Source: Candidatus Magnetomicrobium cryptolimnococcus
Lineage (GTDB): Bacteria > Nitrospirota > Thermodesulfovibrionia > Thermodesulfovibrionales > Magnetobacteriaceae
Length of the DNA stretch: 64,000 nt
NCBI GenBank assembly: GCA_018606805.1
Contig: JAGYWI010000002.1
Location: 62,001-126,000 of the forward strand
Direction of reading: 5' to 3'
Shown: piece by piece, positions 1 through 64,000 of the stretch
Layout: each line of letters begins with the position of its first letter
Numbering within the stretch: the first letter of the stretch is position 1
The notes under the pieces: model-generated
What the model was told of the DNA's origin: nothing
What the model saw: the letters and a program-made list of their open reading frames with translations, nothing else
Databases searched by the model: none
Translations under genes and position numbers: made by a program

Positions 1-480
1 CCCCATAGCTCTCATGATGGGACGGTTTTATTGACAACAAACGAGGTCGTTAATATTCTAAATCGTGGCCTTGAGAAAAAAGTTACCAATATTGTGTCAG
101 AGGACATGATAACATCTGTATTTAAAGATGCGGTTAACCAGTATGTAAATACGAGTTTTGATGAAAATTTTAAAAATGTTACAGGTTTTATCAATGATGC
201 CATAGATAGTAAGTTGGATAATATTATAGGTCAATTTAATATAGAAAGCATATTAAACCATATAATTTCCTCAACGATAAATGGGCTTTTGACTAATTTA
301 GCTAGGGATATTTTCCAAATAACAAGGGACGTTATAGAGGATAATATTAAGTTTGCCGTGGAAGATAAGATACCGACAATACAGGAAGAAATAGGGAAGA
401 TAATAACAGAGGCTGTGCCAGAGGTTGCCGAGCGGATGATAAGAGCAGAAATTGATAAATTAAAAGCCGATTTTGACTAA
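1..480 (+). CDS. C-terminal part of an unrecognised helical protein, open at left edge
   Basis: The reading frame is open from base 1, so the gene begins outside the window. A TTG at 31 could act as a start but nothing marks it with a ribosome binding site. The visible part is predicted to be mostly alpha-helical, acidic and hydrophilic, without membrane segments. It consists of amphipathic helices and ends with a tail (PEVAERMIRAEIDKLKADFD) of the kind found at the end of some receiver-domain and polar-organising proteins; that resemblance is loose. The gene ends 36 bases before valS on the same strand and may be co-transcribed with it. I do not recognise the family. Confidence 0.6.
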   Translation, partial: PHSSHDGTVLLTTNEVVNILNRGLEKKVTNIVSEDMITSVFKDAVNQYVNTSFDENFKNVTGFINDAIDSKLDNIIGQFNIESILNHIISSTINGLLTNLARDIFQITRDVIEDNIKFAVEDKIPTIQEEIGKIITEAVPEVAERMIRAEIDKLKADFD

Positions 481-515
481 AATTGATTTTAGATAAACTA
501 ACGTGAGATAAATGA

Positions 516-3389
516 GTGCCAGTTAAAGAATTACCAAAGGGTTATAATCCAGCAGAAGTAGAAGATAAGTGGTATGAGTTGTGGCTTCAAGCAGGGATAT
601 TCACACCGGAGTTTTCGCCTGATGAGGATAGTCAAAAACCAACTTATTCTATAGTAATCCCACCACCAAATGTTACTGGGTCGCTGCATATGGGGCATGC
701 CCTTAATGCAACAATACAGGATATACTGTCGCGATGGAAGCGGATGGGAGGGTTTCGGGTGTTGTGGCTACCGGGTACTGATCACGCCGGTATTGCAACA
801 CAAAATGTGGTTGAAAGACAGCTTGCGGGCGAAGGCTTAGATAGATACAAGCTTGGGAGAAAAGAATTTATTGAGCGAGTATGGCTGTGGAAGGAAGAAT
901 ATGGTGGTAGAATTATACACCAGCTAAAGAAACTCGGAGCCTCGTGTGATTGGACGAGGGAGCGCTTTACGATGGATGAGGGGCTTTCTAAGGCTGTGGG
1001 AGAGGTGTTCGTTAGTTTATTTGATAGAGGGCTTATTTATAGGGCGTTACGCCTTATTAACTGGTGTCCTCGATGTTATACGGCGTTATCTGACTTGGAA
1101 GTTGAACATGAAGAGGTACATGGCAAGCTAACTTATATTAGATACCCTTTAGAAGATAAAAGCTCATATATAGTGGTAGCAACAACGAGGCCAGAAACTA
1201 TGCTTGGCGATACCGCTGTGTGTGTGCATCCACAAGATGGTAGATATATTAATATTGTAGGCAAAAATGCAATATTACCGCTGGTTAATCGTTTAATCCC
1301 CGTAATAACGGATAAAACGGTGGATCCGTCCTTTGGTACAGGCTCTGTTAAGGTTACACCGTCGCATGATTTTAATGACGAGGCTATCGCTAAAAGGCAA
1401 GACCCGCCACTACCGTTTATTACCGTAATAGGTGATGATGGCAAGATGACTCAAGAGGCAGGACGTTCGTTTGCTGGACTTGATAGGTATGAATGTAGAA
1501 AAAAAGTGGTAGAGGCTCTAAAAGAGCGAGGATTAATTGAAAAAATAGTTGATCATAAACATTCCGTAGGGCACTGCTATCGGTGTAAAACAGTAATAGA
1601 GCCACTGGCAACAACCCAATGGTATGTAAATGTAGCAGAGATGGCCGCAAATGCACTTAATGTGGTGAAGGACGGCAGGATAAGAATAATACCTGATGGG
1701 TGGAAGAATAGTTATTATTCATGGATGGAAAATATAAGAGATTGGTGTATTTCACGTCAAATATGGTGGGGACACAGAATCCCTGTATGGTATTGTCCGG
1801 ATTGTGTTATGGAAAACGGGGTCTTGCAGGGTGAGTATATATATCATATATTTTTTGCAAAGACCAGAGGATATTATGAAGGTACGTATGCCGCTTTAAA
1901 AGAAGCCGGCTTTACACATGATGAAATCTTATCTAAATCGAAAACTATAAAGGTAGGAATAAACGTAGTACCTTTTATACTAAATAATTCAAATAATGTA
2001 AACGGGGTTTGTCCCAAATGTGGCAGTTCCCATATAATGCAAGACCCTGATGTACTTGATACGTGGTTTTCATCTTCTCTTTGGCCATTTTCTACACTTG
2101 GTTGGCCAGAAAATACGAAAGACCTTAAGGATTTCTACCCAACTGGTACACTTGTAACTGCCTTTGATATATTGTTTTTCTGGGTGGCACGCATGATAAT
2201 GATGGGGATGGAATTTATGAAAGAAATACCCTTTAAGGATGTGTATATACATGCAATCGTGCGAGATGCAAAGGGAGACAAGATGAGTAAATCTAAGGGA
2301 AATGTGGTTGATCCTCTTATTCTGATAGATAAATATGGTACTGATGCCTTTAGATTCACGTTAGCTGCATTTGCAGCTCAGGGGAGAGATATTCGCTTTG
2401 CAGAAGATAGGGTTGAGGGGTACAGACATTTTGTCAATAAGCTGTGGAATGCTACACGTTTTATACATATGAACATTGCTGATTTTGCAGAGCTTGATTT
2501 AAAGACTATAGAGGAAATCAATACGGAAGTTGAGACCATAGAAAAGACCCATCTTAATATAACGGATAGGTGGATTTTGGATAGACTTGCTGAAACAGCA
2601 GAGGTAGCTAATAATGCCTTGGAAGACTATCGTTTTAATGATGCTGCAAGCGTTATATATCAGTTTATTTGGCATGAGTTTTGTGATTGGTATATTGAGC
2701 TTTCAAAGACGTCTCTTTCTTGCAATAAGAAGGAACTAGCCTTGTGGACTAAACGCTGTCTTCTTTATGTATTAGATAATACATTGCGGCTTTTACACCC
2801 ATTTATGCCATTTGTAACTGAAGAGCTGTGGAATACGCTGCCACATAAAAATAAGTTTATTATGGAGACAAACTATCCAAAGGTGTTAGGGCGAGACCAT
2901 TATGCACAACGTAAAATGAATTACCTGATAGATGTTATTAGTGGTGTAAGGAATATTAGAGGGGAGTTGAATATATCACCGACTAAAAAACTCTGCTCAT
3001 TGATAAAGACGCTTACAAGAGAGTGCGAGAACTGTTTAACTGAAAATAAGGATTATATAATAAACATAGCTAAGCTTGAAAAACTGGACATAGCGGCTGA
3101 CGTAGATAAACCAAAAGGTGCAGCTGTTAGCATAAAACCCGAATTAGAGGTGTTTGTGCCATTGGCTGGTATATTTAATGTAAAAGATGAAGCTGATAGG
3201 ATAGAAAAGGAACTCAATAAGACGGAGGAGTTAATTAAAAACCTTGATAAAAAACTCTTAAATGAGGATTTTTTAGGTCGCGCCCCAAAGGCCGTTGTTG
3301 ATAAAGAAAAGGCTAAGTATGAAGAATTAATTGAAAAGCAACAAAAATTAATAGAAAACCTATCTAAGATGAAGGAGTTGCAAGAATAG
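516..3389 (+). CDS. valS: Valine-tRNA ligase
   Basis: Charges tRNA-Val with valine in the cytoplasm. The class Ia signature HMGH lies at about residues 58-61 after PPPNVTG, and the KMSKS loop at 589-593. The editing domain lies between them (TTRPETMLGDTAV), followed by the anticodon-binding domain and a C-terminal coiled-coil arm (about 890-957) typical of ValRS. Length 957 aa is normal for the family. Two CxxC-type clusters (CPDC and CPKC, about residues 428-510) resemble zinc-knuckle insertions. The start is GTG at 516; a nearby ATG at 512 is out of frame and stops at once. nadC follows after 11 bases, suggesting one transcript. Confidence 0.97.
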   Translation: MPVKELPKGYNPAEVEDKWYELWLQAGIFTPEFSPDEDSQKPTYSIVIPPPNVTGSLHMGHALNATIQDILSRWKRMGGFRVLWLPGTDHAGIATQNVVERQLAGEGLDRYKLGRKEFIERVWLWKEEYGGRIIHQLKKLGASCDWTRERFTMDEGLSKAVGEVFVSLFDRGLIYRALRLINWCPRCYTALSDLEVEHEEVHGKLTYIRYPLEDKSSYIVVATTRPETMLGDTAVCVHPQDGRYINIVGKNAILPLVNRLIPVITDKTVDPSFGTGSVKVTPSHDFNDEAIAKRQDPPLPFITVIGDDGKMTQEAGRSFAGLDRYECRKKVVEALKERGLIEKIVDHKHSVGHCYRCKTVIEPLATTQWYVNVAEMAANALNVVKDGRIRIIPDGWKNSYYSWMENIRDWCISRQIWWGHRIPVWYCPDCVMENGVLQGEYIYHIFFAKTRGYYEGTYAALKEAGFTHDEILSKSKTIKVGINVVPFILNNSNNVNGVCPKCGSSHIMQDPDVLDTWFSSSLWPFSTLGWPENTKDLKDFYPTGTLVTAFDILFFWVARMIMMGMEFMKEIPFKDVYIHAIVRDAKGDKMSKSKGNVVDPLILIDKYGTDAFRFTLAAFAAQGRDIRFAEDRVEGYRHFVNKLWNATRFIHMNIADFAELDLKTIEEINTEVETIEKTHLNITDRWILDRLAETAEVANNALEDYRFNDAASVIYQFIWHEFCDWYIELSKTSLSCNKKELALWTKRCLLYVLDNTLRLLHPFMPFVTEELWNTLPHKNKFIMETNYPKVLGRDHYAQRKMNYLIDVISGVRNIRGELNISPTKKLCSLIKTLTRECENCLTENKDYIINIAKLEKLDIAADVDKPKGAAVSIKPELEVFVPLAGIFNVKDEADRIEKELNKTEELIKNLDKKLLNEDFLGRAPKAVVDKEKAKYEELIEKQQKLIENLSKMKELQE

Positions 3390-3400
3390 CTTTTATAAAT

Positions 3401-4249
3401 ATGTCAAAGGATAGAATTCCATATTTTGTAGTTGAAGCCATAAAGCATGCCCTTAATGAAGATGTTGGTAGCGGAGACATAACCACAGGGCTTACAATAG
3501 ACCCACTAAGCATAAGTAGTGCATATGCAATAGCAAAGGAAGACCTTATACTGGCGGGAGTACCGTTTTTTATAAAGGTTTTTGAGTTAGTGGATTCTTC
3601 TATTTCAGTGTTCCCCATTGAACAGGAAGGTAGTTTAGTAAAAAAAGGTACTGATATTCTTACAGTTGAGGGGAAAACCGCCTCTATTTTGACAGGTGAG
3701 CGCTTAGCACTTAACATAGTACAAAGGCTTTCTGGAATTGCAACACTTACGCATAGGTTTAAAGAGGCAGTTACAGGCTTACCAGTGAAAATTGTTGATA
3801 CGCGAAAGACAACCCCTAATATGCGCTATATGGAAAAATATGCTGTGCGAATAGGAGGCGGGGCTAACCATCGGTTTGGGCTTTATGACGGTGTACTGAT
3901 AAAGGATAATCATATAAAGGCAGCAGGCAGTATTGCATTGGCAGTTAGTAAACTAAACGCCGTACCATTACTGACGAAGGTTGAGGTTGAAGTTGGTACG
4001 CTTGAAGATGTTAAAGCAGCATTGGATGAAAAAGTAGATGTTATCATGCTTGATAATATGTCTTTGGATATGATGAAAGAGGCTGTAGCACTTATAAGAA
4101 AAACTGGGAAAGGTGTCTTGGTGGAGGCATCTGGCAATGTTAGGCTTGAAAATGTCCGCCAAATTGCTGAAACCGGCGTTGATATTATTTCGATAGGGTA
4201 TTTAACACACTCTGCGGTAGCTGCTGATATAAGTTTGAAAATTAGGTAG
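3401..4249 (+). CDS. nadC: Nicotinate-nucleotide pyrophosphorylase (carboxylating)
   Basis: Converts quinolinate and PRPP to nicotinate mononucleotide, CO2 and pyrophosphate in de novo NAD synthesis. Family motifs are intact: RLSGIATLT, the quinolinate/PRPP segment DTRKTTPNMRYMEKYA followed by GGGANHR, KDNHIK, EVEVGTLEDV and IMLDNMS. At 282 aa it has the usual length, with the N-terminal open-faced sandwich and the C-terminal alpha/beta barrel. It lies 11 bases after valS with no clear terminator between, so read-through from valS is likely. nadA and nadB are not in the window. Confidence 0.95.
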   Translation: MSKDRIPYFVVEAIKHALNEDVGSGDITTGLTIDPLSISSAYAIAKEDLILAGVPFFIKVFELVDSSISVFPIEQEGSLVKKGTDILTVEGKTASILTGERLALNIVQRLSGIATLTHRFKEAVTGLPVKIVDTRKTTPNMRYMEKYAVRIGGGANHRFGLYDGVLIKDNHIKAAGSIALAVSKLNAVPLLTKVEVEVGTLEDVKAALDEKVDVIMLDNMSLDMMKEAVALIRKTGKGVLVEASGNVRLENVRQIAETGVDIISIGYLTHSAVAADISLKIR

Positions 4250-4346
4250 CTGAGGCGCACTCCCAAAAACTTTTAGCCTGCCAACGATTTAGTTATTCTA
4301 ATTAATGTAGCAAAAATTAAGGGCTTGCTAGGTTCGCCCATAAAAA

Positions 4347-4404
4347 ATACGTGTATTGTAGGGGCAGACCTTTCGAGTGTCTGCCCTATTTTTATTATCT
4401 ACAA
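4347..4404 (-). repeat. Intergenic repeat family A, copy 1 (constant flanks, hairpin core)
   Basis: The 8-bp hairpin GGGCAGAC (4362-4369) / GTCTGCCC (4379-4386) sits between a TATTGTAGGGGC edge and a TTATCTACAA edge. Nearly the same sequence recurs in the opposite orientation at 54762-54847, with further copies at 63465-63567 and 59256-59307. The segment just upstream (4266-4330) also shares text such as AACTTTTAGCCTG and AAAATTAAGGGCTTG with the intergenic region after mutS. Confidence 0.75.
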
Positions 4405-4424
4405 TTTTTATTTTTAAAAGGAAA

Positions 4425-4458
4425 AAAAAAAGGGAAAGTAACACCTTCCCCTTTTTAT
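4425..4458 (-). terminator. Rho-independent terminator of ppdK
   Basis: On the minus strand, GGGGAAG and CTTTCCC form a 7-bp stem (one G-U pair) followed by a run of nine T residues, about 25 bases after the ppdK stop codon. The flanking A and T runs extend the stem and could also terminate plus-strand transcripts coming from nadC. Confidence 0.7.
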
Positions 4459-4481
4459 TACCGTTTTGTTTATTTATTCTG

Positions 4482-7139
4482 TTAAGCAGTGCCTGATGAA
4501 GATGCTTTACCGGATTTAGCCTTAATTGAAGCCTGAGCAGCAGCTAAGCGTGCAAGCGGCACTCTATATGGTGAACAGCTTACATAGTTCATGCCAACTT
4601 CATAACAGAAGTTAACACTCTTAGCTTCACCACCGTGCTCACCACAGATACCAATCTTCAATTTCGGTTTAGTGCTTCTACCCTTTTCAATACCAATTTT
4701 AACTAACTGACCAACTCCATCTTTATCTATGCTGACAAATGGGTCTTCTGGTACTAATTTCTTGTCAACATAAAATGGCAGGAACATACCAGCATCATCA
4801 CGGCTTAAGCCAAATGTTGTCTGCGTTAAGTCATTCGTACCGAATGAGAAGAAGTCGGCAACTTCAGCTATTTTATCAGCATTTAAGGCAGCCCTTGGCA
4901 GCTCAATCATAGTACCGATGAGATAGTCTACTTTCTGACCACTAGCTGCAATTACTTCTTCACACACCTTCTCTGTCTTTTCTCTTAATATCCTTAACTC
5001 TTCCCGTAGCGCTACAAGTGGAATCATAATCTCAGGAACTGCGTTTACACCTTCTTTCTTAAGCTCACAAGCTGCTTCCATGATAGCCCTTACCTGAGTT
5101 TCATATATCTCCGGATAGGTTATACCAAGCCTACAACCCCTATGACCAAGCATCGGGTTGAACTCGTGCAGCATAGTATTTCTTTCCTTCAACTTCTCAA
5201 AGGGTACATTCATATCCTTAGCAAGTGCTGCTAGCTCTTCGTCAGTGTGAGGAATGAACTCATGTAGTGGTGGGTCAAGAAGTCTGATTGTAACAGCCTT
5301 ACCTTCCATTACCTTAAATATACCTTTGAAATCGCCCTTTTGCATTGGCAGTATCTTAGCAAGAGCTGCCTTTCTGCCGTCAAGTGTATCTGAAAGGATC
5401 ATCTCTCTAACAGCCTTAATTCTGTCTGGCTCAAAGAACATATGCTCAGTTCTGCAAAGTCCAATACCCTCTGCACCAAATTTCAGAGCTACTTCTGCAT
5501 CATGCGGGGTATCTGCGTTAGCCCTTACGCCCATATCTCTAAACTCATCAACCCAGCTCATAAACATTGCAAAATCACCGGAAATCTGTGGCTCTATCAG
5601 TTTGGTTTCCCCAAGAATGACTTCTCCTGTTGAACCATTGATGGTTACCCACTCACCTTCTTTTATAACCGTACCCTTAATAGAAAGTTTCTTGTTTTCT
5701 AAATCTATTGATAGGTCTCCACAACCAGCAACGCAAGGCTTACCCATACCTCTTGCAACAACAGCAGCGTGTGAGGTCATACCACCTCTTGCTGTTAAAA
5801 TACCTCTTGCTGCGTGCATACCACCGATGTCCTCCGGTGAGGTCTCAAGTCTTATTAAAAGCACGCTTTCACCCTTTTCAGCCCACTGTTCCGCTTCCTT
5901 GGCAGTAAATACAGCCTTACCCACAGCAGCCCCCGGTGAAGCCGGCAAACCCTTAGCCAACTTTGTCAGTTTAGCCTTTGGGTCTATCATCGGATGGAGG
6001 AACTGGTCTAACTGCTCCGGTTCAACCCTCGAAACTGCTGTCTGTTTGTCTATAACACCCTCGCCAACGAGGTCCATAGCTATCTTCAGCGCTGCTGCTG
6101 CCGTTCTCTTACCAACCCTTGTCTGAAGCATAAAGAGTTTCTTTTCCTGAATGGTAAATTCGAGGTCTAACATATCTTTGTAATGCCCTTCCAGTCTCTT
6201 ATAGATAGCAAGCAGGTCATTGTAGGCATCCGGCATATCCTTTCCAAGCTCATCAACACTTAAAGGTGTACGTATACCAGCAACAACATCCTCACCCTGA
6301 GCATTTATCAAGCACTCGCCAAAGAATTTGTTTTCACCAGTAGACGGGTTTCTTGTAAATGCCACACCAGTACCTGATGTATTACCCATATTACCAAATA
6401 CCATCGTCTGAACATTAACAGCAGTACCTAAATCATCAGGTATCTTGTTTAACTTTCTGTAAGTGATAGCCCTTTCGCCATTCCATGAATCAAAAACAGC
6501 ATTGATAGCACCCTTTAACTGTTCATACGCATCTTGTGGAAAATCAGCGCCTGTTCCTTCTTTATATATCTGCTTAAACTCTCCAACAATAGCCTTTAGG
6601 TCATCAAGCGTAAGTTCCGTATCATGTTTTACGCCGCGAGCTTCTTTTTTCTTATCAAGTGCATGCTCAAATTTATCTCTCTTGACCCCTTTACAAATAG
6701 AACCATACATTGTTATAAATCTTCTGTATGCATCATATGCAAACCATTCATTGCCACTCATGCTGATAACGCCAGGCAACGTCTGGTCTGTTAAACCAAG
6801 ATTCAAAACTGTATCCATCATACCAGGCATGGAAAACTTTGCACCAGAGCGGACTGACACTAATAACGGCCTGTTGGGGTCTCCAAACTTGAGGTTCATT
6901 ATCTTTTCAACTTCACTTAGATAATTCATAGCCTGGTCCCACAACCCCTCAGGATACTGACCGTTATTCTGAAAATATGGAGCACATGCTGCTGTTGTTA
7001 TCGTAAAGCCCGGTGGCACCGGTATACCAAGGTTAGTCATCTCCGCTAGACCTGCCCCCTTACCACCAAGCAAATCCTTCATATCCCCACTACCATCAGC
7101 CTTGCCACCACCAAAAAAATAAACCCACTTTTGTGCCAT
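4482..7139 (-). CDS. ppdK: Pyruvate, phosphate dikinase
   Basis: Interconverts pyruvate, ATP and phosphate with PEP, AMP and pyrophosphate, linking glycolysis or acetate assimilation to gluconeogenesis. The N-terminal ATP-grasp domain starts FGGGKADGSGDMKDLLGGKGAGLAEM (broken across the phosphate loop), the central domain has the phospho-histidine motif GGMTSHAAVVARG (His about 456), and the C-terminal PEP/pyruvate barrel has GICGEHGGEAKS with the catalytic Cys at about 832. Length (885 aa) is typical. Start choice: two ATGs lie close together; GGAGG at 7147-7151 is 7 bases from the ATG at 7139 but only 1 base from the ATG at 7145, so the downstream one is used. It stands alone between nadC and divergent mutS, with its own promoter and terminator. 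Confidence 0.97.
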   Translation of the reverse strand: MAQKWVYFFGGGKADGSGDMKDLLGGKGAGLAEMTNLGIPVPPGFTITTAACAPYFQNNGQYPEGLWDQAMNYLSEVEKIMNLKFGDPNRPLLVSVRSGAKFSMPGMMDTVLNLGLTDQTLPGVISMSGNEWFAYDAYRRFITMYGSICKGVKRDKFEHALDKKKEARGVKHDTELTLDDLKAIVGEFKQIYKEGTGADFPQDAYEQLKGAINAVFDSWNGERAITYRKLNKIPDDLGTAVNVQTMVFGNMGNTSGTGVAFTRNPSTGENKFFGECLINAQGEDVVAGIRTPLSVDELGKDMPDAYNDLLAIYKRLEGHYKDMLDLEFTIQEKKLFMLQTRVGKRTAAAALKIAMDLVGEGVIDKQTAVSRVEPEQLDQFLHPMIDPKAKLTKLAKGLPASPGAAVGKAVFTAKEAEQWAEKGESVLLIRLETSPEDIGGMHAARGILTARGGMTSHAAVVARGMGKPCVAGCGDLSIDLENKKLSIKGTVIKEGEWVTINGSTGEVILGETKLIEPQISGDFAMFMSWVDEFRDMGVRANADTPHDAEVALKFGAEGIGLCRTEHMFFEPDRIKAVREMILSDTLDGRKAALAKILPMQKGDFKGIFKVMEGKAVTIRLLDPPLHEFIPHTDEELAALAKDMNVPFEKLKERNTMLHEFNPMLGHRGCRLGITYPEIYETQVRAIMEAACELKKEGVNAVPEIMIPLVALREELRILREKTEKVCEEVIAASGQKVDYLIGTMIELPRAALNADKIAEVADFFSFGTNDLTQTTFGLSRDDAGMFLPFYVDKKLVPEDPFVSIDKDGVGQLVKIGIEKGRSTKPKLKIGICGEHGGEAKSVNFCYEVGMNYVSCSPYRVPLARLAAAQASIKAKSGKASSSGTA

Positions 7140-7200
7140 AAACATACCTCCTTCTATTTAGTTTTGACTTATGAGTATAATAACGGCATTTATAGCCAAT

Positions 7201-7230
7201 ATTATACTATATAATCTCTGTATCTTGCAA
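7201..7230 (-). promoter_or_regulatory. Promoter of ppdK
   Basis: Minus strand: TTGCAA (7230-7225), an 18-base spacer, then TATAAT (7206-7201). This gives a leader of about 55 bases containing the GGAGG ribosome binding site of ppdK. Confidence 0.6.
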
Positions 7231-7310
7231 TACATTTTTTTGTTGCAGAAATATAATATTGAAGATATATAATATGAAAATTTTATAAAAAAATCAAAAC
7301 GTATTTGATA

Positions 7311-7316
7311 TATAAT
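7311..7316 (+). promoter_or_regulatory. -10 element directly before mutS (leaderless start likely)
   Basis: A perfect TATAAT is followed by six bases and then ATG at 7323, so transcription would be expected to begin at or within a base of the start codon. No ribosome binding site lies before the ATG. The -35 region is only A-rich, which is the weak point of the call. Confidence 0.5.
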
Positions 7317-7322
7317 CTAAGC

Positions 7323-9908
7323 ATGTCTGAACCAACACCAGTAATGAAACAATATATGGAAGTTAAAAACACGTACAAAGACGCAATTGTGTTATTCCGG
7401 CTGGGGGACTTTTACGAGATATTTGGAGACGATGCAAAGGTGGCCTCCTCAGTTTTACAAATCACGCTCACTACAAGGGATAAATCCAAAACAAACCCCA
7501 TACCCATGTGTGGCGTACCATATCACGCCATAGAACCATATATTAAGAAACTGGTTGATGCTGGCTACAAAGTTGCCGTGTGTGAACAAGTGGAAGAACC
7601 ATCCCCCGGTAAGGCTATCGTAAAGCGTCAAATAAGTCGGGTTATCACCCCTGGCACTTACGAGCCTGAAAACCCTAAAGAAAATGCTTACATATTGAGC
7701 TTTAAACTAGGCAAGAGGACACATGGCATCGCCCTTGCAGATATTTCCACGGGAGAACTACTTGTCTATGAAAGCACTGAAGCCTTTGATGATGAAATCA
7801 ATAGATTTTCAGTACGAGAGATACTCTGTTCAAGTGCACTAAAGGGGGATATACACTACGGCCATATCTTAAAAAACCGCTTCACTACTTATTACGATGA
7901 GTACTACTTTGACTATGACTATAGCTATGGCTATTTGTTAGAGTTTTTCCATATATCCACACTTGATGGCTTTGGATGCGATAATATGCCAAATGCCATA
8001 GGGGCATGCGGGGCACTTTTGTCATATTTAGCGTACACACAAAACGACCTGCACGTTTTTAACAAAATAACCGTTTTCAACACATCAGCACATATGTTTA
8101 TAGAAAAAACCGCCATTACTAATCTAGATATAATGACTAACCATAAAAGAGCCTCAAACGACGAAACACTACTTGGCGTCCTTGACATGTCCTTAACCGC
8201 CATGGGCGGCAGATTTCTGCGTAACGCCCTAATGATGCCACTTAAAGACGTCGAGGAAATAGAAAAACGCCTTGAGGCTGTTAACACCATATATAATGAC
8301 TTTAGTCTAATTAGCGAGCTACGAAAACTCCTTACACCAGTCCAAGACCTTGAACGCATTACCTCGAAAATCATAAATGGTAGCGTCAATGCACGCGATT
8401 TATCCGCTTTAAAAACCTCCCTTGAAACCATACCAAACATCAAGGCTCTCCTCGATAAATCAGCAAATGACTATTTATGCCATTTAGGTCAAACGCTTTC
8501 GGAACTTAAAACCCTAACAAAGCTCATAGACGATAGTATAACCGAAAGCCCACCGCATACCGTAAAAGACGGCGGCATTATCAAAGACGGGTACAACCAA
8601 GAAGTGGATGAATTACGCAAAATATCCAAAAAAGGCAAAACCTTCCTAAGCGAACTAGAGGCTAAGGAGCGCTTGCAAACAGGCATCGGCTCTCTCAAAA
8701 TAAGCTATAATAAGGTCTTTGGCTACTATATTGAAATAACTAAGGCAAACCTCCACCTAGCCCCAGTCCACTACATACGAAAACAAACACTCGTTAACGC
8801 CGAACGCTTTATAACCAACGAGCTCAAAGAATATGAAAACAAGATTATTGGCGCCGAAGACAGACTGAAAAACCTCGAATACCAGCTCTTTAAAGAGCTA
8901 GCTGAACAAGTTAAAGGCTACACCAAGGAATTAAGGGAAACCGCCATTGCTATTGCAACTATAGACTTCCTTCAATCACTTGCAAGTAGCGCTAAAAAAC
9001 ACAATTACACAAGACCTGAAATCAATGAAAGCGGCGAACTCATATTAAAAAATGCAAGACATCCCGTCATCGAAAGGCTAATTAAAGGCTCCAAATTCAC
9101 ACCAAACGACACACTCATGGACATAGCCGACAACAGACTACTCATAATCACCGGCCCAAATATGGCCGGCAAGTCAACATACATGAGACAAATAGCCACC
9201 GTCATCATTATGGCCCAAATGGGCTCATTCATCCCAGCCGACTACGCTAAAATAGGTATCGTTGATAAACTCTTTACAAGAATTGGTGCTTCCGATTACA
9301 TAACCAGAGGGCAAAGCACATTTATGGTGGAAATGGTGGAAACAGCAAACATAGTAAATAACGCAACGAAAAAAAGCCTCATCTTGCTTGATGAAGTTGG
9401 CAGAGGCACAAGCACCTTCGATGGCATCAGTATAGCATGGGCAGTAGCCGAGTACATAGCAAACGTCATCGGCGCCAGAACACTCTTTGCTACCCACTAT
9501 AACGAGCTAACAGAACTAGCCCAAAACACAGAAGGCGTTGTCAACTACAACGTATCCGTAAAGGAATGGGGCGAGGAAATAATCTTCTTAAGAAAAATAG
9601 TCCAAGGCGCAGCCGATAAAAGCTACGGTATCCAAGTTGCACGCCTTGCAGGCATGCCAGAAAATATAGTAAAACGAGCACGAGAAGTACTTGCAGACCT
9701 CGAAAAAGAAGAAATCCCACAAAGTAAAGAAGCAAGACTCACCGCCATTAGAAAAAAGAAAAAATCAACTACACAACTAGCCCTCTTCCCCTTAACACTT
9801 GACCCACTGCGAGCAAAATTAATAAATACAAACATTGGAAAACTTACACAAGAGGAAACAATTAATCTACTCAATGAACTAAAAAAACTCGCCGTTGAAG
9901 AGGAATAA
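7323..9908 (+). CDS. mutS: DNA mismatch repair ATPase MutS
   Basis: Recognises mismatches and small loops and recruits MutL. The mismatch-binding Phe-X-Glu motif is in GDFYEIFGDDA near the N terminus. The clamp/lever region is in the middle, and the ABC-type ATPase lies at the C-terminal end: Walker A GPNMAGKST at residues 611-619, Walker B LILLDEVGRGTSTFDG, H-loop ATHYNEL. A C-terminal tail may carry the tetramerisation segment. Length 861 aa from ATG 7323 fits MutS1. A TTG at 7305 would add six residues unlike the family (which begins close to TPVMKQYMEVK) and is rejected. No SD sequence precedes the ATG; TATAAT lies six bases upstream, suggesting a leaderless mRNA. mutL is not in the window. 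Confidence 0.97.
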   Translation: MSEPTPVMKQYMEVKNTYKDAIVLFRLGDFYEIFGDDAKVASSVLQITLTTRDKSKTNPIPMCGVPYHAIEPYIKKLVDAGYKVAVCEQVEEPSPGKAIVKRQISRVITPGTYEPENPKENAYILSFKLGKRTHGIALADISTGELLVYESTEAFDDEINRFSVREILCSSALKGDIHYGHILKNRFTTYYDEYYFDYDYSYGYLLEFFHISTLDGFGCDNMPNAIGACGALLSYLAYTQNDLHVFNKITVFNTSAHMFIEKTAITNLDIMTNHKRASNDETLLGVLDMSLTAMGGRFLRNALMMPLKDVEEIEKRLEAVNTIYNDFSLISELRKLLTPVQDLERITSKIINGSVNARDLSALKTSLETIPNIKALLDKSANDYLCHLGQTLSELKTLTKLIDDSITESPPHTVKDGGIIKDGYNQEVDELRKISKKGKTFLSELEAKERLQTGIGSLKISYNKVFGYYIEITKANLHLAPVHYIRKQTLVNAERFITNELKEYENKIIGAEDRLKNLEYQLFKELAEQVKGYTKELRETAIAIATIDFLQSLASSAKKHNYTRPEINESGELILKNARHPVIERLIKGSKFTPNDTLMDIADNRLLIITGPNMAGKSTYMRQIATVIIMAQMGSFIPADYAKIGIVDKLFTRIGASDYITRGQSTFMVEMVETANIVNNATKKSLILLDEVGRGTSTFDGISIAWAVAEYIANVIGARTLFATHYNELTELAQNTEGVVNYNVSVKEWGEEIIFLRKIVQGAADKSYGIQVARLAGMPENIVKRAREVLADLEKEEIPQSKEARLTAIRKKKKSTTQLALFPLTLDPLRAKLINTNIGKLTQEETINLLNELKKLAVEEE

Positions 9909-9952
9909 AGGAAAAAAAAAGAAAGAAAGAAAAGAAAGAAAGATTAGAGGAT

Positions 9953-10020
9953 GCGGGGGGAAACCCTTTTAGACAAAAGGGTTATCCCCCCGCACCCCCT
10001 TTCCTAAAACTTTTGGCTTG
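9953..10020 (+). repeat. G/C-capped palindromic repeat (P family), copy 1
   Basis: GCGGGGGG plus AACCCTTTT pairs with AAAAGGGTT plus CCCCCCGC (9953-9993), giving a stem of about 17 bp with a 4-6 base loop. A conserved side arm ACCCCCTTTCC / TAAAACTTTTGGC follows. A purine-only tract (9908-9945) separates it from mutS. Related copies lie at 11262-11290, 11380-11445, 16955-17000, 19796-19861, 20346-20500, 33260-33325, 37765-37880 and 54881-54951. With no T-run after the stem, it is not a textbook terminator. Confidence 0.8.
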
Positions 10021-10107
10021 TTATATCTTATAGCGCATCTCAATTTAGTTAGGTATCAAAAATTAAGGGCTTGGCCCTATAAAGAAAATTGCTGGCTAGA
10101 TATACAC

Positions 10108-10136
10108 TTGACAATAGCTATTAAAACAGGTAAAAT
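10108..10136 (+). promoter_or_regulatory. Promoter of tRNA-Arg
   Basis: Consensus TTGACA (10108-10113), 17-base spacer, TAAAAT (10131-10136). Initiation would fall at about 10143, two bases before the mature tRNA 5' end, as is usual for short tRNA leaders. Confidence 0.8.
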
Positions 10137-10144
10137 AATCAAAT

Positions 10145-10218
10145 GCGCCCATAGCTCAATTGGATAGAGCGTCGGACTACGGATCCGAAGGTTGAGGGTT
10201 CGACTCCTTCTGGGCGTG
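10145..10218 (+). tRNA. tRNA-Arg (anticodon ACG)
   Basis: Seventy-four bases fold as a standard cloverleaf. The acceptor stem is GCGCCCA/TGGGCGT with a G-U first pair; the D arm contains TAGCTCAATTGGATAGAG; the anticodon stem TCGGA/TCCGA has loop CTACGGA, so the anticodon is ACG; the T arm has GGTTCGA. The wobble A is normally deaminated to inosine by TadA. The 3' CCA is not encoded and must be added. Discriminator base is G. Confidence 0.95.
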
Positions 10219-10258
10219 TTTTCCTCCCCATCATTTTAATAGAGCTGAGGTCTAACTT

Positions 10259-10636
10259 ATGAAATATGGTGAAGAAAGTATTGCTAAAGCTGAGTTGGAG
10301 CTTTGGCCTAATCTTTTTATAGACAAAAATTATGAAATAAAAATAGACTTTCCAGAATTTACATGTCTGTGTCCACGCTCTGGCTATCCTGATTTTGCTA
10401 CTATCAAGATAACATATATACCCGATGAAAAAATTGTTGAATTAAAATCATTTAAGCTCTTTTTAAATAGTTTTAGACAAAGATATATCTCCCACGAGGA
10501 GTCAACCAACATAATCTATAATGAGCTATATGAAAAGCTGACTCCTCGTTACTTAGAAGTTATTGGAGACTTTAATCCAAGGGGAAATGTCAAGACAGTT
10601 ATAAGGATTTCATCTGAGGATAACCCTAAAAAATAA
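10259..10636 (+). CDS. queF: NADPH-dependent 7-cyano-7-deazaguanine reductase (type I QueF)
   Basis: Reduces preQ0 to preQ1, the last free-base step in queuosine synthesis. The short, single-domain 125-aa form is type I. The catalytic segment [13 protein letters not shown] holds the nucleophilic Cys (Cys38) and acid Asp (Asp45); the QueF substrate motif ELKSFK is at residues 61-66, followed by LFLNSFR. It begins 40 bases after the tRNA-Arg gene with no promoter visible between, so it may be expressed by read-through from the tRNA promoter. Its 3' end overlaps the converging trpF by 11 bases. Other que genes are not in the window. Confidence 0.93.
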
Positions 10637-11240
10637 CAATCTTTGCTTCTTTTATAAAATCTTTTATCTTTAAATGGTCTTTAATCCCCGGTGAGCTCTC
10701 AACACCAGAGCTAACATCCAAGGCGTAAGGGCTAACATGTGCAACAGCGCTTTTAACATTTTCAACAGTCAAACCCCCTGCAAGTATGACATTTCCATAG
10801 GCTTTAGCAGTTTTAGCTATTTCCCAATTAAAAACCTCCCCAGTGCCTCCAAACTGCCCTGCCACATAAGTATCCAGCAACACCGCCTTTACACTGTATT
10901 GCTTCAATACATCCACACCCCACCCCTCCTTTACCCTAAATGCCTTAATAACACAAGGCCACCGCGTGCACTCTTGCGGGGTTTCACCACCGTGCAGTTG
11001 CACAGCATTTATACCTGTTTCTGCAATTATTTTATCTATTTTACTGCCATCTTCATTTACAAATACACCAACAGTCACAACAAAAGGCGGCAATGCCCTT
11101 ATAATCTTCTTAACTTCGTTAATATCCGCCTTGCGTGGGCTTTTTTCATAAAACACAAACCCAAGGGCATCCACACCACAATCAACTGCCCATAGTGCAT
11201 CTTCAAGCCTTGTTATTCCACAAATCTTAATTTTTACCAT
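10626..11240 (-). CDS. trpF: N-(5'-phosphoribosyl)anthranilate isomerase
   Basis: Third step specific to tryptophan synthesis, an Amadori rearrangement on a single TIM barrel. The motifs run in the expected order: [15 protein letters not shown] (catalytic Cys), [33 protein letters not shown] with GGTGEVFNW (general acid Asp), [10 protein letters not shown] and [14 protein letters not shown]. The ATG at 11240 places MVKIKICG at the normal N terminus. The frame stays open upstream to 11303, but that extension is translated from a palindromic repeat and is discarded. It is a lone trp gene here, convergent with queF. Confidence 0.95.
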
Positions 11241-11554
11241 AATTATTAAAGGAAATAGAAGAGCGGGGGATAACCCTTTTAGACAAAAGGAATGTGCAGG
11301 CACACCAATGGCATTAAGTTAAGGGAAATTGCATTAAAATATAGCAAAAGATAAGAGGAATAACCAAATCGCCTACAGGCCAAAAGTTTTAGGAAAGGGG
11401 GTGCGGGGGGATAACCCTTTTATCTAAAAGGGTTTCCCCCCGTACATCTTTTTCCTTAACTTAATGGCATTGGAGCGGAGCTCGCCCCCTTAAAAATCCC
11501 TTTTCTTTCTCTTTTCTCTCTTCTTTCTCTTTTCTTTTCTCTCTTTTCTTTTCT
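11241..11554. repeat. Gene-free stretch with two P-family hairpins and a pyrimidine tract
   Basis: A half copy of the P repeat (11262-11290) breaks off into a GTGCAGGCACACC hairpin-like unit. A TGGCATTAAGTTAAGG motif follows at 11309-11324, then a complete P repeat (11380-11445: stem GCGGGGGG/CCCCCCG around AACCCTTTT/AAAAGGGTT). The reverse complement of the TTAAGTTAAGG motif is at 11452-11468. From 11506 to 11557 the plus strand is almost pure C/T, running up to the 3' end of cheW. Confidence 0.7.
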
Positions 11555-12019
11555 CTAAAAGAATCCTGATTCTTCAGAATTGCTTATTAATTTATCAATA
11601 TCAAGTAATATTATAAGTCTATCTTCCAATTTAGCGATACCTTTGATAAAATCTGCTGCTATATTTGTAGACATAGGAGGAGGGGGTTCTACTATATTAG
11701 AAGCTACGCGGAGCACTTCTGACACAGAGTCTACGATTATGCCGATGGTTGCGCCGCGTATTTCGAGTATCATTATTCTTGATGAAGAGTCGCTTTCTTT
11801 TTCCGGTATTTCGAATTTTTTGCGAAGGTTGATAACTGGTATAACTTTACCGCGCAGATTAATAACGCCCTCGACGTATTGTGGGGAATTTGGCACCATT
11901 GTTATAGAGCTCATGCGGTTAATTTCTTGTACTCTCAAAATATCTATAGCGTACTCTTCGCTTCCCAGTGTAAAGGTAACTAACTGTAAAACCCCTTCTG
12001 TTGCTGTGAATGCTTCCAT
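11555..12019 (-). CDS. cheW: CheW-type chemotaxis coupling protein
   Basis: Single CheW/SH3-like domain (154 aa) that links chemoreceptors to CheA. Typical elements are LVTFTLGSEEYAIDILRVQEI, VEGVINLRGKVIPVINLRKKF and the C-terminal GIAKLEDRLIILLDIDKL (each quoted in part of a longer run). It is the last gene of the minus-strand chemotaxis operon, 12 bases after cheB. A second CheW domain occurs in the CheW-CheZ fusion at 15154-16443, so the two may serve different receptor arrays or array positions. Confidence 0.93.
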   Translation of the reverse strand: MEAFTATEGVLQLVTFTLGSEEYAIDILRVQEINRMSSITMVPNSPQYVEGVINLRGKVIPVINLRKKFEIPEKESDSSSRIMILEIRGATIGIIVDSVSEVLRVASNIVEPPPPMSTNIAADFIKGIAKLEDRLIILLDIDKLISNSEESGFF

Positions 12020-12031
12020 GAAACCTCCACT

Positions 12032-13102
12032 TTATATTGAGTTAACGATTTCTCCAGCTATTTCATTTAATGGAACTATTTTATCGGCGATGCCGGCCTC
12101 AACGACAGCCCTTGGCATGCCGTACACTATACATGTGTCCTCGTTTTGAGCTATGGTTCTGCCGCCGGATTTTTTGATGGCGAGCATACCTTTCAAGCCG
12201 TCACTGCCCATACCGGTTAGGATAACGCCTAGACATGTACCGGGGTAGACTTCTGCCACGGACAGCATCATGAGGTCTACTGAGGGTTTATATATGTATT
12301 CTGCATTTTGCGTAATTTTGATTATTTTATCAATGCCCTGTTTTATGATGCTCATGTGGCCGATGCCGGGGGCTAGGTAGACAACGCCGGGTACTATTTT
12401 TTCACCGTCTTTAGCCTCTTTTACGTGCAGCTGGCTAAGTTGATCAAGCCGTTGGGCAAAGGGGCCTGTAAAGGCTGGTGGCATGTGTTGGGATATTAGC
12501 ACTGGAACTGGTATGTTATTTGGTAAGATGGGGATTATTGATTGCAGTGCCTTTGGACCACCGGTTGATGTACCGATAGTGATTACGGACATGCGCTGTG
12601 AGGAGGTAAATTGAACGGCCTTTTTAGCAATTATTTTTGGTGTTGCGGTAGTTGTACATTTTGAAGCAGAGCGTTTTTGCAATTTAACCTTTGTTTTACT
12701 AATGTTTTTAATTTTTTCAATTAACATGCTTTTTATGTGAACGATGTTTACAGACAGGTCTGACAGATTTTTCGGCAGAAAGTCTACAGCTCCAAGGTCA
12801 AGGGCATCTAACGTGGTTTTAGCACCATCTACGGTAAGTGAGCTTACCATTATGACAGGCAGGGGGTTTTCTTCCATTATGTGTCTAAGAGCCTCAAGGC
12901 CATCCATTTTGGGCATCTCGACATCCAAAGTTACGATGTCTGGCTTTAGTTTTTTAACAAGCTCTAAAGCCTCAAGACCATTACGAGCTGTGCCTACTAC
13001 TGTCAACTCCGGGTCTGAAATTATCATACTCCTTATGGCATTTCTCATAAAGGCTGAATCATCAACCACAAGCACTTTTATTTGGTTTTTAACAGTTACC
13101 AT
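12032..13102 (-). CDS. cheB: Chemotaxis protein-glutamate methylesterase/deamidase
   Basis: Removes methyl groups from receptor glutamates and deamidates glutamines when phosphorylated by CheA. The N-terminal receiver has acidic pair DD14-15 and phospho-acceptor Asp60 (TLDVEMPKMDG). After a linker of about 45 residues, the methylesterase domain has the triad Ser179 (IGTSTGGP), His206 (SQHMPP) and Asp301 (GMGSDG). Length 356 aa is standard. It lies 8 bases after cheA and 12 before cheW, so it belongs to the same transcript. cheR for the forward reaction is further upstream in the operon. Confidence 0.96.
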   Translation of the reverse strand: MVTVKNQIKVLVVDDSAFMRNAIRSMIISDPELTVVGTARNGLEALELVKKLKPDIVTLDVEMPKMDGLEALRHIMEENPLPVIMVSSLTVDGAKTTLDALDLGAVDFLPKNLSDLSVNIVHIKSMLIEKIKNISKTKVKLQKRSASKCTTTATPKIIAKKAVQFTSSQRMSVITIGTSTGGPKALQSIIPILPNNIPVPVLISQHMPPAFTGPFAQRLDQLSQLHVKEAKDGEKIVPGVVYLAPGIGHMSIIKQGIDKIIKITQNAEYIYKPSVDLMMLSVAEVYPGTCLGVILTGMGSDGLKGMLAIKKSGGRTIAQNEDTCIVYGMPRAVVEAGIADKIVPLNEIAGEIVNSI

Positions 13103-13110
13103 ATAAAGTT

Positions 13111-15054
13111 TTAAAACATGGCCGCCGGGTCTAGTATCAATACCACTTTACCATCACCAGTAATAGTAGCACCTGCCAACCCTTCAGTACTGCCTGAGTA
13201 GCCCTCTATCGGTTTAATAACGACCTCCTCCTGTCCAAAAAGTTTATCTACGATAATACCGAATTTTTTATCTCCCAACAAAACCACTACCATGTACACC
13301 TTAAGAGCCTCTTCTGATGATGCCGATGTTATAAAGAATTTTTTAGCAAGCCTGTGTATAGGCACTACCTCGTCTCTTAGGAAGACGGTTTCTTGACCTC
13401 TTACGGTTTTAATATCTTTTCGTTCTAAGCGTACGGTTTCAACAACGGAAGATAGTGGTATGGCGTATACTTCATCGCCAACGCCGACCATTAGTGCTTG
13501 AATTATAGCAAGTGTAAGAGGCAGTTTTATTAAAAAAGTAGTGCCGACGTCTTGTTCTGTCTCTATATAAATAGTGCCATTTAGCTTAGAGATATTGGTT
13601 TTAACGACATCCATGCCAACCCCTCTGCCTGAGACGTCTGTAACTTGTTTGGCTGTAGAAAAGCCCGGTAGGAATATATACTCAAGGAGCTCTCTTTGGG
13701 ATTGGCGATCAAGTTCCTCTTCTGAGGCCAGCTCTTTTTCGAGTATCTTTTCCCTTAATCGCTCCACATCTATGCCTTTACCGTCGTCTTCTATTGACAA
13801 AACGATATTATTCCCCTCCTGATAGGCAGACAGTTTGACAGTGCCTTTAATTGGCTTACCCTTTTGTTCCCTGTCTTTAGGCATTTCAACACCATGGTCT
13901 ATTGAGTTTCTTATTAAGTGAACGAGCGGATCGCCTATTTCTTCTATGATAGATTTATCAAGTTCCGTTTCCTCACCAACGAGCTTTAGTTCTACCTCTT
14001 TATTCATAGCCCTTGCAAGGTCTCTCACCATACGTGGAAAGCGATTAAAGACCTTTTTAACCGGCTGCATTCTTGTTTTCATGACAGCAAGTTGCAAGTC
14101 TGTTGTTATTAGATTAATAAAGGCATTAGCCTCCGACAATTCTGCTATGTCATGGTTATCCGGATACTTTGACTCCAAATTAGTACCAACGCGCATAACC
14201 CTGTTACGGGCAAGTACTAGTTCTCCGACAAGATTTAGGACGTTATCAAGCCTCTCCACTTCTACCCTGATGGTTTGCTCTGTCTGAGCTTTTTCCTTTT
14301 CCGGCTGGCCTCCTTGGCGCACAACGGCCTTTTTAACATCATCTTTGGAGGTCTTTTCTATTTTGGTTAAAATCTCCCCAACCCGTGGCACCTCGCCAGT
14401 ATCTATGGAATCCATTATCATATTTTGCACTTTAAGGGCCTCATGCACATCACGCTCTGTAACTTTCCCATCGGAAACAAGGATTTCCCCTATTTGTTGT
14501 TTGGAGGCATCTTCCTCTGTTTCCTCACCTGCCGCCCCATGCCCTATGGTTTCGCTTTCAACCGCCCCCTCGGCTACCATCGCCTCCTTGGCTTCTTCTG
14601 CTGCTATTTCCCCTTCAAGGTCTGGAAGCTCTCTTGTAATTTCATCGTGAGCTACCTCTTTTGGTTTGACGGTACTGTATATCTCTTCAAGTTTCTTGAT
14701 GATACCGGTAAGGTCCTCCTGTGCGCCATCTTTAGCCTTTATGTGTTCAAGGAGCACCTTGCTCATATCAAATGTTTCAAGGATAACGTCCATAACCTGT
14801 GCGGTTAAAACTATTTCCTTTTCCTTTATCTTTTTAAGGACGTTTTCGGCTGCATGGTTAAGTTGTACCATCTGTGTAAAACCCAAAAAACCAGAAGCGC
14901 CTTTTATCGTATGTACGGAGCGGAAAATGTCGTTTATTATGTCTTGATTTTCTTTGTCTGCCTCAAGTTCTATAAACTTCTGGTCTAAATCCTGTATGAG
15001 CTCTTCCGTTTCAATAAGAAAATCGCTTATTATCTCTTCCATTTCATCAGACAT
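13111..15054 (-). CDS. cheA: Chemotaxis histidine kinase
   Basis: Central kinase of the pathway. P1 (Hpt) domain has the phospho-acceptor His48 in VHTIKGASGFLGF. An acidic linker (about residues 120-190) is followed by a segment of about 60 residues (GEILVSDGKVTERDVHEAL and following) that resembles the small helical domain seen in some deltaproteobacterial CheA proteins and may replace a classical P2. The P3 dimerisation helices (ETIRVEVERLDNVLNLVGEL type) follow, then the P4 ATPase with N box HLIRNSIDHGVE, G1 DDGKGID and G2 GRGVGMD, and a P5 CheW-like domain at the C terminus. Length 647 aa. The next gene upstream is 99 bases away. Confidence 0.96.
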   Translation of the reverse strand: MSDEMEEIISDFLIETEELIQDLDQKFIELEADKENQDIINDIFRSVHTIKGASGFLGFTQMVQLNHAAENVLKKIKEKEIVLTAQVMDVILETFDMSKVLLEHIKAKDGAQEDLTGIIKKLEEIYSTVKPKEVAHDEITRELPDLEGEIAAEEAKEAMVAEGAVESETIGHGAAGEETEEDASKQQIGEILVSDGKVTERDVHEALKVQNMIMDSIDTGEVPRVGEILTKIEKTSKDDVKKAVVRQGGQPEKEKAQTEQTIRVEVERLDNVLNLVGELVLARNRVMRVGTNLESKYPDNHDIAELSEANAFINLITTDLQLAVMKTRMQPVKKVFNRFPRMVRDLARAMNKEVELKLVGEETELDKSIIEEIGDPLVHLIRNSIDHGVEMPKDREQKGKPIKGTVKLSAYQEGNNIVLSIEDDGKGIDVERLREKILEKELASEEELDRQSQRELLEYIFLPGFSTAKQVTDVSGRGVGMDVVKTNISKLNGTIYIETEQDVGTTFLIKLPLTLAIIQALMVGVGDEVYAIPLSSVVETVRLERKDIKTVRGQETVFLRDEVVPIHRLAKKFFITSASSEEALKVYMVVVLLGDKKFGIIVDKLFGQEEVVIKPIEGYSGSTEGLAGATITGDGKVVLILDPAAMF

Positions 15055-15153
15055 CGTTATCCTCCTAAGATTATAAGTGAACTAAAAGCGCTTCACTTTT
15101 CTAACATCTGGTTTTATTATCAAAATCTTTAATTGCATAACACAGTAGCACGC

Positions 15154-16443
15154 TTAAAAACCAAACTCTGCTAACAGATCATCAATATCGCCCTGCCCGG
15201 CTAATACATTGTCGCCAGATTTAATCTGCGGTCCTGGCAGTACACCGTGTTCAATACTCTCGATTTTTTCATCCAAACTCTTCTTTGGTGTCTCCACTTT
15301 AACACCAAACACCTTCACAAGTGTAATAAGGTCTGCTTCAACCTGAGCAACCATTTTTAATACTTTTTTAATAATTTGCCCAGTTAAATCCTGATACTCT
15401 TGAGCCAACATGAGGTCCATAAAGTCATTATCTATACCTGCTAACCCCGAGCGTATTAATTCAATAGCATCTTTGCCAGCCCCTGCATCTGCCCCATTTT
15501 TAGCAAGCATCTCTTCTATTATATCAAGGCTTAAGTTCATCTGCGAGATTTCCGACTGATTTTTCTCAGCTATAGTTATACTCTTTGATGCCGCTTCTTC
15601 CGTTTTACTGATAACCCACAGCAGTTTATCGGCAGCATCAGGAACATCGCCTTCAGCCAAGTCTTTTAATCGTGGGTCTATCAGATTTTTAAAATCATTT
15701 AAAGAATCGTGCAGTTTGCGAGTCATCTTGCCAACTTCTGAAAAGATTTCCTTCTCACCATAGGATGATAGCTTTGCAATAGCCTCCTCAGCCCCTGCAA
15801 TATCGCCTGAGGAAAAACAATCAAGCAGCTTTTGAACTTCCTCCATTATAGCATTGATTTGGTCTTGCTCAACCCCGCGCTCTTTCGATGCCTTGATAAA
15901 TTTATCTTTAATCTCCCGTACAAAAAGTTCCCCTCCCATCGTCTGCACTCGTTTAGTAACAATGACAGTGCCATCAGCCATTTCTTCCGTATTCGTAATA
16001 TCATCAACAAGTAAGGACATGTCATCCACACTTAATAGCTTTGTCATATCCAGTATCATGACCATACGTGTGTCAGTTAAATTAACAATCCCCTTGATGC
16101 ACTTATCAGCATCGTCATCAACAAGCGCTATGTTGGTTTTTACGATACTATTGTCAATATTCATAACGCCAGTGATGCCATCTACGCAGATACCGAAGGT
16201 AATCTTACCCATATTTAGGACAATAACCTTTCCATCAGTATCCGGTGAATCGTAAATAAGACCAAGTCTGTCCTTCAAATCCAGCAGGGCTATAGTTTTG
16301 CCTCTTAGATTGATTATACCTTTAATGTAAGGAGATAGATTAGGTAGTTTCGTTGTCTGGGCCGGCTTCATTATTTCCTGTACCATCAATATGGGAACTA
16401 CGTACTCCTCTCTACCAAGGTTAAATCCTATATACTGGCCCAT
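15154..16443 (-). CDS. CheW-CheZ fusion protein (coupling domain plus CheY-P phosphatase)
   Basis: Residues 1-150 form a CheW domain (GFNLGREEYVVPILMVQEI, IKGIINLRGKTIALLDLKDR). The rest, about 185-429, matches CheZ: a long helical hairpin region with AQEYQDLTGQ, in which Asp352 and Gln356 correspond to the catalytic Asp143 and Gln147 of E. coli CheZ, then a flexible stretch and a final GDIDDLLAEFGF, which parallels the C-terminal CheY-P-binding peptide of CheZ (VDDLLDSLGF). So both the active site and the substrate anchor appear intact. By family knowledge CheZ dephosphorylates CheY-P; fusing it to CheW should fix the phosphatase at the receptor array. It lies inside the chemotaxis operon between cheA and cheY. 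Confidence 0.88.
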   Translation of the reverse strand: MGQYIGFNLGREEYVVPILMVQEIMKPAQTTKLPNLSPYIKGIINLRGKTIALLDLKDRLGLIYDSPDTDGKVIVLNMGKITFGICVDGITGVMNIDNSIVKTNIALVDDDADKCIKGIVNLTDTRMVMILDMTKLLSVDDMSLLVDDITNTEEMADGTVIVTKRVQTMGGELFVREIKDKFIKASKERGVEQDQINAIMEEVQKLLDCFSSGDIAGAEEAIAKLSSYGEKEIFSEVGKMTRKLHDSLNDFKNLIDPRLKDLAEGDVPDAADKLLWVISKTEEAASKSITIAEKNQSEISQMNLSLDIIEEMLAKNGADAGAGKDAIELIRSGLAGIDNDFMDLMLAQEYQDLTGQIIKKVLKMVAQVEADLITLVKVFGVKVETPKKSLDEKIESIEHGVLPGPQIKSGDNVLAGQGDIDDLLAEFGF

Positions 16444-16514
16444 TTAGCTCCTCCTAAGAACTCTAAATATAATATAAAATAACTTATATAATTGACTATT
16501 AAATTTGCTGATTA

Positions 16515-16925
16515 TTATAAAATACCACCATCTATATCATTTTTACTTGGTTTATTATGCCCGGCTTTACTCATTATACTTTCAATACACTTAACAACGG
16601 ATTCTGCCGTAACCGGCTTAACTAAATAGCCATCAGCCCCAGCGCTAAGTATTTCTTCCTTTTCTACCTCATCCTCATCTGTTGTTATCATTAATATAGG
16701 TAAGGCACTCATCATAGGGTCCGTCTTAAGGGTACGCACAAGCTCCAAGCCATCCATAAACGGCATATTGAGGTCCGTTATTATCATGTTAACTTCATTA
16801 GATGCTAATTTCTCTATTGCATCAAGGCCATTTTCAGCAAAAACCGTTCCATAGCCATTGCCCTTCAGATACAACCCAAGTATCTTTCTCGTCGTATTGT
16901 CGTCATCAACTATCATAATCTTCAT
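16515..16925 (-). CDS. CheY-like response regulator
   Basis: Single receiver domain (136 aa): acidic cluster DDD7-9, phospho-acceptor Asp51 (IITDLNMPFMDG), Thr81/82 (MITTDEDE) and Lys103 (YLVKPV). A tail of about 20 residues (GHNKPSKNDIDGGIL) follows, with no output domain. Placed between cheR and the CheW-CheZ fusion in the chemotaxis operon, it is the natural motor-signalling CheY and substrate of the fused phosphatase. It is inferred as cheY from context; receiver-only adaptors look the same by sequence. Confidence 0.9.
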   Translation of the reverse strand: MKIMIVDDDNTTRKILGLYLKGNGYGTVFAENGLDAIEKLASNEVNMIITDLNMPFMDGLELVRTLKTDPMMSALPILMITTDEDEVEKEEILSAGADGYLVKPVTAESVVKCIESIMSKAGHNKPSKNDIDGGIL

Positions 16926-16954
16926 TACTACCCCCCTAAGTTAAAAAAAGAGAT

Positions 16955-17038
16955 ACGCGGGAAAACCCTTTTTAGGCAAAAGGGTGTGGCGGCACACCTC
17001 CCGTAAGGGGTGCAACAACGCACCTCCCTGTCTTCCCC
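16955..17038. repeat. P-family half hairpin followed by two 21-nt hairpin units
   Basis: Between cheY and cheR: CGCGGGAAAACCC and AGGCAAAAGGGT are the left part of a P repeat, then two units of the 21-nt hairpin family at 16984-17004 (GTGTGGCGGCACAC core, ending CTCCCGT) and 17010-17030 (GTGCAACAACGCAC core, ending CTCCCTG). The right arm of the P repeat is missing, apparently replaced by the units. Confidence 0.7.
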
Positions 17039-17860
17039 TCATGTCTTTTGATAAATAACAGTGCCATCCATTATATTTGGTCTAAAGGCTTTCGTTATAT
17101 CATGAAGGCTTTCAGCCATACCAATTATTAAATACCCGCCTGGGTTTAAACAGTCGTATAGGCTATTTACTACTTTCATCTTAGCATGTTTATCAAAATA
17201 TATTAAGACATTGCGGCAAAAAATAGCATCACAGTCCCTTATCAGACGCACCTTTTTGTCATCAAGTAGGTTTACTTGTATAAATCTAACCATGCGCTTC
17301 ATTGAGGCATTTAGCGTATATTCATTTTTACCGTTTTCAGAAAAATAACGTTTTTTATAGCGCTCCGGTACGTTTCTCATGGCGTATTGGCCGTAGCGCG
17401 CAGTTTTGGCCTTAAGGAGTACTGAATCACTAATGTCGGAGGCTATCATATCCATTTTTATAGAGTTGGTTTTAACGTTTTCCATTAACATTATTAAAAG
17501 TGTATAAGGCTCCTCGCCTGTGGAACATGCAGCCGACCAGATTTTAAAAGAAGCCGTGCGCTTGGTGCTTAGAATTTTTGGTGCTAAGACATTGACAAAG
17601 ACTTCTAATTGTTTGATTTCCCGGAAAAAAAATGTCTCATTCGTAGTTATTCTATCAAAAAGAGCATTCAACTCATTGCCCGTTGTATCGTATTTTAGTA
17701 AATATAGGTAGTCTTCAAAGCTGGCTATCTTTTTTTCTTCTATTCTTTTACTAAGCCTATTTTCTATAAAATACTTCTTCGTATCAGGAATGAATATGCC
17801 ACTTTTTTCATAAATAAAATCCCGAAAGGCCTTAAAGGTATTTTTATCAAGGGCTGTCAC
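17039..17860 (-). CDS. cheR: Chemotaxis protein methyltransferase
   Basis: Methylates receptor glutamates with S-adenosylmethionine. The N-terminal helical domain (ITTNETFFFRE) is followed by the SAM-binding fold with WSAACSTGEEPYTLLIML, the CDAIFCRNVLIYFDK segment and GGYLIIGMAESL near the C terminus. Length 273 aa is standard and there are no TPR extensions. The start is GTG at 17860, whose last bases form the TGA stop of the upstream HEAT-repeat gene (4-base overlap), so the two are translationally coupled. Confidence 0.95.
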   Translation of the reverse strand: MTALDKNTFKAFRDFIYEKSGIFIPDTKKYFIENRLSKRIEEKKIASFEDYLYLLKYDTTGNELNALFDRITTNETFFFREIKQLEVFVNVLAPKILSTKRTASFKIWSAACSTGEEPYTLLIMLMENVKTNSIKMDMIASDISDSVLLKAKTARYGQYAMRNVPERYKKRYFSENGKNEYTLNASMKRMVRFIQVNLLDDKKVRLIRDCDAIFCRNVLIYFDKHAKMKVVNSLYDCLNPGGYLIIGMAESLHDITKAFRPNIMDGTVIYQKT

Positions 17861-19710
17861 AGTAGCTCAATGACCTCCTCTACCCTGTTTCTTATGGATT
17901 CATTGCGATGCTCTTTAAGCTGATACAGGGCATTATACGCCTCCGCCCCGCCTATGGCAGCCAAGGCTTCAACAGCCCCAAGCACAACAACCGCCTCCGG
18001 GTCATCCAGTGCCCCTATGAGGTTTTCTATGAAATCAACCCCGCCTGTTTCCCATATAGCCTTAACAGCATAAAACCGCACCCACATATCTTTATCATTA
18101 AGGGCTGTTAAAAACACATCTGAAAAATGCCCCGCCTTTGTAAGCCCAATAACGGCTACTTTTCTTATTTCAGCCACAGGGTCCTTAAGCACTTCATTTA
18201 GACGCTCCTTAGCCCGCTTATCCTCTAAGGCGCCAAGCCTTGAAATAGCCGCCATCTTCACAAAACTATCTAGATCGTCCGTCAGTCTAAGCACTATTTC
18301 TATGTCATCACAAACGTGTGCAACAAGTGCCCTAACAGCAGGCCTATATTTCTCTAAATCACTTAAAAACAGCGTTTTATCCAACTCTAAAAGTGTCTTA
18401 ACGGCCTCATCTAATACGTCTTGACAATCCTCAGTATTTATTAAGTTGATTAACGGTGCAAAAGACTCCATATGACGTAACGCCTTAAGGGCAAAAACCA
18501 CCTGCCGCCTAACAAAAGAATCCTCATCCGTAAGCGCCCCAATCAATGCCGTAAGACTTGCCGGATGGGCTATCTTCCCCAAAGCCCTTGCAGCCCCTCT
18601 TTTAATATCTCGCACCGTAGTGCCAAGCAGCTCTATTAAAAGCCCTACCGCCTCCTTGCAACCGCGCATACCCAAAAACTCCACTAAAAGCGCCTTCCCT
18701 CTAAACTTTATATTGTCTATTTTTAATATATCAATAAGGCTACTGCAATCACTAATCCGCTCTATGGCATCAACAATAGCAGCATACCGCTCCTCGTTTT
18801 CCGGATAGGTTAGGTCAAGAGAGCCCGCCATGTCTATCATCTTAGTAAGTGCCGTCGTAAGCCCAAGTTCTTTGATGCCCTCCATAGCCAGTAATTTTTC
18901 TTCCCAATTAACACTATCAAGCATACCAATAAGGTCTTCTGCTATAAAAACCATGTGCGGCTCTATGCCAAGCTTAATTAAGCCTCTAACGGCAACAGCC
19001 CTCGTAAAGGTATCACCATCTTTAATGCAACTTATTAAGGCTTCCTTTGATTGCGCACAATGTATAGAGCCAAGCGTCTCTATGGCTTGATAGCGTAAGA
19101 CTAAAGAGCCACCTTTCGCTATCTTTGATACCGATGGCACTACTTGCTCACTACCTGTACGACTAATAGCCTCCAAGGCCGCAAAAACTACCCATTCCTC
19201 ATTATCCTCAAGGGCTTTTTCAAGATACCCAGCTACACTGCTACCTTCCGTATGCAGCACCCCCATAGCCTTAACCGCAGAGGTTCTAATATTAGGGTTT
19301 CTATCTTCAAGTAACGGAAAAATCCGCTGAATGTCTACCCCTTTTCGTATTTCTATTAGTAAATCAAGGGCACACAGTTTAATAGCATTATCACAATCAG
19401 TCAATAAATCATACAAAAACTGCACACTAACACTGCCAAGCTCACGCAATATCAGTAGTGCTGCGTTTCTTTGTGCTACCCCTTTCCTAAGTAGCGGCAA
19501 ACACATATAAGCAACAACTTCCCCACCTATTTTAATTAATGAGTGCAATGCCGCATCCTGAACAGCAGGGCTTTTATCAAATAATGCCTTTATCAACGGA
19601 TAAATAGCCCTCTCATCCCCCTCCGACAGCAAAATAGCAGCCGTGTGGCGCTTAGCTGCATCAATATTTGCAAGCTCCTTTGTGAACTTTTGTAATTTAT
19701 TAGCATTCAT
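17857..19710 (-). CDS. HEAT-repeat protein heading the chemotaxis operon
   Basis: A 617-aa alpha-solenoid made almost entirely of HEAT/PBS-lyase-type repeats of about 31-35 residues (for example IYPLIKALFDKSPAVQDAAL, VRRQVVFALKALRHM, and near the end AVVVLGAVEALAAIGG). There is no signal peptide, membrane segment or catalytic motif, so a cytoplasmic scaffold or binding protein is the reasonable reading. It is the first gene of the chemotaxis operon, overlaps cheR by 4 bases and is preceded by a promoter only about 4 bases before its ATG. HEAT proteins next to chemotaxis genes are known in several phyla, but I cannot name a function. Confidence 0.88.
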   Translation of the reverse strand: MNANKLQKFTKELANIDAAKRHTAAILLSEGDERAIYPLIKALFDKSPAVQDAALHSLIKIGGEVVAYMCLPLLRKGVAQRNAALLILRELGSVSVQFLYDLLTDCDNAIKLCALDLLIEIRKGVDIQRIFPLLEDRNPNIRTSAVKAMGVLHTEGSSVAGYLEKALEDNEEWVVFAALEAISRTGSEQVVPSVSKIAKGGSLVLRYQAIETLGSIHCAQSKEALISCIKDGDTFTRAVAVRGLIKLGIEPHMVFIAEDLIGMLDSVNWEEKLLAMEGIKELGLTTALTKMIDMAGSLDLTYPENEERYAAIVDAIERISDCSSLIDILKIDNIKFRGKALLVEFLGMRGCKEAVGLLIELLGTTVRDIKRGAARALGKIAHPASLTALIGALTDEDSFVRRQVVFALKALRHMESFAPLINLINTEDCQDVLDEAVKTLLELDKTLFLSDLEKYRPAVRALVAHVCDDIEIVLRLTDDLDSFVKMAAISRLGALEDKRAKERLNEVLKDPVAEIRKVAVIGLTKAGHFSDVFLTALNDKDMWVRFYAVKAIWETGGVDFIENLIGALDDPEAVVVLGAVEALAAIGGAEAYNALYQLKEHRNESIRNRVEEVIELL

Positions 19711-19720
19711 ATGAAATAGT

Positions 19721-19750
19721 ATTATATAATTAAGTGTATTAATTTGTTAA
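19721..19750 (-). promoter_or_regulatory. Promoter of the chemotaxis operon
   Basis: Minus strand: TTAACA (19750-19745), 18-base spacer, perfect TATAAT (19726-19721). Initiation would be at about 19714, leaving a leader of only 3-4 bases before the ATG at 19710 and no room for a ribosome binding site. Confidence 0.65.
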
Positions 19751-19795
19751 TAAGTATTTTTTAGAAAAAAAACAGAAAAAAACAGAAAAAAAAGA

Positions 19796-19861
19796 GCGGG
19801 GGGAAACCCTTTTGAAAAAGGGTTGTCCCCCCGCACCCCCTTTCCTAAAACTTTTAGCCTG
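19796..19861 (+). repeat. P-family palindromic repeat, copy upstream of the chemotaxis operon
   Basis: GCGGGGGGAAACCCTTTT pairs with AAAGGGTTGTCCCCCCGC (19796-19833), then the conserved ACCCCCTTTCCTAAAAC arm. A run of A-rich purines (19762-19795) precedes it, as in the copy after mutS. Confidence 0.75.
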
Positions 19862-19942
19862 CTACCTATTTAGTTATTCCTCTATACTATTGCTACATTA
19901 ACTTAGTGGCATTAAGATTATACCTACACCTATGTTAGCATA

Positions 19943-20124
19943 ACAACTAAAGCGTCTATGGGGAAAGCGCGCTGACCTCAAAGAAAGCCAAAAAAACGGC
20001 TTTCTTTTACGGCAGCGCCATTTCCCCATAGACGCTTTGGTGTAATCAGGGGGAGAAAAATATCTCCCCCTGAGAAAAGCCCCCCCTCTGGATTCTTTTA
20101 TCTACTGGTGCGCAAGCGCACCAG
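19943..20124 (+). repeat. Multi-hairpin repeat element, copy 1 (forward)
   Basis: Three hairpins in fixed order. (a) A perfect 18-bp outer stem AAAGCGTCTATGGGGAAA (19949-19966) / its complement (20021-20038), with an inner 8-bp stem AGAAAGCC/GGCTTTCT. (b) CAGGGGGAG (20047-20055) / CTCCCCCTG (20064-20072). (c) CTGGTGCGC/GCGCACCAG at 20105-20124. The same a-b-c order occurs at 32308-32490 and, inverted, at 33044-33220. No ORF is present. Confidence 0.85.
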
Positions 20125-20149
20125 GGGTGATAGTCTCTGCGTGGCTTCA

Positions 20150-20270
20150 AAGTAGAGAGGGGGTTTTAAAGGGGGAGTTTTTTTCCTCCCCCTTTTAGCA
20201 CCAAATCGGCGAATGGAAAGACAACCCCCGTTCTTTTTGGGGGGTTGTCTTTCCATTCGCCGATTTACTC
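20150..20270 (-). repeat. Multi-hairpin repeat element, diverged inverted copy facing copy 1
   Basis: It reads as the same element in reverse: AAGGGGGAG/CTCCCCCTT at about 20168-20192 corresponds to hairpin b, the constant TAGCACCAAA joins it to a long hairpin, and the long stem (27 bp, perfect, 20203-20229 with 20240-20266) replaces hairpin a with a different sequence (AAATCGGCGAATGGAAAG...). The structure is kept while the stem sequence is unrelated. Confidence 0.75.
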
Positions 20271-20345
20271 GTTATGCCTGCACAAGCTTTGGGAAAAAAA
20301 GTGTCATACTGCCACAGTGTATAACATTTAGCACTTATTGTCAGA

Positions 20346-20502
20346 CCAAAAGTTTTAGGAAAGGGGGTGCGGGGGAAGAACCCTTTTGCCTAAAAGGGTT
20401 TTCCCGCGCTTTTCTATCTTTTTTCTTCTGCCTAAAAGGGTTTTCCCGCGCTTTTTTATCTTTTTTCTTCTGCCTAAAAGGGTTTTCCCGCGCTTTTCTA
20501 TT
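20346..20502 (+). repeat. P-family repeat with a 42-bp tandem triplication of its right arm
   Basis: A P repeat (CCAAAAGTTTTAGGAAAGG, GTGCGGGGGAAGAACCC) is followed by its right arm TGCCTAAAAGGGTTTTCCCG plus a pyrimidine tail, repeated at 20387, 20429 and 20471, an exact 42-base period. The array runs up to the 3' end of the antiporter gene. It translates as a repeated peptide on the plus strand but has no start signals and is not a gene. Confidence 0.8.
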
Positions 20503-20515
20503 TCCTCTATTTTTG

Positions 20516-23008
20516 TTAATATTCTGTTTTATTATGGGCGTTAATGATTATATTTGGGTTATTATTAAGAAATTCATCTAAATGTTTATGATTTAAAGCA
20601 AGTACAAAGCCATGGGTTAAGGCAACAGCAGTTACGCTATAATGTTGTTTAGATAGTAGGGCTTTGGCGCCAAAGACATCACCGCTTTTAAGTGTAGCTA
20701 TATATTTAGTGTTATCACTTTTACCTTTATATAATTGAATGACGCCTTTTGTAATTATAAACATGGTACTGCCGTGCGTATTTTCCGAAATCAAGGTTTC
20801 TCCTTTGACAAATGGAATGGCTCGAAAATAGTGTGTAAGGTTTTTGATTTCCTCATCTTTTAGCAACTGGAAAAATGGTACATCTTTTAGCAGGCTATCG
20901 GGGGTTGACAATATTGTTTCAACCGGTTGCCTATGCAGCTCTATTAACTGTCTTTGAGTGTCTTCTATTATCTGGGTATATACGTTTTCAGGCAACTGTC
21001 CTAAATCATACATTTTGCTTAGCTGGCTTTCCTCTAAATGAAGATATTGCTTTTTTACAACCATAGCAACTACTGTATCAACATATTCAGGAAAAGATGC
21101 CGCTATGTCTGTCATTTCTTCTTGTGCAAGGCTGCCTAACGTTATGTAAGAGTCTTTTAATTTGGTACAAATATCTGATATACCACTAAACTCTTTATCT
21201 AATTGGGATATAAACTCTATAAGTTCATCTATAACATTTAAGGTAACCTTAGCCTTTTCATAGCGTAGAGCCAATATATGTTTAACGTATTTTGGAAAAA
21301 ATTTTAAGAAAGGTTTCACTAATAAGTACTGCCAGTTGCCTTGCTCAAATTGAAGCCGTTTAGTAAAAATCGGCTGATTTCCTTTTAAACGGTCAAGGTC
21401 TCTATCAACAACGCTGTTTAGGTCTATAAGCCCGTCCTCTGAAAGTTCACCATCGTTGAATGCCTCATAGTACAGCCCTTTTTCTAGAAAAAACGCCTGT
21501 CGAACAAGCACGTTGCCTTTTTCCTCGTCCGACATTTCCTTAAAGTCCTCAAGGTCTTTTTTTAGCTCAACCTCTTCTTCTATGTGTCCTTTTAGTATCT
21601 CGTTGTAGACGTTTTTATAGTGTTTGACCTCTTCTGCTTTTTGTATAAGAAGGTGGTTAGCCCTTGATTTTGCATGCAGTATACTAAGCTTCCTTATATA
21701 TATTTCATCGCGTTTTAATCTACCAATACCAAACCAATTAATTACTTTATTTATTGTAAGGCCATTTGTAATAAGTGTAAACACAACCACAACAAATGTC
21801 AAAAGTAATATTTGCTCAATCATGCCCTTATCTATTGTAGAGTGCACAAGCGATAGCGGCAGCGCTACAGCGATAGCGCCTTTTAAACCGCCTCCCCACC
21901 AAATAACAGTTTTGTAGCCTATACTTATTTTATGTAAAGCCCCCAATTGCGTTATTATTGGTAGCATAATAAATACAGCAATAGCCCTGCCAACCAACAC
22001 TGTAACTATTGCTGTGATTATAAGCGGTAGGCAGTTTTGTATACCTGCATATGAAATATAGTGTGGAAAGATTAGCCCCAAAGCCAGAAACAAAAAAGAA
22101 TTTGCTGAAAATGCCATAGTCTCCCAAAAATGTTCCATAAACATGTGCACTTCCTTTGAAACCTTTCCTTTGCCGTAGGTTCCAACCATAAGTCCAGCGG
22201 CAACTGTTGACATAACACCGGAGACATGCAGATACCTATCCGCTATAATAAACGAAAAATAAGCCAGTATTGTTGTGTGTATTATCTCAACAGACATGCT
22301 GTTTTTTACAAACCCTATAATATGTAAAAACACATAACCTAGTATAAGCCCTACAATAGCCCCGCCAATAAATACTATAACCAACTGAATGCCGCCAAGA
22401 AATAAACTGGAGGCAAGAGACATATCTTTTTGTAAAACTAAGAAATCAACAAGAATGCCAAACATAACAATAGTGGTTGCATCATTAAAAAGCCCCTCAC
22501 CTTCAACCAAAAGAGTAAGCCTTTTAGGCGCCCCTATTTCTTTAAAAATCGAGACAACAGCCACCGGGTCCGTTGATGAGATGATTGTGCCAAAAAGTAG
22601 AGCCAACAGTAAGTGCATTCCATTTATGTAGTGAAGCCCCACACCAATAATAAGTGCAGATACCAACATCGCTGGAACTGCCATCGTTATTATAGGAAGA
22701 AGATTGTTAATCAAAAGCCGTGAATTAATGTTATATGCTGATTCAAAGACAAGTGTTGGCAAAAATATATACATGATAACATCATCGGTTAACCGGAAAC
22801 TGGAAATATACTTAGCCATTTCGTAATACGAGCCAGATTGTACATGTGTATAGATAAATGACGACAATAAATAAATACATAATCCCATCGTAACAAGAAA
22901 GATGGAGTGCGGAAAACGCAATTTTTTTACTATTGGACTACTTAAGGATGCGATAAATAAAAATATTACAAATAACAATACATAATTAACGGTATCAGGT
23001 GCTTCCAT
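20516..23008 (-). CDS. CPA1-family Na+/H+ antiporter with C-terminal cNMP-binding-like domain
   Basis: Cation/proton exchanger of the inner membrane, NhaP/SOS1-like. Residues 1-430 carry about 12-13 hydrophobic segments with the CPA1 signatures SSTDPVAVVSIF and EGEGLFNDATTIVMFG (ion-binding Asp residues). A long cytoplasmic region, largely helical, follows (about 430-690), then a cyclic-nucleotide-binding fold (about 695-815: PFVKGETLISENTHGSTMFI, GDVFGAKALL). In this fold the phosphate-cassette position normally read as E...R-S/T is altered (GAKALLSKQHYSVT), so nucleotide binding is doubtful. Length 830 aa resembles SOS1-type exchangers. It stands apart from its neighbours. Confidence 0.88.
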   Translation of the reverse strand: MEAPDTVNYVLLFVIFLFIASLSSPIVKKLRFPHSIFLVTMGLCIYLLSSFIYTHVQSGSYYEMAKYISSFRLTDDVIMYIFLPTLVFESAYNINSRLLINNLLPIITMAVPAMLVSALIIGVGLHYINGMHLLLALLFGTIISSTDPVAVVSIFKEIGAPKRLTLLVEGEGLFNDATTIVMFGILVDFLVLQKDMSLASSLFLGGIQLVIVFIGGAIVGLILGYVFLHIIGFVKNSMSVEIIHTTILAYFSFIIADRYLHVSGVMSTVAAGLMVGTYGKGKVSKEVHMFMEHFWETMAFSANSFLFLALGLIFPHYISYAGIQNCLPLIITAIVTVLVGRAIAVFIMLPIITQLGALHKISIGYKTVIWWGGGLKGAIAVALPLSLVHSTIDKGMIEQILLLTFVVVVFTLITNGLTINKVINWFGIGRLKRDEIYIRKLSILHAKSRANHLLIQKAEEVKHYKNVYNEILKGHIEEEVELKKDLEDFKEMSDEEKGNVLVRQAFFLEKGLYYEAFNDGELSEDGLIDLNSVVDRDLDRLKGNQPIFTKRLQFEQGNWQYLLVKPFLKFFPKYVKHILALRYEKAKVTLNVIDELIEFISQLDKEFSGISDICTKLKDSYITLGSLAQEEMTDIAASFPEYVDTVVAMVVKKQYLHLEESQLSKMYDLGQLPENVYTQIIEDTQRQLIELHRQPVETILSTPDSLLKDVPFFQLLKDEEIKNLTHYFRAIPFVKGETLISENTHGSTMFIITKGVIQLYKGKSDNTKYIATLKSGDVFGAKALLSKQHYSVTAVALTHGFVLALNHKHLDEFLNNNPNIIINAHNKTEY

Positions 23009-23098
23009 AGGCTATAGACCACTCTTTTTAAATTTTAACTTAAGATTACTATATAGACGCAAACAAAAGACATCTTTGGTGTCTGGAGGATGACAAAA

Positions 23099-23746
23099 TC
23101 AGCAATAATTAATGAACCGTACTATCGTCTTATTCCCATTAAATTCTAATCTATTTATGCAGGCATAATCTTGCTCAATTCTAAACATATGCTTAAAATC
23201 AATACCAAGGGTATGACAAATGATTATCCTATTAACATTTCCATGGGCAGCTATGGCGATAACCTTACCTGCGTTTTCAGCCAAAATCCCATCAAAAGCC
23301 GGTAGCACCCGCTTGGCGACCTCTGCCGTACTTTCCCCACCTGTCGGTGCAAAATTGGACGGGTCTTGCTTCCAATTTTTAAGGTCTTCCGTGTACAGAT
23401 TTTGAATTTCCTCTAATGATAAGCCTTCCCAGCTGCCAAAGTTGCGTTCCCTAAACGCTGCTACTTGAGCCGACTCAATCCTAAAATGCCTTGAAATTAT
23501 ACTGGCACTCATAACCGCCCTTGAAAGATCGGATGAGTATAGTTTATTTATGCTTAAAGGTGGTCCATAATCAACAACTGTCTGCTCTATGTTTTTAACA
23601 GCAGCTTCTATCTGTCCTTTGCCCTTTTCAGAAAGCAAAACATCCTTGTGTCCCCTAAAGCGCCGCATCTGACGATTGCTACTACTGCTGTCATCACCTT
23701 CAGTTGCACCGTGCCGAATCAAATATACTACCGTGTGAAGTTGCAT
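23099..23746 (-). CDS. Histidine phosphatase superfamily protein (GpmB/CobC-like)
   Basis: Phosphoglycerate-mutase-like fold: the catalytic RHG is at residues 11-13 (VVYLIRHGATEG), a phosphate-binding Arg is in YSSDLSRAVMSA, the acid/base Glu in FRERNFGSWEGL, and the second His in AIAAHGNVNRII. Length 215 aa fits the broad-specificity phosphatase / alpha-ribazole phosphatase group rather than true dPGM. The substrate cannot be read from sequence; no cobalamin genes are adjacent. It lies 27 bases downstream of the DUF4337 gene, so they may share a transcript. Confidence 0.9.
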   Translation of the reverse strand: MQLHTVVYLIRHGATEGDDSSSSNRQMRRFRGHKDVLLSEKGKGQIEAAVKNIEQTVVDYGPPLSINKLYSSDLSRAVMSASIISRHFRIESAQVAAFRERNFGSWEGLSLEEIQNLYTEDLKNWKQDPSNFAPTGGESTAEVAKRVLPAFDGILAENAGKVIAIAAHGNVNRIIICHTLGIDFKHMFRIEQDYACINRLEFNGNKTIVRFINYC

Positions 23747-23773
23747 GAAAACACCCCTATTGAATTACTACGA

Positions 23774-24346
23774 TTAGGTTAAAAACAAGTAAAAGGCATA
23801 AGAAGTAATACAAGCCCCAATTGCAGCAAAAACCTTTGAAGCAGCAAAAACCGCCATTGATTCAGCCAATATAGCTACAGAAGCTAACACTACACTGATT
23901 TGTATGATAACCTCTGCAAACTCAAAATAAGTGTCTATATGATGATAGTGAGCACTCGTTTCTTGATACAACTCCGCCTTATGCTTAATATCTTCCTTTT
24001 CCGCTTCATAACGACGTTCAGTATCTTCAGCCTGTTTCAATATGGATTCATAATTTTTAAGAGCAGCAGCATTCATCGTATCCTTACGTTCAAGAAGCAA
24101 AGCCTCAACCATCTGTTTTTGCATTATATACATGTGCTGGCGCTGATTTTTTGCCTGAAAATAACCCCATTCATTTGTTGCCTTTTGGTGGTTTATTAAC
24201 ATTTCTTTCATAGCCTTATGCCCTGTAACACTAGTAATAGCAAGTATAACTACATATATGGCAGCCATTAATGCAACTTTTTTTGAAAATCTGCTTACCT
24301 TATGTTCTTCTAGTTCTTCAACCTGAGGAACCTCTACTTCAGACAT
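23774..24346 (-). CDS. DUF4337-type membrane protein
   Basis: 190 aa with one N-terminal membrane helix (VALMAAIYVVILAITSVTGH, about residues 25-45), a long charged coiled-coil middle (WGYFQAKNQRQHMYIMQKQM onward) and two closely spaced C-terminal membrane helices (about 145-188). This layout and the N-terminal sequence match the DUF4337 family of unknown function. A strong ribosome binding site GGAGG lies 7 bases before the ATG. Function unknown. Confidence 0.8.
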   Translation of the reverse strand: MSEVEVPQVEELEEHKVSRFSKKVALMAAIYVVILAITSVTGHKAMKEMLINHQKATNEWGYFQAKNQRQHMYIMQKQMVEALLLERKDTMNAAALKNYESILKQAEDTERRYEAEKEDIKHKAELYQETSAHYHHIDTYFEFAEVIIQISVVLASVAILAESMAVFAASKVFAAIGACITSYAFYLFLT

Positions 24347-24774
24347 ATCTAAACCTCCTTAGCACTTAACTTAAAAATTCAATGTTGAAACAATGCTTGT
24401 AATACAGCCTTAATTGTTTAATATTCAAACATTTATCTTCTAAAATTGTCAAGTAGAAGATAAAATAGAAAGCGATTCAGAAAATAAAAGAAGAAGAGCC
24501 AAAAAAGCGATGGAAAACAGTTTTAGAGAGGGTACAAGAAATATTTTTAGTGAATTATAGTGAACTGATTTGTCATGACCGTTTTTTTTTATTTTTAGTT
24601 TCCCTCTATTGATATTTTTGCTGATATTTTTGCCTTCAGTCCTACCGTTAAGCTTTCTCTTATTATCTATGTATTAACCTCCTTATTTTTCTTATCTCTT
24701 CCATTCCTCCTATAACTTAACATACTGTCTAAATTTATGGATCCATTATAAGATGGCTTAAAACCTCATCTTTA
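24347..24774. other. Intergenic stretch without recognisable genes
   Basis: About 430 bases between divergent genes. It holds the 5' regions of DUF4337 (minus) and DUF29 (plus), an A/G-rich segment near 24470-24530 and a short direct repeat TGATATTTTTGC at 24609-24632. I see no ORF with coding character, no P-type hairpin and no known RNA. Confidence 0.6.
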
Positions 24775-24783
24775 TGCTACAAT
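24775..24783 (+). promoter_or_regulatory. Extended -10 element directly before the DUF29 gene
   Basis: TGCTACAAT (extended TG plus TACAAT) is followed by five bases and the ATG at 24789; initiation would fall on the start codon. No ribosome binding site is present. Confidence 0.5.
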
Positions 24784-24788
24784 ATCTC

Positions 24789-25268
24789 ATGGACAGTCCA
24801 AACACTGTAACGCACATAACCAACATATCTACAGAACAGTCATTATATGAGCGTGATTTTTATCAGTGGGCGCTTCATAATGCTGAACTATTAAAACAAG
24901 GTAAACTTGCTGAAATAGACATATACAATATAGCTGAGGAATTGGAAGATATGGGTAGAAATAATAAGAGAGAGTTAGAAAGCCGATTAGCAATATTGAT
25001 TATGCACTTACTTAAATGGCAATACCAAGCAAAACACCGTTGTAGAAGTTGGATTACAACAATAAACACGCAAAGAATGGATATTGAACTTCTACTTAAA
25101 AATAGTCCTAGTTTAAAACATAAAATAGAAATAACAATAGAAGAGTCGTTTGTTAATGCAAAGAGATTATTTGAAAATGAAACGAGTATTAATCAAAATA
25201 TTTTACCCGAAACTTGCCCTTATACATTTGAGGAAATAATAAATCATAAATTTAGACCGGAAAAATAA
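24789..25268 (+). CDS. DUF29-family protein
   Basis: A 159-aa helical protein with the DUF29 pattern: LYERDFYQWALHNAELLKQG, IAEELEDMGRNNKREL, HLLKWQYQAKHRCRSW. The family is common and often multi-copy in cyanobacteria, Nitrospirota and other groups that carry many small accessory genes; its function is unknown. The ATG at 24789 is preferred over the ATG at 24774 because family members begin close before the ERDF motif and an extended -10 overlaps the earlier codon. A likely terminator follows. Confidence 0.82.
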   Translation: MDSPNTVTHITNISTEQSLYERDFYQWALHNAELLKQGKLAEIDIYNIAEELEDMGRNNKRELESRLAILIMHLLKWQYQAKHRCRSWITTINTQRMDIELLLKNSPSLKHKIEITIEESFVNAKRLFENETSINQNILPETCPYTFEEIINHKFRPEK

Positions 25269-25313
25269 TAAAAGTTTCTTTCTTCACCTATCACTCTTTT
25301 TTTTTATCTTAGA

Positions 25314-25341
25314 ATGAGAGTTATTGCTCACTCTTTTTTTC
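25314..25341 (+). terminator. Probable terminator after the DUF29 gene
   Basis: GAGAGT pairs with ACTCTT across an 8-base loop, followed by a T-run and CC. The stem is short, so the call is tentative. Confidence 0.45.
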
Positions 25342-25343
25342 CT

Positions 25344-26453
25344 TTACTTATCGTCTTTAAACTGTTTAGCTATTTTTATAAATTCTTCCTCTAATGCTAT
25401 AAAGGCATCCACAATATCCGGGTCAAAGTGTTTCCCTTTATTTGCAACAATAATATCACGAGCCTCTTCGTGTGGCATTGGTAGTTTATATATACGCCTG
25501 CAAATAAGGGCATCATAGACATCGGCAAGTGCCATCAGTCTTGCTGAAATCGGTATATTATCGCCTGCTAAGCCTTCAGGGTAGCCGGTGCCGTCCCATT
25601 TTTCGTGATGAAAGAGTGCTATTTCTTTAGCAAAGCGTAGGAAGTCTACCTCTGTGCCAAGGCGTTTTTCGGCTTCTTCTATTGTCTTTTTACCTAATAG
25701 TGTATGGGTTTGCATAACGGCAAATTCATTTCCGTTGAGTTCGCCAGGCTTTAGTAGGATATTATCGGGTATGCCTACCTTGCCGAGGTCGTGAAGTGGG
25801 GCGGTTTTATATAATGCGAGTATGTTTTGCTCGGTTAGAAACCAGCCAAAGCGTGGGTTAGTTTTTAGGTATTTAGCTAGAATTTTAACGTAGTGTTGGG
25901 TGCGCCGTATGTGGTTGCCGGTATCGTTGTCGCGTGTTTCGGCAAGTGAGCTAAGTGCTAATATGGTAACATCTTGTACGGCTACAATTTCTTTTGTGCG
26001 TCGCTGGATTTCGTGTTCAAGAAATTCGTTTTCTTTTTTTAGAAAATCGTGCATAGCCTTTAAATCAAGGTGATTATGTACACGTGCCATAACAATAGGA
26101 GGGCTTACTGGCTTGGTTATATAGTCCACAGCGCCAAGGGATAAGCCGTATCGTTCGTCTTCCATATCTGCTTTGGCAGTAAGGAAGATTACTGGTATAT
26201 CATTTGTTTTTGGATTTGCTCGCAGTTGCCGAAGTACTTCGTAGCCGTCCATTTCAGGCATCATAATGTCTAATAAAACGAGGTCTGGCGGGGAGTCGGA
26301 GCCGGCTATTTTCAAAGCACGGGCGCCGGAGTTTGCCACTTTAACTTTATACTTGAGTTTCAAGAGGTTGCTCATAAGCGTCAGGTTATCTGCATTGTCA
26401 TCAACGACGAGGATGACGGCCTTTTCCATACTATTGTCGCTTTGTTCATTCAT
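25344..26453 (-). CDS. Response regulator with HD-GYP phosphodiesterase domain
   Basis: RpfG-like. The receiver domain has acidic DD18-19, phospho-acceptor Asp62 (LLDIMMPEMDG) and Lys in TKPVSP. A coiled-coil linker (about 130-165) leads to the HD-GYP domain: HDLGKVGIPD at 221-230, HHEKWDGTGYP at 282-292. All HD and GYP motif residues are present, so c-di-GMP hydrolysis is likely. It overlaps the upstream hybrid kinase by 4 bases (ATGA), which makes that kinase its probable phospho-donor. The three-gene operon thus runs V4R sensor, hybrid kinase, c-di-GMP phosphodiesterase. Confidence 0.93.
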   Translation of the reverse strand: MNEQSDNSMEKAVILVVDDNADNLTLMSNLLKLKYKVKVANSGARALKIAGSDSPPDLVLLDIMMPEMDGYEVLRQLRANPKTNDIPVIFLTAKADMEDERYGLSLGAVDYITKPVSPPIVMARVHNHLDLKAMHDFLKKENEFLEHEIQRRTKEIVAVQDVTILALSSLAETRDNDTGNHIRRTQHYVKILAKYLKTNPRFGWFLTEQNILALYKTAPLHDLGKVGIPDNILLKPGELNGNEFAVMQTHTLLGKKTIEEAEKRLGTEVDFLRFAKEIALFHHEKWDGTGYPEGLAGDNIPISARLMALADVYDALICRRIYKLPMPHEEARDIIVANKGKHFDPDIVDAFIALEEEFIKIAKQFKDDK

Positions 26454-29152
26454 AGATGCCCTCTCAACGTTGTCAAAGCTTCCTCAAAGTTAAAGTTTTC
26501 AATAGCGGTTTCAAGCTTTTTTATTTTATCGCCAAAGGCTGTGCGTAGTATAGGTAGAGCTTCCTTGAAAAAATCTACGGTTTCGGCGTCATCTTCGGCA
26601 AGGAGCGTTTCAAGCTTTATAATGGTAGCGGTAAGTTCTTTACTATCAATTGTTATAGCAGGCAATGGCTCTTCTTTTTTTGTTGGCAGTGCTTTTTCTA
26701 ACATATCAAGGAAGTCGCTTAGAGTCTTTTCAAGATTTGTGCAGGCAACCTCTATTTCCTCCAATGTTTGGTGGTTTTTAATAGCATATTCAAGTTTAGC
26801 CGCCTTTTCATAAACATACATAGCTCCAATGTTGCCAGCAACTCCCTTTGTTGTATGAGCGAGGCGCTCAGCCTCATTATGTCTGCCATCAAATAGGGCT
26901 TGTCTTATGTCTTTTGGCATATGTTGTTGTCCGCAGATGAACTTGCGCAAAAGTGATATATATGATGCCGATTTCCCTAATACGCGTTTTAGGCCATTAG
27001 ACACATCAAGACCCGGTATGGTACGTAAGGCTCTTAGGTCATCTTCAGTGGCTTTTGTCGTGGGTATATTAATAGGCTCTTTGGTTTGTGTAGTTTTTTT
27101 AGGAATCCAGTGCAGAAGATGATTAAAGAGCTCATCAGGGTCTATCGGTTTAGCGATATGGTCATTCATGCCTGCCATAAGGCACTGCTTGCGGTCTGAC
27201 ACTAGTGCATTAGCGGTCATAGCAAGTATGGGTAGGTTTGCGTATTGAGGCAGTTTTCTTATTTCGTAGGTTGCTGCAATGCCGTCCATAACCGGCATTT
27301 GCATATCCATAAGTACAAGGTCATAGGGTTTTGATTGCAACATACGTAGGGCTACTGCACCGTTTTCGGCAAGGTCTACTTTAAGGCCTTTTTCGGTAAG
27401 CAGTTCCATAGCCACTTCTTGGTTTAAGTCGTTGTCTTCAACAAGGAGGATTTGAGCACCAGCTATGGATGTAAGATTGACTTCTTCTTGTCTTTGAGGG
27501 ACACTTTTGCTACTGTCGTAATTACTGCCAATAACTGCCATAGCTGTTTCAAACAATGTAGATGGGCTTACTGGTTTTACAAGCACACGTATATCAGAGC
27601 CATCCGCCCGACGAAAGACCTCTTTACAGGTATAGGCAGTTACTATAACGCATTGAGGGGCTTTGTGTACAAGGCTTATAGATGATAGATGATTAGCTGT
27701 TTCAATTCCATCCATGCCCGGCATTTGCCAATCAAGGAAGGCTATTATAAACGGGTCTCCGTCCTTATCTACTTCTATGATAGCCGATAAAGCCTCTTTA
27801 CCGCAGGTGGCTTCCTTAACACGAAAAGCCATTAAGCGTAGATTCTCAGCCAGTATTTGTAATGCGTGGGGGTTATCATCAGCTACCAGTACGTGGCAGC
27901 CACGTAAGTTAGGTTCTAAGATTAGTTGCCGTTTTGGTACCTTACTTTTACTAAGACGCACGGTAAACCAGAAATTACTGCCCTTACCGTACTCACTGTC
28001 AACGCCAACCTCTCCTGCCATCAAATTAGCAAGTTTTTTAGATATTGCTAAACCAAGACCAGTGCCGCCGTACCGACGCGTTGTTGTAGTGTCGGCTTGG
28101 TGGAATGACTGAAATAGGTTCGTGCATTGCTCTTTAGTTAAGCCAATGCCGCTATCTCTTACTTCAAAACGGACAAGCAAGTCATTGGCGTTATTTTCAA
28201 CAACGTAGGCACAAACGGCTATTTCACCGTGTTCTGTAAATTTTAAAGCGTTATTGGCATAATTTATGAGTATCTGACCTACACGTAGTGGGTCGCCTAC
28301 AAGATTAGTTGGTAGCGTTGGGTCTATGTCAAAGATAAATTCCAAGCCCTTTGCCATAGCCTTTTCGCCAAGGAGTGTTGCTACGTTATCAAGGACAGCT
28401 GATAATTCAAACTCGATTGATTCAATCTGGAGTTTGCCTTCCTCTATCTTGGAAAAATCCAAGATGTCATTTATAATGCCAAGCAGGTGCTGCCCTGATT
28501 GTTGTATCTTTACGATGTAGTCCATTTGCTTAGGGTTTAGCTCTGTCTTTAATACTAAGTGAGCCATACCAATGATGGCGTTCATCGGGGTGCGTATTTC
28601 ATGGCTCATGTTGGCTAGAAAATCCGCCTTCGCCCTTGATGCCGCCTCTGCCTCGCGTCTGGCTGCCTCTAGGTCTTCCATCATGTTTAACATAGCAAGC
28701 CTTGTCTTGGCCAGTTCATCAATGCGCACTTGCAGGTTTTCCGTAACAGCCTTTCTTTCATTAAAAGAGCTTTCAAGCTGCCTTATCATGCTATTAAAGG
28801 CATCTGAAAACTCCCCCATAAAGTCCACTTTATGGGAAAAATCCCCCTTGGCTATCTGTTGAGTAATCCACGTAAGGTTTCTCAAACTAGCCTGTAGACT
28901 TTTAAGAGAGTGGGTTATTTGCATCGTGCCCCTTGGAGGGTCAAAATAAATATCCCCCCTTGATAACGAAAAAATTAAATCTGTAACATCATTGTATTCG
29001 CTAATAAACTCATTTATGAAACCCACTAACTGTTTAATTTCATTGTCCGGATAAGCTAAATCAAGGGCTATCTGCCGGGGCTTTTTACCTTTTAAAATCA
29101 AATAAAAGGCCTCCGATAGCTTATCTATGTCTTCTTCTTTAACACTAAGCAT
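26450..29152 (-). CDS. Cytoplasmic hybrid histidine kinase (HAMP-like, HisKA, HATPase, two receivers, Hpt)
   Basis: 900-aa phosphorelay kinase without signal peptide or membrane segments. In order: unknown N terminus; HAMP-like helix pair (about 90-130, IAKGDFSHKVDFMGEFSDAF); coiled coil; HisKA with His184 (NMSHEIRTPMNA); HATPase with N box NYANNALKF, G1 DSGIGL and G2 GGTGLGLA; receiver 1 with Asp474 (FLDWQMPGMDG); receiver 2 with Asp616 (LMDMQMPVMDG); Hpt domain with His766 (AHTTKGVAGNIG). All phospho-transfer residues are intact. It starts 4 bases after the V4R gene and overlaps the HD-GYP regulator, so a soluble signal sensed by V4R may be passed through this relay to control c-di-GMP. Confidence 0.94.
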   Translation of the reverse strand: MLSVKEEDIDKLSEAFYLILKGKKPRQIALDLAYPDNEIKQLVGFINEFISEYNDVTDLIFSLSRGDIYFDPPRGTMQITHSLKSLQASLRNLTWITQQIAKGDFSHKVDFMGEFSDAFNSMIRQLESSFNERKAVTENLQVRIDELAKTRLAMLNMMEDLEAARREAEAASRAKADFLANMSHEIRTPMNAIIGMAHLVLKTELNPKQMDYIVKIQQSGQHLLGIINDILDFSKIEEGKLQIESIEFELSAVLDNVATLLGEKAMAKGLEFIFDIDPTLPTNLVGDPLRVGQILINYANNALKFTEHGEIAVCAYVVENNANDLLVRFEVRDSGIGLTKEQCTNLFQSFHQADTTTTRRYGGTGLGLAISKKLANLMAGEVGVDSEYGKGSNFWFTVRLSKSKVPKRQLILEPNLRGCHVLVADDNPHALQILAENLRLMAFRVKEATCGKEALSAIIEVDKDGDPFIIAFLDWQMPGMDGIETANHLSSISLVHKAPQCVIVTAYTCKEVFRRADGSDIRVLVKPVSPSTLFETAMAVIGSNYDSSKSVPQRQEEVNLTSIAGAQILLVEDNDLNQEVAMELLTEKGLKVDLAENGAVALRMLQSKPYDLVLMDMQMPVMDGIAATYEIRKLPQYANLPILAMTANALVSDRKQCLMAGMNDHIAKPIDPDELFNHLLHWIPKKTTQTKEPINIPTTKATEDDLRALRTIPGLDVSNGLKRVLGKSASYISLLRKFICGQQHMPKDIRQALFDGRHNEAERLAHTTKGVAGNIGAMYVYEKAAKLEYAIKNHQTLEEIEVACTNLEKTLSDFLDMLEKALPTKKEEPLPAITIDSKELTATIIKLETLLAEDDAETVDFFKEALPILRTAFGDKIKKLETAIENFNFEEALTTLRGHL

Positions 29153-29156
29153 GACT

Positions 29157-29684
29157 TTAAGTTAATGGCTTAATAACAAAGCGACAAACCCTATCGCCTG
29201 AACACCAACAGTCCACTTCTTTAACGCTAAACTGAGTGCCCGTGTACTCACAAAGCAATCCACTTAAAAACCCTTCATCGTAAGTACATATGGTTTCCTC
29301 ACAAATAGGCAGCCCGGAGCAATCCAAATCCTCTGCCACCGTTAAGGTAAATTCCTTTTTTTGTGGGTCCGCTTTTTCAATGCGCAGTATACCTATCTTT
29401 AGTTTAAGAAGCAGGTCATGGACCTCTTGCATGAAGTCATTGAAATTATTATTTTTGTTTATAAATACCTTACAAAATTCCCTACCAGCCAGCTCCCCTG
29501 CCTCATAGTATAGGCGATCAGCCGTTTTAGCATCAAAATTTTTTATAATGACATCTCTTAAGGTAAACTGCATCAAGCGATAGACCCCAACATCCATAGA
29601 GTGCCCTAAATTTGGGCGTCCTTCACCAATATCTCCAAGCATACTCCAGTCAAACATTAATTGACTTCTTTCTTCCTTAAACAA
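29157..29684 (-). CDS. V4R (4-vinyl reductase) domain protein
   Basis: 175-aa single-domain protein. V4R domains bind small hydrophobic or tetrapyrrole ligands and often sit upstream of signalling proteins. The C-terminal Cys-rich signature CWCSGDRVCRF, after the TGTQFSVKEVD strand, is typical, as is GFLSGLL. The start is TTG at 29684, chosen because AAGGAGGG lies 5 bases upstream; the ATG at 29657 has no such site. It leads the operon with the hybrid kinase and HD-GYP genes and is the likely input sensor. Confidence 0.88.
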   Translation of the reverse strand: MFKEERSQLMFDWSMLGDIGEGRPNLGHSMDVGVYRLMQFTLRDVIIKNFDAKTADRLYYEAGELAGREFCKVFINKNNNFNDFMQEVHDLLLKLKIGILRIEKADPQKKEFTLTVAEDLDCSGLPICEETICTYDEGFLSGLLCEYTGTQFSVKEVDCWCSGDRVCRFVIKPLT

Positions 29685-29863
29685 AACGCCCTCCTTAAAT
29701 ATAACTATTATTTTTTGTATCTTCTACTGCGATGTTTACGTTGATTACCCTATCGTTAATATTATATCATAACAGCTTTGTTTAACCATACATGTCAGTG
29801 CTTCGTATATAAATTTAACTATACTTTAATTTATAATATTTTTACTGAATATTGCTTGTTTTA

Positions 29864-29872
29864 TGGTATACT
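29864..29872 (+). promoter_or_regulatory. Extended -10 promoter of the sensor-kinase-like gene
   Basis: TGGTATACT (TG, one base, TATACT) about 64 bases before the ATG at 29936; a weak GAGGG ribosome binding site lies between. No good -35 is needed for an extended -10. Confidence 0.4.
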
Positions 29873-29935
29873 TATTTGCCAACATGTGATTTTAGTAAAA
29901 ATTAAAAAGAAAGAGGGCTTTTAGAAAAATATCAA

Positions 29936-32113
29936 ATGAAGATAAAGGGCTTTATTTTAAAATTATGTTTGAGTGGTTTGCTTTTTTTGATAGCATTTAT
30001 GCCACAAAGGGCATACTGCCTTAATTATAATATAATAGTATTTAATAACTACAATATGGAAGAGCCGTTTTATTTTGTAACGAGCAGTGGCAGTGCAAAG
30101 GGTATACTCGTTGACTACTGGTATACTTGGGCTAAGATAAATAATTATCAGGTATCATTCTTAGCCGAAAAAAGTGATTTTACTATAGATGCCGTTGATA
30201 AGGCAAAGGCACATATCATAGCTGGCGTTACGAATGCTGTGGATAAGGATAAACGCCTAGACTTGTCCGTGCCAATTACCGAGCTAAGTTTAAAGCTATA
30301 CGCACTCAAGGATTTAAATATAATTAGTCCCGGCGAGCCACAGGAAATAGAAGTCGGTATCGTTGATGATGAAAAGACGCTTAAAGTTTTAAAAGGGCTA
30401 TACCCCCTTGCAAAGTTTAAGCTTTTTAAGTCATATATAAAGCTCTTTGACAGCATCTACAATAATGATGTGAAGGCTTTTATAAGTGAAAAAAATACAG
30501 CCCTGTACTATTTAAACCGTATGAATATAAAGGATAAGTTTAAGGAAATTAAATCAACAGCATATATCGAAATATACGCAGCTGTTAAAAAAGGCAACTC
30601 AGAGCTTTTAAAGGTTATTAACTCAGGCATTGATAAAATAGATGAACAGAAGGTGGACTCTATCATAAACCACTGGCACGGCACACAATCCGGTGGCTTA
30701 GGATTTAATTTTTATGACGCTATTGACTTAACACATATAGTAATCGTTGTTTTACTTGTCCTTATTAGCGTTCTATTACTTATATTAAAAAGAAAGAGCG
30801 CTATTGCCAAAAACTCTAAGTCCAAGTTAATGCAAAACATTGAAACACTAAGGCAAGAGGAATCCCTCAGACGCTACATCGAAAATAACTACAAATTGCT
30901 CATAGACCAATCCCTGACAGGTTTTTTTATTATACAAGATAGGAGCTTCCAGTACGTAAACCAACGGTTTCTAAGCATATTCGATTATGATTATGACGAA
31001 GCCGTTAGCCTTAGTTCTTATAAGGCAGTCTTTCCAGATATTGATATAGATACAATTGAAAACACATTATTCGATACGCAGTCAAATAACATAGGCAATA
31101 ATGTCCTATGGTATAACTGCTCAGCCATTTGTAAGGATGGACGCACAATAGTTGCCGAAACTATGTGGTTTAGAACATTATTTGATGGAACAAATGCTAT
31201 ATTAGGCTCTATTTTGGATATTTCAGACTATAGCAAAACAGAAGGACAAATTAAATCCGCACTGAAAGAAAAGGTGGCAGCACTTCGCGAACTTAAAGAT
31301 AAGAACTACGAGCTGGAAGTTTTAAAAAAAGACTACGAACAACAAGTACGCGATGAAATCGAAAGACGCATAAGCACACAGGAATTTGCAATGCACCAAA
31401 TGGATATGAACTTTTTTATGCAAATCCTGGAACTAATGCTAAGCCAATGGAATCAACCGCTACACTTAATAGAACTAACCGTTAAACTGATAGCAGATTC
31501 TTTTGAGGCTAATAAATTAGATAAATATTTAATGCAAGATGCCATTAATAAAAACATGGAATGCGTTTCCTACATAACCGATGGCATCAAAAACATCTTA
31601 GAATGTTTTAAACCATCTATGAAAAAATGGCACTTTGACGTTGTGGATACTATCAAATCATCTATCTCAATGCTTAACTATACACTGGAAAAAAACGATA
31701 TAGCAATACAAACAGAATTTGAAGGTTGTAACGAAAATGGCCAACTAGTAATCAATGGCTATTCTAATGAATTTAAACAATCCATAATCGCTATTTTGAA
31801 AAATGCCTGCAATGCTATTATACTTAGACGCCAAGATGATGATACTTTTAAAGAAACAAAAGGCAATCTCCATATAGCAACCAATAGCAGTAACGAACTT
31901 GTCCAAATTACCATAAAAGATAATGGCGGCACAATTCCTGCTAACTTGCTTTCTGTAATGTTTGATTTCCAATTAAAAACAAAAGACCACCCAAGGGTTA
32001 CCCCATATCTGTATGCAGTAAAAATGCTCATAGAAGGTAACATGGGCGGTAAACTATCAGCATACAATAAAGATACAGGCCTTATGTTTATTATAGAACT
32101 TAAACAGGCTTAA
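29936..32113 (+). CDS. Periplasmic-sensor histidine-kinase-like protein with degenerate kinase motifs
   Basis: 725 aa: signal peptide (1-28), periplasmic SBP-bac-3-like ligand domain (about 30-255), membrane helix (about 265-287), PAS domain (about 325-440, NYKLLIDQSLTGFFIIQD), coiled coil, dimerisation helix and ATPase-like domain. The family motif AHQWRQPL reads LSQWNQPL here, so Ser503 stands where the phospho-acceptor His should be. The N-box Asn (ILKNACNAI) and G1 DNGG are kept, but the glycine-rich G2 lid is absent (TPYLYAVKMLIEGNMGG). It may be a pseudokinase that regulates a partner, or a recently decayed gene; the intact frame favours the first. No response regulator is adjacent. Confidence 0.85.
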   Translation: MKIKGFILKLCLSGLLFLIAFMPQRAYCLNYNIIVFNNYNMEEPFYFVTSSGSAKGILVDYWYTWAKINNYQVSFLAEKSDFTIDAVDKAKAHIIAGVTNAVDKDKRLDLSVPITELSLKLYALKDLNIISPGEPQEIEVGIVDDEKTLKVLKGLYPLAKFKLFKSYIKLFDSIYNNDVKAFISEKNTALYYLNRMNIKDKFKEIKSTAYIEIYAAVKKGNSELLKVINSGIDKIDEQKVDSIINHWHGTQSGGLGFNFYDAIDLTHIVIVVLLVLISVLLLILKRKSAIAKNSKSKLMQNIETLRQEESLRRYIENNYKLLIDQSLTGFFIIQDRSFQYVNQRFLSIFDYDYDEAVSLSSYKAVFPDIDIDTIENTLFDTQSNNIGNNVLWYNCSAICKDGRTIVAETMWFRTLFDGTNAILGSILDISDYSKTEGQIKSALKEKVAALRELKDKNYELEVLKKDYEQQVRDEIERRISTQEFAMHQMDMNFFMQILELMLSQWNQPLHLIELTVKLIADSFEANKLDKYLMQDAINKNMECVSYITDGIKNILECFKPSMKKWHFDVVDTIKSSISMLNYTLEKNDIAIQTEFEGCNENGQLVINGYSNEFKQSIIAILKNACNAIILRRQDDDTFKETKGNLHIATNSSNELVQITIKDNGGTIPANLLSVMFDFQLKTKDHPRVTPYLYAVKMLIEGNMGGKLSAYNKDTGLMFIIELKQA

Positions 32114-32307
32114 GAAAAAAAAGATAGAAGATAGAAGATAGGGGAAGGACTCTGTCCTTCCCCTTAACCCCTACCTGCAAGGGGTCGAATGACCCCTTGA
32201 CCCATTACGTGAATATTTGTTGGTTAAACTTATATTGGTTGCTACTTTTACTGCGTGGGAAACATATTAGACAACTCGATTAAATGTCTTACACACTGTA
32301 CTTGCAT
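32114..32307. repeat. Hairpin cluster after the sensor gene
   Basis: A purine tract with AGATAGAAGATAGAAGATAG is followed by GGGGAAGGACTCTGTCCTTCCCC (7-bp stem GGAAGGA-type palindrome, 32143-32163) and AAGGGGTCGAATGACCCCTT. These match in design the paired short hairpins of the GAGGGCGCTGCCCTC family at 47732, 54445 and 60245, with different stem sequences. Confidence 0.5.
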
Positions 32308-32490
32308 AACAACTAAAGCGTCTATTGGGAAAAGCGCACGGTCTTAAGAAAGCCAAAAAGACGGCTTTCTTAAGACCGTGCCATTTTCCCATAGACGCTT
32401 TGGTGCTATCAGGGGGAGGGAGAAACTCTCCCCCTGAGAAAAGACCCCCTCTGACTTTTTTCTTTACTGGTGCGCAAGCGCACCAGGGGG
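32308..32490 (+). repeat. Multi-hairpin repeat element, copy 2 (left of fmdB)
   Basis: Hairpin a: AAAGCGTCTATTGGGAAAA (32315) pairs with TTTTCCCATAGACGCTTT (32385-32402) with a one-base bulge, continued by an inner perfect 18-bp stem CACGGTCTTAAGAAAGCC (32337-32354) / its complement (32363-32380). Hairpin b: CAGGGGGAG/CTCCCCCTG (32410-32436). Hairpin c: CTGGTGCGC/GCGCACCAG (32467-32486). It is the mirror image of the copy at 33044-33220. Confidence 0.88.
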
Positions 32491-32673
32491 TTCTTACATT
32501 TTTTACTATTACTGTAAGTGTTAAGCGTCTATTGTCATCATAAGTAGTTTTCAAATGAACTATAAATTGTACTTTCAGTTTTTTTAATACTTGTGGTAAA
32601 ATATTTATTGAGAAATTCACATTGAAAACCAATCATTGAGTATAAAAAAATAACTTATAACGGAGGGTATACT

Positions 32674-33000
32674 ATGCCGATATATGAGTATGAATGCACA
32701 AGCTGTGGAGATAAGCTTGATGTGTTCCAAAAAATCGGAGACAAACCATTACAAATTTGCACACAGTGTGGTGGGCATTTAAAGAAACTTATATCAAACA
32801 CTTCTTTTGTTTTGAAGGGAGGTGGTTGGTACATAACAGATTATCCATCAAAAGATAGGAAAGAGGCAATGGGTAATGAAAAAAGCGGTATTGAAACACC
32901 TAAAGCTAACTCACAACCCAAACAAACTAGTACTGATAAGAAAACGGAGCCTGCTAATGAAAGCTCTGCTACTAAGACTGCCAACACTAATGCAGCATAA
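32674..33000 (+). CDS. FmdB-family zinc ribbon protein
   Basis: Small (108 aa) cytoplasmic protein with the N-terminal zinc ribbon [16 protein letters not shown] and a second CxxC at Cys29/Cys32 (four Cys at 8, 11, 29, 32), then [16 protein letters not shown] and a low-complexity tail rich in Lys, Thr and Asn. The family is widespread and annotated as putative regulatory; no function is established. A strong GGAGG lies 7 bases before the ATG. It sits alone between two inverted copies of a multi-hairpin repeat, as if carried in a cassette. Confidence 0.9.
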
Positions 33001-33043
33001 AGTTTTGATGATAATGAGTAAAGCTTAATATAGATGTAACTGC

Positions 33044-33220
33044 CTGGTGCGCTTGCGCACAAGTCAAAAGAAAAGAGTCAGAGGGGGTCTTCAGGGGGAG
33101 AGCCTTTTTCTCCCCCTGATAGCACCAAAGCGTCTATGGGAAAATGGCACGGCCTTAAGAAAGCTGTCTTTTTAGCTTTCTTAAGGCCGTGCGCTTTTCC
33201 CAATAGACGCTTTAGTTGTC
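33044..33220 (-). repeat. Multi-hairpin repeat element, copy 3 (right of fmdB, inverted)
   Basis: Reads c-b-a on the plus strand: CTGGTGCGCTTGCGCAC (33044), CAGGGGGAG/CTCCCCCTG (33092-33118), then AAAGCGTCTATGGGAAAA (33127-33144) / TTTTCCCAATAGACGCTTT (33195-33213) with inner stem CACGGCCTTAAGAAAGCT (33148-33165) / AGCTTTCTTAAGGCCGTG. Compared with copy 2, inner-stem differences occur on both arms so that pairing is kept. Confidence 0.88.
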
Positions 33221-33259
33221 ATGTAAGTACAGATGTGAGTATAACACCATGATTGCAAG

Positions 33260-33325
33260 CTAAAAGTTTTAGGAAAGGGGGTGCGGGGGAAGAACCCTTT
33301 TTCAAAAGGGTTTTCCCCCGCTCTT
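33260..33325 (+). repeat. P-family palindromic repeat upstream of the NYN gene
   Basis: CTAAAAGTTTTAGGAAAGG, then GTGCGGGGGAAGAACCC pairing across AAAGGGTTTTCCCCCGC. Same layout as the copy at 20346. Confidence 0.7.
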
Positions 33326-33439
33326 CTACTCCGCTATACTGCTCACAGTTTTCACAATTTTATACAAAAAGTTGCATTATTTGGGGCAAAAGCTGTAAAC
33401 TTTTTAATCAATCCTACAATTATGGTGTAAGCATAAATA

Positions 33440-33949
33440 ATGTCGCAAGGGAAATTACATATAGTCATAGATGGATACAACCTAATAGGCGTATTACATA
33501 GGAATTTATATGAAGAAAGAGAAAGACTTATAAGCAAGCTTATAGAGTACAGGAAACATGCTGGCCATGAGCTTCTTGTAGTATTTGACGGCTGGAGCAG
33601 TGATAAAATTGAAGCAGCATTTTCAACCGAGGGCTTTAGTGTTTTATTTTCACAAACTGGTGAAACTGCAGATAACTTAATAAGAAGACTCATAGGTATG
33701 AGAAAACGGAAGTTAGTTATTGTTAGTTCCGATAAAGAAATAGCTTCATTTGCATGGGCACATGATTGTGTACCGATTACGGCATCGGATTTTCTTAAAA
33801 AAATTGAAGTCCCTTATCTTTCTAAATGTACTGTCAGTACTAATAAAGGAGATAATTATAAGCAACCTACTTTTAAGAAAAAAAAGGGTAATCCCTACAC
33901 GCTGTCAAAAAAAGAAAGGGCCATAAGGGCTGTCTTGGAAAAACTCTAA
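33440..33949 (+). CDS. NYN-domain (PIN-like) RNase-type protein, YacP family
   Basis: 169 aa. The PIN-like fold has its acidic residues in IVIDGYNLIG (Asp11), VVFDGW, TADNLIRRL and VSSDKEI, the set expected for a metal-dependent ribonuclease of the YacP/Rae1 group. The C-terminal 35 residues are very Lys-rich (TFKKKKGNPYTLSKKERA). The stop codon shares its last base with the ATG of the DUF167 gene, so the two are coupled. In B. subtilis the relative Rae1 cleaves mRNA on the ribosome; the same role here would be inference. Confidence 0.85.
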   Translation: MSQGKLHIVIDGYNLIGVLHRNLYEERERLISKLIEYRKHAGHELLVVFDGWSSDKIEAAFSTEGFSVLFSQTGETADNLIRRLIGMRKRKLVIVSSDKEIASFAWAHDCVPITASDFLKKIEVPYLSKCTVSTNKGDNYKQPTFKKKKGNPYTLSKKERAIRAVLEKL

Positions 33950-34221
33950 TGGAGCACTATAAAAGAACGAAATCGGGCATCATTGTAAATATTCGTGTAA
34001 TATCGAGGGCTTCTCGTAATGAAATTGCTGGTGTTTTAAACGGTGAGCTTCGTATAAAGCTAACAGCCACGCCAACGGATGGACAGGCTAATAAACAATT
34101 GATTGAATTTCTATGTGATTATTTGTCAAAGCACAAGATTAAAAAATCAGATATAAGCATTTTAAAAGGAACCACAACAAGACACAAGCTTGTAGAAATA
34201 AAGGGATTAGACAGTATTTAA
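33949..34221 (+). CDS. DUF167 (YggU/UPF0235) family protein
   Basis: 90-aa small conserved protein: VNIRVISRASRNEIAGV, LRIKLTATPTDGQANKQLIEFL and ILKGTTTRHKLVEIKG are the family core. Function is unknown; it is often found beside YggT or cell-division related genes, which are not present here. It overlaps the NYN gene by one base (TAATG). Confidence 0.9.
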   Translation: MEHYKRTKSGIIVNIRVISRASRNEIAGVLNGELRIKLTATPTDGQANKQLIEFLCDYLSKHKIKKSDISILKGTTTRHKLVEIKGLDSI

Positions 34222-34347
34222 TATGTAGAGTGTGCAAACCGCACATTTAATTTACTACTTAAAAAACCTTCCGAACACTCCGATACTAAATATAGTAAAA
34301 ACAATAGCGACAACTTACCACTTTAATTTAAAATATGGAGGATTATA

Positions 34348-35055
34348 ATGATTTTAAGTGTAAACATTGACCATGTGGCAACACTAAGACAGGCTAGACT
34401 TGGCATAGAACCAGAACCAGTCATGGCGGCAACATTGGCTATTTTAGGCGGGGCTGATGGTATAACCGTACATTTACGGGAAGATAGACGGCATATACAA
34501 GACAGAGACTTACGCATTTTAAAGGACATCGTATATGTGGACCTAAACCTTGAAATGGCTGCCACCGATGAAATGGTTACTATTGCACTTAATATAAAGC
34601 CTGAAATGGTTACCATTGTGCCTGAAAAAAGACAAGAGTTAACCACAGAAGGCGGACTTGATATATATAATAACAAGGAACAGATAAGAACCGCTATTAA
34701 ACGGTTAAAAGATGGTGGTATCCCCGTAAGCCTTTTCGTAGCCCCACAAACGAGAGACATTGAACTTTCTAAAGAGGTGGACACTGACATGGTTGAACTC
34801 CATACGGGTGTGTATGCTAACGATAAAAAAACGCAAGCAACCGAGCTAAGGCGCATACGGGATGCTGTTAAGTTAGCCCAAACTATGGATATGGAGGCAA
34901 ATGCCGGTCATGGTCTTAATTACAATAATGTAGCTGCCATTGCAGATATTAAACACATAAAGGGACTCTACATTGGGCACTCGATAGTATCACGGGCTGT
35001 GCTTGTAGGCATGGAGAAGGCTGTTAGGCAGATGAAAGAAATAATAACAGCATGA
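34348..35055 (+). CDS. pdxJ: Pyridoxine 5'-phosphate synthase
   Basis: Joins 1-deoxyxylulose 5-phosphate and 3-amino-2-oxopropyl phosphate in vitamin B6 synthesis. TIM barrel with NIDHVATLRQAR at 6-17, VHLREDRRHIQD, NLEMAATDEM, ELHTGVYA and NAGHGLNYNN. Length 235 aa is normal. GGAGG lies 7 bases upstream of the ATG. The ATG of acpS overlaps its stop (ATGA), the arrangement known from the E. coli pdxJ-acpS pair and many other bacteria. Confidence 0.97.
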   Translation: MILSVNIDHVATLRQARLGIEPEPVMAATLAILGGADGITVHLREDRRHIQDRDLRILKDIVYVDLNLEMAATDEMVTIALNIKPEMVTIVPEKRQELTTEGGLDIYNNKEQIRTAIKRLKDGGIPVSLFVAPQTRDIELSKEVDTDMVELHTGVYANDKKTQATELRRIRDAVKLAQTMDMEANAGHGLNYNNVAAIADIKHIKGLYIGHSIVSRAVLVGMEKAVRQMKEIITA

Positions 35056-35420
35056 TTCGTGGACTTGGCATTGATATTATTGAAAATCAGAGAATAGGAC
35101 TGGCACTTAAGCGGTGGGGAGAGCGCTTTTTAGGTCGTATTTACACAGAAGCAGAGCTTCAATATTGTTTCAGTAAAAAATACCCTGTGCCATGCTTAAG
35201 TGCACGTTTTGCCGCCAAAGAGGCTGCTATTAAAGCTATTGGTGGGGCTACTGTATCCTTTAGTGATATTGAAATATTATCAAGTAATGGGGGGCAACCA
35301 TATTTAACTTTTAAGGGAAAAGCCCTCAAATATATAGAGGACATCGCCATAACAAAAATACATATAAGTATAAGTCATGAACAAAACTATAGTGTAGCAG
35401 TAGTTATACTTGAAAATTAA
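35052..35420 (+). CDS. acpS: Holo-[acyl-carrier-protein] synthase
   Basis: Transfers 4'-phosphopantetheine from CoA to acyl carrier protein. The Mg-binding residues Asp8 (GLGIDIIE) and Glu57 (ARFAAKEAAIKAIG) are present, and ISISHEQNYSVAVVIL closes the fold. 122 aa, normal length, translationally coupled to pdxJ by a 4-base overlap. Confidence 0.96.
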   Translation: MIRGLGIDIIENQRIGLALKRWGERFLGRIYTEAELQYCFSKKYPVPCLSARFAAKEAAIKAIGGATVSFSDIEILSSNGGQPYLTFKGKALKYIEDIAITKIHISISHEQNYSVAVVILEN

Positions 35421-35443
35421 TCAAACAAAGGAGAATATGCGTT

Positions 35444-37015
35444 ATGAAGGTTGTTACAGCAAATGAGATGAAAACAATAGACAGAATAACTATAGATGAA
35501 GTGGGTATACCGGCACTTGTTTTAATGGAGCGGGCAGGTGTATCTGTAGCAAAACGTGTAGCTGGGATATTCGGCATAGAAGAGCGGATAACAGTGCTCT
35601 GCGGAGCAGGCAATAATGGAGGGGATGGGCTTGTTTGTGCCCGTGAGCTTTTTAATAACGGGTTTATCGTAAAGGCAATAATCATTTCCGAAGCCGGACA
35701 ACTAAGCACTGAGTGTCAGAAGCAGTACGAAATATGTACAAAGCTTGGCGTTGATGTGGCAATGAAAACCACAATAATCGAACAGGACATTGACGGCAGT
35801 GTCATCATAGACGCTATTTTAGGCACTGGTCTTGACCGTCCCATTAAGGATAACCTATTACATGTAATAGCGTTAGCTAATAATCTATGCGGTAAAAACG
35901 TCGTAGCAATAGATATACCAACAGGTATCTCAAGTGATACAGGGCAAGTTATGGGAACTGCTATTGAAGCTGGCTGGACGGTTACATTTGGACTGCCAAA
36001 AAGGGGGCATATGCTATACCCCGGGAAAGAGCATACCGGCACTCTCTTTGTAGAGGACATAGGCTTTCCAACAACATTATTAAATAGCATAAATATCAAA
36101 TGTGAAGTGCTTGAAAAAGAGCTAATCTCTTTATACATTCCCCAAAGAAGTGATTATTCATATAAGGGCGATTACGGACACGTATTAGTCGTAGGCGGTG
36201 CAAAGGGTAAAGCTGGTGCTGCACTATTAGCATCAAGGGCTAGCCTTCGTACTGGTGCTGGGCTAGTTACAATGGCAGTACCTAACTCCTTAGCTGATGT
36301 GTACCAAGTGAGTGCCTTAGAAGAAATGGTGCTCCCCGTTGCTGATGACGGTAGAGGCGGATTTTCAAGAAACGCTATAGAAGAGATTTTAAATTTTGCT
36401 AAAAAGAAATCATGCGTAATTGCCGTTGGACCCGGCATTACCGTTACAGAAGATACAATAGAACTTGTCAAACAAATTTTAATAAATGCCGCCAACCAAT
36501 TAATAATAGATGCAGACGCCCTTAACTGTATCGCTAGCAACACAAAAAATGAGATAGCAACCCTCTTAAGTAACACCAAAGAGCCCGCCATATTAACCCC
36601 ACATACAGGAGAAATGGCACGACTTATAGGTAGCTACACCGACATAGCCGATAACTGCAAAGAGATTGAATCAAACAGAATAACAGTAGCTTCAAACTTT
36701 GCCCGTGAATCTTCTATTTATTTGGTATTAAAAGGTGTGCCCTCCATTATAAGCGACCCAGAAGGTACAGTATTTTTAAATCCAACAGGCAGCCCGTCAA
36801 TGGCAACAGCAGGCGCTGGCGATTGCCTTACCGGTATGATAGCTGCTTTAGTTGCTCAGGGGCTTTCACCACTTTTTGCCGTACAAACTGGAGTTTACAT
36901 GCACGGACTAGCCGGTGAACTTAGCGCCCAAAATGTGGGATTACATTCTACGTTAGCAAGTGATATTATTGAAAACATACCCAAGACATTTAAATTTTTA
37001 TTGAACCCAGAATAA
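35444..37015 (+). CDS. nnr: Bifunctional NAD(P)H-hydrate epimerase / ADP-dependent dehydratase
   Basis: Repairs hydrated NADH and NADPH. N-terminal YjeF_N epimerase domain (residues 1-215, GAGNNGGDGLVCAREL, IPTGISSDTGQVMG) and C-terminal ribokinase-like dehydratase domain (about 225-515, DYGHVLVVGGAKGKAGAALL, VGPGITV, TPHTGEMARL, MATAGAGDCLTGMIAAL with the catalytic Asp). 523 aa matches the fused bacterial form. AAGGAG is 9 bases before the ATG; it follows acpS by 23 bases and likely shares its transcript. Confidence 0.96.
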   Translation: MKVVTANEMKTIDRITIDEVGIPALVLMERAGVSVAKRVAGIFGIEERITVLCGAGNNGGDGLVCARELFNNGFIVKAIIISEAGQLSTECQKQYEICTKLGVDVAMKTTIIEQDIDGSVIIDAILGTGLDRPIKDNLLHVIALANNLCGKNVVAIDIPTGISSDTGQVMGTAIEAGWTVTFGLPKRGHMLYPGKEHTGTLFVEDIGFPTTLLNSINIKCEVLEKELISLYIPQRSDYSYKGDYGHVLVVGGAKGKAGAALLASRASLRTGAGLVTMAVPNSLADVYQVSALEEMVLPVADDGRGGFSRNAIEEILNFAKKKSCVIAVGPGITVTEDTIELVKQILINAANQLIIDADALNCIASNTKNEIATLLSNTKEPAILTPHTGEMARLIGSYTDIADNCKEIESNRITVASNFARESSIYLVLKGVPSIISDPEGTVFLNPTGSPSMATAGAGDCLTGMIAALVAQGLSPLFAVQTGVYMHGLAGELSAQNVGLHSTLASDIIENIPKTFKFLLNPE

Positions 37016-37126
37016 TGTTTACGGTAGCTTTTGTTTGATTTTAATTATATAATAATAGAGAAAGAGTAGGAAAAGTTATTTGTAACTATTCTAAATAATT
37101 TTAAATCTTTAAAGGAGGGTAATTTA

Positions 37127-37744
37127 ATGTATAAACAAAGGTTAAGGTATGTTGTTCTTCTTTGTGCAATATGTGTTGTAGTAGATGCCTTTGCAGATAG
37201 CACAAATAATCCACATAAACTTAGTAAAATAGAACCCATACTTTTAGCCCCAATACTTTTAGCCCCAATACTTTTAGCCATGGATATTAGCGATGAAGAA
37301 CTAGCCAAAGGAGTTGTTGTCTACGAAACCTCATCAGAAAGGATTATGAAAAGGCATCTATCCAAACAACAACAATCTATCAGTGAGAAAATGCTCAAAA
37401 GCACCCAAAACAAGAAAAAAATACCTGCAAGTATCGCATCTACAGAAGCATTAGATATGCTTACCGATAATACGGCTACTACAATAATTAGCGAAAAAAC
37501 CATCATTAGCGATGGGGCAGAAAATAGAAAAAAGATACTGGCTGTTAAAAAGACTACCGAAGAATATGAAGGGAAAAAGCACTCAACTATAAAAACCACA
37601 GAACAACCAAAAGAACAAAAGATTGCAAACACAGTATCTGTTATACATACCCGCGAAATACCCAAAATAGAGGAAAAACCAAAAACAGAAACCTATCATG
37701 ATAATGGCGTGTATGATACCGAAGGATTTAACATTACTAGATAA
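37127..37744 (+). CDS. Unrecognised secreted protein with PILLA repeats
   Basis: 205 aa. N-terminal signal peptide (YVVLLCAICVVVDAFADS, cleavage after about residue 24). A 15-bp DNA repeat occurs three times (37235-37279) and yields PILLA three times, giving a short hydrophobic patch, followed by AMDISDEELAKGVV. The rest is Lys/Thr/Glu-rich, probably disordered, ending YDTEGFNITR. AAAGGAGGG is 7-8 bases before the ATG. No family recognised. The hydrophobic patch before a Ser-Asp-Glu-Glu-Leu segment loosely recalls leader regions of exported small peptides; I do not press this. Confidence 0.7.
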   Translation: MYKQRLRYVVLLCAICVVVDAFADSTNNPHKLSKIEPILLAPILLAPILLAMDISDEELAKGVVVYETSSERIMKRHLSKQQQSISEKMLKSTQNKKKIPASIASTEALDMLTDNTATTIISEKTIISDGAENRKKILAVKKTTEEYEGKKHSTIKTTEQPKEQKIANTVSVIHTREIPKIEEKPKTETYHDNGVYDTEGFNITR

Positions 37745-37764
37745 AAAGAAAAACAAGATAAAGG

Positions 37765-37880
37765 AGAGGGGGAAGAACAGGGAGGTGTGCTGCCGCACCC
37801 TTTACGGGAGGTGCGCCTCCGCACCCTTTACGGGAGGTGCGCCTCCGCACCCTTTTCTTGAAAATGGTTTTCCCCGCTCT
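37765..37880 (-). repeat. P-family repeat interrupted by three 26-bp hairpin units
   Basis: Between the outer arms GGGGGAAGAAC and TTTTCCCCGC lie three units of 26 bases at 37780, 37806 and 37832. In each, GGTGYGC / GCRC-type arms form a small hairpin and the joining sequence is CCCTTTACGGGA. Read on the minus strand, the first unit (37778-37798) is the 21-nt hairpin unit beginning GTGCGGC and ending CTCCCTG. Confidence 0.75.
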
Positions 37881-37896
37881 TCTCTTTCATTAACTT

Positions 37897-40230
37897 TTAC
37901 GTGTACTGGCGTGATTGTATACCTTCGAGGTATCCCAATGCTGGTGGATTTACTATTAGAGCGGCATTTGCTTCATCGGTATCTACGTGCATATCCAGTA
38001 AAAAATCAGGGTGTACGCGTATTAAAACGTCATCGAAGGTCAAGCTTCTATCGCTTACTATTCGAATAGTAACAACGTCGCGGTCCCTAAGACCATAGCT
38101 TAGGGCATCGGATGGGGACATGTGTATATGGCGTCTGGCGAATATAACACCTTTTTCTATTTTATATTGTCCATTTGGTCCTTCAAGTATAATACCGGGT
38201 GTTCCGTCTATATCACCGGAGTCTCTTTTAGGGGCGTCTATACCGAGTTTGAATTCTTCGGTGCGGGAGATTTCCACCTGGCATTCCTTTCTAAATGGTC
38301 CGAGTATTCGTACTTTATCAATTCTACCTTTTGGTCCGATGAGGTTAACGGTTTCTTCAGATGCGTACTGGCCGGGCTGGCTAAGTGGTGAGCGCGGGTT
38401 TAGTGTTTTACCCTTACCAAACAATACTTCAAATGCCTCTTTATTTACATGTACATGGTGGGCTGATATATTTACGGGTATGGGTTTTTTCCTGTATTCT
38501 TCTATTTCTTCTTTTGAGCGGAAGCGTCCCATGGCGGAGAGGGTTTCGCGGGCAATCATTCTAGTTTCATTAGGTGGCACTACGATAATACGTATTTTGG
38601 AGTTTAGGTTTGTAATATCCACAGCATTATTGCCGGTTGGTATGGTGTGTTTGTTTAGTTCGTCGTTAATGGCGATGCCAAAGTGTTCGAGGCCTTGACA
38701 TACTCTGGTACGTATACCGGGTGAGTTAACGCCGATACCGCCTGTAAAGATTAGGACATCGAAGCCACCAAGTACTGCTATGTATGAACCGATATATTTT
38801 TTTATTTTATAGCAGAAGATTTTGATGGCATTTTCAGCGTCAGTATTACCTTTTTCAGCTTCTTCGTAGACGTCCTTCATATACCCGGAAATACCGCTTA
38901 GTCCTTTAATACCGCTTTCTTCATTTAGGATTCTGCTTATTTCCGTAGCGGTGTAGCCGATACTTGCAAGGTAAATAAGTATACCTGGGTCAACGTCGCC
39001 GCAGCGTGAGCCCATAACGAGTCCTTCAAGGGGTGTCATACCCATACTAATATCTATGCTTCGACCGTGGTCTATGGCGCACATGGAAGCACCGTGTCCA
39101 AGGTGGCAGGAGATTATTTTCAGTTTATCAACGGGTTTTTTTAAGAGCATGGCAGCCATTAAGGCAACATAGCTGTGATTAGTGCCATGGAAACCGTAGC
39201 GGCGTATGTGGCTTTGTTTATTCAGGTTTGATGATAGGGCGTATTGATAAGCGTGTTGTGGCATGGTCTTATGGAATGCTGTATCGCATACGGCTACGTG
39301 CGTGGCATCTGGCAGCAAAGACATCAGCAGTTCTATGCCTTCGATATTATATGGGTTGTGCATGGGCGCCATGGGTGAGGCCTCACGGATGGAGACAAGC
39401 ACTTCCGGGTTGATTACAGAAGAGCTATAGAATTTATCGCCACCGTGCACGACTCGGTGTCCAACAGCTCTTATTTCCTTAATATCCTTAATGACACCAA
39501 GTTCAGGGTCTATCATAGTGACGATTGTTAGACGTATGGCATCTCTTAGGGTTTTAACGGTGTGTGGTCTTTCGTAAACACCTTCATTGGTTTGGAATTT
39601 ATAGTATTTACCGGTATCGGAGTTGATTTTGTCAACGATGCCACCAATAATGGGTTCTTTCTTAGAGGTATCGAAAAGTGTATAGCGAACAGAGGTTATG
39701 CGGCAATTAACAACGAGTATTTTTATGGGGTCAACGGCTGATGAAAAGTCTAGGTCGTAGGGGTCTTCCACTTTGCCGAAGGATTCGCGTCGGTATTTAG
39801 CGAGGGCTTCGTCCATTTCACGGTAGACGAGTCTTTTGGTTATAGTTTGAGCTATTTTTGCCATGGTTTTGGGATTTTTTAAAAGCAGCCCTGTACACAC
39901 TTCACGTTTAATCTTCACAACTTTACATTTACCAACACTTACGACATCAACAAAGTTAGGTTCCCCTGTACAAATAGACATTTCACCGACGATGTCACCT
40001 GTCTCGATAGTGGCTATTCTCTTTTTAATCCCTTCTTTATAGGATATAATATCTACTTTACCTTCATAAATAACCATGAGGAATCGGCTGATTTCACCAC
40101 TTCTTTTAATAATATCGCCATCGTAGTAAGTTACAAGTTCAGAATTAGTAACAAGTTCCTTCAGCTCTTCATCAGTTAAATCTGCAAAGACCTTCACTGA
40201 TTTTAAAAATTGCTCTATGTCTATTGCCAT
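37897..40230 (-). CDS. Three-domain fusion: cNMP-binding-like, acetate kinase, PduL phosphotransacylase
   Basis: 777 aa. Residues 1-135: cNMP-type beta-barrel and helix, but the phosphate-cassette Arg-Ser is replaced (GEMSICTGEPNFVDVV, 82-97). Residues 168-570: acetate kinase with Arg259 (GHRVVHGG), His291 (MHNP), Asp316 (CDTAFHKTMP), His348 (YGFHGTNHSY), HLGHGAS, Arg409 (GSRCGDVDP) and Glu555 (NETR) kept. The N-terminal NCGSSSLKF is changed to NCRITSVRY. Residues 580-777: PduL with zinc ligands HHVH (591-594) and RHIH (700-703) and DMHVDTDEAN. Together the last two domains would interconvert acetyl-CoA and acetate with ATP formation in one chain. SD GAGGAGG is 8 bases before the ATG. It appears to be transcribed alone. 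Confidence 0.9.
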   Translation of the reverse strand: MAIDIEQFLKSVKVFADLTDEELKELVTNSELVTYYDGDIIKRSGEISRFLMVIYEGKVDIISYKEGIKKRIATIETGDIVGEMSICTGEPNFVDVVSVGKCKVVKIKREVCTGLLLKNPKTMAKIAQTITKRLVYREMDEALAKYRRESFGKVEDPYDLDFSSAVDPIKILVVNCRITSVRYTLFDTSKKEPIIGGIVDKINSDTGKYYKFQTNEGVYERPHTVKTLRDAIRLTIVTMIDPELGVIKDIKEIRAVGHRVVHGGDKFYSSSVINPEVLVSIREASPMAPMHNPYNIEGIELLMSLLPDATHVAVCDTAFHKTMPQHAYQYALSSNLNKQSHIRRYGFHGTNHSYVALMAAMLLKKPVDKLKIISCHLGHGASMCAIDHGRSIDISMGMTPLEGLVMGSRCGDVDPGILIYLASIGYTATEISRILNEESGIKGLSGISGYMKDVYEEAEKGNTDAENAIKIFCYKIKKYIGSYIAVLGGFDVLIFTGGIGVNSPGIRTRVCQGLEHFGIAINDELNKHTIPTGNNAVDITNLNSKIRIIVVPPNETRMIARETLSAMGRFRSKEEIEEYRKKPIPVNISAHHVHVNKEAFEVLFGKGKTLNPRSPLSQPGQYASEETVNLIGPKGRIDKVRILGPFRKECQVEISRTEEFKLGIDAPKRDSGDIDGTPGIILEGPNGQYKIEKGVIFARRHIHMSPSDALSYGLRDRDVVTIRIVSDRSLTFDDVLIRVHPDFLLDMHVDTDEANAALIVNPPALGYLEGIQSRQYT

Positions 40231-40401
40231 AGCATTATCCTCCTCAAACGATTACTTACAAAAGCCACTGCTTTGATACATTTATCTGATACTTACAGTT
40301 TATACTTTAGCGTATAATTCATGCTTTATTATAAAACAACGAGGTACAATATAAAAACCTGTCTTGTGAGGGTATGAGGCAGTATTATTTAGGGAGCATA
40401 A

Positions 40402-40944
40402 TTATTTAATAATACCAAGGAGTTTGCCCAATAACTCTAGAGCTTTAGGGTTAGTTACGAGCATTATAAATATCATGATTAAGAAAAATATCTTCAGTTC
40501 TAAACGAAGCGCCCTAAATTCAGAGTCCATTTTACCTTCTATACGTTTAAATTCGCCTTTCATTTCCCACTCAAGACGGGTAACACGTTCATTGGTTTTA
40601 GCAATATCTTCCTTTAATTCGGTTCTAAGTTTGGCAATGTCTTCTTTTAACTCTGTCTTAAGTTTGGCAATGTCTTCTTTGAATTCATTCCTCAACCTAG
40701 TAGTTTCTTCTTTTAAATTGGCTTTGACTATACCAATTTCTTCTTTGAATTCAGTTATAGCTTTAGCAATTTCTTCTTTTAAATCAGCCCTCATTATACT
40801 AACCGCTTCTTTTAAATCAGCCTTAGTTGCAGCCTCTTTTTTAGCCTTTTCTGCCACATCGTCAAAGGCATCTACAATGACGATAGCAACTTCTTCACCT
40901 ATTCTATCCCTTAGGACATTATACAATTCGATTGTCTTAGCCAT
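40402..40944 (-). CDS. Coiled-coil protein with C-terminal membrane anchor (DUF1640-like)
   Basis: 180 aa. After a short head (AKTIELYNVLRDRIGEEVAI) comes a long coiled coil made of 11-residue units (LKTELKEDIAK, LRTELKEDIAK, LKEDIAK and similar), then ERVTRLEWEMKGEFKRIEGK and a single C-terminal hydrophobic helix (IFFLIMIFIMLVTNP, about 152-168). The repeats are also visible in DNA as nearly identical 33-bp blocks at about 40600-40690. The design resembles DUF1640/CCDC90-type and similar short tail-anchored coiled-coil proteins common as multi-copy accessory genes. Function unknown. Confidence 0.78.
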   Translation of the reverse strand: MAKTIELYNVLRDRIGEEVAIVIVDAFDDVAEKAKKEAATKADLKEAVSIMRADLKEEIAKAITEFKEEIGIVKANLKEETTRLRNEFKEDIAKLKTELKEDIAKLRTELKEDIAKTNERVTRLEWEMKGEFKRIEGKMDSEFRALRLELKIFFLIMIFIMLVTNPKALELLGKLLGIIK

Positions 40945-41001
40945 GATAAATTATATCATAAATAAACTTTTAACATACGAATTTCATGATTTTATATTTT
41001 G

Positions 41002-41361
41002 TCATTCTGGTTTTTGCTTAAATTTTTCAATCATCTTAAGGTTATTTTCATAAAACTCAACATAACCTCTGCCACCATCTGGAAGCCAGTGAATAAGCCC
41101 CTTTTGGGCGTATGCAAGACGTTTTTTTGTTAGTTCAAGATAATCTTTAGGAATAAACTGCCCATTTATATCAAATTCATATGAAAGCCCTACTAATACA
41201 TAAGCATCTAAACGCTTTAAAATATCTTCAATTGAGCCTGTATTCATATCCCACAACCGTATGGTTTTATATAGCGAGGCAGACGCTAACTGCTTACCAT
41301 CTGGACTGAAATTGATTACGGTTACCACATCATATATGCCTGTGTAACGATAGATTATCAC
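41002..41361 (-). pseudogene. Truncated WD40-protein paralogue (3' end only)
   Basis: 119 codons match the last WD40 blade and conserved C-terminal tail of the 1248-aa STAND/WD40 protein at 42858-46604 (shared GLSYE, PKDY, LTKxRL, YAQKGLI, WLPDGGRG, NNL, MIEKF). The similarity is clear in the DNA from about 41035 to 41335, then ends abruptly. The preceding NTPase, membrane and other 13 WD40 blades are missing. It is best read as the remnant of a duplicated copy; a functional one-blade protein is unlikely. Confidence 0.8.
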
Positions 41362-41390
41362 TTGATTTTTATTTCTATACTCTGTACAAT
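41362..41390 (+). promoter_or_regulatory. Promoter of the 486-aa membrane protein (leaderless)
   Basis: TTGATT (41362-41367), 17-base spacer, TACAAT (41385-41390), then six bases and the ATG at 41397. Spacing places the transcription start on the A of the ATG. Confidence 0.65.
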
Positions 41391-41396
41391 ATAAAA

Positions 41397-42857
41397 ATGA
41401 GTAACGTATCTCCTACTATAGAAAATTATCCAAAGCCAGATAACCATAAGGTATTTCTTTTTTATCCCTTTTACTATACAGATAAAAACCAAAAATATAT
41501 AGAGAATCTTCCACTTAGATGTATTGCTGAAGTTCTTTATCCAACTGATAGCTTTAATATTTCATATGCAGAGAAAATATGGCAAAAAAAAGAAAAGGTA
41601 AATCTCTCAAACGACCTTATTCTTAAAATACAAAATATTTTCAATTCCAATGGAAGCTTAAACCGCAACATTACTCAAAACACCATATCTTATAGCATAA
41701 CAGCTCAATGCAAAAACCTGCTTAGCGGTGTTTTGGGGAAAAAAGGTAAGGGACTTGAAATAGATATTAATAAAACTGCTAAAAAACGTTTAGGAATAGA
41801 TAGTGGGATTTCGCTTTTTATAAATGATATAACGCTTTTCATATTTGGAAGTGGTGTTTGTATTTTACTTATAGAGATAATGTACCCTGATGCTGATATT
41901 AACACAATAATTGAGGGCAATTACGTAGCCGCAAGAACCAGTAGTTTCAAACAAATCCATAATTTGCGTATTAAAGAAAAGGATAGTAAGGAGTTTACGT
42001 TTGAAACACTGGCTAAAAAGCTGCTGTCCTTTATCAGCGATAAAGAGTATAAAATCAATTTAAGCCGCATTTTTACATATTCCGCCCTATCTTTTAAAGA
42101 GGCTTTGCCAAAAAACCGTGATTTTTCTTTAAAACTTGCAAGGCACTACACAAGTGATTATAAAGTATCAGCTGAAGAGTTGAAATCAGGTTTTATAGAA
42201 TCCTTTGATACTGTTTTGCACTATGCAAGTCTTGAAGGTGGTACTGTGATAGTCGAAAACTCAAACACTGCCAAGGCATTAGAGGGATTTATAAACGATC
42301 AGGTGCCCAATGTATACCTGCCAATAGTGATAGTAGCGTATCATGAATATTTGTATCTTACTAAAAAACTGCATTTTGGCGTAGATGTTGATGTACGACA
42401 TCCGGACAATAAAACTGTAGATGAATTTAAAAAATATAGGGATGATATATTAAACTTTAGATTAAATTATCATGTAACCCACGTAAGTTTAATAAGTATG
42501 CACAACGACGCATACAATGTCTGGAGAGAGAAGTTTTTATTAGATAAATTGTATGAAACCTTAAGCGCTGACGTACATGAAGTTACAACCTATATATCAA
42601 CAAAGATTGAAGAAAAACGAAATAGCAGGTGGGATACCTTTAGTATTATACATGCCACCATCGGTATATTCTTTGGAACAATGATAAGTATGTATTCTAC
42701 CGTTGGAGTAAAATTCATAGAATTAATATCTGGTAAAAATATAACAACCACCTCAGATAAAATTTTTTTATTGAAATCATTGGGGTTAACACTGTTTGCA
42801 GCATTATTTATAGCAGCAATTTATTTGTTTCTTGTTTGGCGCATTAAGAAAAAGTGA
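41397..42857 (+). CDS. Unrecognised protein with two C-terminal membrane helices
   Basis: 486 aa. A soluble N-terminal part of about 410 residues, with a beta-rich section (ITLFIFGSGVCILLIEIMYP) and a long helical section (DEFKKYRDDILNFRLNYHV, REKFLLDKLYETLSADVHEV), ends in two membrane helices (SIIHATIGIFFGTMISMYS and LTLFAALFIAAIYLFLVW) and a basic tail. The topology, helices then two helices and KKK, is reminiscent of CorA-like or RMND1/DUF155-like proteins, but I see no GMN motif and cannot assign it. It lies between a WD40 gene and a broken copy of that gene's 3' end; its stop codon directly abuts the stop of the converging STAND/WD40 gene. Confidence 0.8.
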   Translation: MSNVSPTIENYPKPDNHKVFLFYPFYYTDKNQKYIENLPLRCIAEVLYPTDSFNISYAEKIWQKKEKVNLSNDLILKIQNIFNSNGSLNRNITQNTISYSITAQCKNLLSGVLGKKGKGLEIDINKTAKKRLGIDSGISLFINDITLFIFGSGVCILLIEIMYPDADINTIIEGNYVAARTSSFKQIHNLRIKEKDSKEFTFETLAKKLLSFISDKEYKINLSRIFTYSALSFKEALPKNRDFSLKLARHYTSDYKVSAEELKSGFIESFDTVLHYASLEGGTVIVENSNTAKALEGFINDQVPNVYLPIVIVAYHEYLYLTKKLHFGVDVDVRHPDNKTVDEFKKYRDDILNFRLNYHVTHVSLISMHNDAYNVWREKFLLDKLYETLSADVHEVTTYISTKIEEKRNSRWDTFSIIHATIGIFFGTMISMYSTVGVKFIELISGKNITTTSDKIFLLKSLGLTLFAALFIAAIYLFLVWRIKKK

Positions 42858-45800
42858 TTATTTACCATTATGTTTATCTGAGGTTTCCTCTATAAATTTC
42901 TCAATCATAGCAAGGTTATTTTTGTAAAATACTACCCAACCCCTACCGCCATCTGGCAACCAGCGAATAAGTCCTTTTTGGGCATATTCAAGACGTTGTT
43001 TGGTTAGGTCAACATAATCTTTAGGGTCAGGCTTATTATTTATATCAAGCTCGTATGAAAGCCCTATAGAAATGTAGGTATCCAAACGTCTTATAATATC
43101 ATTAATAGCCCCAATATTCATATCCAACAATTGTATGGTTTTATCAGCCGAGGCAGACGCTAAAAGCTTACCATCTGGACTAAAATGCACTGAAGTTACA
43201 GTATCCATATGTCCTCCAAGGCTTGCCAATTCCTTGTGTGTTTCCACATCCCACAGCTTTACGGTTTTATCCGTCGAACCGGAAGCTAAGAGTTTACCAT
43301 CTGGGGAGAAATCTATTGCCCTTACACTAGCAGAGTGTCCTTTAAGTACACCTAATTCTTCATGTGTTTCCACATCCCACAATTTAATGGTTTCATCAGC
43401 CGAGGCAGACGCTAATAGCCTTCCATCTGGGGAAAAATTCACTGAATTTATGTCATTCATATGTCCATTCAGGCTTGTCAATACTTGGCGTTTAGAAACG
43501 TCCCAAATTATGGCAGTTTTATCAGTTGAACCAGACACTATAAATTTACCATCTGTAGAAAAATTTACTGAATTTACTTTACCGTTATGTCCATTAAGGC
43601 TTGCTAATACTTGATGTTCATAAACGTCCCAAATTATGACAGTTTTATCAGTTGAACCAGACACTAAGAGTTTACCATCAGAAGAGAAATCAAGCGAGTT
43701 TACACCATATGTATGTCCATTAATGCTTGCTATTTCTTTGAGCGTTTTAGCATCCCACAGCATTATGGTTGTATCATTTGAAGCAGAAGCCAAGAGTCTA
43801 CTATCTGGGGCAAATGTTACAAAATTTATGCTACCTACATGTCCATTAATGCTACCTAATTCTTGGCGTGTTTCCATATCCCACACTTTAATGGTTTTAT
43901 CAGTAGAAGCAGAGGCTAAGCGCCTTCCATCCGGGGAGAAATCTATTGATGCTATACGATTAGAGTGTCCTTTAAGGCTACCAAAGCCTTGATTTTTTTC
44001 AAAATACCGCACAGCCCATAACCTTATCGTATCATCAGCCGAGGCAGAAGCCAAGAGCCTTCCATCCGGTGAAAAATTTATTGAAAGTACTTTACTATGT
44101 CCTTTAAGGACAACCAATGGTTGGCGTGTTTTAACATCCCACAACCTTATCGTTTCATCATATGAAGTAGAGACTAAGAATTTACCATCTGGCGAGAAGT
44201 TTATTGCCCTTACAATATCCATGTGTCCTTTAAGGTTGCCTACTTCTTTACGTGTGTTAATATCCCATAACCTTACAGTGTAATCATCCGAGGCAGAGGC
44301 TAAGCGCCTTCCATCTGGGGAGAAACTGACAGCCCTTACAGTAGCAGAATGTCCTTTAAGCACACCTAATTCTTCATGTGTCTTAACATCCCACAATTTG
44401 ATGGTTTCATCAGCCGAGGCAGACGCTAAAATCTTACCATCTGGTTTGAAGCTTACTGAGGTTACAGCAGCCAAATGTCCACTAAGGACAGCCAGTTCTT
44501 GGCGTGTGTCCACATCCCACAACCTTACAGTGTTATCAGCAGCAGCAGAAGCTAAAATCCCTCCATCTGGACTAAAATTGACAGCCCTTACAGTATCCGT
44601 ATGTCCTTCAAGGCTTGCCAGTTCCTTGTATGTCTCCACATCCCATAAGCATATGGTTGTGTCATTTGAGGCAGAAGCCAAAAGCCTACCATCGGGACTG
44701 AAATTTACTGAAATGACAGTGTCTGTATGTCCGTTAAGGCTAGCAAGTGCTTGGCCTTTATCAATATCCCACAACAGTATGGTTTTATCATCGGAGGCAG
44801 AGGCTAAGAGTTTTCCCTTTGGACTGAAACTAACAGAATTAACATTGCCTTTATGTATTAACAAAACAGCCACCTCTGGTATAAAACTCTGCTGTGCATA
44901 CGCCGAATTTATCCTTGCAGCCATGTTGTCAAAATTTTTAAGGGCATTATTATAATTTATAAGACTGCTCCCTATATCGCCACTATCTCGTTGTCCATTA
45001 GCTAAATTAACATAATAATTAGATAGATTTCTCCGTAATTCCAATTCTTTGATCTCTACCCTAATCCTTTGCATATTTGCTATACCTGCAAGTATAGATA
45101 TAACGATTATCACCAAAACACCTATTATTTTATATCGGAAATGTTTTCTTAAAAGTGCCTTCTTACTTGCATTAATAAATTGCAGAGTCTTGGCATCCAC
45201 ATTTAAGAATTTCTCATGTGGGACAATGTATTCCAAAAACTCCTCATCAAGCAAAATTCTATTACTTTGATAACTATCAAACCTCTCCTTAAGCTGCTTT
45301 TTTACCTTTATTAGTTCCTTTTCATTAGCCGTCATTAATAACCGATAAACAATCGCAGCAAGTGAATCATGTCTAAGCTCATACATGTGGCTATCAGGGT
45401 CTTCACGGATTATCATATCATTTTTAAGATTTAACATTAATGATTGATATTTATCATCAGGTATAGGGTTTCCTAAAAAATCTATTGTATTTGCTTGTAT
45501 ATCTTCATAAGTAGTTAATTTCTTAGTACCTTCATGCGTAACCATTGCCTTCAATATTTGTCTGACATATTCTGGTGTTTCATATTTTTCAAATACTCGC
45601 TTTATAAAATCCGACATTATTGAATCTATTCCACCCATATCTTTATATAACCCAACGGTCATTGACGGCCCGTCTTTATTGACTTCAATAGCCTTTTTGT
45701 ATAAAGCATCTAAAACTATCTGCATACCCGGTAGATCAATCCCTTTACCGCTTTCAGATAATTTATTTACAAGCTCATCAACCAAAGCACCGTCAACACG

Positions 45801-46604
45801 CACACCACATATCTTACAAGGCTCTACAATTGCTTGGCGTGCCTGTCTTATAGACATCCGCCGTACCCACATGCGGTTACTGTATAAAGTTGGTAGAAGC
45901 TCCTCGTACTCTGATAACTTAGCAAAATATTCTTCACGTATACAAAAGATTATACGAATATCTGTTTTTATTTCAAAAACCTTCGTAATTTCTTTAATAA
46001 AGTTATCTCTGACGGTTTTATTATGGTAAATAAAAAATTCTTCAAATTGGTCAAATATCAAGACAATAGTCTTACTTTTTGCATAGTAGGTTTTATGCAA
46101 AATTTCCGCTATACTTTTATCCTGTATGTCCTTTTCTTGCGCAAACAATTTCTTTAAATAACTGTCTCTGAATATCTCATCTTTAACCGATTCAATAGGC
46201 TCTTTTATAAACCGCACTGTATAGAAGGCTGCATTTATAGAAGGGATTTCCGAGCGCAAACCACACTGTATCAGCGATGTCTTACCCGAGCCGGACTCAC
46301 CATATACAAGTAGTAGTCGGCTTTTATTATATTTATAATAAATCTCAGCAACTTCCACATCCCTTCCAAAGTATATTTCCCTATCATCAATAGCGTAGAA
46401 GTCTAAAAATTTAAAAGGATTGCGCTTTATCTTTTCGTTTTTATCGTCAACTTCTTTCTCCTCACTCTCAATAAGGCGCAAACCCTTTTTTGCCGTTAAA
46501 TTACCCTTAACGTCTAAGATAACACTATCAGTTTTCGTGTAGTCTGCCTTAAGAACACTCAGCAGCTCTCGAAAACTATCATCCGGATTTATATTGTTTT
46601 CCAT
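42858..46604 (-). CDS. STAND-type NTPase with membrane helix and 14 WD40 repeats
   Basis: 1248 aa. Residues 66-110: nSTAND1-like entry FYGRD-type segment (REIYFGRDVEVAEI) and Walker A GESGSGKTS (102-110). Walker B TIVLIFDQFEEFF lies at about 179-191, sensor-like IIFCIREEYF at 218-227, then a winged-helix/helical part to about 480. One membrane helix at 492-510. Fourteen WD40 blades from 585 (GH...V.F.PDG..LAS.S.D.TI.LWD), enough for two seven-bladed propellers, then a conserved tail (YAQKGLIRWLPDGGRG). By family knowledge, such proteins are sensor-effector switches in which WD40 domains bind a trigger and the NTPase oligomerises. Three bases downstream of the HEPN-like gene, hence one operon. 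Confidence 0.9.
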   Translation of the reverse strand: MENNINPDDSFRELLSVLKADYTKTDSVILDVKGNLTAKKGLRLIESEEKEVDDKNEKIKRNPFKFLDFYAIDDREIYFGRDVEVAEIYYKYNKSRLLLVYGESGSGKTSLIQCGLRSEIPSINAAFYTVRFIKEPIESVKDEIFRDSYLKKLFAQEKDIQDKSIAEILHKTYYAKSKTIVLIFDQFEEFFIYHNKTVRDNFIKEITKVFEIKTDIRIIFCIREEYFAKLSEYEELLPTLYSNRMWVRRMSIRQARQAIVEPCKICGVRVDGALVDELVNKLSESGKGIDLPGMQIVLDALYKKAIEVNKDGPSMTVGLYKDMGGIDSIMSDFIKRVFEKYETPEYVRQILKAMVTHEGTKKLTTYEDIQANTIDFLGNPIPDDKYQSLMLNLKNDMIIREDPDSHMYELRHDSLAAIVYRLLMTANEKELIKVKKQLKERFDSYQSNRILLDEEFLEYIVPHEKFLNVDAKTLQFINASKKALLRKHFRYKIIGVLVIIVISILAGIANMQRIRVEIKELELRRNLSNYYVNLANGQRDSGDIGSSLINYNNALKNFDNMAARINSAYAQQSFIPEVAVLLIHKGNVNSVSFSPKGKLLASASDDKTILLWDIDKGQALASLNGHTDTVISVNFSPDGRLLASASNDTTICLWDVETYKELASLEGHTDTVRAVNFSPDGGILASAAADNTVRLWDVDTRQELAVLSGHLAAVTSVSFKPDGKILASASADETIKLWDVKTHEELGVLKGHSATVRAVSFSPDGRRLASASDDYTVRLWDINTRKEVGNLKGHMDIVRAINFSPDGKFLVSTSYDETIRLWDVKTRQPLVVLKGHSKVLSINFSPDGRLLASASADDTIRLWAVRYFEKNQGFGSLKGHSNRIASIDFSPDGRRLASASTDKTIKVWDMETRQELGSINGHVGSINFVTFAPDSRLLASASNDTTIMLWDAKTLKEIASINGHTYGVNSLDFSSDGKLLVSGSTDKTVIIWDVYEHQVLASLNGHNGKVNSVNFSTDGKFIVSGSTDKTAIIWDVSKRQVLTSLNGHMNDINSVNFSPDGRLLASASADETIKLWDVETHEELGVLKGHSASVRAIDFSPDGKLLASGSTDKTVKLWDVETHKELASLGGHMDTVTSVHFSPDGKLLASASADKTIQLLDMNIGAINDIIRRLDTYISIGLSYELDINNKPDPKDYVDLTKQRLEYAQKGLIRWLPDGGRGWVVFYKNNLAMIEKFIEETSDKHNGK

Positions 46605-46607
46605 AGC

Positions 46608-47525
46608 TTATGAATTAAACAATATTAACAAATGCTCAAGTTCTGTAATAAGAACATTTGCCCTCTCAAAGGCAGATACCTTCATGCTTTTACCTATATC
46701 ACAAGGAGAATACACCGCATTTTTGGACTTATTCATACCATTATAGTAAAAAATGTCCTGAGATAACCCCTCAGTGTCTTGATAAACTAAGAGAGGGTCT
46801 AGGTTTATCCTACTATTTCCACTACTTTGTTTTAACACAATAACCTTTGTATCCATATAGTCTTTCAACTCTTTACTGTCAAATAAAAACTCATTGTGAC
46901 TGCCCGTAATACTCTTAAAATTATGGGCAAAAATAGGACTTTCCCTTCTTTGTTTGTCTATCTCTATAGAACTTACAAAAGAAAGCACATAGTTTATAAT
47001 AAAATTAAGCGGTTCAAGTACATTTGATAGTATACTAAAAGCCTCCTCACACAATTGAGTGAAATGCGACCTCGTCAACCCTTTATTTTTGCCATGCTCT
47101 TGCTTATTTCTTAAAGTAAGAAGACTATATAAAGATGCAGCAGCCTTAGTTCTATCCCCATTAGCTTTAAAATAAAAATCATGGAGCTCAGGCATCGTAA
47201 GAATACAATTAGACTCTCTTAACCATTTTAACCCCTCCTCCGTAAAATGCAACCAACTGCCCCACGCAGGTTTCATAAATCTTTCTTTAAAATCATTAGT
47301 TAAAGATGTCCCCAGTCTTACTCCACTTTTTTCAATATACTCTCTGCATTCACATAAAACTATAATACCCGAAAGCGTTGAAATAGTCTCAGCTGTAGCC
47401 AATATATAGTCAAGCTTCAAAGATGGCTGCTTAGCACACTCTTCAGTGAAAAGCTTAAAATACATCCGCGCTATCGGCGATGGAAAATAATATAATACCT
47501 TGGTTTTTATCTCTTCGTTTATCAT
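46608..47525 (-). CDS. Unrecognised protein with HEPN-like R-x4-H motif, partner of the STAND/WD40 protein
   Basis: 305 aa, predicted helical in the first 200 residues, mixed after. LTLRNKQEHGKN at 137-147 contains Arg139-x4-His144, the motif of HEPN RNases, in a helical context (SLYSLLTLRN... then a long amphipathic helix LCEEAFSILSNVLEPLNFII). The C-terminal part is beta-rich (KVIVLKQSSGN, LDPLLVYQDTEGLSQDIFYY) and might be a sensor or substrate-binding region. It is the first gene of a two-gene operon with the STAND NTPase. HEPN domains occur often as effectors of STAND systems; that this one is an RNase is inference from one motif. Confidence 0.75.
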   Translation of the reverse strand: MINEEIKTKVLYYFPSPIARMYFKLFTEECAKQPSLKLDYILATAETISTLSGIIVLCECREYIEKSGVRLGTSLTNDFKERFMKPAWGSWLHFTEEGLKWLRESNCILTMPELHDFYFKANGDRTKAAASLYSLLTLRNKQEHGKNKGLTRSHFTQLCEEAFSILSNVLEPLNFIINYVLSFVSSIEIDKQRRESPIFAHNFKSITGSHNEFLFDSKELKDYMDTKVIVLKQSSGNSRINLDPLLVYQDTEGLSQDIFYYNGMNKSKNAVYSPCDIGKSMKVSAFERANVLITELEHLLILFNS

Positions 47526-47731
47526 AACTAGTACATACCAAAAATTTATATACTTTAACTCTATTTTTATAAAAAATCAATCTTAATTTATTTTTTACAA
47601 AGAAATATAATACAATTAATTCTTATAAGTTGCATTCTATAAAGTAACATAATGCCAAAATTTCCAATATAATCGCCCAAATAAGCACATCGAAAAAGAT
47701 AGAAAAAAAAGGGAAAAGAAACAAATACATA
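47526..47731. other. AT-rich upstream region of the HEPN-like gene
   Basis: Very AT-rich segment with no ORF of coding character. It contains the upstream region of the minus-strand operon; no -10/-35 pair stands out. A purine tract (47698-47722) leads into the hairpin cluster at 47732. Confidence 0.4.
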
Positions 47732-47818
47732 GTGAGGGCGCTGCCCTCACACTCCCACCAAAGGGACTCGTCCCTTTGGAATCCCGCCCAAGGGGCTTTG
47801 CCCCTTGAACCCCTTTTA
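47732..47818 (+). repeat. Three-hairpin repeat (Q family), uninterrupted copy
   Basis: GTGAGGGCGCTGCCCTCAC (47732-47750), CCAAAGGGACTCGTCCCTTTGG written as a 9-bp stem (47758-47779), and CAAGGGGCTTTGCCCCTTG (47789-47807). Copies at 54445-54512 and, inverted, 60081-60262 have the same order but carry inserted 21-nt hairpin units. Confidence 0.85.
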
Positions 47819-47836
47819 TTTAGGTATATTAATATA

Positions 47837-47879
47837 ATATCAATATATCTTGATATGATGATATAAATTATGCTAATAT
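47837..47879 (+). promoter_or_regulatory. ArsR-type operator and promoter of the arsenic operon
   Basis: Inverted repeat ATATCAA-N6-TTGATAT (47837-47856) contains ATCAA-N6-TTGAT, the form of known ArsR/SmtB sites. Its right arm supplies the -35 TTGATA (47850-47855); after 18 bases follows an extended -10 TGCTAATAT (47871-47879). A repressor bound here would block RNA polymerase. No arsR gene is in the window. Confidence 0.7.
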
Positions 47880-47922
47880 TGTCAATAAGAAGTATAAAAA
47901 AAACCGCAAGGAGGTAACATAA

Positions 47923-48357
47923 ATGCAGCCAAAGAAGGTACTTTTCGTATGTATTCACAATAGCGCCAGAAGCCAAATGGCTGAGGCGTTTTTAAATAAT
48001 CTTGCAGGAGAAAGTTTTATAGCTGAAAGTGCGGGGCTTGAGCCGGGCACTTTAAACCCAATAGCTGTGGACGTTATGAAGGAAGTTGGCATTGACATAT
48101 CTGGGAATAAAACTAAAAGTGTTGATGAATGCTTAAATGCTGGTAAGCGTTATGACTATGTCGTAACGGTATGCGATGAGGGTAATGCCGCTAGATGCCC
48201 TGTGTTTGCCGGGCCTGCTGTTAAAATCCATTGGAGCTTTAACGACCCTGCAAGTGTGCAAGGCTCGGCAGATGAAAAACTGCAAGCAGTTAGACGCATA
48301 AGGGATGAAATAAGGACTAACATCGAAAGGTGGTTAGTTGCTTTTGATAAAGGTTAA
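47923..48357 (+). CDS. arsC: Arsenate reductase, thioredoxin-coupled, low-molecular-weight phosphatase fold
   Basis: Reduces arsenate to arsenite. P-loop Cys10-x5-Arg16 ([10 protein letters not shown]), plus Cys84 and Cys92 ([13 protein letters not shown]), matching the Cys10/82/89 relay of the S. aureus enzyme, and Asp in HWSFNDPA as the general acid. 144 aa. AAGGAGGT is 8 bases before the ATG. acr3 follows after 17 bases. An ArsR-type operator lies upstream. Confidence 0.95.
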
Positions 48358-48374
48358 GCAAGGAGACTACAGTT

Positions 48375-49451
48375 ATGAAGGAAGAAAAAGGTTTATCATT
48401 TTTTGAAAGATATTTAACCATATGGGTAGGGCTTTGCATTGTAGCTGGTATAGCATTAGGTAAGGTTATGCCACAAGTAGCAATTAAGCTTGATTCAATG
48501 TCCATATATCAGGTGTCCATACCAATAGCAATATGTTTATTTTTTATGATGTACCCCATAATGGTAAAAATAGACTTTTCACAGATACTAAAGGCTGCTA
48601 AATCGCCCAAACCAGTGCTCTTAACACTCGTTATAAACTGGGCAGTTAAACCATTTACGATGTATCTGATAGCAGTGTTTTTTCTTGGCTATCTGTTTAA
48701 GGGTTTTATAGTAGGAACAGAGGTTGTGAAGACCGGTCAAGAAATTGAGCTATGGCGCAGTTACATATCCGGAGCGATACTGCTTGGCATAGCCCCGTGT
48801 ACGGCCATGGTACTAGTGTGGGGTTATCTGGCAAAAGGCAATGATGGTCTAACACTTGTTATGGTTGCCATTAATTCATTATCAATGCTTTTACTATATG
48901 CTCCCCTTGGCGGTTTTTTGTTAGGTGTCAACGCTATGCCTATTCCATGGCAAACAATACTGTTATCTGTTACAATATATGTGGCACTGCCGCTTATAGC
49001 AGGCTATTTTACAAGGACATGGTTAATCAATAAAAATGGTATTGAATGGTTTAACAATACCTTTTTACATATTTTAACCCCTATAAGCATTATAGCGTTA
49101 CTTGCTACACTTGTGCTGCTATTTTCATTTAAAGGAGAGTTAATAATAGAAAACCCGTTAACTATAATGTGGATAGCCATCCCGTTATTTATACAAACAG
49201 TGTTCATATTTGCATTAGGTTACTTTGTAATGGGACGGTTTCTTAAACTATCTTATGAAGATGCCGCCCCTGCTGCCCTTATAGGGGCATCTAATCACTT
49301 TGAAGTTGCCATAGCAACTGCCACTATGCTGTATGGACTTTCATCCGGAGCGGCACTGGCTACTGTTGTTGGTGTCTTAATAGAAGTGCCACTTATGCTT
49401 ATGCTTGTACATATTTGTAAAAAAACAGGCTTTTTGTTTACAACTCGATAA
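48375..49451 (+). CDS. acr3: Arsenite efflux permease, ACR3 family
   Basis: Exports arsenite through the inner membrane. 358 aa with about ten membrane helices; the essential Cys is in [13 protein letters not shown] (Cys142), and [10 protein letters not shown] near the C terminus is the family's conserved second site. It follows arsC in the same transcript. The length is that of ACR3(1)/(2) proteins, not ArsB (about 430 aa). Confidence 0.95.
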
Positions 49452-49479
49452 TCAAGTTTTTGTAATAGTTCACCCTACT

Positions 49480-49626
49480 TTGTCATTGCGAGCGCAGCGA
49501 AGGTGCGTAGGCGCACTCCCATAAAGTGTGGAGGCACACCTCCCTGCAATCTCTCTCCATAAAAAGGCGGGATTGAGGGAGGGGCGCCTCCGCACCCTTC
49601 GTCGCTTGCGCTCCTCGCAATGACAA
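49480..49626. repeat. Long palindromic repeat with hairpin units inserted in both arms
   Basis: Outer arms TTGTCATTGCGAGCGCAGCG (49480) and GCTCCTCGCAATGACAAG (49609-49626) belong to a repeat type seen in many bacterial genomes (TCATTGCGAG ... GCGAAGCAATCTC). The left arm is interrupted after GCGAAG by 44 bases (49503-49546) that end in a 21-nt hairpin unit, then resumes with CAATCTC. The right arm is interrupted at the mirror position, after GGGATTG, by 21 bases (49576-49596), then resumes CTTCGTCGC. Confidence 0.8.
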
Positions 49627-49659
49627 GACAGGGGGGATAAACTATTACGCTTTCCTTAT

Positions 49660-49992
49660 CTATTTTTGGGTTAATCCACTCCATAAATGTGCTATTTTAA
49701 ACCTGCCCTTTATCTCTTTAATAGTATCATCCAAAGATAATTTACTTATTGAGGGTTTAAAAGAAAAAAGCTCCACATCAAGCCGTTCCTCACTCACCTC
49801 TTCAGATAGAAGACTTTTTATCATAACAACAAAAGATGTTAGATAACGGTATGCCTCATCTATCTCTCTGAACTTGTCAGGATTAAATTCAGGGGGATAA
49901 CGCTTTACAAGCTTATAATAAGTAGCTTCTATCTCTTCTTGTTTAGCGGAAAGGGGTATATTTAATATTTTAACGGCTTTATCTTTTGTCAT
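49660..49992 (-). CDS. Degenerate J-domain protein (HPD motif lost)
   Basis: 110 aa. Residues 5-55 follow the J-domain pattern (VKILNIPLSAKQEEIEATYY, KFREIDEAYRYLTS), but the loop that should contain His-Pro-Asp reads KRYPPEFNPDKF, so the residues that trigger Hsp70 ATPase are absent. The rest is short and helical, without zinc fingers or client-binding domain. It is the last gene of the Hsp70 cassette, overlapping the 660-aa gene by 4 bases (ATGA). It may bind the partner Hsp70 without stimulating it, or serve as adaptor; that is inference. Confidence 0.75.
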   Translation of the reverse strand: MTKDKAVKILNIPLSAKQEEIEATYYKLVKRYPPEFNPDKFREIDEAYRYLTSFVVMIKSLLSEEVSEERLDVELFSFKPSISKLSLDDTIKEIKGRFKIAHLWSGLTQK

Positions 49993-51971
49993 TTGTTCTT
50001 ACTCTTTTTCTTATCCTTCTTACTTTTTTTAAGTTTATCTAATAACTTTTCCAATGAGTGTCGCAGTGGTTCTAAGTTGTTATTTCCAGTTTGATGGCGT
50101 GTCTCTAATAAATTAGATAGTCTTATTAAAATATCACTATCCAAATAGTACTTACTAATTATTTGAACTATATTGTCAATAATTTCATCACTTGCCAACA
50201 TTAAGTCTTCCCAATGCTCTTTAATTACCCCAAAACCTACATCCAGCTTTTGTCTTAACAGTTTACCAGGAGAGTTCTCCTCCATAAATATATCAAGCAT
50301 ATCGTCAACTATATCAGCATTGTCAATTTGTTGTATAACATTTTTAAGCTCTGTAACCAATAAATCTATACCACCCCTCGTATATAGTTTATTGAATAAG
50401 CACCTTTGGTTTTCTACCGTAATGCAATCATCATCCTTATAGCAGTCAAGAACATCTATTATCCTAGCAAACTCATCATATCGCTGAAAGTGCACTATCT
50501 CTAAACGTAGTATTCGCATAGTTTTTTTACTTTCAGATGGCATTATATCATCAAGTGCAAATGAAAAATCACCTTTAATTTGTAACAATAATGAATTCTT
50601 CATTAAAACTTGGTTAATCTCTTGTGAAATCATGTTAGTTATTTTTTCAAGTACTATCTTTTCATTACTATATATCTCAACAAGAGGTTTCAATCTGCTT
50701 ATACGCGGAAGGAATATATAATCAAAAGTATCCAACCAATCCATATCTTCTGCAGTCGGTTTGGGTAATGTATCAATAGCCTTTTGTGCAAGCCCCATCA
50801 GTTTTTTATTTTTCGAATCCTCCGATACCAATAAAGACAACATAGCAAGTTTTGTATTAAGACATCCGTTTTCAGCAGTCATTAACAATATATGTGTAAG
50901 CTCACGCTGGTCTTTCCATAACAATTGAATGTCCTTCTGTATAACATTACCTATAACCTCTGGCAGCTCCTTTTTCTCCCTTTCAGATAGATTAGCTCTC
51001 TGTCTTGTAACCTCCGAAAGGATTCCTTCATAAAGTGCAATCATGTAATGAGAGTATTTGGATTGTGCTTCCTCTTTTTTTATCAGATACCTAAGTTTGC
51101 GGATAAGAGCAACCTTTTCTTCAAAGCTACCTGTTGACACTTTTTTGTTAATATACTCCTCATCAATAATATCAGGGTTATAATTTATCAATTTTTCTTT
51201 TATTGCTTCAGCTTTTTCACCAGCAACCAAGGAAAATATATAAGGTATTGAGGATACTATATTAACAACTTCTATGGCTTTAGCACTTTTAGTTATATTT
51301 CTAAGGTAATCGGTTACAATGAAAATAAATGGATAAGAAAGCACCTCATATAAATGATAAGGAAGCCTTTTTGACATGTTATGAAGATAATCATCTACCT
51401 CGTTAAGTCTACTTATAGTAAGGTTGGCATAATTTTTTGTTCTAATACTACGAATATAAGTAATTCTTTCACCAAATGATGTTAAATGAGTATAGAGAAT
51501 ATCATCGTTTAATAATGCAGCTATATCAATATAATACTTCTTTGTTATTTTCTCCGGTGAGGTAACAAACTTTAGGAGCATTCTTCTGAGTTTCTTTTCC
51601 GGAAAGCTTTCCTCTTTCCACGTTAATACCCTTTTGCGAAGTTCTTCTGCTGAGATACTTAAGCCTTTTATGGTAAGTAATTCATCCGAATATTTATCTT
51701 CATATAAAAAATCCTTTAAAAGAAAAAGAAACCTAACATCTGGAATATCAGCATATGATGTAATCCCCTTTATGTTTAAACAAACCTCAGCAAGCTTCTC
51801 CGGCAATCGCCATGCATGCCTTGCTACTGTTTGCCATACCTCTTTCCACTGCTGAGCGTAGGCCTTTTGTAAATCTCTTTCAATAACTTTCTCTATCCAC
51901 TCCAAATACCTACCTAAGTGTAATAGTTTATCAAGTTCCTTTCGTATTCTCTTTTCTTTTGACTTATTCAA
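49989..51971 (-). CDS. Unrecognised 660-aa all-helical protein in the Hsp70 cassette
   Basis: Predicted alpha-helical throughout, with no membrane segment, signal peptide or known catalytic motif. The N terminus is basic ([20 protein letters not shown]); the C-terminal tail is extremely Lys-rich ([17 protein letters not shown]), suggestive of nucleic-acid or acidic-partner binding. The start is TTG at 51971, overlapping the Hsp70 stop by 8 bases; no ATG lies nearby. The position between Hsp70 and a J-like protein, with overlapping ends on both sides, suggests it is a dedicated client or co-chaperone. Confidence 0.8.
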
Positions 51972-53673
51972 ATTCTTCTTCTGCTTCTTCTATTTTTTCA
52001 AGAAGACGAGCTTCAAGGTCATCTATAATATCATCAGGCTTACCAGTTCTTAGGGCTTCTTCGTATTCTTGACCTATTGCAAGTAAGTCATTTTTAACCC
52101 CTTCGCTTAAACCATCTTTATTAAGCATTTGTCTGTATTTCTCAACAATATAATTTAATATCCTTTGGTCATCAGTACTAATTTCTTTATCCTTTACTTT
52201 TCTAGTACGCACATCAAGGGTAACTTCTTTATGATTATTGTACCCCTTCTGTTCCACTAAGACATGAACAATCCCCTCTTTATCGTACGAAAATTCAGTA
52301 ACTATCGGTGAGCCAGTAGGTGATGGCTGTAATTTAAATATAAAATCCCCAATTAATGTATTTTCCTTACATGAATAACTCTCCCCTTGATAAACCTCAA
52401 CCTTAACTGCCTCCTGCTCGTTCACCATTGTAAAATATAACTCTGCCCTACGTACTGGCACTTTAGTGTTCCTTTTAATAATTACCGAAAAATAATCTGC
52501 ATCTCCCGTTACATAATCAAAATTATCTGCCGTTTTCACTCCTAAAGAATGTGCGGTTACATCAAGAAGGATATGCCCTAATGGCTCACCAGTAATTAGT
52601 CCACTTTGGACAGCCGCCCCAAGTGAAACACACAGATCAGGGTCTACCGAATGGTACATGGGAATATCAAACATCCCAGCTAATACCTCCTGAACCATTG
52701 GCGTCCTTGTAGAACCACCAACTAACAACACCTCAGCAATATCCCTGCTTGTCAAATGTGCCTCTGTTAATGCTTCTTTGACCTTTTCTACTGTCTTATT
52801 GACCAAATCTGCTATCATTTCCTCATACTCTTTTCTGGTAACCTCTATATCCAGATTGATAGGCTCTCCATTGTGGGTTAAAATAGAAGCCTCCTTAACA
52901 ACAATATATGGATTATCAGAAAGACTAATCTTAGTCCTTTCGGCAATATCTTTTAATCTCACATGTAAAACTCTATTATCAGTTGTAAAGTCTAAACCAG
53001 TTTTTTCTTTTATATTACGTAAAAATAAGTCAACTAGCCTTTCATCAAAATCATCGCCGCCAAGCGCTGTATCCCCACAAGATGCTAAAACTTCCTTGAT
53101 TTCACCCTTAATTTCAAGGATAGACACATCAAATGTTCCACCGCCTAGATCATATACAAGTATGTATGGAGTAGATAACTGCTCTTTTTTTGACACATAA
53201 TCATAAATAAGAGACGCTGCCGTTGGTTCATTTATTATACGCAAAACCTCCAAACCAGCTAACTCCCCCGCAGCTATTGTAGCCCTTCTTTGAGCATCAT
53301 TAAAATATGCTGGTACGGTTATAACAGCTTTTTTAATTAAAGCACCTGTTATATTTGCTGCCTTTTCAGCTAAACTTTGCAATATAAATGAAGACACTTC
53401 TTCCGGTGAGTATACCTGTTTACCAAGATGAACCTTTGTATCTTTACCCATAAGGCGTTTTATTGAGCGTACCGTATGGTGTGGAAACGCTGCCAACCGA
53501 TTAAGAGCCTCTTTACCAACTATTATCTGCTTAGTTTTTTCATCATAACTTACAACTGAAGGCATAATTGCAGAAGTACCTTCCACTGAAACAACAACAG
53601 GTTTTCCATCCTTAAGATATGATATACAGGAGTTTGTAGTTCCCAAATCAATACCACAAATTATCTCTTTCAC
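51964..53673 (-). CDS. Hsp70-family chaperone (DnaK paralogue)
   Basis: About 569 aa, shorter than DnaK (about 640). The ATPase domain is well kept: [62 protein letters not shown] and [14 protein letters not shown]. The interdomain linker is [12 protein letters not shown], altered from the usual LLLDVTPLSLGI. A beta substrate domain and a shortened lid ending in an acidic EEAEEEFE tail follow. Start: an in-frame TTG at 53703 would overlap the upstream gene, but AAGGAG at 53685-53680 lies 6 bases before GTG 53673, which gives the normal N terminus [15 protein letters not shown]. Second gene in the cassette; the canonical dnaK locus is not visible here. Confidence 0.92.
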
Positions 53674-53689
53674 ACTTTTCTCCTTATCT

Positions 53690-54355
53690 TTAGTCATCAC
53701 CAATGATTACCTTAGCTGCTCTAATTATATTGCCCATGTATATAAATCCCGGTTGAAGCACCTTTACGACAATCAAGTTATCACCTTGAATAGATATATT
53801 ATCCACCGATTCATGTATCTTAGGGTCAAATGGTAATCCCTCCTGCCTTATAATTGCAATATCCATTAAAAGGAGGACTTGTTCCATTTTTTGCCAAACG
53901 ATTTCTATGGCTTCAATTAGCCCATATGATATATCTTTTTGTTCTTTAAAAGAAGTTATGAGGTAGAAAAAATTATCGGACAATTCTAGGTAAGGCCGTA
54001 TGTCTATGTCTTTAGATGCTTTTTTATCAATCCGTTCTATGATCTCCTGTTTATAAACTTCTAATAAAATGCCCTGTTTCCTAAAGACCTTCTTAGCATC
54101 TTTAAGTTCATCAATAAGCTCAACCATCATTTCCTCTATAACCTCAGTTCTATCATAATCTTCATCGCCATAACGTATAACTTCAGTTTCGCTATCGGTT
54201 TCACAACTGCCGTCATCTTGCCTTGTAGATGATATTCCAATTTTAGAACGCACAGTATCTTTAACCTTATTGCTAAGCGTAAGGATTGCCTTTTCTACTA
54301 TTGCTTCAATTTTAGCCTTTTTTTGTATAAAATTTCTCTCAAATTTAGACCACAT
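53690..54355 (-). CDS. GrpE-like nucleotide exchange factor
   Basis: 221 aa. A helical N-terminal half with an acidic middle ([20 protein letters not shown]) and long helices ends in a GrpE-type beta head: [16 protein letters not shown] and [20 protein letters not shown] (about 172-216) parallel GrpE's G-PFDP-H-A and V--GY---R-LR-A-V. It is longer and more divergent than housekeeping GrpE. First gene of the cassette, 16 bases before the Hsp70 GTG, so it is most likely the exchange factor dedicated to that Hsp70. Confidence 0.85.
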
Positions 54356-54977
54356 TCAAAACCAAGTTTAATATATTCAATCGAAAGGTATACCAAAAGA
54401 AATATGGTTTGCAAATCTTTATATCAAAGAAAAGGACTAAAGAATGAGGGCGCTACCCTCATACTCCCGCCAAAGGTGCGGAGGCGCACCTCCCTGGGGC
54501 TTGTCCCTTTGGAATCCCATGTATGGAAATCCATACTTTACTCATTATTTTTCGCAAACCTAGTTTATTTGAGTATAATATCAAAAAAAAACCTCCTCTC
54601 TTACCCTCTCGCCATTTGAATATAAACTCCTCCTCCACTTTATTTTTTTCTATTTTAACATAACTAAGTACACATGTTTCATAAAAAAATAAAGATACGA
54701 GGGCAGCGCCCCAATGCCATTAAGTTAAGGTAAATTGCTTTTATAACACATTTCGATTTGATAAGGACACAAAGTGTAGATAATACAAATAGGGCAGACA
54801 CTCGAAAGGTCTGCCCTACGATACCCGTATTTTTGTAGGGGCAAACCTATGTGAGGGAGGGTGTGTAGGCACGCCTCCCCTGAGGTGCGGGAAAGAACAG
54901 GGAGGTGTGCTGCCGCACCCCTTTTGCCTAAAAGGATTTCCCCCCGCTCTTCTATTCTTTCTATCCTTTATATTCTT
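54356..54977. repeat. Repeat-packed intergenic region between the GrpE-like gene and fhs
   Basis: In order: a TATACCAAAAGAAATATGG motif (54390, also at 60003 and 63452); a Q-family repeat (54445-54512) whose second hairpin CCAAAG/CTTTGG carries a 21-nt unit at 54476-54496; a CCAATGCCATTAAGTTAAGG motif (54711); repeat A copy 2 (54762-54847) with stem GGGCAGAC/GTCTGCCC; a 22-nt unit GTGTGTAGGCACGCC (54861); and a P repeat (54881-54951) holding a reversed 21-nt unit at 54898-54918. I find no gene here. Confidence 0.75.
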
Positions 54978-56741
54978 TTAAAACAATCCTTTAACCTTAC
55001 CTGTTTCCACATCAACATCTATTCTTCTATATGCTGGGTCGGAAGAAGTCCCCGGCATCAAAGTGATTTCACCTGCCACTGGTACAACAAAACCAGCTCC
55101 TTTATAAATCAATATATCTCTTATATATAGTCTCCAGTCCTTTGGCACGCCTTTTTTATTTGGATTATCTGAAAGGCTCAGATGGGTTTTTACCATACAT
55201 GTACCGAGTTTACTAAGTTCACCATCTTGTTCAATGGTCTTCGCCTTCTTCAGAGCATCTGCCGAGTAATCAACGCCATCAGCACCGTAGATTTCCTTAG
55301 CCAATATATCTATTCTGTCTCTAAGCGGGGTTTCAAGCTCATAGAGGTATTTGAAATGGCTTTCCTCGTTACAAGCATCCACAACGGCATCGGCTAATTC
55401 TATAGCACCATCGCCGCCTTTTTCCCAATGTCTTGAAAGTGCAACCCTAGCGCCTGCTGCCTCTGCTAAGCGCCTAACGGCATTTATCTCATTATCCGTA
55501 TCCGTATAGAAGGCATTTATACAAACTACAGGGTTAACACCTGATTTTTTAACTGTATCTATGTGTTTTATTAGATTAGAACACCCAGCTTCAACCCACC
55601 CAACGTTTTCACCTTTATACTCTTCCGGGATTGGTTTACCGGGTACAGGAATAGGAGCGCCGCCGTGGCATTTAAGTGCCCTAATGGTTGCCACTATAAC
55701 AGCTGCGTTTGGTTTTAAGCCGGAGTAGCGGCACTTTAAGTTCCAGAACTTTTCAAAGCCGATGTCTGCACCAAAGCCAGATTCGGTTACGTTGTAGTCG
55801 GCAAGTTTCAGTGCTACTTTATCGGCTATTATTGATGATTGCCCTATTGCTATATTTGCAAATGGGCCGGCGTGTACCAATACCGGTTGGCCTTCTATGG
55901 TTTGTAGCAGGTTTGGATTGATAGCTTCAACCATCCAAGCGGTCATGGCACCGTCAACTTCCAAATCTGCCGTTGTTACTGGATTACCGTTTTTATCGTA
56001 GGCTACTACTATTTTGCCCATTCTTTCTCTAAAATCCTTTAAATCGCTAGCAACTGCCAGTATAGCCATAATTTCGGATGACACGGCTATTGCAAATCCG
56101 GACTCCATCATAAAGCCGTCCATCTTGTTACCCATTCCCATGATCATCTTACGGAGTCCTTGGGCACAGAAGTCTATGACCCACTTCATTTGTACGGTAT
56201 TGGGGTCTATGTTTAACCGCTTTAGTTCCCGTTTAGCTAGCTGGGCATCATCATAGTTGAACTCATGCTGCATTCTGGCATTGAGTGCTACCATGCACAG
56301 GTTGTGGGCGTTCATGATGGCGTTGATGTCGCCTGTGAGACCGAGTGAGAAGGGGGTTAGGGGGACGCACTGAGAAAGCCCACCGCCGGCGGCTGAACCT
56401 TTTATGTTCATAGTTGGGCCTCCGGAGGGTTGTCTTATGGCTGCTACTACTTTTTTGCCTCTTTTACCAAGTCCCTGTACAAGACCTATTGTTGTTGTAG
56501 ATTTACCCTCGCCAAGTGGAGTTGGTGTTATCGCGGTAACATCCACATATTTACCGTCTGGCCTATCTTGTAGACGGTTTAAAATCTTCCGGTAATCTAG
56601 TTTTCCTACGTAGTGCCCGTGTGGGAGCAGTTCTTCCTTTTGAAGTCCCATTTCTTCGGCTAGTTGATAGACGGTTTTCATGTGTTTTTCTGCTGCCTCG
56701 GCTATTTCCCAGTCAGCGTATTGTTTTGGATCAAGTGGCAT
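54978..56741 (-). CDS. fhs: Formate-tetrahydrofolate ligase
   Basis: Activates formate as 10-formyl-THF with ATP, the first methyl-branch step of the Wood-Ljungdahl pathway or an entry into one-carbon metabolism. The P-loop-like ATP site is [14 protein letters not shown] (71-84); other family blocks are [53 protein letters not shown] and [13 protein letters not shown]. Length 587 aa is slightly above the usual 555-560. GGAGG lies 9 bases before the ATG. It is 59 bases downstream of the NuoF-like gene on the same strand and may be co-expressed with it. Confidence 0.97.
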
Positions 56742-56800
56742 TTTGTTATTCCTCCTTCTTTTTAAAACTTTTTCTATTTTTACTACACAGCTTTTAGTAC

Positions 56801-58579
56801 TTATTCCTTTATAACAGAGTGAAACTTACAAGCATCAAAGCATGAGCCACACTTAATACATTTTTCCTGCATTATACGGTGTGGGGTTTTCTTTACGCCT
56901 GTGATTGCCCCTACTGGACAGTTTCTAGCACAAGCCGTGCAGCCCGTACAGGTTGATTCATTTATAGTAAACGTAAGGAGTGCCTTGCACACCTTAGCCG
57001 GACAACGTTTGTCGTGGATATGAGCCTCGTACTCGTGTCGGAAATACCTAATGGTGCTAAGTACCGGGTTTGGTGCTGTTTGGCCAAGACCACAGAGGCT
57101 TGTTGCTATTATGTCTCTTGATAGCTCTTCAAGGAGTTTTATATCTGTGCTTTTGCCCTTGCCTTCCGTAATCCTTGTAAGGATTTCAAGGAGGCGTTTT
57201 GTACCGATACGGCATGGTGTGCACTTACCGCAGGATTCGGATTGGGTAAATTCCAAAAAATACTTGGCTATATTTACCATACAATCATCCTCATCCATAA
57301 CAACCATGCCGCCAGAGCCCATGATTGACCCAACCGCTGCTAAAGACTCGTAGTCTACGTTTATGTCAAGGTTATCAGCCGTGATACACCCACCTGATGG
57401 GCCTCCGGTTTGAACTGCCTTAAATGCCTTATCGTATTCAATACCGCCACCTATTTCAAAGATAATGTCCCGTAGTTTAATCCCCATGGGCACTTCTATT
57501 AAGCCTGTATTTTTAATCTTGCCGGTTAAAGCAAAGACCTTAGTTCCCTTGCTTTTAAGCGTGCCAAGTGAGGCAAACCACTCAGCACCGCGATTTATTA
57601 TATATGGTATGTTTGCAAGGGTTTCTACGTTATTTATGATGGTGGGTTTACCAAAGAGTCCTTTTTGCGCCGGAAATGGCGGCTTACTGCGTGGCATACC
57701 GCGCTTACCCTCTATTGATGCAATCAAAGCGGTTTCCTCACCGCACACAAAAGCCCCGGCACCAAGTTTAACCTTTATATTAAAACTAAAGCTGCTTCCT
57801 ATGATATTATCACCAAGGTAGCCGCGCCCCTTAGCCTCTTCAAGGGCTAGATTTAGACGCTTTACGGCAAGCGGGTATTCTGCCCTTATGTAGACGTAGC
57901 CGACACTTGCGCCAATGGCGTAGGCGGCTATTATCATGGCCTCTATTATTAGATGTGGGTTACCCTCAACGACGGACCTATCCATAAAAGCACCGGGGTC
58001 GCCCTCGTCGGCGTTACAAACAATATACTTTTGACTGTCTTGTGCCTTATAACCAAATTCCCACTTAATCCCTGTAGGAAAGCCAGCACCGCCTCTACCC
58101 CTAAGCCCCGATGCCTTTATAATATCTATAGTTTCAAGTGGTGTCATTTGCAGTAAAACCTTTTTAACTGCCCCATAACCGCCACGCCCTATATAGGCGT
58201 CTATGTCTTCTGGGTCTATAACCCCGCAATCAGAAAGTACCACTTTTATCTGTTTTGCATTAAATGTACTGTAGTCCTCTTTAACAGCAATTTCAGCAAC
58301 GGGGCTACCACCAATTATATGTTCGTTAACTATACGGGGTACCATATCTGGACTGACACGCTCATAGGTAGTCTTTTCGCCATCAATGAAGACATCCACA
58401 AGCACGTCCTTAGCACAAAACCCTCGGCAGCCTACTTTATGTATATCACAGCGTCTACCAACCTCTGCATCTATACCAGCATTAGCTATTTCCTTTTTAA
58501 AAGTCTCAAGCACATCAGCGCCTCCGGCAGCCATTCCGCCTGTGCCCATACATACGCTAACCCTGAGTTGTTTTTCCAC
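56801..58579 (-). CDS. NuoF/HndC-like NADH-binding flavoprotein with extra ferredoxin domains
   Basis: About 592 aa. An N-terminal 2Fe-2S thioredoxin-like part ([23 protein letters not shown]) precedes the NuoF core: [13 protein letters not shown] (FMN/NADH), [32 protein letters not shown], then 4Fe-4S ligands [12 protein letters not shown]. Two C-terminal 4Fe-4S clusters follow ([27 protein letters not shown]). This is the layout of the NADH-oxidising subunit of soluble hydrogenase, formate dehydrogenase or bifurcating complexes rather than of respiratory complex I. GTG 58579 is chosen because GAGG lies 6 bases upstream; an ATG at 58603 would overlap the NuoE-like gene by 47 bases. Partner catalytic subunits are not in the window. 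Confidence 0.9.
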
Positions 58580-59042
58580 GTTCTTCCTCGTTTCTGAGTT
58601 CATTTACGGTTTTAAGCAACTTGCTTATTGTTGATTTACCGTTTATCTTTTTATTGATTATGGATACCGGCGCTATACTGCATGCACCAACGCACGCTAC
58701 CTTTTCAAGCGTAAAGAGATTATCAGTGGTAGTGTCCTGCCCTTTGCTTAAATGAAACTCTTCTGTAAGCCTATTTATTAGTTTTTCCGAGCCCTTTACG
58801 TGACAGGCCGTACCACAGCACAGCACAAATACGTTTTTCCCTCTCGGTTTGAGGTAAAATTGCGAGTAAAATGTTGCGACCCCATAGAAACTACTTGCTG
58901 GAATTAACAGTTGTTCCGATATATAGGTTACAGCCTCCTCCGGTATGTAGCTAAACTCATCCTGCAGCTTTTGCAGCATTGAGACCACATTACCGTCGTT
59001 TACCCTATAATCATCAATAAGTTTGTCTAAAATCTCTTTCAT
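58557..59042 (-). CDS. NuoE-like 2Fe-2S thioredoxin-fold subunit
   Basis: 161 aa. The helical N terminus (MLQKLQDEFSYIPEEAVTYI) is followed by a thioredoxin-fold 2Fe-2S domain with CCGTACHVKGS and CVGACSIAPV, the four cluster ligands of NuoE/HndA. It precedes and overlaps the NuoF-like gene and forms its usual partner in moving electrons from NADH to ferredoxin-type centres. Upstream (59043-59327) there is no gene, only an AT-rich region and repeat fragments. Confidence 0.93.
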   Translation of the reverse strand: MKEILDKLIDDYRVNDGNVVSMLQKLQDEFSYIPEEAVTYISEQLLIPASSFYGVATFYSQFYLKPRGKNVFVLCCGTACHVKGSEKLINRLTEEFHLSKGQDTTTDNLFTLEKVACVGACSIAPVSIINKKINGKSTISKLLKTVNELRNEEERGKTTQG

Positions 59043-59227
59043 TGCTGAATACCCCGGCGATTATTTACATTTTTGTCTTTTTATAAGTACAAAAAAAAAC
59101 TAGTATATAATACATTTAGATTTATAACTTCGCTATATATAAAGAAAAATACTAATTTCTACAACGTAAGATACCTTAAGTGAGACAAAGAAGTCAATGA
59201 CTTAAAGCATTGTTTAACACAAAGAGT

Positions 59228-59307
59228 GAGGGCAGCGCCCCAATGCCATTAAGTTAAGGACACAAAGTGTAGATAATAAAATAGGACGAACCTAGGGGGC
59301 AAGCCTT
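59228..59307 (+). repeat. Fragment of repeat A with the AATGCCATTAAGTTAAGG motif
   Basis: GAGGGCAGCGCCCCAATGCC (59228) leads directly into CATTAAGTTAAGG, ACACAAAGTGTAGATAATAA and then a diverged core with CCTAGGGGGCAAGCC. The left edge equals that of the copy at 54700-54790; the hairpin core and right edge are degenerate. Confidence 0.6.
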
Positions 59308-59327
59308 GACTAATATGCTCTCATATA

Positions 59328-59573
59328 CTATTTAGGATGCTTGCATATGGCAATAATCACATAGACATCTTTTTCAATGCCAAAAAAGAGCCGTAAATCC
59401 TTGTTAATTCTGGCTTGCCAAATATTTTGGCTTTCATCATATTTCTTAGTGCGCAGAGAAGGATATCGAATATCTCTTAAGAGAGCCTCTAATTGCTTAT
59501 CAACAATATTTTGTACTTCTCTTGTCAGATTTTTATAATCTTTTAAGGCTTTGGCTGTAAAAAGAATTTTCAT
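59328..59573 (-). CDS. RelE/ParE-family toxin
   Basis: 81 aa with the toxin fold pattern: KILFTAKALKDYKNLTREVQ (two N-terminal helices), LRTKKYDESQNIWQARINKD and LRLFFGIEKDVYVIIAICKH (central sheet). RelE-like toxins cut mRNA on the ribosome; ParE-like ones act on gyrase, and sequence alone does not decide. Its ATG overlaps the antitoxin stop (ATGA, 4 bases), so the antitoxin is made first. Confidence 0.85.
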   Translation of the reverse strand: MKILFTAKALKDYKNLTREVQNIVDKQLEALLRDIRYPSLRTKKYDESQNIWQARINKDLRLFFGIEKDVYVIIAICKHPK

Positions 59574-59836
59574 TTTTTTTGAAGAGTAGCAAGGGCAGTT
59601 TTAAACTCTTCAATACTTGCAAAGGGGCCAAAAATTCGGTCCTCTTGATAATCTTTCAAACCCTCCATTATAGAAGCATCAACCTCTTCTTTCTCTAATA
59701 CCGTTTTGGGTTTAAAAACAATGGCTTTGTCTTGAAACAACACCTCTAAAACATCTCCTTCTTTAAGTTTGGCCTTCTTTATAATTTCTACTGGAATAGT
59801 AACCCGAAATTTATTTTTTATTTTTACCAAAGGCAT
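59570..59836 (-). CDS. AbrB/MazE-type antitoxin
   Basis: 88 aa. A SpoVT-AbrB swapped-hairpin DNA-binding domain at the N terminus (IKNKFRVTIPVEIIKKAKLK, EGDVLEVLF) is followed by an acidic toxin-neutralising tail (MEGLKDYQEDRIFGPFASIE). An AGGAG ribosome binding site is 8 bases upstream. Such pairs repress their own promoter. The combination of an AbrB-type antitoxin with a RelE-type toxin is known but less usual than RelB/RelE. Confidence 0.88.
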   Translation of the reverse strand: MPLVKIKNKFRVTIPVEIIKKAKLKEGDVLEVLFQDKAIVFKPKTVLEKEEVDASIMEGLKDYQEDRIFGPFASIEEFKTALATLQKK

Positions 59837-59877
59837 GGTAGTTTCTCCTGTTTTGCTAATATATTGTAATTAATTAT

Positions 59878-59905
59878 ATTATAGCGTAAATAGTCGGTTT
59901 GTTAA
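59878..59905 (-). promoter_or_regulatory. Promoter of the toxin-antitoxin operon
   Basis: Minus strand: TTAACA (59905-59900), 16-base spacer, TATAAT (59883-59878). The leader between it and the antitoxin ATG is rich in TAATTA/TATATTA inverted motifs that could serve as the operator. Confidence 0.55.
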
Positions 59906-60002
59906 AAGAGGTGCACATCAGCGATTCAGAAAAAAGAATTTGTTAACAAATAAAAAAAACGGTCTTGACAAATCAGTCCACCTTAGACATATAAGGATAA
60001 CT

Positions 60003-60262
60003 ATACCAAAATAAACATGGTTTACAAAAAATAATAGATTTCTTGTTGTTATGCCTAATTAAGATATAGTGCAATTGGTGTTCAAGGGTGTGAAGGCACA
60101 CCTCCCTGGTGTGAAGGCACACCTCCCTGGTGTGAAGGCACACCTCCCTGGTGTGAAGGCACACCTCCCTGTGTGAAAACCCTTGAACGGTAGGCCAAAG
60201 GGACGAGTCCCAGTAAGGTGCGCCTCCGCACCGTTGGCGGAAGTGTGAGGGCGCTGCCCTCA
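60003..60262 (-). repeat. Q-family repeat with a four-unit tandem array in its terminal hairpin
   Basis: A TATACCAAAATAAACATGG motif (60003) precedes the inverted Q repeat. Its first hairpin has arms TTCAAGG (60081-60087) and CCTTGAA (60180-60186); between them lie four perfect copies of a 21-nt unit (60088, 60109, 60130, 60151; each begins GTGTGAAGG and ends CTCCCTG). The second hairpin CCAAAGGGACGAGTCCC/TTGG also holds an inserted unit with core GGTGCGCCTCCGCACC (60218-60233). The third is GTGAGGGCGCTGCCCTCAC (about 60244-60262). No gene is present from 59837 to 60326. Confidence 0.85.
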
Positions 60263-60286
60263 CTGTGTATTTGTTTCCTTTAGCTA

Positions 60287-60316
60287 TTGCTTTCCTTATA
60301 AACCAATCTGTAAAAT
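60287..60316 (+). promoter_or_regulatory. Promoter of the polysaccharide exporter operon
   Basis: TTGCTT (60287-60292), 18-base spacer, TAAAAT (60311-60316), ten bases before the ATG at 60327. The leader would be about 3-4 bases, without a ribosome binding site. Confidence 0.5.
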
Positions 60317-60326
60317 ACCTTTAGTT

Positions 60327-61094
60327 ATGAAGCAAAAATTGAGATTATTCTATTATCTGCTAAGAAAAGATATTAAGGCAAAATATGCAGGCTCTGGTTT
60401 TGGCGTCCTTTGGGTTATACTTGTACCACTTATACAGATATTGCTATTTTGGTTTGTCTTTTCTGCTATTTTACGCTCAAGACCATATCCGACCTTTCAA
60501 CTGCCTTATGTATATTTTTTATTATCGGCTTTTTTTTTCTGGTTGGCTTTTTCTGAATCCCTGCTACGGTGCTCTAATGTTATAATAGAAAACGGGGAAG
60601 TTGTTAAAAAAATAGCCTTCCCCGTAATACTTTTACCAATAACCGCAACTGTTTCAACTTACATACAGCACCTGCTTGGATTTGTTATCTTCATGATTGT
60701 ATATACAAGCACGGTTTCTTTTGATTTACTCTATTTAATAGTTATACCAATTGTCTGTTTTCAACTGATGTTATCTATAGGGCTTGGCCTTATGGTGTCA
60801 GCTCTAACACCTTATATAAGGGATGTTTCAATGTTTATAGGACAAGCTATGCAGGGTGTTTTTTTTCTGTCTCCTGTTATTTACAGCCTTGAGGCAATCC
60901 CTAAAGAGTTTCAACCGCTTTTTTACTTAAACCCATTAACTTATTTTGCAGAGGCATACCATAGTGTACTGCTTCTTAAAAAACCACCGGTTATTAATTT
61001 CGTGGTTTTCATAATGGTAGTGTCGCCTATTATGCTATTTTTGGGATATTTGGTATTTAAAAGGCTTAAGGAGGGCTTTACAGACGTTTTATAA
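60327..61094 (+). CDS. ABC-2 type polysaccharide export permease (Wzm-like)
   Basis: 255 aa with six hydrophobic segments, e.g. VLWVILVPLIQILLFWFVF and HLLGFVIFMIVYTSTVSF. The family hallmarks are DIKAKYAGSGFGVLWVILVP at the N-terminal amphipathic helix and LNPLTYFAEAYHSVLL near the C terminus. It forms the membrane channel for O-antigen or capsule-type glycan export with the ATPase that starts 3 bases downstream. Confidence 0.92.
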   Translation: MKQKLRLFYYLLRKDIKAKYAGSGFGVLWVILVPLIQILLFWFVFSAILRSRPYPTFQLPYVYFLLSAFFFWLAFSESLLRCSNVIIENGEVVKKIAFPVILLPITATVSTYIQHLLGFVIFMIVYTSTVSFDLLYLIVIPIVCFQLMLSIGLGLMVSALTPYIRDVSMFIGQAMQGVFFLSPVIYSLEAIPKEFQPLFYLNPLTYFAEAYHSVLLLKKPPVINFVVFIMVVSPIMLFLGYLVFKRLKEGFTDVL

Positions 61095-61096
61095 AT

Positions 61097-62251
61097 ATGG
61101 ATGCGGTTTTAGCACAAAATCTAACAAAAATATATAAACTATACACTAAACCAATACACCGTCTAAAAGAGTTGCTTTTAAGGGGAAAGTGTCATGAGGA
61201 GTTTACAGCGCTTATGGACGTATCTTTTAGTCTTAAAAAAGGTGAAACACTTGGCGTTATTGGCGACAACGGCGCTGGTAAGAGCACGCTTTTAAAGATA
61301 TTGGCAAAAACCCTAAAGCCGACAAAAGGGTATGTTACCGTAAACGGCATAACGGCTTCACTTTTAGAGTTAGGCACGGGGTTTCATCCGGAGTTTACAG
61401 GCATCGAAAACGTGTTTTTTTATGGCTCACTGCTTGGCATAGACACTCAACATATGAAAAGACGCCTTGGCGATATTGTTGACTTTGCTGGGCTTGGCGA
61501 ATTCATAAACTATCCAGTTAAGACATATTCATCTGGTATGTACGTCAGGTTAGCCTTTTCCGTGGCTACTAATGTGGAGCCAGATGTCTTAATAATAGAT
61601 GAGGCACTTTCGGTAGGCGACCAAAGCTTTCAAAAAAAATGTCTCGAACGCATGAGTGATTTTAAAAAATGCAATAAGACAATAATATTTTGCTCACACG
61701 ATTTGTATCAGGTAAAATCATTTTGTGATAGCGTCATATGGCTTAATAAAGGCAATGTCGAACTGGCTGGTAACGCTCACGCTGTAGTAAACGCCTACAT
61801 GGGCTACGAGCAGCTTAGGCTTGAACAATATAAAAGCGACTCAGGGATTTTTAACGATAGCAAAATAGAGGGGACTTTTTTGTTTATTAAGGGCTTAACT
61901 GCCAAACAACCAACGTCTGATTCCATTTATATGGAATTTACAGTTAAATGCACACAACCGCTCTACGGCCACATCGGATGGGCTATCTTTAGGCTTGATA
62001 AACTAAAGGTATCATTCATGACAACAAAGGCACAAGGACACGAAGCATTTCATTTTAACGGCTCACACAAGGTAATTATTCAAATAGACTCTCTCAACAT
62101 AGTAACAGATAAGTACCTACTATACGTTGGCATACTGGATAAAGAGGCATTTAAACCGCTGGCAATAGAATATATGGAATTTGAACTAAATACCGGTTAC
62201 GATGTCTTCACCTCCGTGTGCCACCTAAATTCGACTATCCATGTTAAATAA
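61097..62251 (+). CDS. ABC transporter ATPase with C-terminal glycan-binding domain (Wzt-like)
   Basis: 384 aa. Nucleotide-binding domain with Walker A GDNGAGKST (56-64), LLELGTGFHPEFTGIEN (the Q-loop region typical of Wzt), signature YSSGMYVRLAFSVAT, Walker B DVLIIDEALSVGD and H-loop FCSHD. From about residue 250 a beta-sandwich (YMEFTVKCTQPLYGHIGWAI, HVIIQIDSLNIV-like strands) fits the Wzt C-terminal domain that recognises the capped non-reducing end of the glycan. Overlaps the glycosyltransferase gene by 11 bases. Confidence 0.92.
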   Translation: MDAVLAQNLTKIYKLYTKPIHRLKELLLRGKCHEEFTALMDVSFSLKKGETLGVIGDNGAGKSTLLKILAKTLKPTKGYVTVNGITASLLELGTGFHPEFTGIENVFFYGSLLGIDTQHMKRRLGDIVDFAGLGEFINYPVKTYSSGMYVRLAFSVATNVEPDVLIIDEALSVGDQSFQKKCLERMSDFKKCNKTIIFCSHDLYQVKSFCDSVIWLNKGNVELAGNAHAVVNAYMGYEQLRLEQYKSDSGIFNDSKIEGTFLFIKGLTAKQPTSDSIYMEFTVKCTQPLYGHIGWAIFRLDKLKVSFMTTKAQGHEAFHFNGSHKVIIQIDSLNIVTDKYLLYVGILDKEAFKPLAIEYMEFELNTGYDVFTSVCHLNSTIHVK

Positions 62252-63362
62252 AAACCTTACACTAACTATATCAATAGTAACCTATAACTCCAAGCACGTA
62301 ATAGCTCCATGCCTTGATTCTATAATTAGTACGGTTAACAATGTTGATTACGAAATAATAGTCGTTGATAACGCCTCAACGGATGCAACAGCTAAATACA
62401 TAAAAAATAACTATCCATCAGTTACACTAATAGCAAATACCGAAAACATCGGCTTTGGCCGTGCACATAATCAGGCATTTAAAAATGCCAAAGGACAATT
62501 TTTTTTAATATTAAACCCAGATACCATAATACACGAAAACACCATTGAAAGGCTCATTGACTTTATGTGTGAAACGCCAGAGGCTACCCTTTGTGGATGT
62601 AAAATCTACTGGGACGATAACAAAGGCTTTCAATTCCCGGATTTAAAACTTCATAACCTAATGACAGCTATCTTACATTTTACACCGTTTTTGCTGCACT
62701 TTCCAAAAAGCCACGCGGCAAAAACATACTGGCAAACGGCATACAAATTTTGGGCAGCTACAAAACCCATAGAAGTAGAGGCTATAACAGGTGGCTTTAT
62801 GCTAATAAAAAGCAATGTCTATGAAACTATAGCTGGTTTTGATGAGGGATTTTTCCTATTTTTTGAAGAACATGACCTTATGCGTCGCATTAATAAAGCC
62901 GGTTATAAAATCTATTATCTGCCTGACGTATCCATACAACACTATTTTGAAGAAAGCTGCCGGCACTCCTCCATGGATATCGGAAAGATATACACACAAA
63001 GCGCATTTTACTATTACAAAAAACATTATGGTACTTTTGGAACGTTATTTATAAGGAGTTTATTTAAACTAAATAAAATAATTCAAAGACAAAAAGCTAA
63101 AGGTAAAATGCTTTCAAAATATGAAAAAAAAGGTTTTCAAAGATTAACACCTAATAGCAATGGAGATATTGTAATAGAAAGCAAACAACCGTCATTTATA
63201 GTGGAAATAGCTTACTCGCCTGAGTTTGCAGACCGTGGCGGTATGTTTGTAAATAATAGCATGCTAACTCTAAATAATAATATATTAAACCGCCTGCCTA
63301 ACAATAAGGGATTTTTGAGGATTTTTAGTACTGATGAAATTTATATTCTAAGCCAAATGTGA
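62241..63362 (+). CDS. Family 2 glycosyltransferase
   Basis: 373 aa. GT-A fold with TISIVTYNSKHVIAPCLDSI, VVDNASTDATAKYI, ENIGFGRAHNQAF, LILNPDTII (residues 90-98; NPD in place of DxD) and GGFMLIKSNVYE with FEEHDLMRRI, the pattern of WbbL-like rhamnosyltransferases. No membrane helix. By position it probably adds a sugar to the glycan exported by the preceding ABC transporter. The last 60 residues are less conserved and end in a beta-rich segment. Confidence 0.92.
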   Translation: MLNKNLTLTISIVTYNSKHVIAPCLDSIISTVNNVDYEIIVVDNASTDATAKYIKNNYPSVTLIANTENIGFGRAHNQAFKNAKGQFFLILNPDTIIHENTIERLIDFMCETPEATLCGCKIYWDDNKGFQFPDLKLHNLMTAILHFTPFLLHFPKSHAAKTYWQTAYKFWAATKPIEVEAITGGFMLIKSNVYETIAGFDEGFFLFFEEHDLMRRINKAGYKIYYLPDVSIQHYFEESCRHSSMDIGKIYTQSAFYYYKKHYGTFGTLFIRSLFKLNKIIQRQKAKGKMLSKYEKKGFQRLTPNSNGDIVIESKQPSFIVEIAYSPEFADRGGMFVNNSMLTLNNNILNRLPNNKGFLRIFSTDEIYILSQM

Positions 63363-63464
63363 AACATTTTCACTATTATCTCCCAGCAAATTTTCAAAAT
63401 CCAATGCTGAGTTAATTTAATACCCTATATAGTATTATACTCACTAATGTATACCAAAATAAAT

Positions 63465-63567
63465 AAGGACACAAATTGTAGATAATAAAAATATGGGAGC
63501 CTCATGGGGCTTCCCCTACGATACACGTATTTTTGTAGGGGCTAACCTTTCGCGTGTTCGCCCTTAA
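63465..63567 (+). repeat. Repeat A, copy 3 with a changed core
   Basis: The edges ACACAAATTGTAGATAATAA and TACGATACACGTATTTTTG match copies 1 and 2, but the hairpin core between them is different (GGGAGCC/GGCTTCCC in place of GGGCAGAC/GTCTGCCC). TGTAGGGGCTAACC follows, then CTTTCGCGTGTTCGCCC. Confidence 0.75.
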
Positions 63568-63615
63568 TTTTTGTTACCGAGTAAATCAAAACGCACTATG
63601 ATAAAAAATACAGCT

Positions 63616-63877
63616 ATTATTTTTTGCAAACCATTTTTATTGTGGTATAAGTTATAATAGTACAAAATAGTTACGGTTGTATGATACAGGGTAGCGGATT
63701 TCAAAGAAATGTAAACAGGTTTTCTGAAATTTATCATTTCTGCTAAGGCAGAAAACTAGAAAGCGGGTTTTAATCTGGTTTTACTCTACTGGTTTTACGC
63801 TAATTGAAGGACTGCTATAAAAGAATATACACTGAGGTAGCATATAAGGCATATAATTAAAGATGGGGGAATTTTTT
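63616..63877 (+). other. Upstream region of the last gene, with hairpin and direct repeat
   Basis: It contains an inverted copy of the ATGGTTTGCAAA motif (63616-63652), a TATAAT (63653-63658) without a good -35, a perfect 7-bp hairpin TTTCTGC-TAAG-GCAGAAA (63737-63754) and a direct repeat CTGGTTTTAC (63774 and 63790). If transcription starts near 63665, the leader would be about 210 bases long. I cannot match it to a known riboswitch. Confidence 0.4.
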
Positions 63878-64000
63878 ATGTCTACAGAAACATTAACAGA
63901 GGAAAAAGCAGAAAGCGCTCTGGCTGCCGGTGATAACGGTGACGGATTAGACAGTGCAGATAGCGGTTTAATGACTGACAATAAAGAAGGGCAACAGCAA
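63878..64000 (+). CDS. Start of an acidic protein, cut by the right edge
   Basis: ATG at 63878 is preceded by a GGGGGA ribosome binding site 6-7 bases upstream, and the frame is open to the end of the window (41 codons). The visible sequence is rich in Glu, Asp, Ala and Gly (STETLTEEKAESALAAGDNG and so on) and looks like a disordered N-terminal segment. The family cannot be recognised from this part. Confidence 0.6.
   Translation, partial: MSTETLTEEKAESALAAGDNGDGLDSADSGLMTDNKEGQQQ

Follow-up and report, generated by a model that had tools for sequence, protein, structure and literature searches.

Inverted hairpin elements around fmdB belong to a lineage-restricted family of intergenic repeats whose stem arms appear to be copied from one another

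The window analyzed here is a stretch of 64,000 nucleotides from Candidatus Magnetomicrobium cryptolimnococcus, a member of the Nitrospirota, the group to which most of the MAGs with the closest PdxJ relatives also belong. It contains a gene for an FmdB-type zinc ribbon protein of 108 aa (PF09723; 32674–33000, + strand), whose neighbours differ from genus to genus. The gene sits between two inverted elements of ∼178 bp, here termed E1. The initial annotation had described a pair of ∼180-bp elements in this position, each with three hairpins in fixed order, and this description holds. Copy 1 (32308–32486, + strand) and copy 2 (33044–33220, – strand, facing copy 1) are 92% identical, score 212 and 190 bits against the covariance model, and have the same hairpin order. 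In each, a long hairpin (hairpin 1; 32312–32404, + strand, and 33124–33216, – strand) is followed by a GGGGGAG/CTCCCCC stem (hairpin 2; 32409–32437, + strand, and 33091–33119, – strand) and a GGTGCGC/GCGCACC stem (hairpin 3; 32467–32486, + strand, and 33044–33063, – strand), the last of these being imperfect in copy 2. The long hairpin of copy 1 carries an extra T in its 5' arm and a GC/CA internal mismatch. Across the gene, the inverted arms (32296–32437 and 33091–33232) are 92% complementary over 142 nt, with a spacing of 653 nt. When folded as single strands and compared to dinucleotide shuffles, copies 1 and 2 gave z scores of –12.6 and –11.1, respectively.

Because each E1 sits within larger repeat modules, the repeated DNA around fmdB extends from ∼32137 to ∼33330, further than first noted. 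Outside copy 1 lies module A (32137–32307, + strand), made up of a polypurine edge, a hairpin at 32140–32164, a GACCCCTTGACCC hairpin and a segment ending in CTTGCAT; on the – strand this module is terminator-like, with a T-rich tract after the hairpin. Outside copy 2 lies module B (33221–33330, – strand), a separate repeat consisting of CCTAAAACTTTT and a hairpin at 33283–33321. The mates thus have different outer modules. They are nonetheless reciprocal nearest relatives among the E1 copies, with a divergence of 6.3%. Between copy 1 and fmdB, 12 nt at 32523–32534 (AAGCGTCTATTG) exactly repeat part of the E1 5' end and are perhaps a remnant of another E1 copy.

The source genome holds 30 full copies of E1, two copies in which the stem interior is deleted, and several fragments, analyzed here on genome stretches surrounding the copies. 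A third copy in the window, detected with the covariance model at 19942–20124 (+ strand), is part of a complete array. We rejected an assembly artefact as the source of these repeats, because the 30 loci have different flanks and include diverged copies, in an assembly that is 98.5% complete and 0.56% contaminated. Searches of 18 genomes from the same family recovered neither E1, whether by DNA or by covariance model, nor its sister family E2 (see below), and other families of the order gave two weak E1 DNA matches of only 39 and 26 nt. The exact conserved E1 pattern had no match in viral contigs or in contigs of named genomes, and plasmid and phage records contained no DNA similar to E1, these being collections that may omit very near records. 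The E1 pair at fmdB is two copies of a scattered intergenic repeat restricted to one Nitrospirota lineage.

E2 comprises ∼26 copies with the architecture of E1 and other stem sequences. The E1 covariance model recovers E2 copies over their whole length (E ∼1e-14 to 1e-21), including the one that faces the third E1 copy of the window (20105–20273, – strand; 79 bits, E = 2e-19). Hairpin 2 and the CCCCCTCT tail are kept in E2, and the stem arms vary by subfamily while still matching each other. Both families occur in modular arrays. Outward of the E1 long hairpin comes either module A (GGGGGAAGGACTCTGTCCTTCCCCC ... GACCCCTTGACCC) or module B (GGGGGAAAACCCTTTT..AAAAGGGTTTTCCCCC ... CCTAAAACTTTT), the latter present in at least 40 copies in the source genome and also found alone. 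On its inward side, E1 borders unique DNA at some loci; at others a linker, which often carries a GTAG-type REP, leads to a facing E2. All 14 close E1–E2 neighbours face inward. The order of an array is hence an outer A or B, an inward E1, a linker, an inward E2 or other E1, and a B module, and the outer edges of A and B resemble each other in inverted orientation. Long polypurine tracts flank the outer hairpins in many arrays, as at 32113–32140 of the window (AGATAGAAGA...), and the opposite end has the corresponding polypyrimidine tract.

The initial annotation also reported differences between the fmdB mates on both strands of the long stem such that pairing is retained. This observation was borne out (GGTCTTAAG/CTTAAGACC versus GGCCTTAAG/CTTAAGGCC), and a second two-sided difference is seen at the loop closure (C..G versus T..A). 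Over 30 aligned E1 copies, we counted 11 two-sided pair changes, compared to 3.7 ± 1.2 in shuffles and no more than 3 in slid controls, although the copies are related by descent and the shuffles hence overstate significance. Some of these changes are transversions that lack a wobble intermediate (G-C to T-A, C-G to A-T). Given that relatedness inflates the two-sided counts, we examined markers specific to each arm. The usual 5' arm reads ..AAAGCG.. with short or CTCAAAG centre blocks, and the usual 3' arm, reverse complemented, reads ..AAATGG.. with GTATAAG or GTAAAAG blocks. Twelve copies contain a block typical of the other arm, and in every one of them (12/12) this block matches the opposite arm of its own copy. 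The same block is present on both arms in 12 of 30 copies, compared to 3.9 in shuffles (1 in 100,000); with duplicates collapsed, the numbers are 10 of 23 versus 3.1 (6 in 100,000). At one locus (L035) the 5' arm is overwritten with the 3'-arm signature, and at another (L052) the reverse is seen. Two copies that are 2.2% apart (L033_6264 and L040_12321) are identical in the 5' arm and differ in the 3' arm by changes that are clustered. Multi-base clustered changes, in other words, bring one arm into agreement with its partner in the same copy, as is expected of a template switch at a quasipalindrome.

In quasipalindrome template switching, imperfect inverted repeats become perfect by copying of one arm from the other (PMC8794818, PMC7202029), and evidence of such switching has been published for hairpins (PMC8794818). 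E1 arms are matched as if one had been copied from the other in this way, with the difference that what we see here is a pattern spread over ∼56 natural copies of one genome rather than events. The stem covariation is genuine and, judging from the sequences of the copies, looks better explained by arm-to-arm copying within each palindrome; we infer that the arm blocks may be the footprint of template switching. Selection for structure and gene conversion within palindromes had been put forward as alternatives at the outset; this reading is supported, and the evidence, including the 12 of 12 matching blocks, is better for copying between arms.

We therefore favour, with moderate confidence, a model in which E1 and E2 are sister non-coding palindromic repeats that multiplied in a Nitrospirota lineage and whose arms were homogenised by template switching. 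E1 and E2 would have multiplied within the lineage as modular intergenic arrays. During replication, one arm of the long stem would be copied from the other by a template switch, transferring a mutation or a whole block to the opposite arm, and it is mainly for this reason that the arms would stay complementary. Past spread may have depended on a putative transposase that acted on hairpin DNA in trans, in the manner of REPINs or BOX elements. Against this, 28 of 30 copies retain the arm-specific GC/CA mismatch, and 22 of 30 still have the extra T. It follows that copying happens seldom or covers short tracts, or else that the asymmetry is selected, perhaps because it plays a part in recognition of the hairpin. 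If asymmetry is selected, then pairing of the stem may be selected as well.

Selection could in principle act on RNA, with transcribed hairpins serving to terminate, stabilise or process neighbouring 3' ends and with compensatory changes fixed under RNA selection. Strong folding and the two-sided stem changes would be expected in this case, and the terminator-like hairpin and T-rich tract of module A on the – strand also fit. Based on long ORFs, 12 of the 30 full E1 copies lie between convergent genes, compatible with a role at 3' ends, and 4 lie between divergent genes. However, copies are found in all gene orientations, including upstream of fmdB, and no terminator was called for E1 or E2 themselves in the scanned region. 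E1 was not found in related genera, and a tRNA is the sole Rfam family detected in the window. On balance, these data make an RNA-level role a possible but rather doubtful explanation of the covariation.

The layout at fmdB had been likened to a composite mobile cassette, and mostly single copies elsewhere were expected if this likeness was misleading. Genome-wide, most copies are indeed single, with 24 of 32 full or internally deleted E1 copies lying outside any close facing pair. Nor do the elements always flank a gene; most enclose none and reside in intergenic arrays, often opposite an E2. Yet four facing E1 pairs do flank genes, namely fmdB, gyrA (C27), the phosphoglucose isomerase gene pgi (C19), and a sulfate permease gene together with usp (C40). 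Four such pairs within 3 kb compares to 0.20 expected (P = 3e-5, by a simulation that was post hoc and takes no account of preference for particular intergenic regions), and there are no back-to-back or same-strand E1–E1 pairs within this distance. This excess of facing pairs around genes is not accounted for by viewing E1 as a plain repeat. Inside the C40 pair (L038, 8733–10531), the sulfate permease gene appears split into two frames.

In a cassette, inward-facing elements with outer ends would mobilise the DNA they enclose, making fmdB, gyrA, pgi and sulP-usp cargo. The excess of facing pairs, none of them back to back, is in line with this idea, as are the inward orientation of the close E1–E2 neighbours, the likeness of the outer edges of A and B in inverted orientation, and the reciprocal relationship of the fmdB mates. 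MITE-flanked integrons provide a precedent (PMC10969869). Furthermore, gyrA follows gyrB in 11 relatives, whereas in the source genome it stands alone between facing E1 copies. In several relatives without E1, though, gyrA likewise does not adjoin gyrB. We saw no target duplications at the element edges, where the longest word shared by own versus mismatched flanks was 4.8 versus 4.8, or at the array edges (6.5 versus 6.8), a test in which polypurine/polypyrimidine edges would mask short duplications and old copies may have lost theirs. As the initial annotation stated, no transposase is evident: none with matching ends was found in a survey of one transposase family, and the neighbouring proteins examined at fmdB include none. 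With neither target duplications nor a transposase with matching ends, a composite mobile cassette is unsupported. The marks of a composite transposon are similarly lacking at fmdB itself, where the mates are 6.3% diverged and have different outer modules, and the mates of the gyrA, pgi and sulP-usp pairs are not each other's nearest relatives. We therefore do not accept the cassette reading and consider mobilisation of the enclosed genes improbable, and it seems a little less credible still that the inward-facing elements are cassette ends on which a putative enzyme acted in trans to relocate chromosomal genes, gyrA and fmdB among them. Probably, fmdB is a resident gene with an inward-facing E1 on each side. 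In the source genome, gyrB is followed not by gyrA but by an apparent antitoxin gene and a PIN-type toxin gene (L183, G000:C5:92059-93405).

An invertible switch, in which the fmdB segment would be turned over together with its promoter by recombination between the two facing E1 copies, is suggested by the 142-nt arms of 92% identity lying 653 nt apart but is very hard to credit, as these arms are short and diverged, the other three facing pairs surround unrelated genes, and examination of the neighbouring proteins revealed no recombinase.

Returning to E1 and E2 as multiplied palindromic repeats, several known systems invite comparison. The BOX, RUP and SPRITE elements of Streptococcus pneumoniae are short, structured, modular intergenic repeats that are clustered, nearly confined to one lineage and mostly non-coding, and BOX has been linked to ISSpn2-like ends (PMC3049150). 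E1 is likewise short, structured, modular, clustered, lineage-confined and devoid of coding capacity, and modules A, B, E1, E2 and REP combine much as BOX modules do, with B also occurring alone. E1 and E2 differ in forming inward-facing arrays without a known partner IS.

REPINs and BIMEs, which are associated with RAYT transposases, usually consist of two palindromic units in inverted orientation. E1 resembles them in its inverted doublets (the 14 inward-facing E1–E2 neighbours and the four E1–E1 pairs) and in that a RAYT-like gene and GTAG-type REP hairpins are present in the source genome. It differs in being ∼180 nt long with three hairpins, and its consensus has no GTAG or GGAG tetranucleotide 5' of hairpins 1–3. 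Mobilisation of E1 by RAYT was rejected, since the single RAYT-like gene has no E1 beside it and is flanked by a different REP. This gene (L084, G000:C68:132845-136024; 1465–2079, – strand) would encode a RAYT-like Y1 transposase, with a sub-threshold match to PF01797; its reading frame holds inserted REP hairpins (GTAGGGGCAGACCTATGTGTCTGCCC), and a similar REP-bearing stretch lies just upstream.

MITEs offer a further parallel. E1 is, like them, short, non-coding, highly structured and present in many copies, but no target duplications were seen at its copies and it is not terminally symmetric. In MITE-flanked class 1 integrons, two MITE copies flank the carried genes (PMC10969869). No IS with ends like the asymmetric ends of E1 was found in the survey of one transposase family. 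An integron attC-like site was considered and rejected, since the E1 boxes do not seem to match the attC consensus. We place E1 among the intergenic palindromic repeats, where it works like a modular repeat of the BOX or REPIN type.

The ∼56 related palindromes of this genome, with markers that distinguish their arms, constitute a natural record of how the arms of long DNA hairpins stay matched. Base-pair covariation is usually taken as proof of RNA function, and E1 and E2 make directly testable the debated question of whether such covariation can arise from arm copying alone. As a caution, covarying stems in repeats should not be read as evidence of selected RNA.

The palindromes may also wear the arrays down by favouring deletions between short homologies. 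In partial copies and deletion derivatives the long stem is gone, and the junctions fall at short words common to both sides (such as CCCCCT in L061 and CTCTG in L191 and L196), which fits slippage across hairpins. L191 and L196 (C24:18342 and C72:123362) have an identical junction between module A and E2, GGACTCTG joined to CGCTAGCTCC, which would mean that deletion at CTCTG happened more than once or that the two loci descend from a common ancestor. At another locus (L062, G000:C17:1-8000; 1–1658), the E1 stem is halved beside an apparent insertion sequence, possibly an IS with a putative transposase that inserted into the E1 palindrome.
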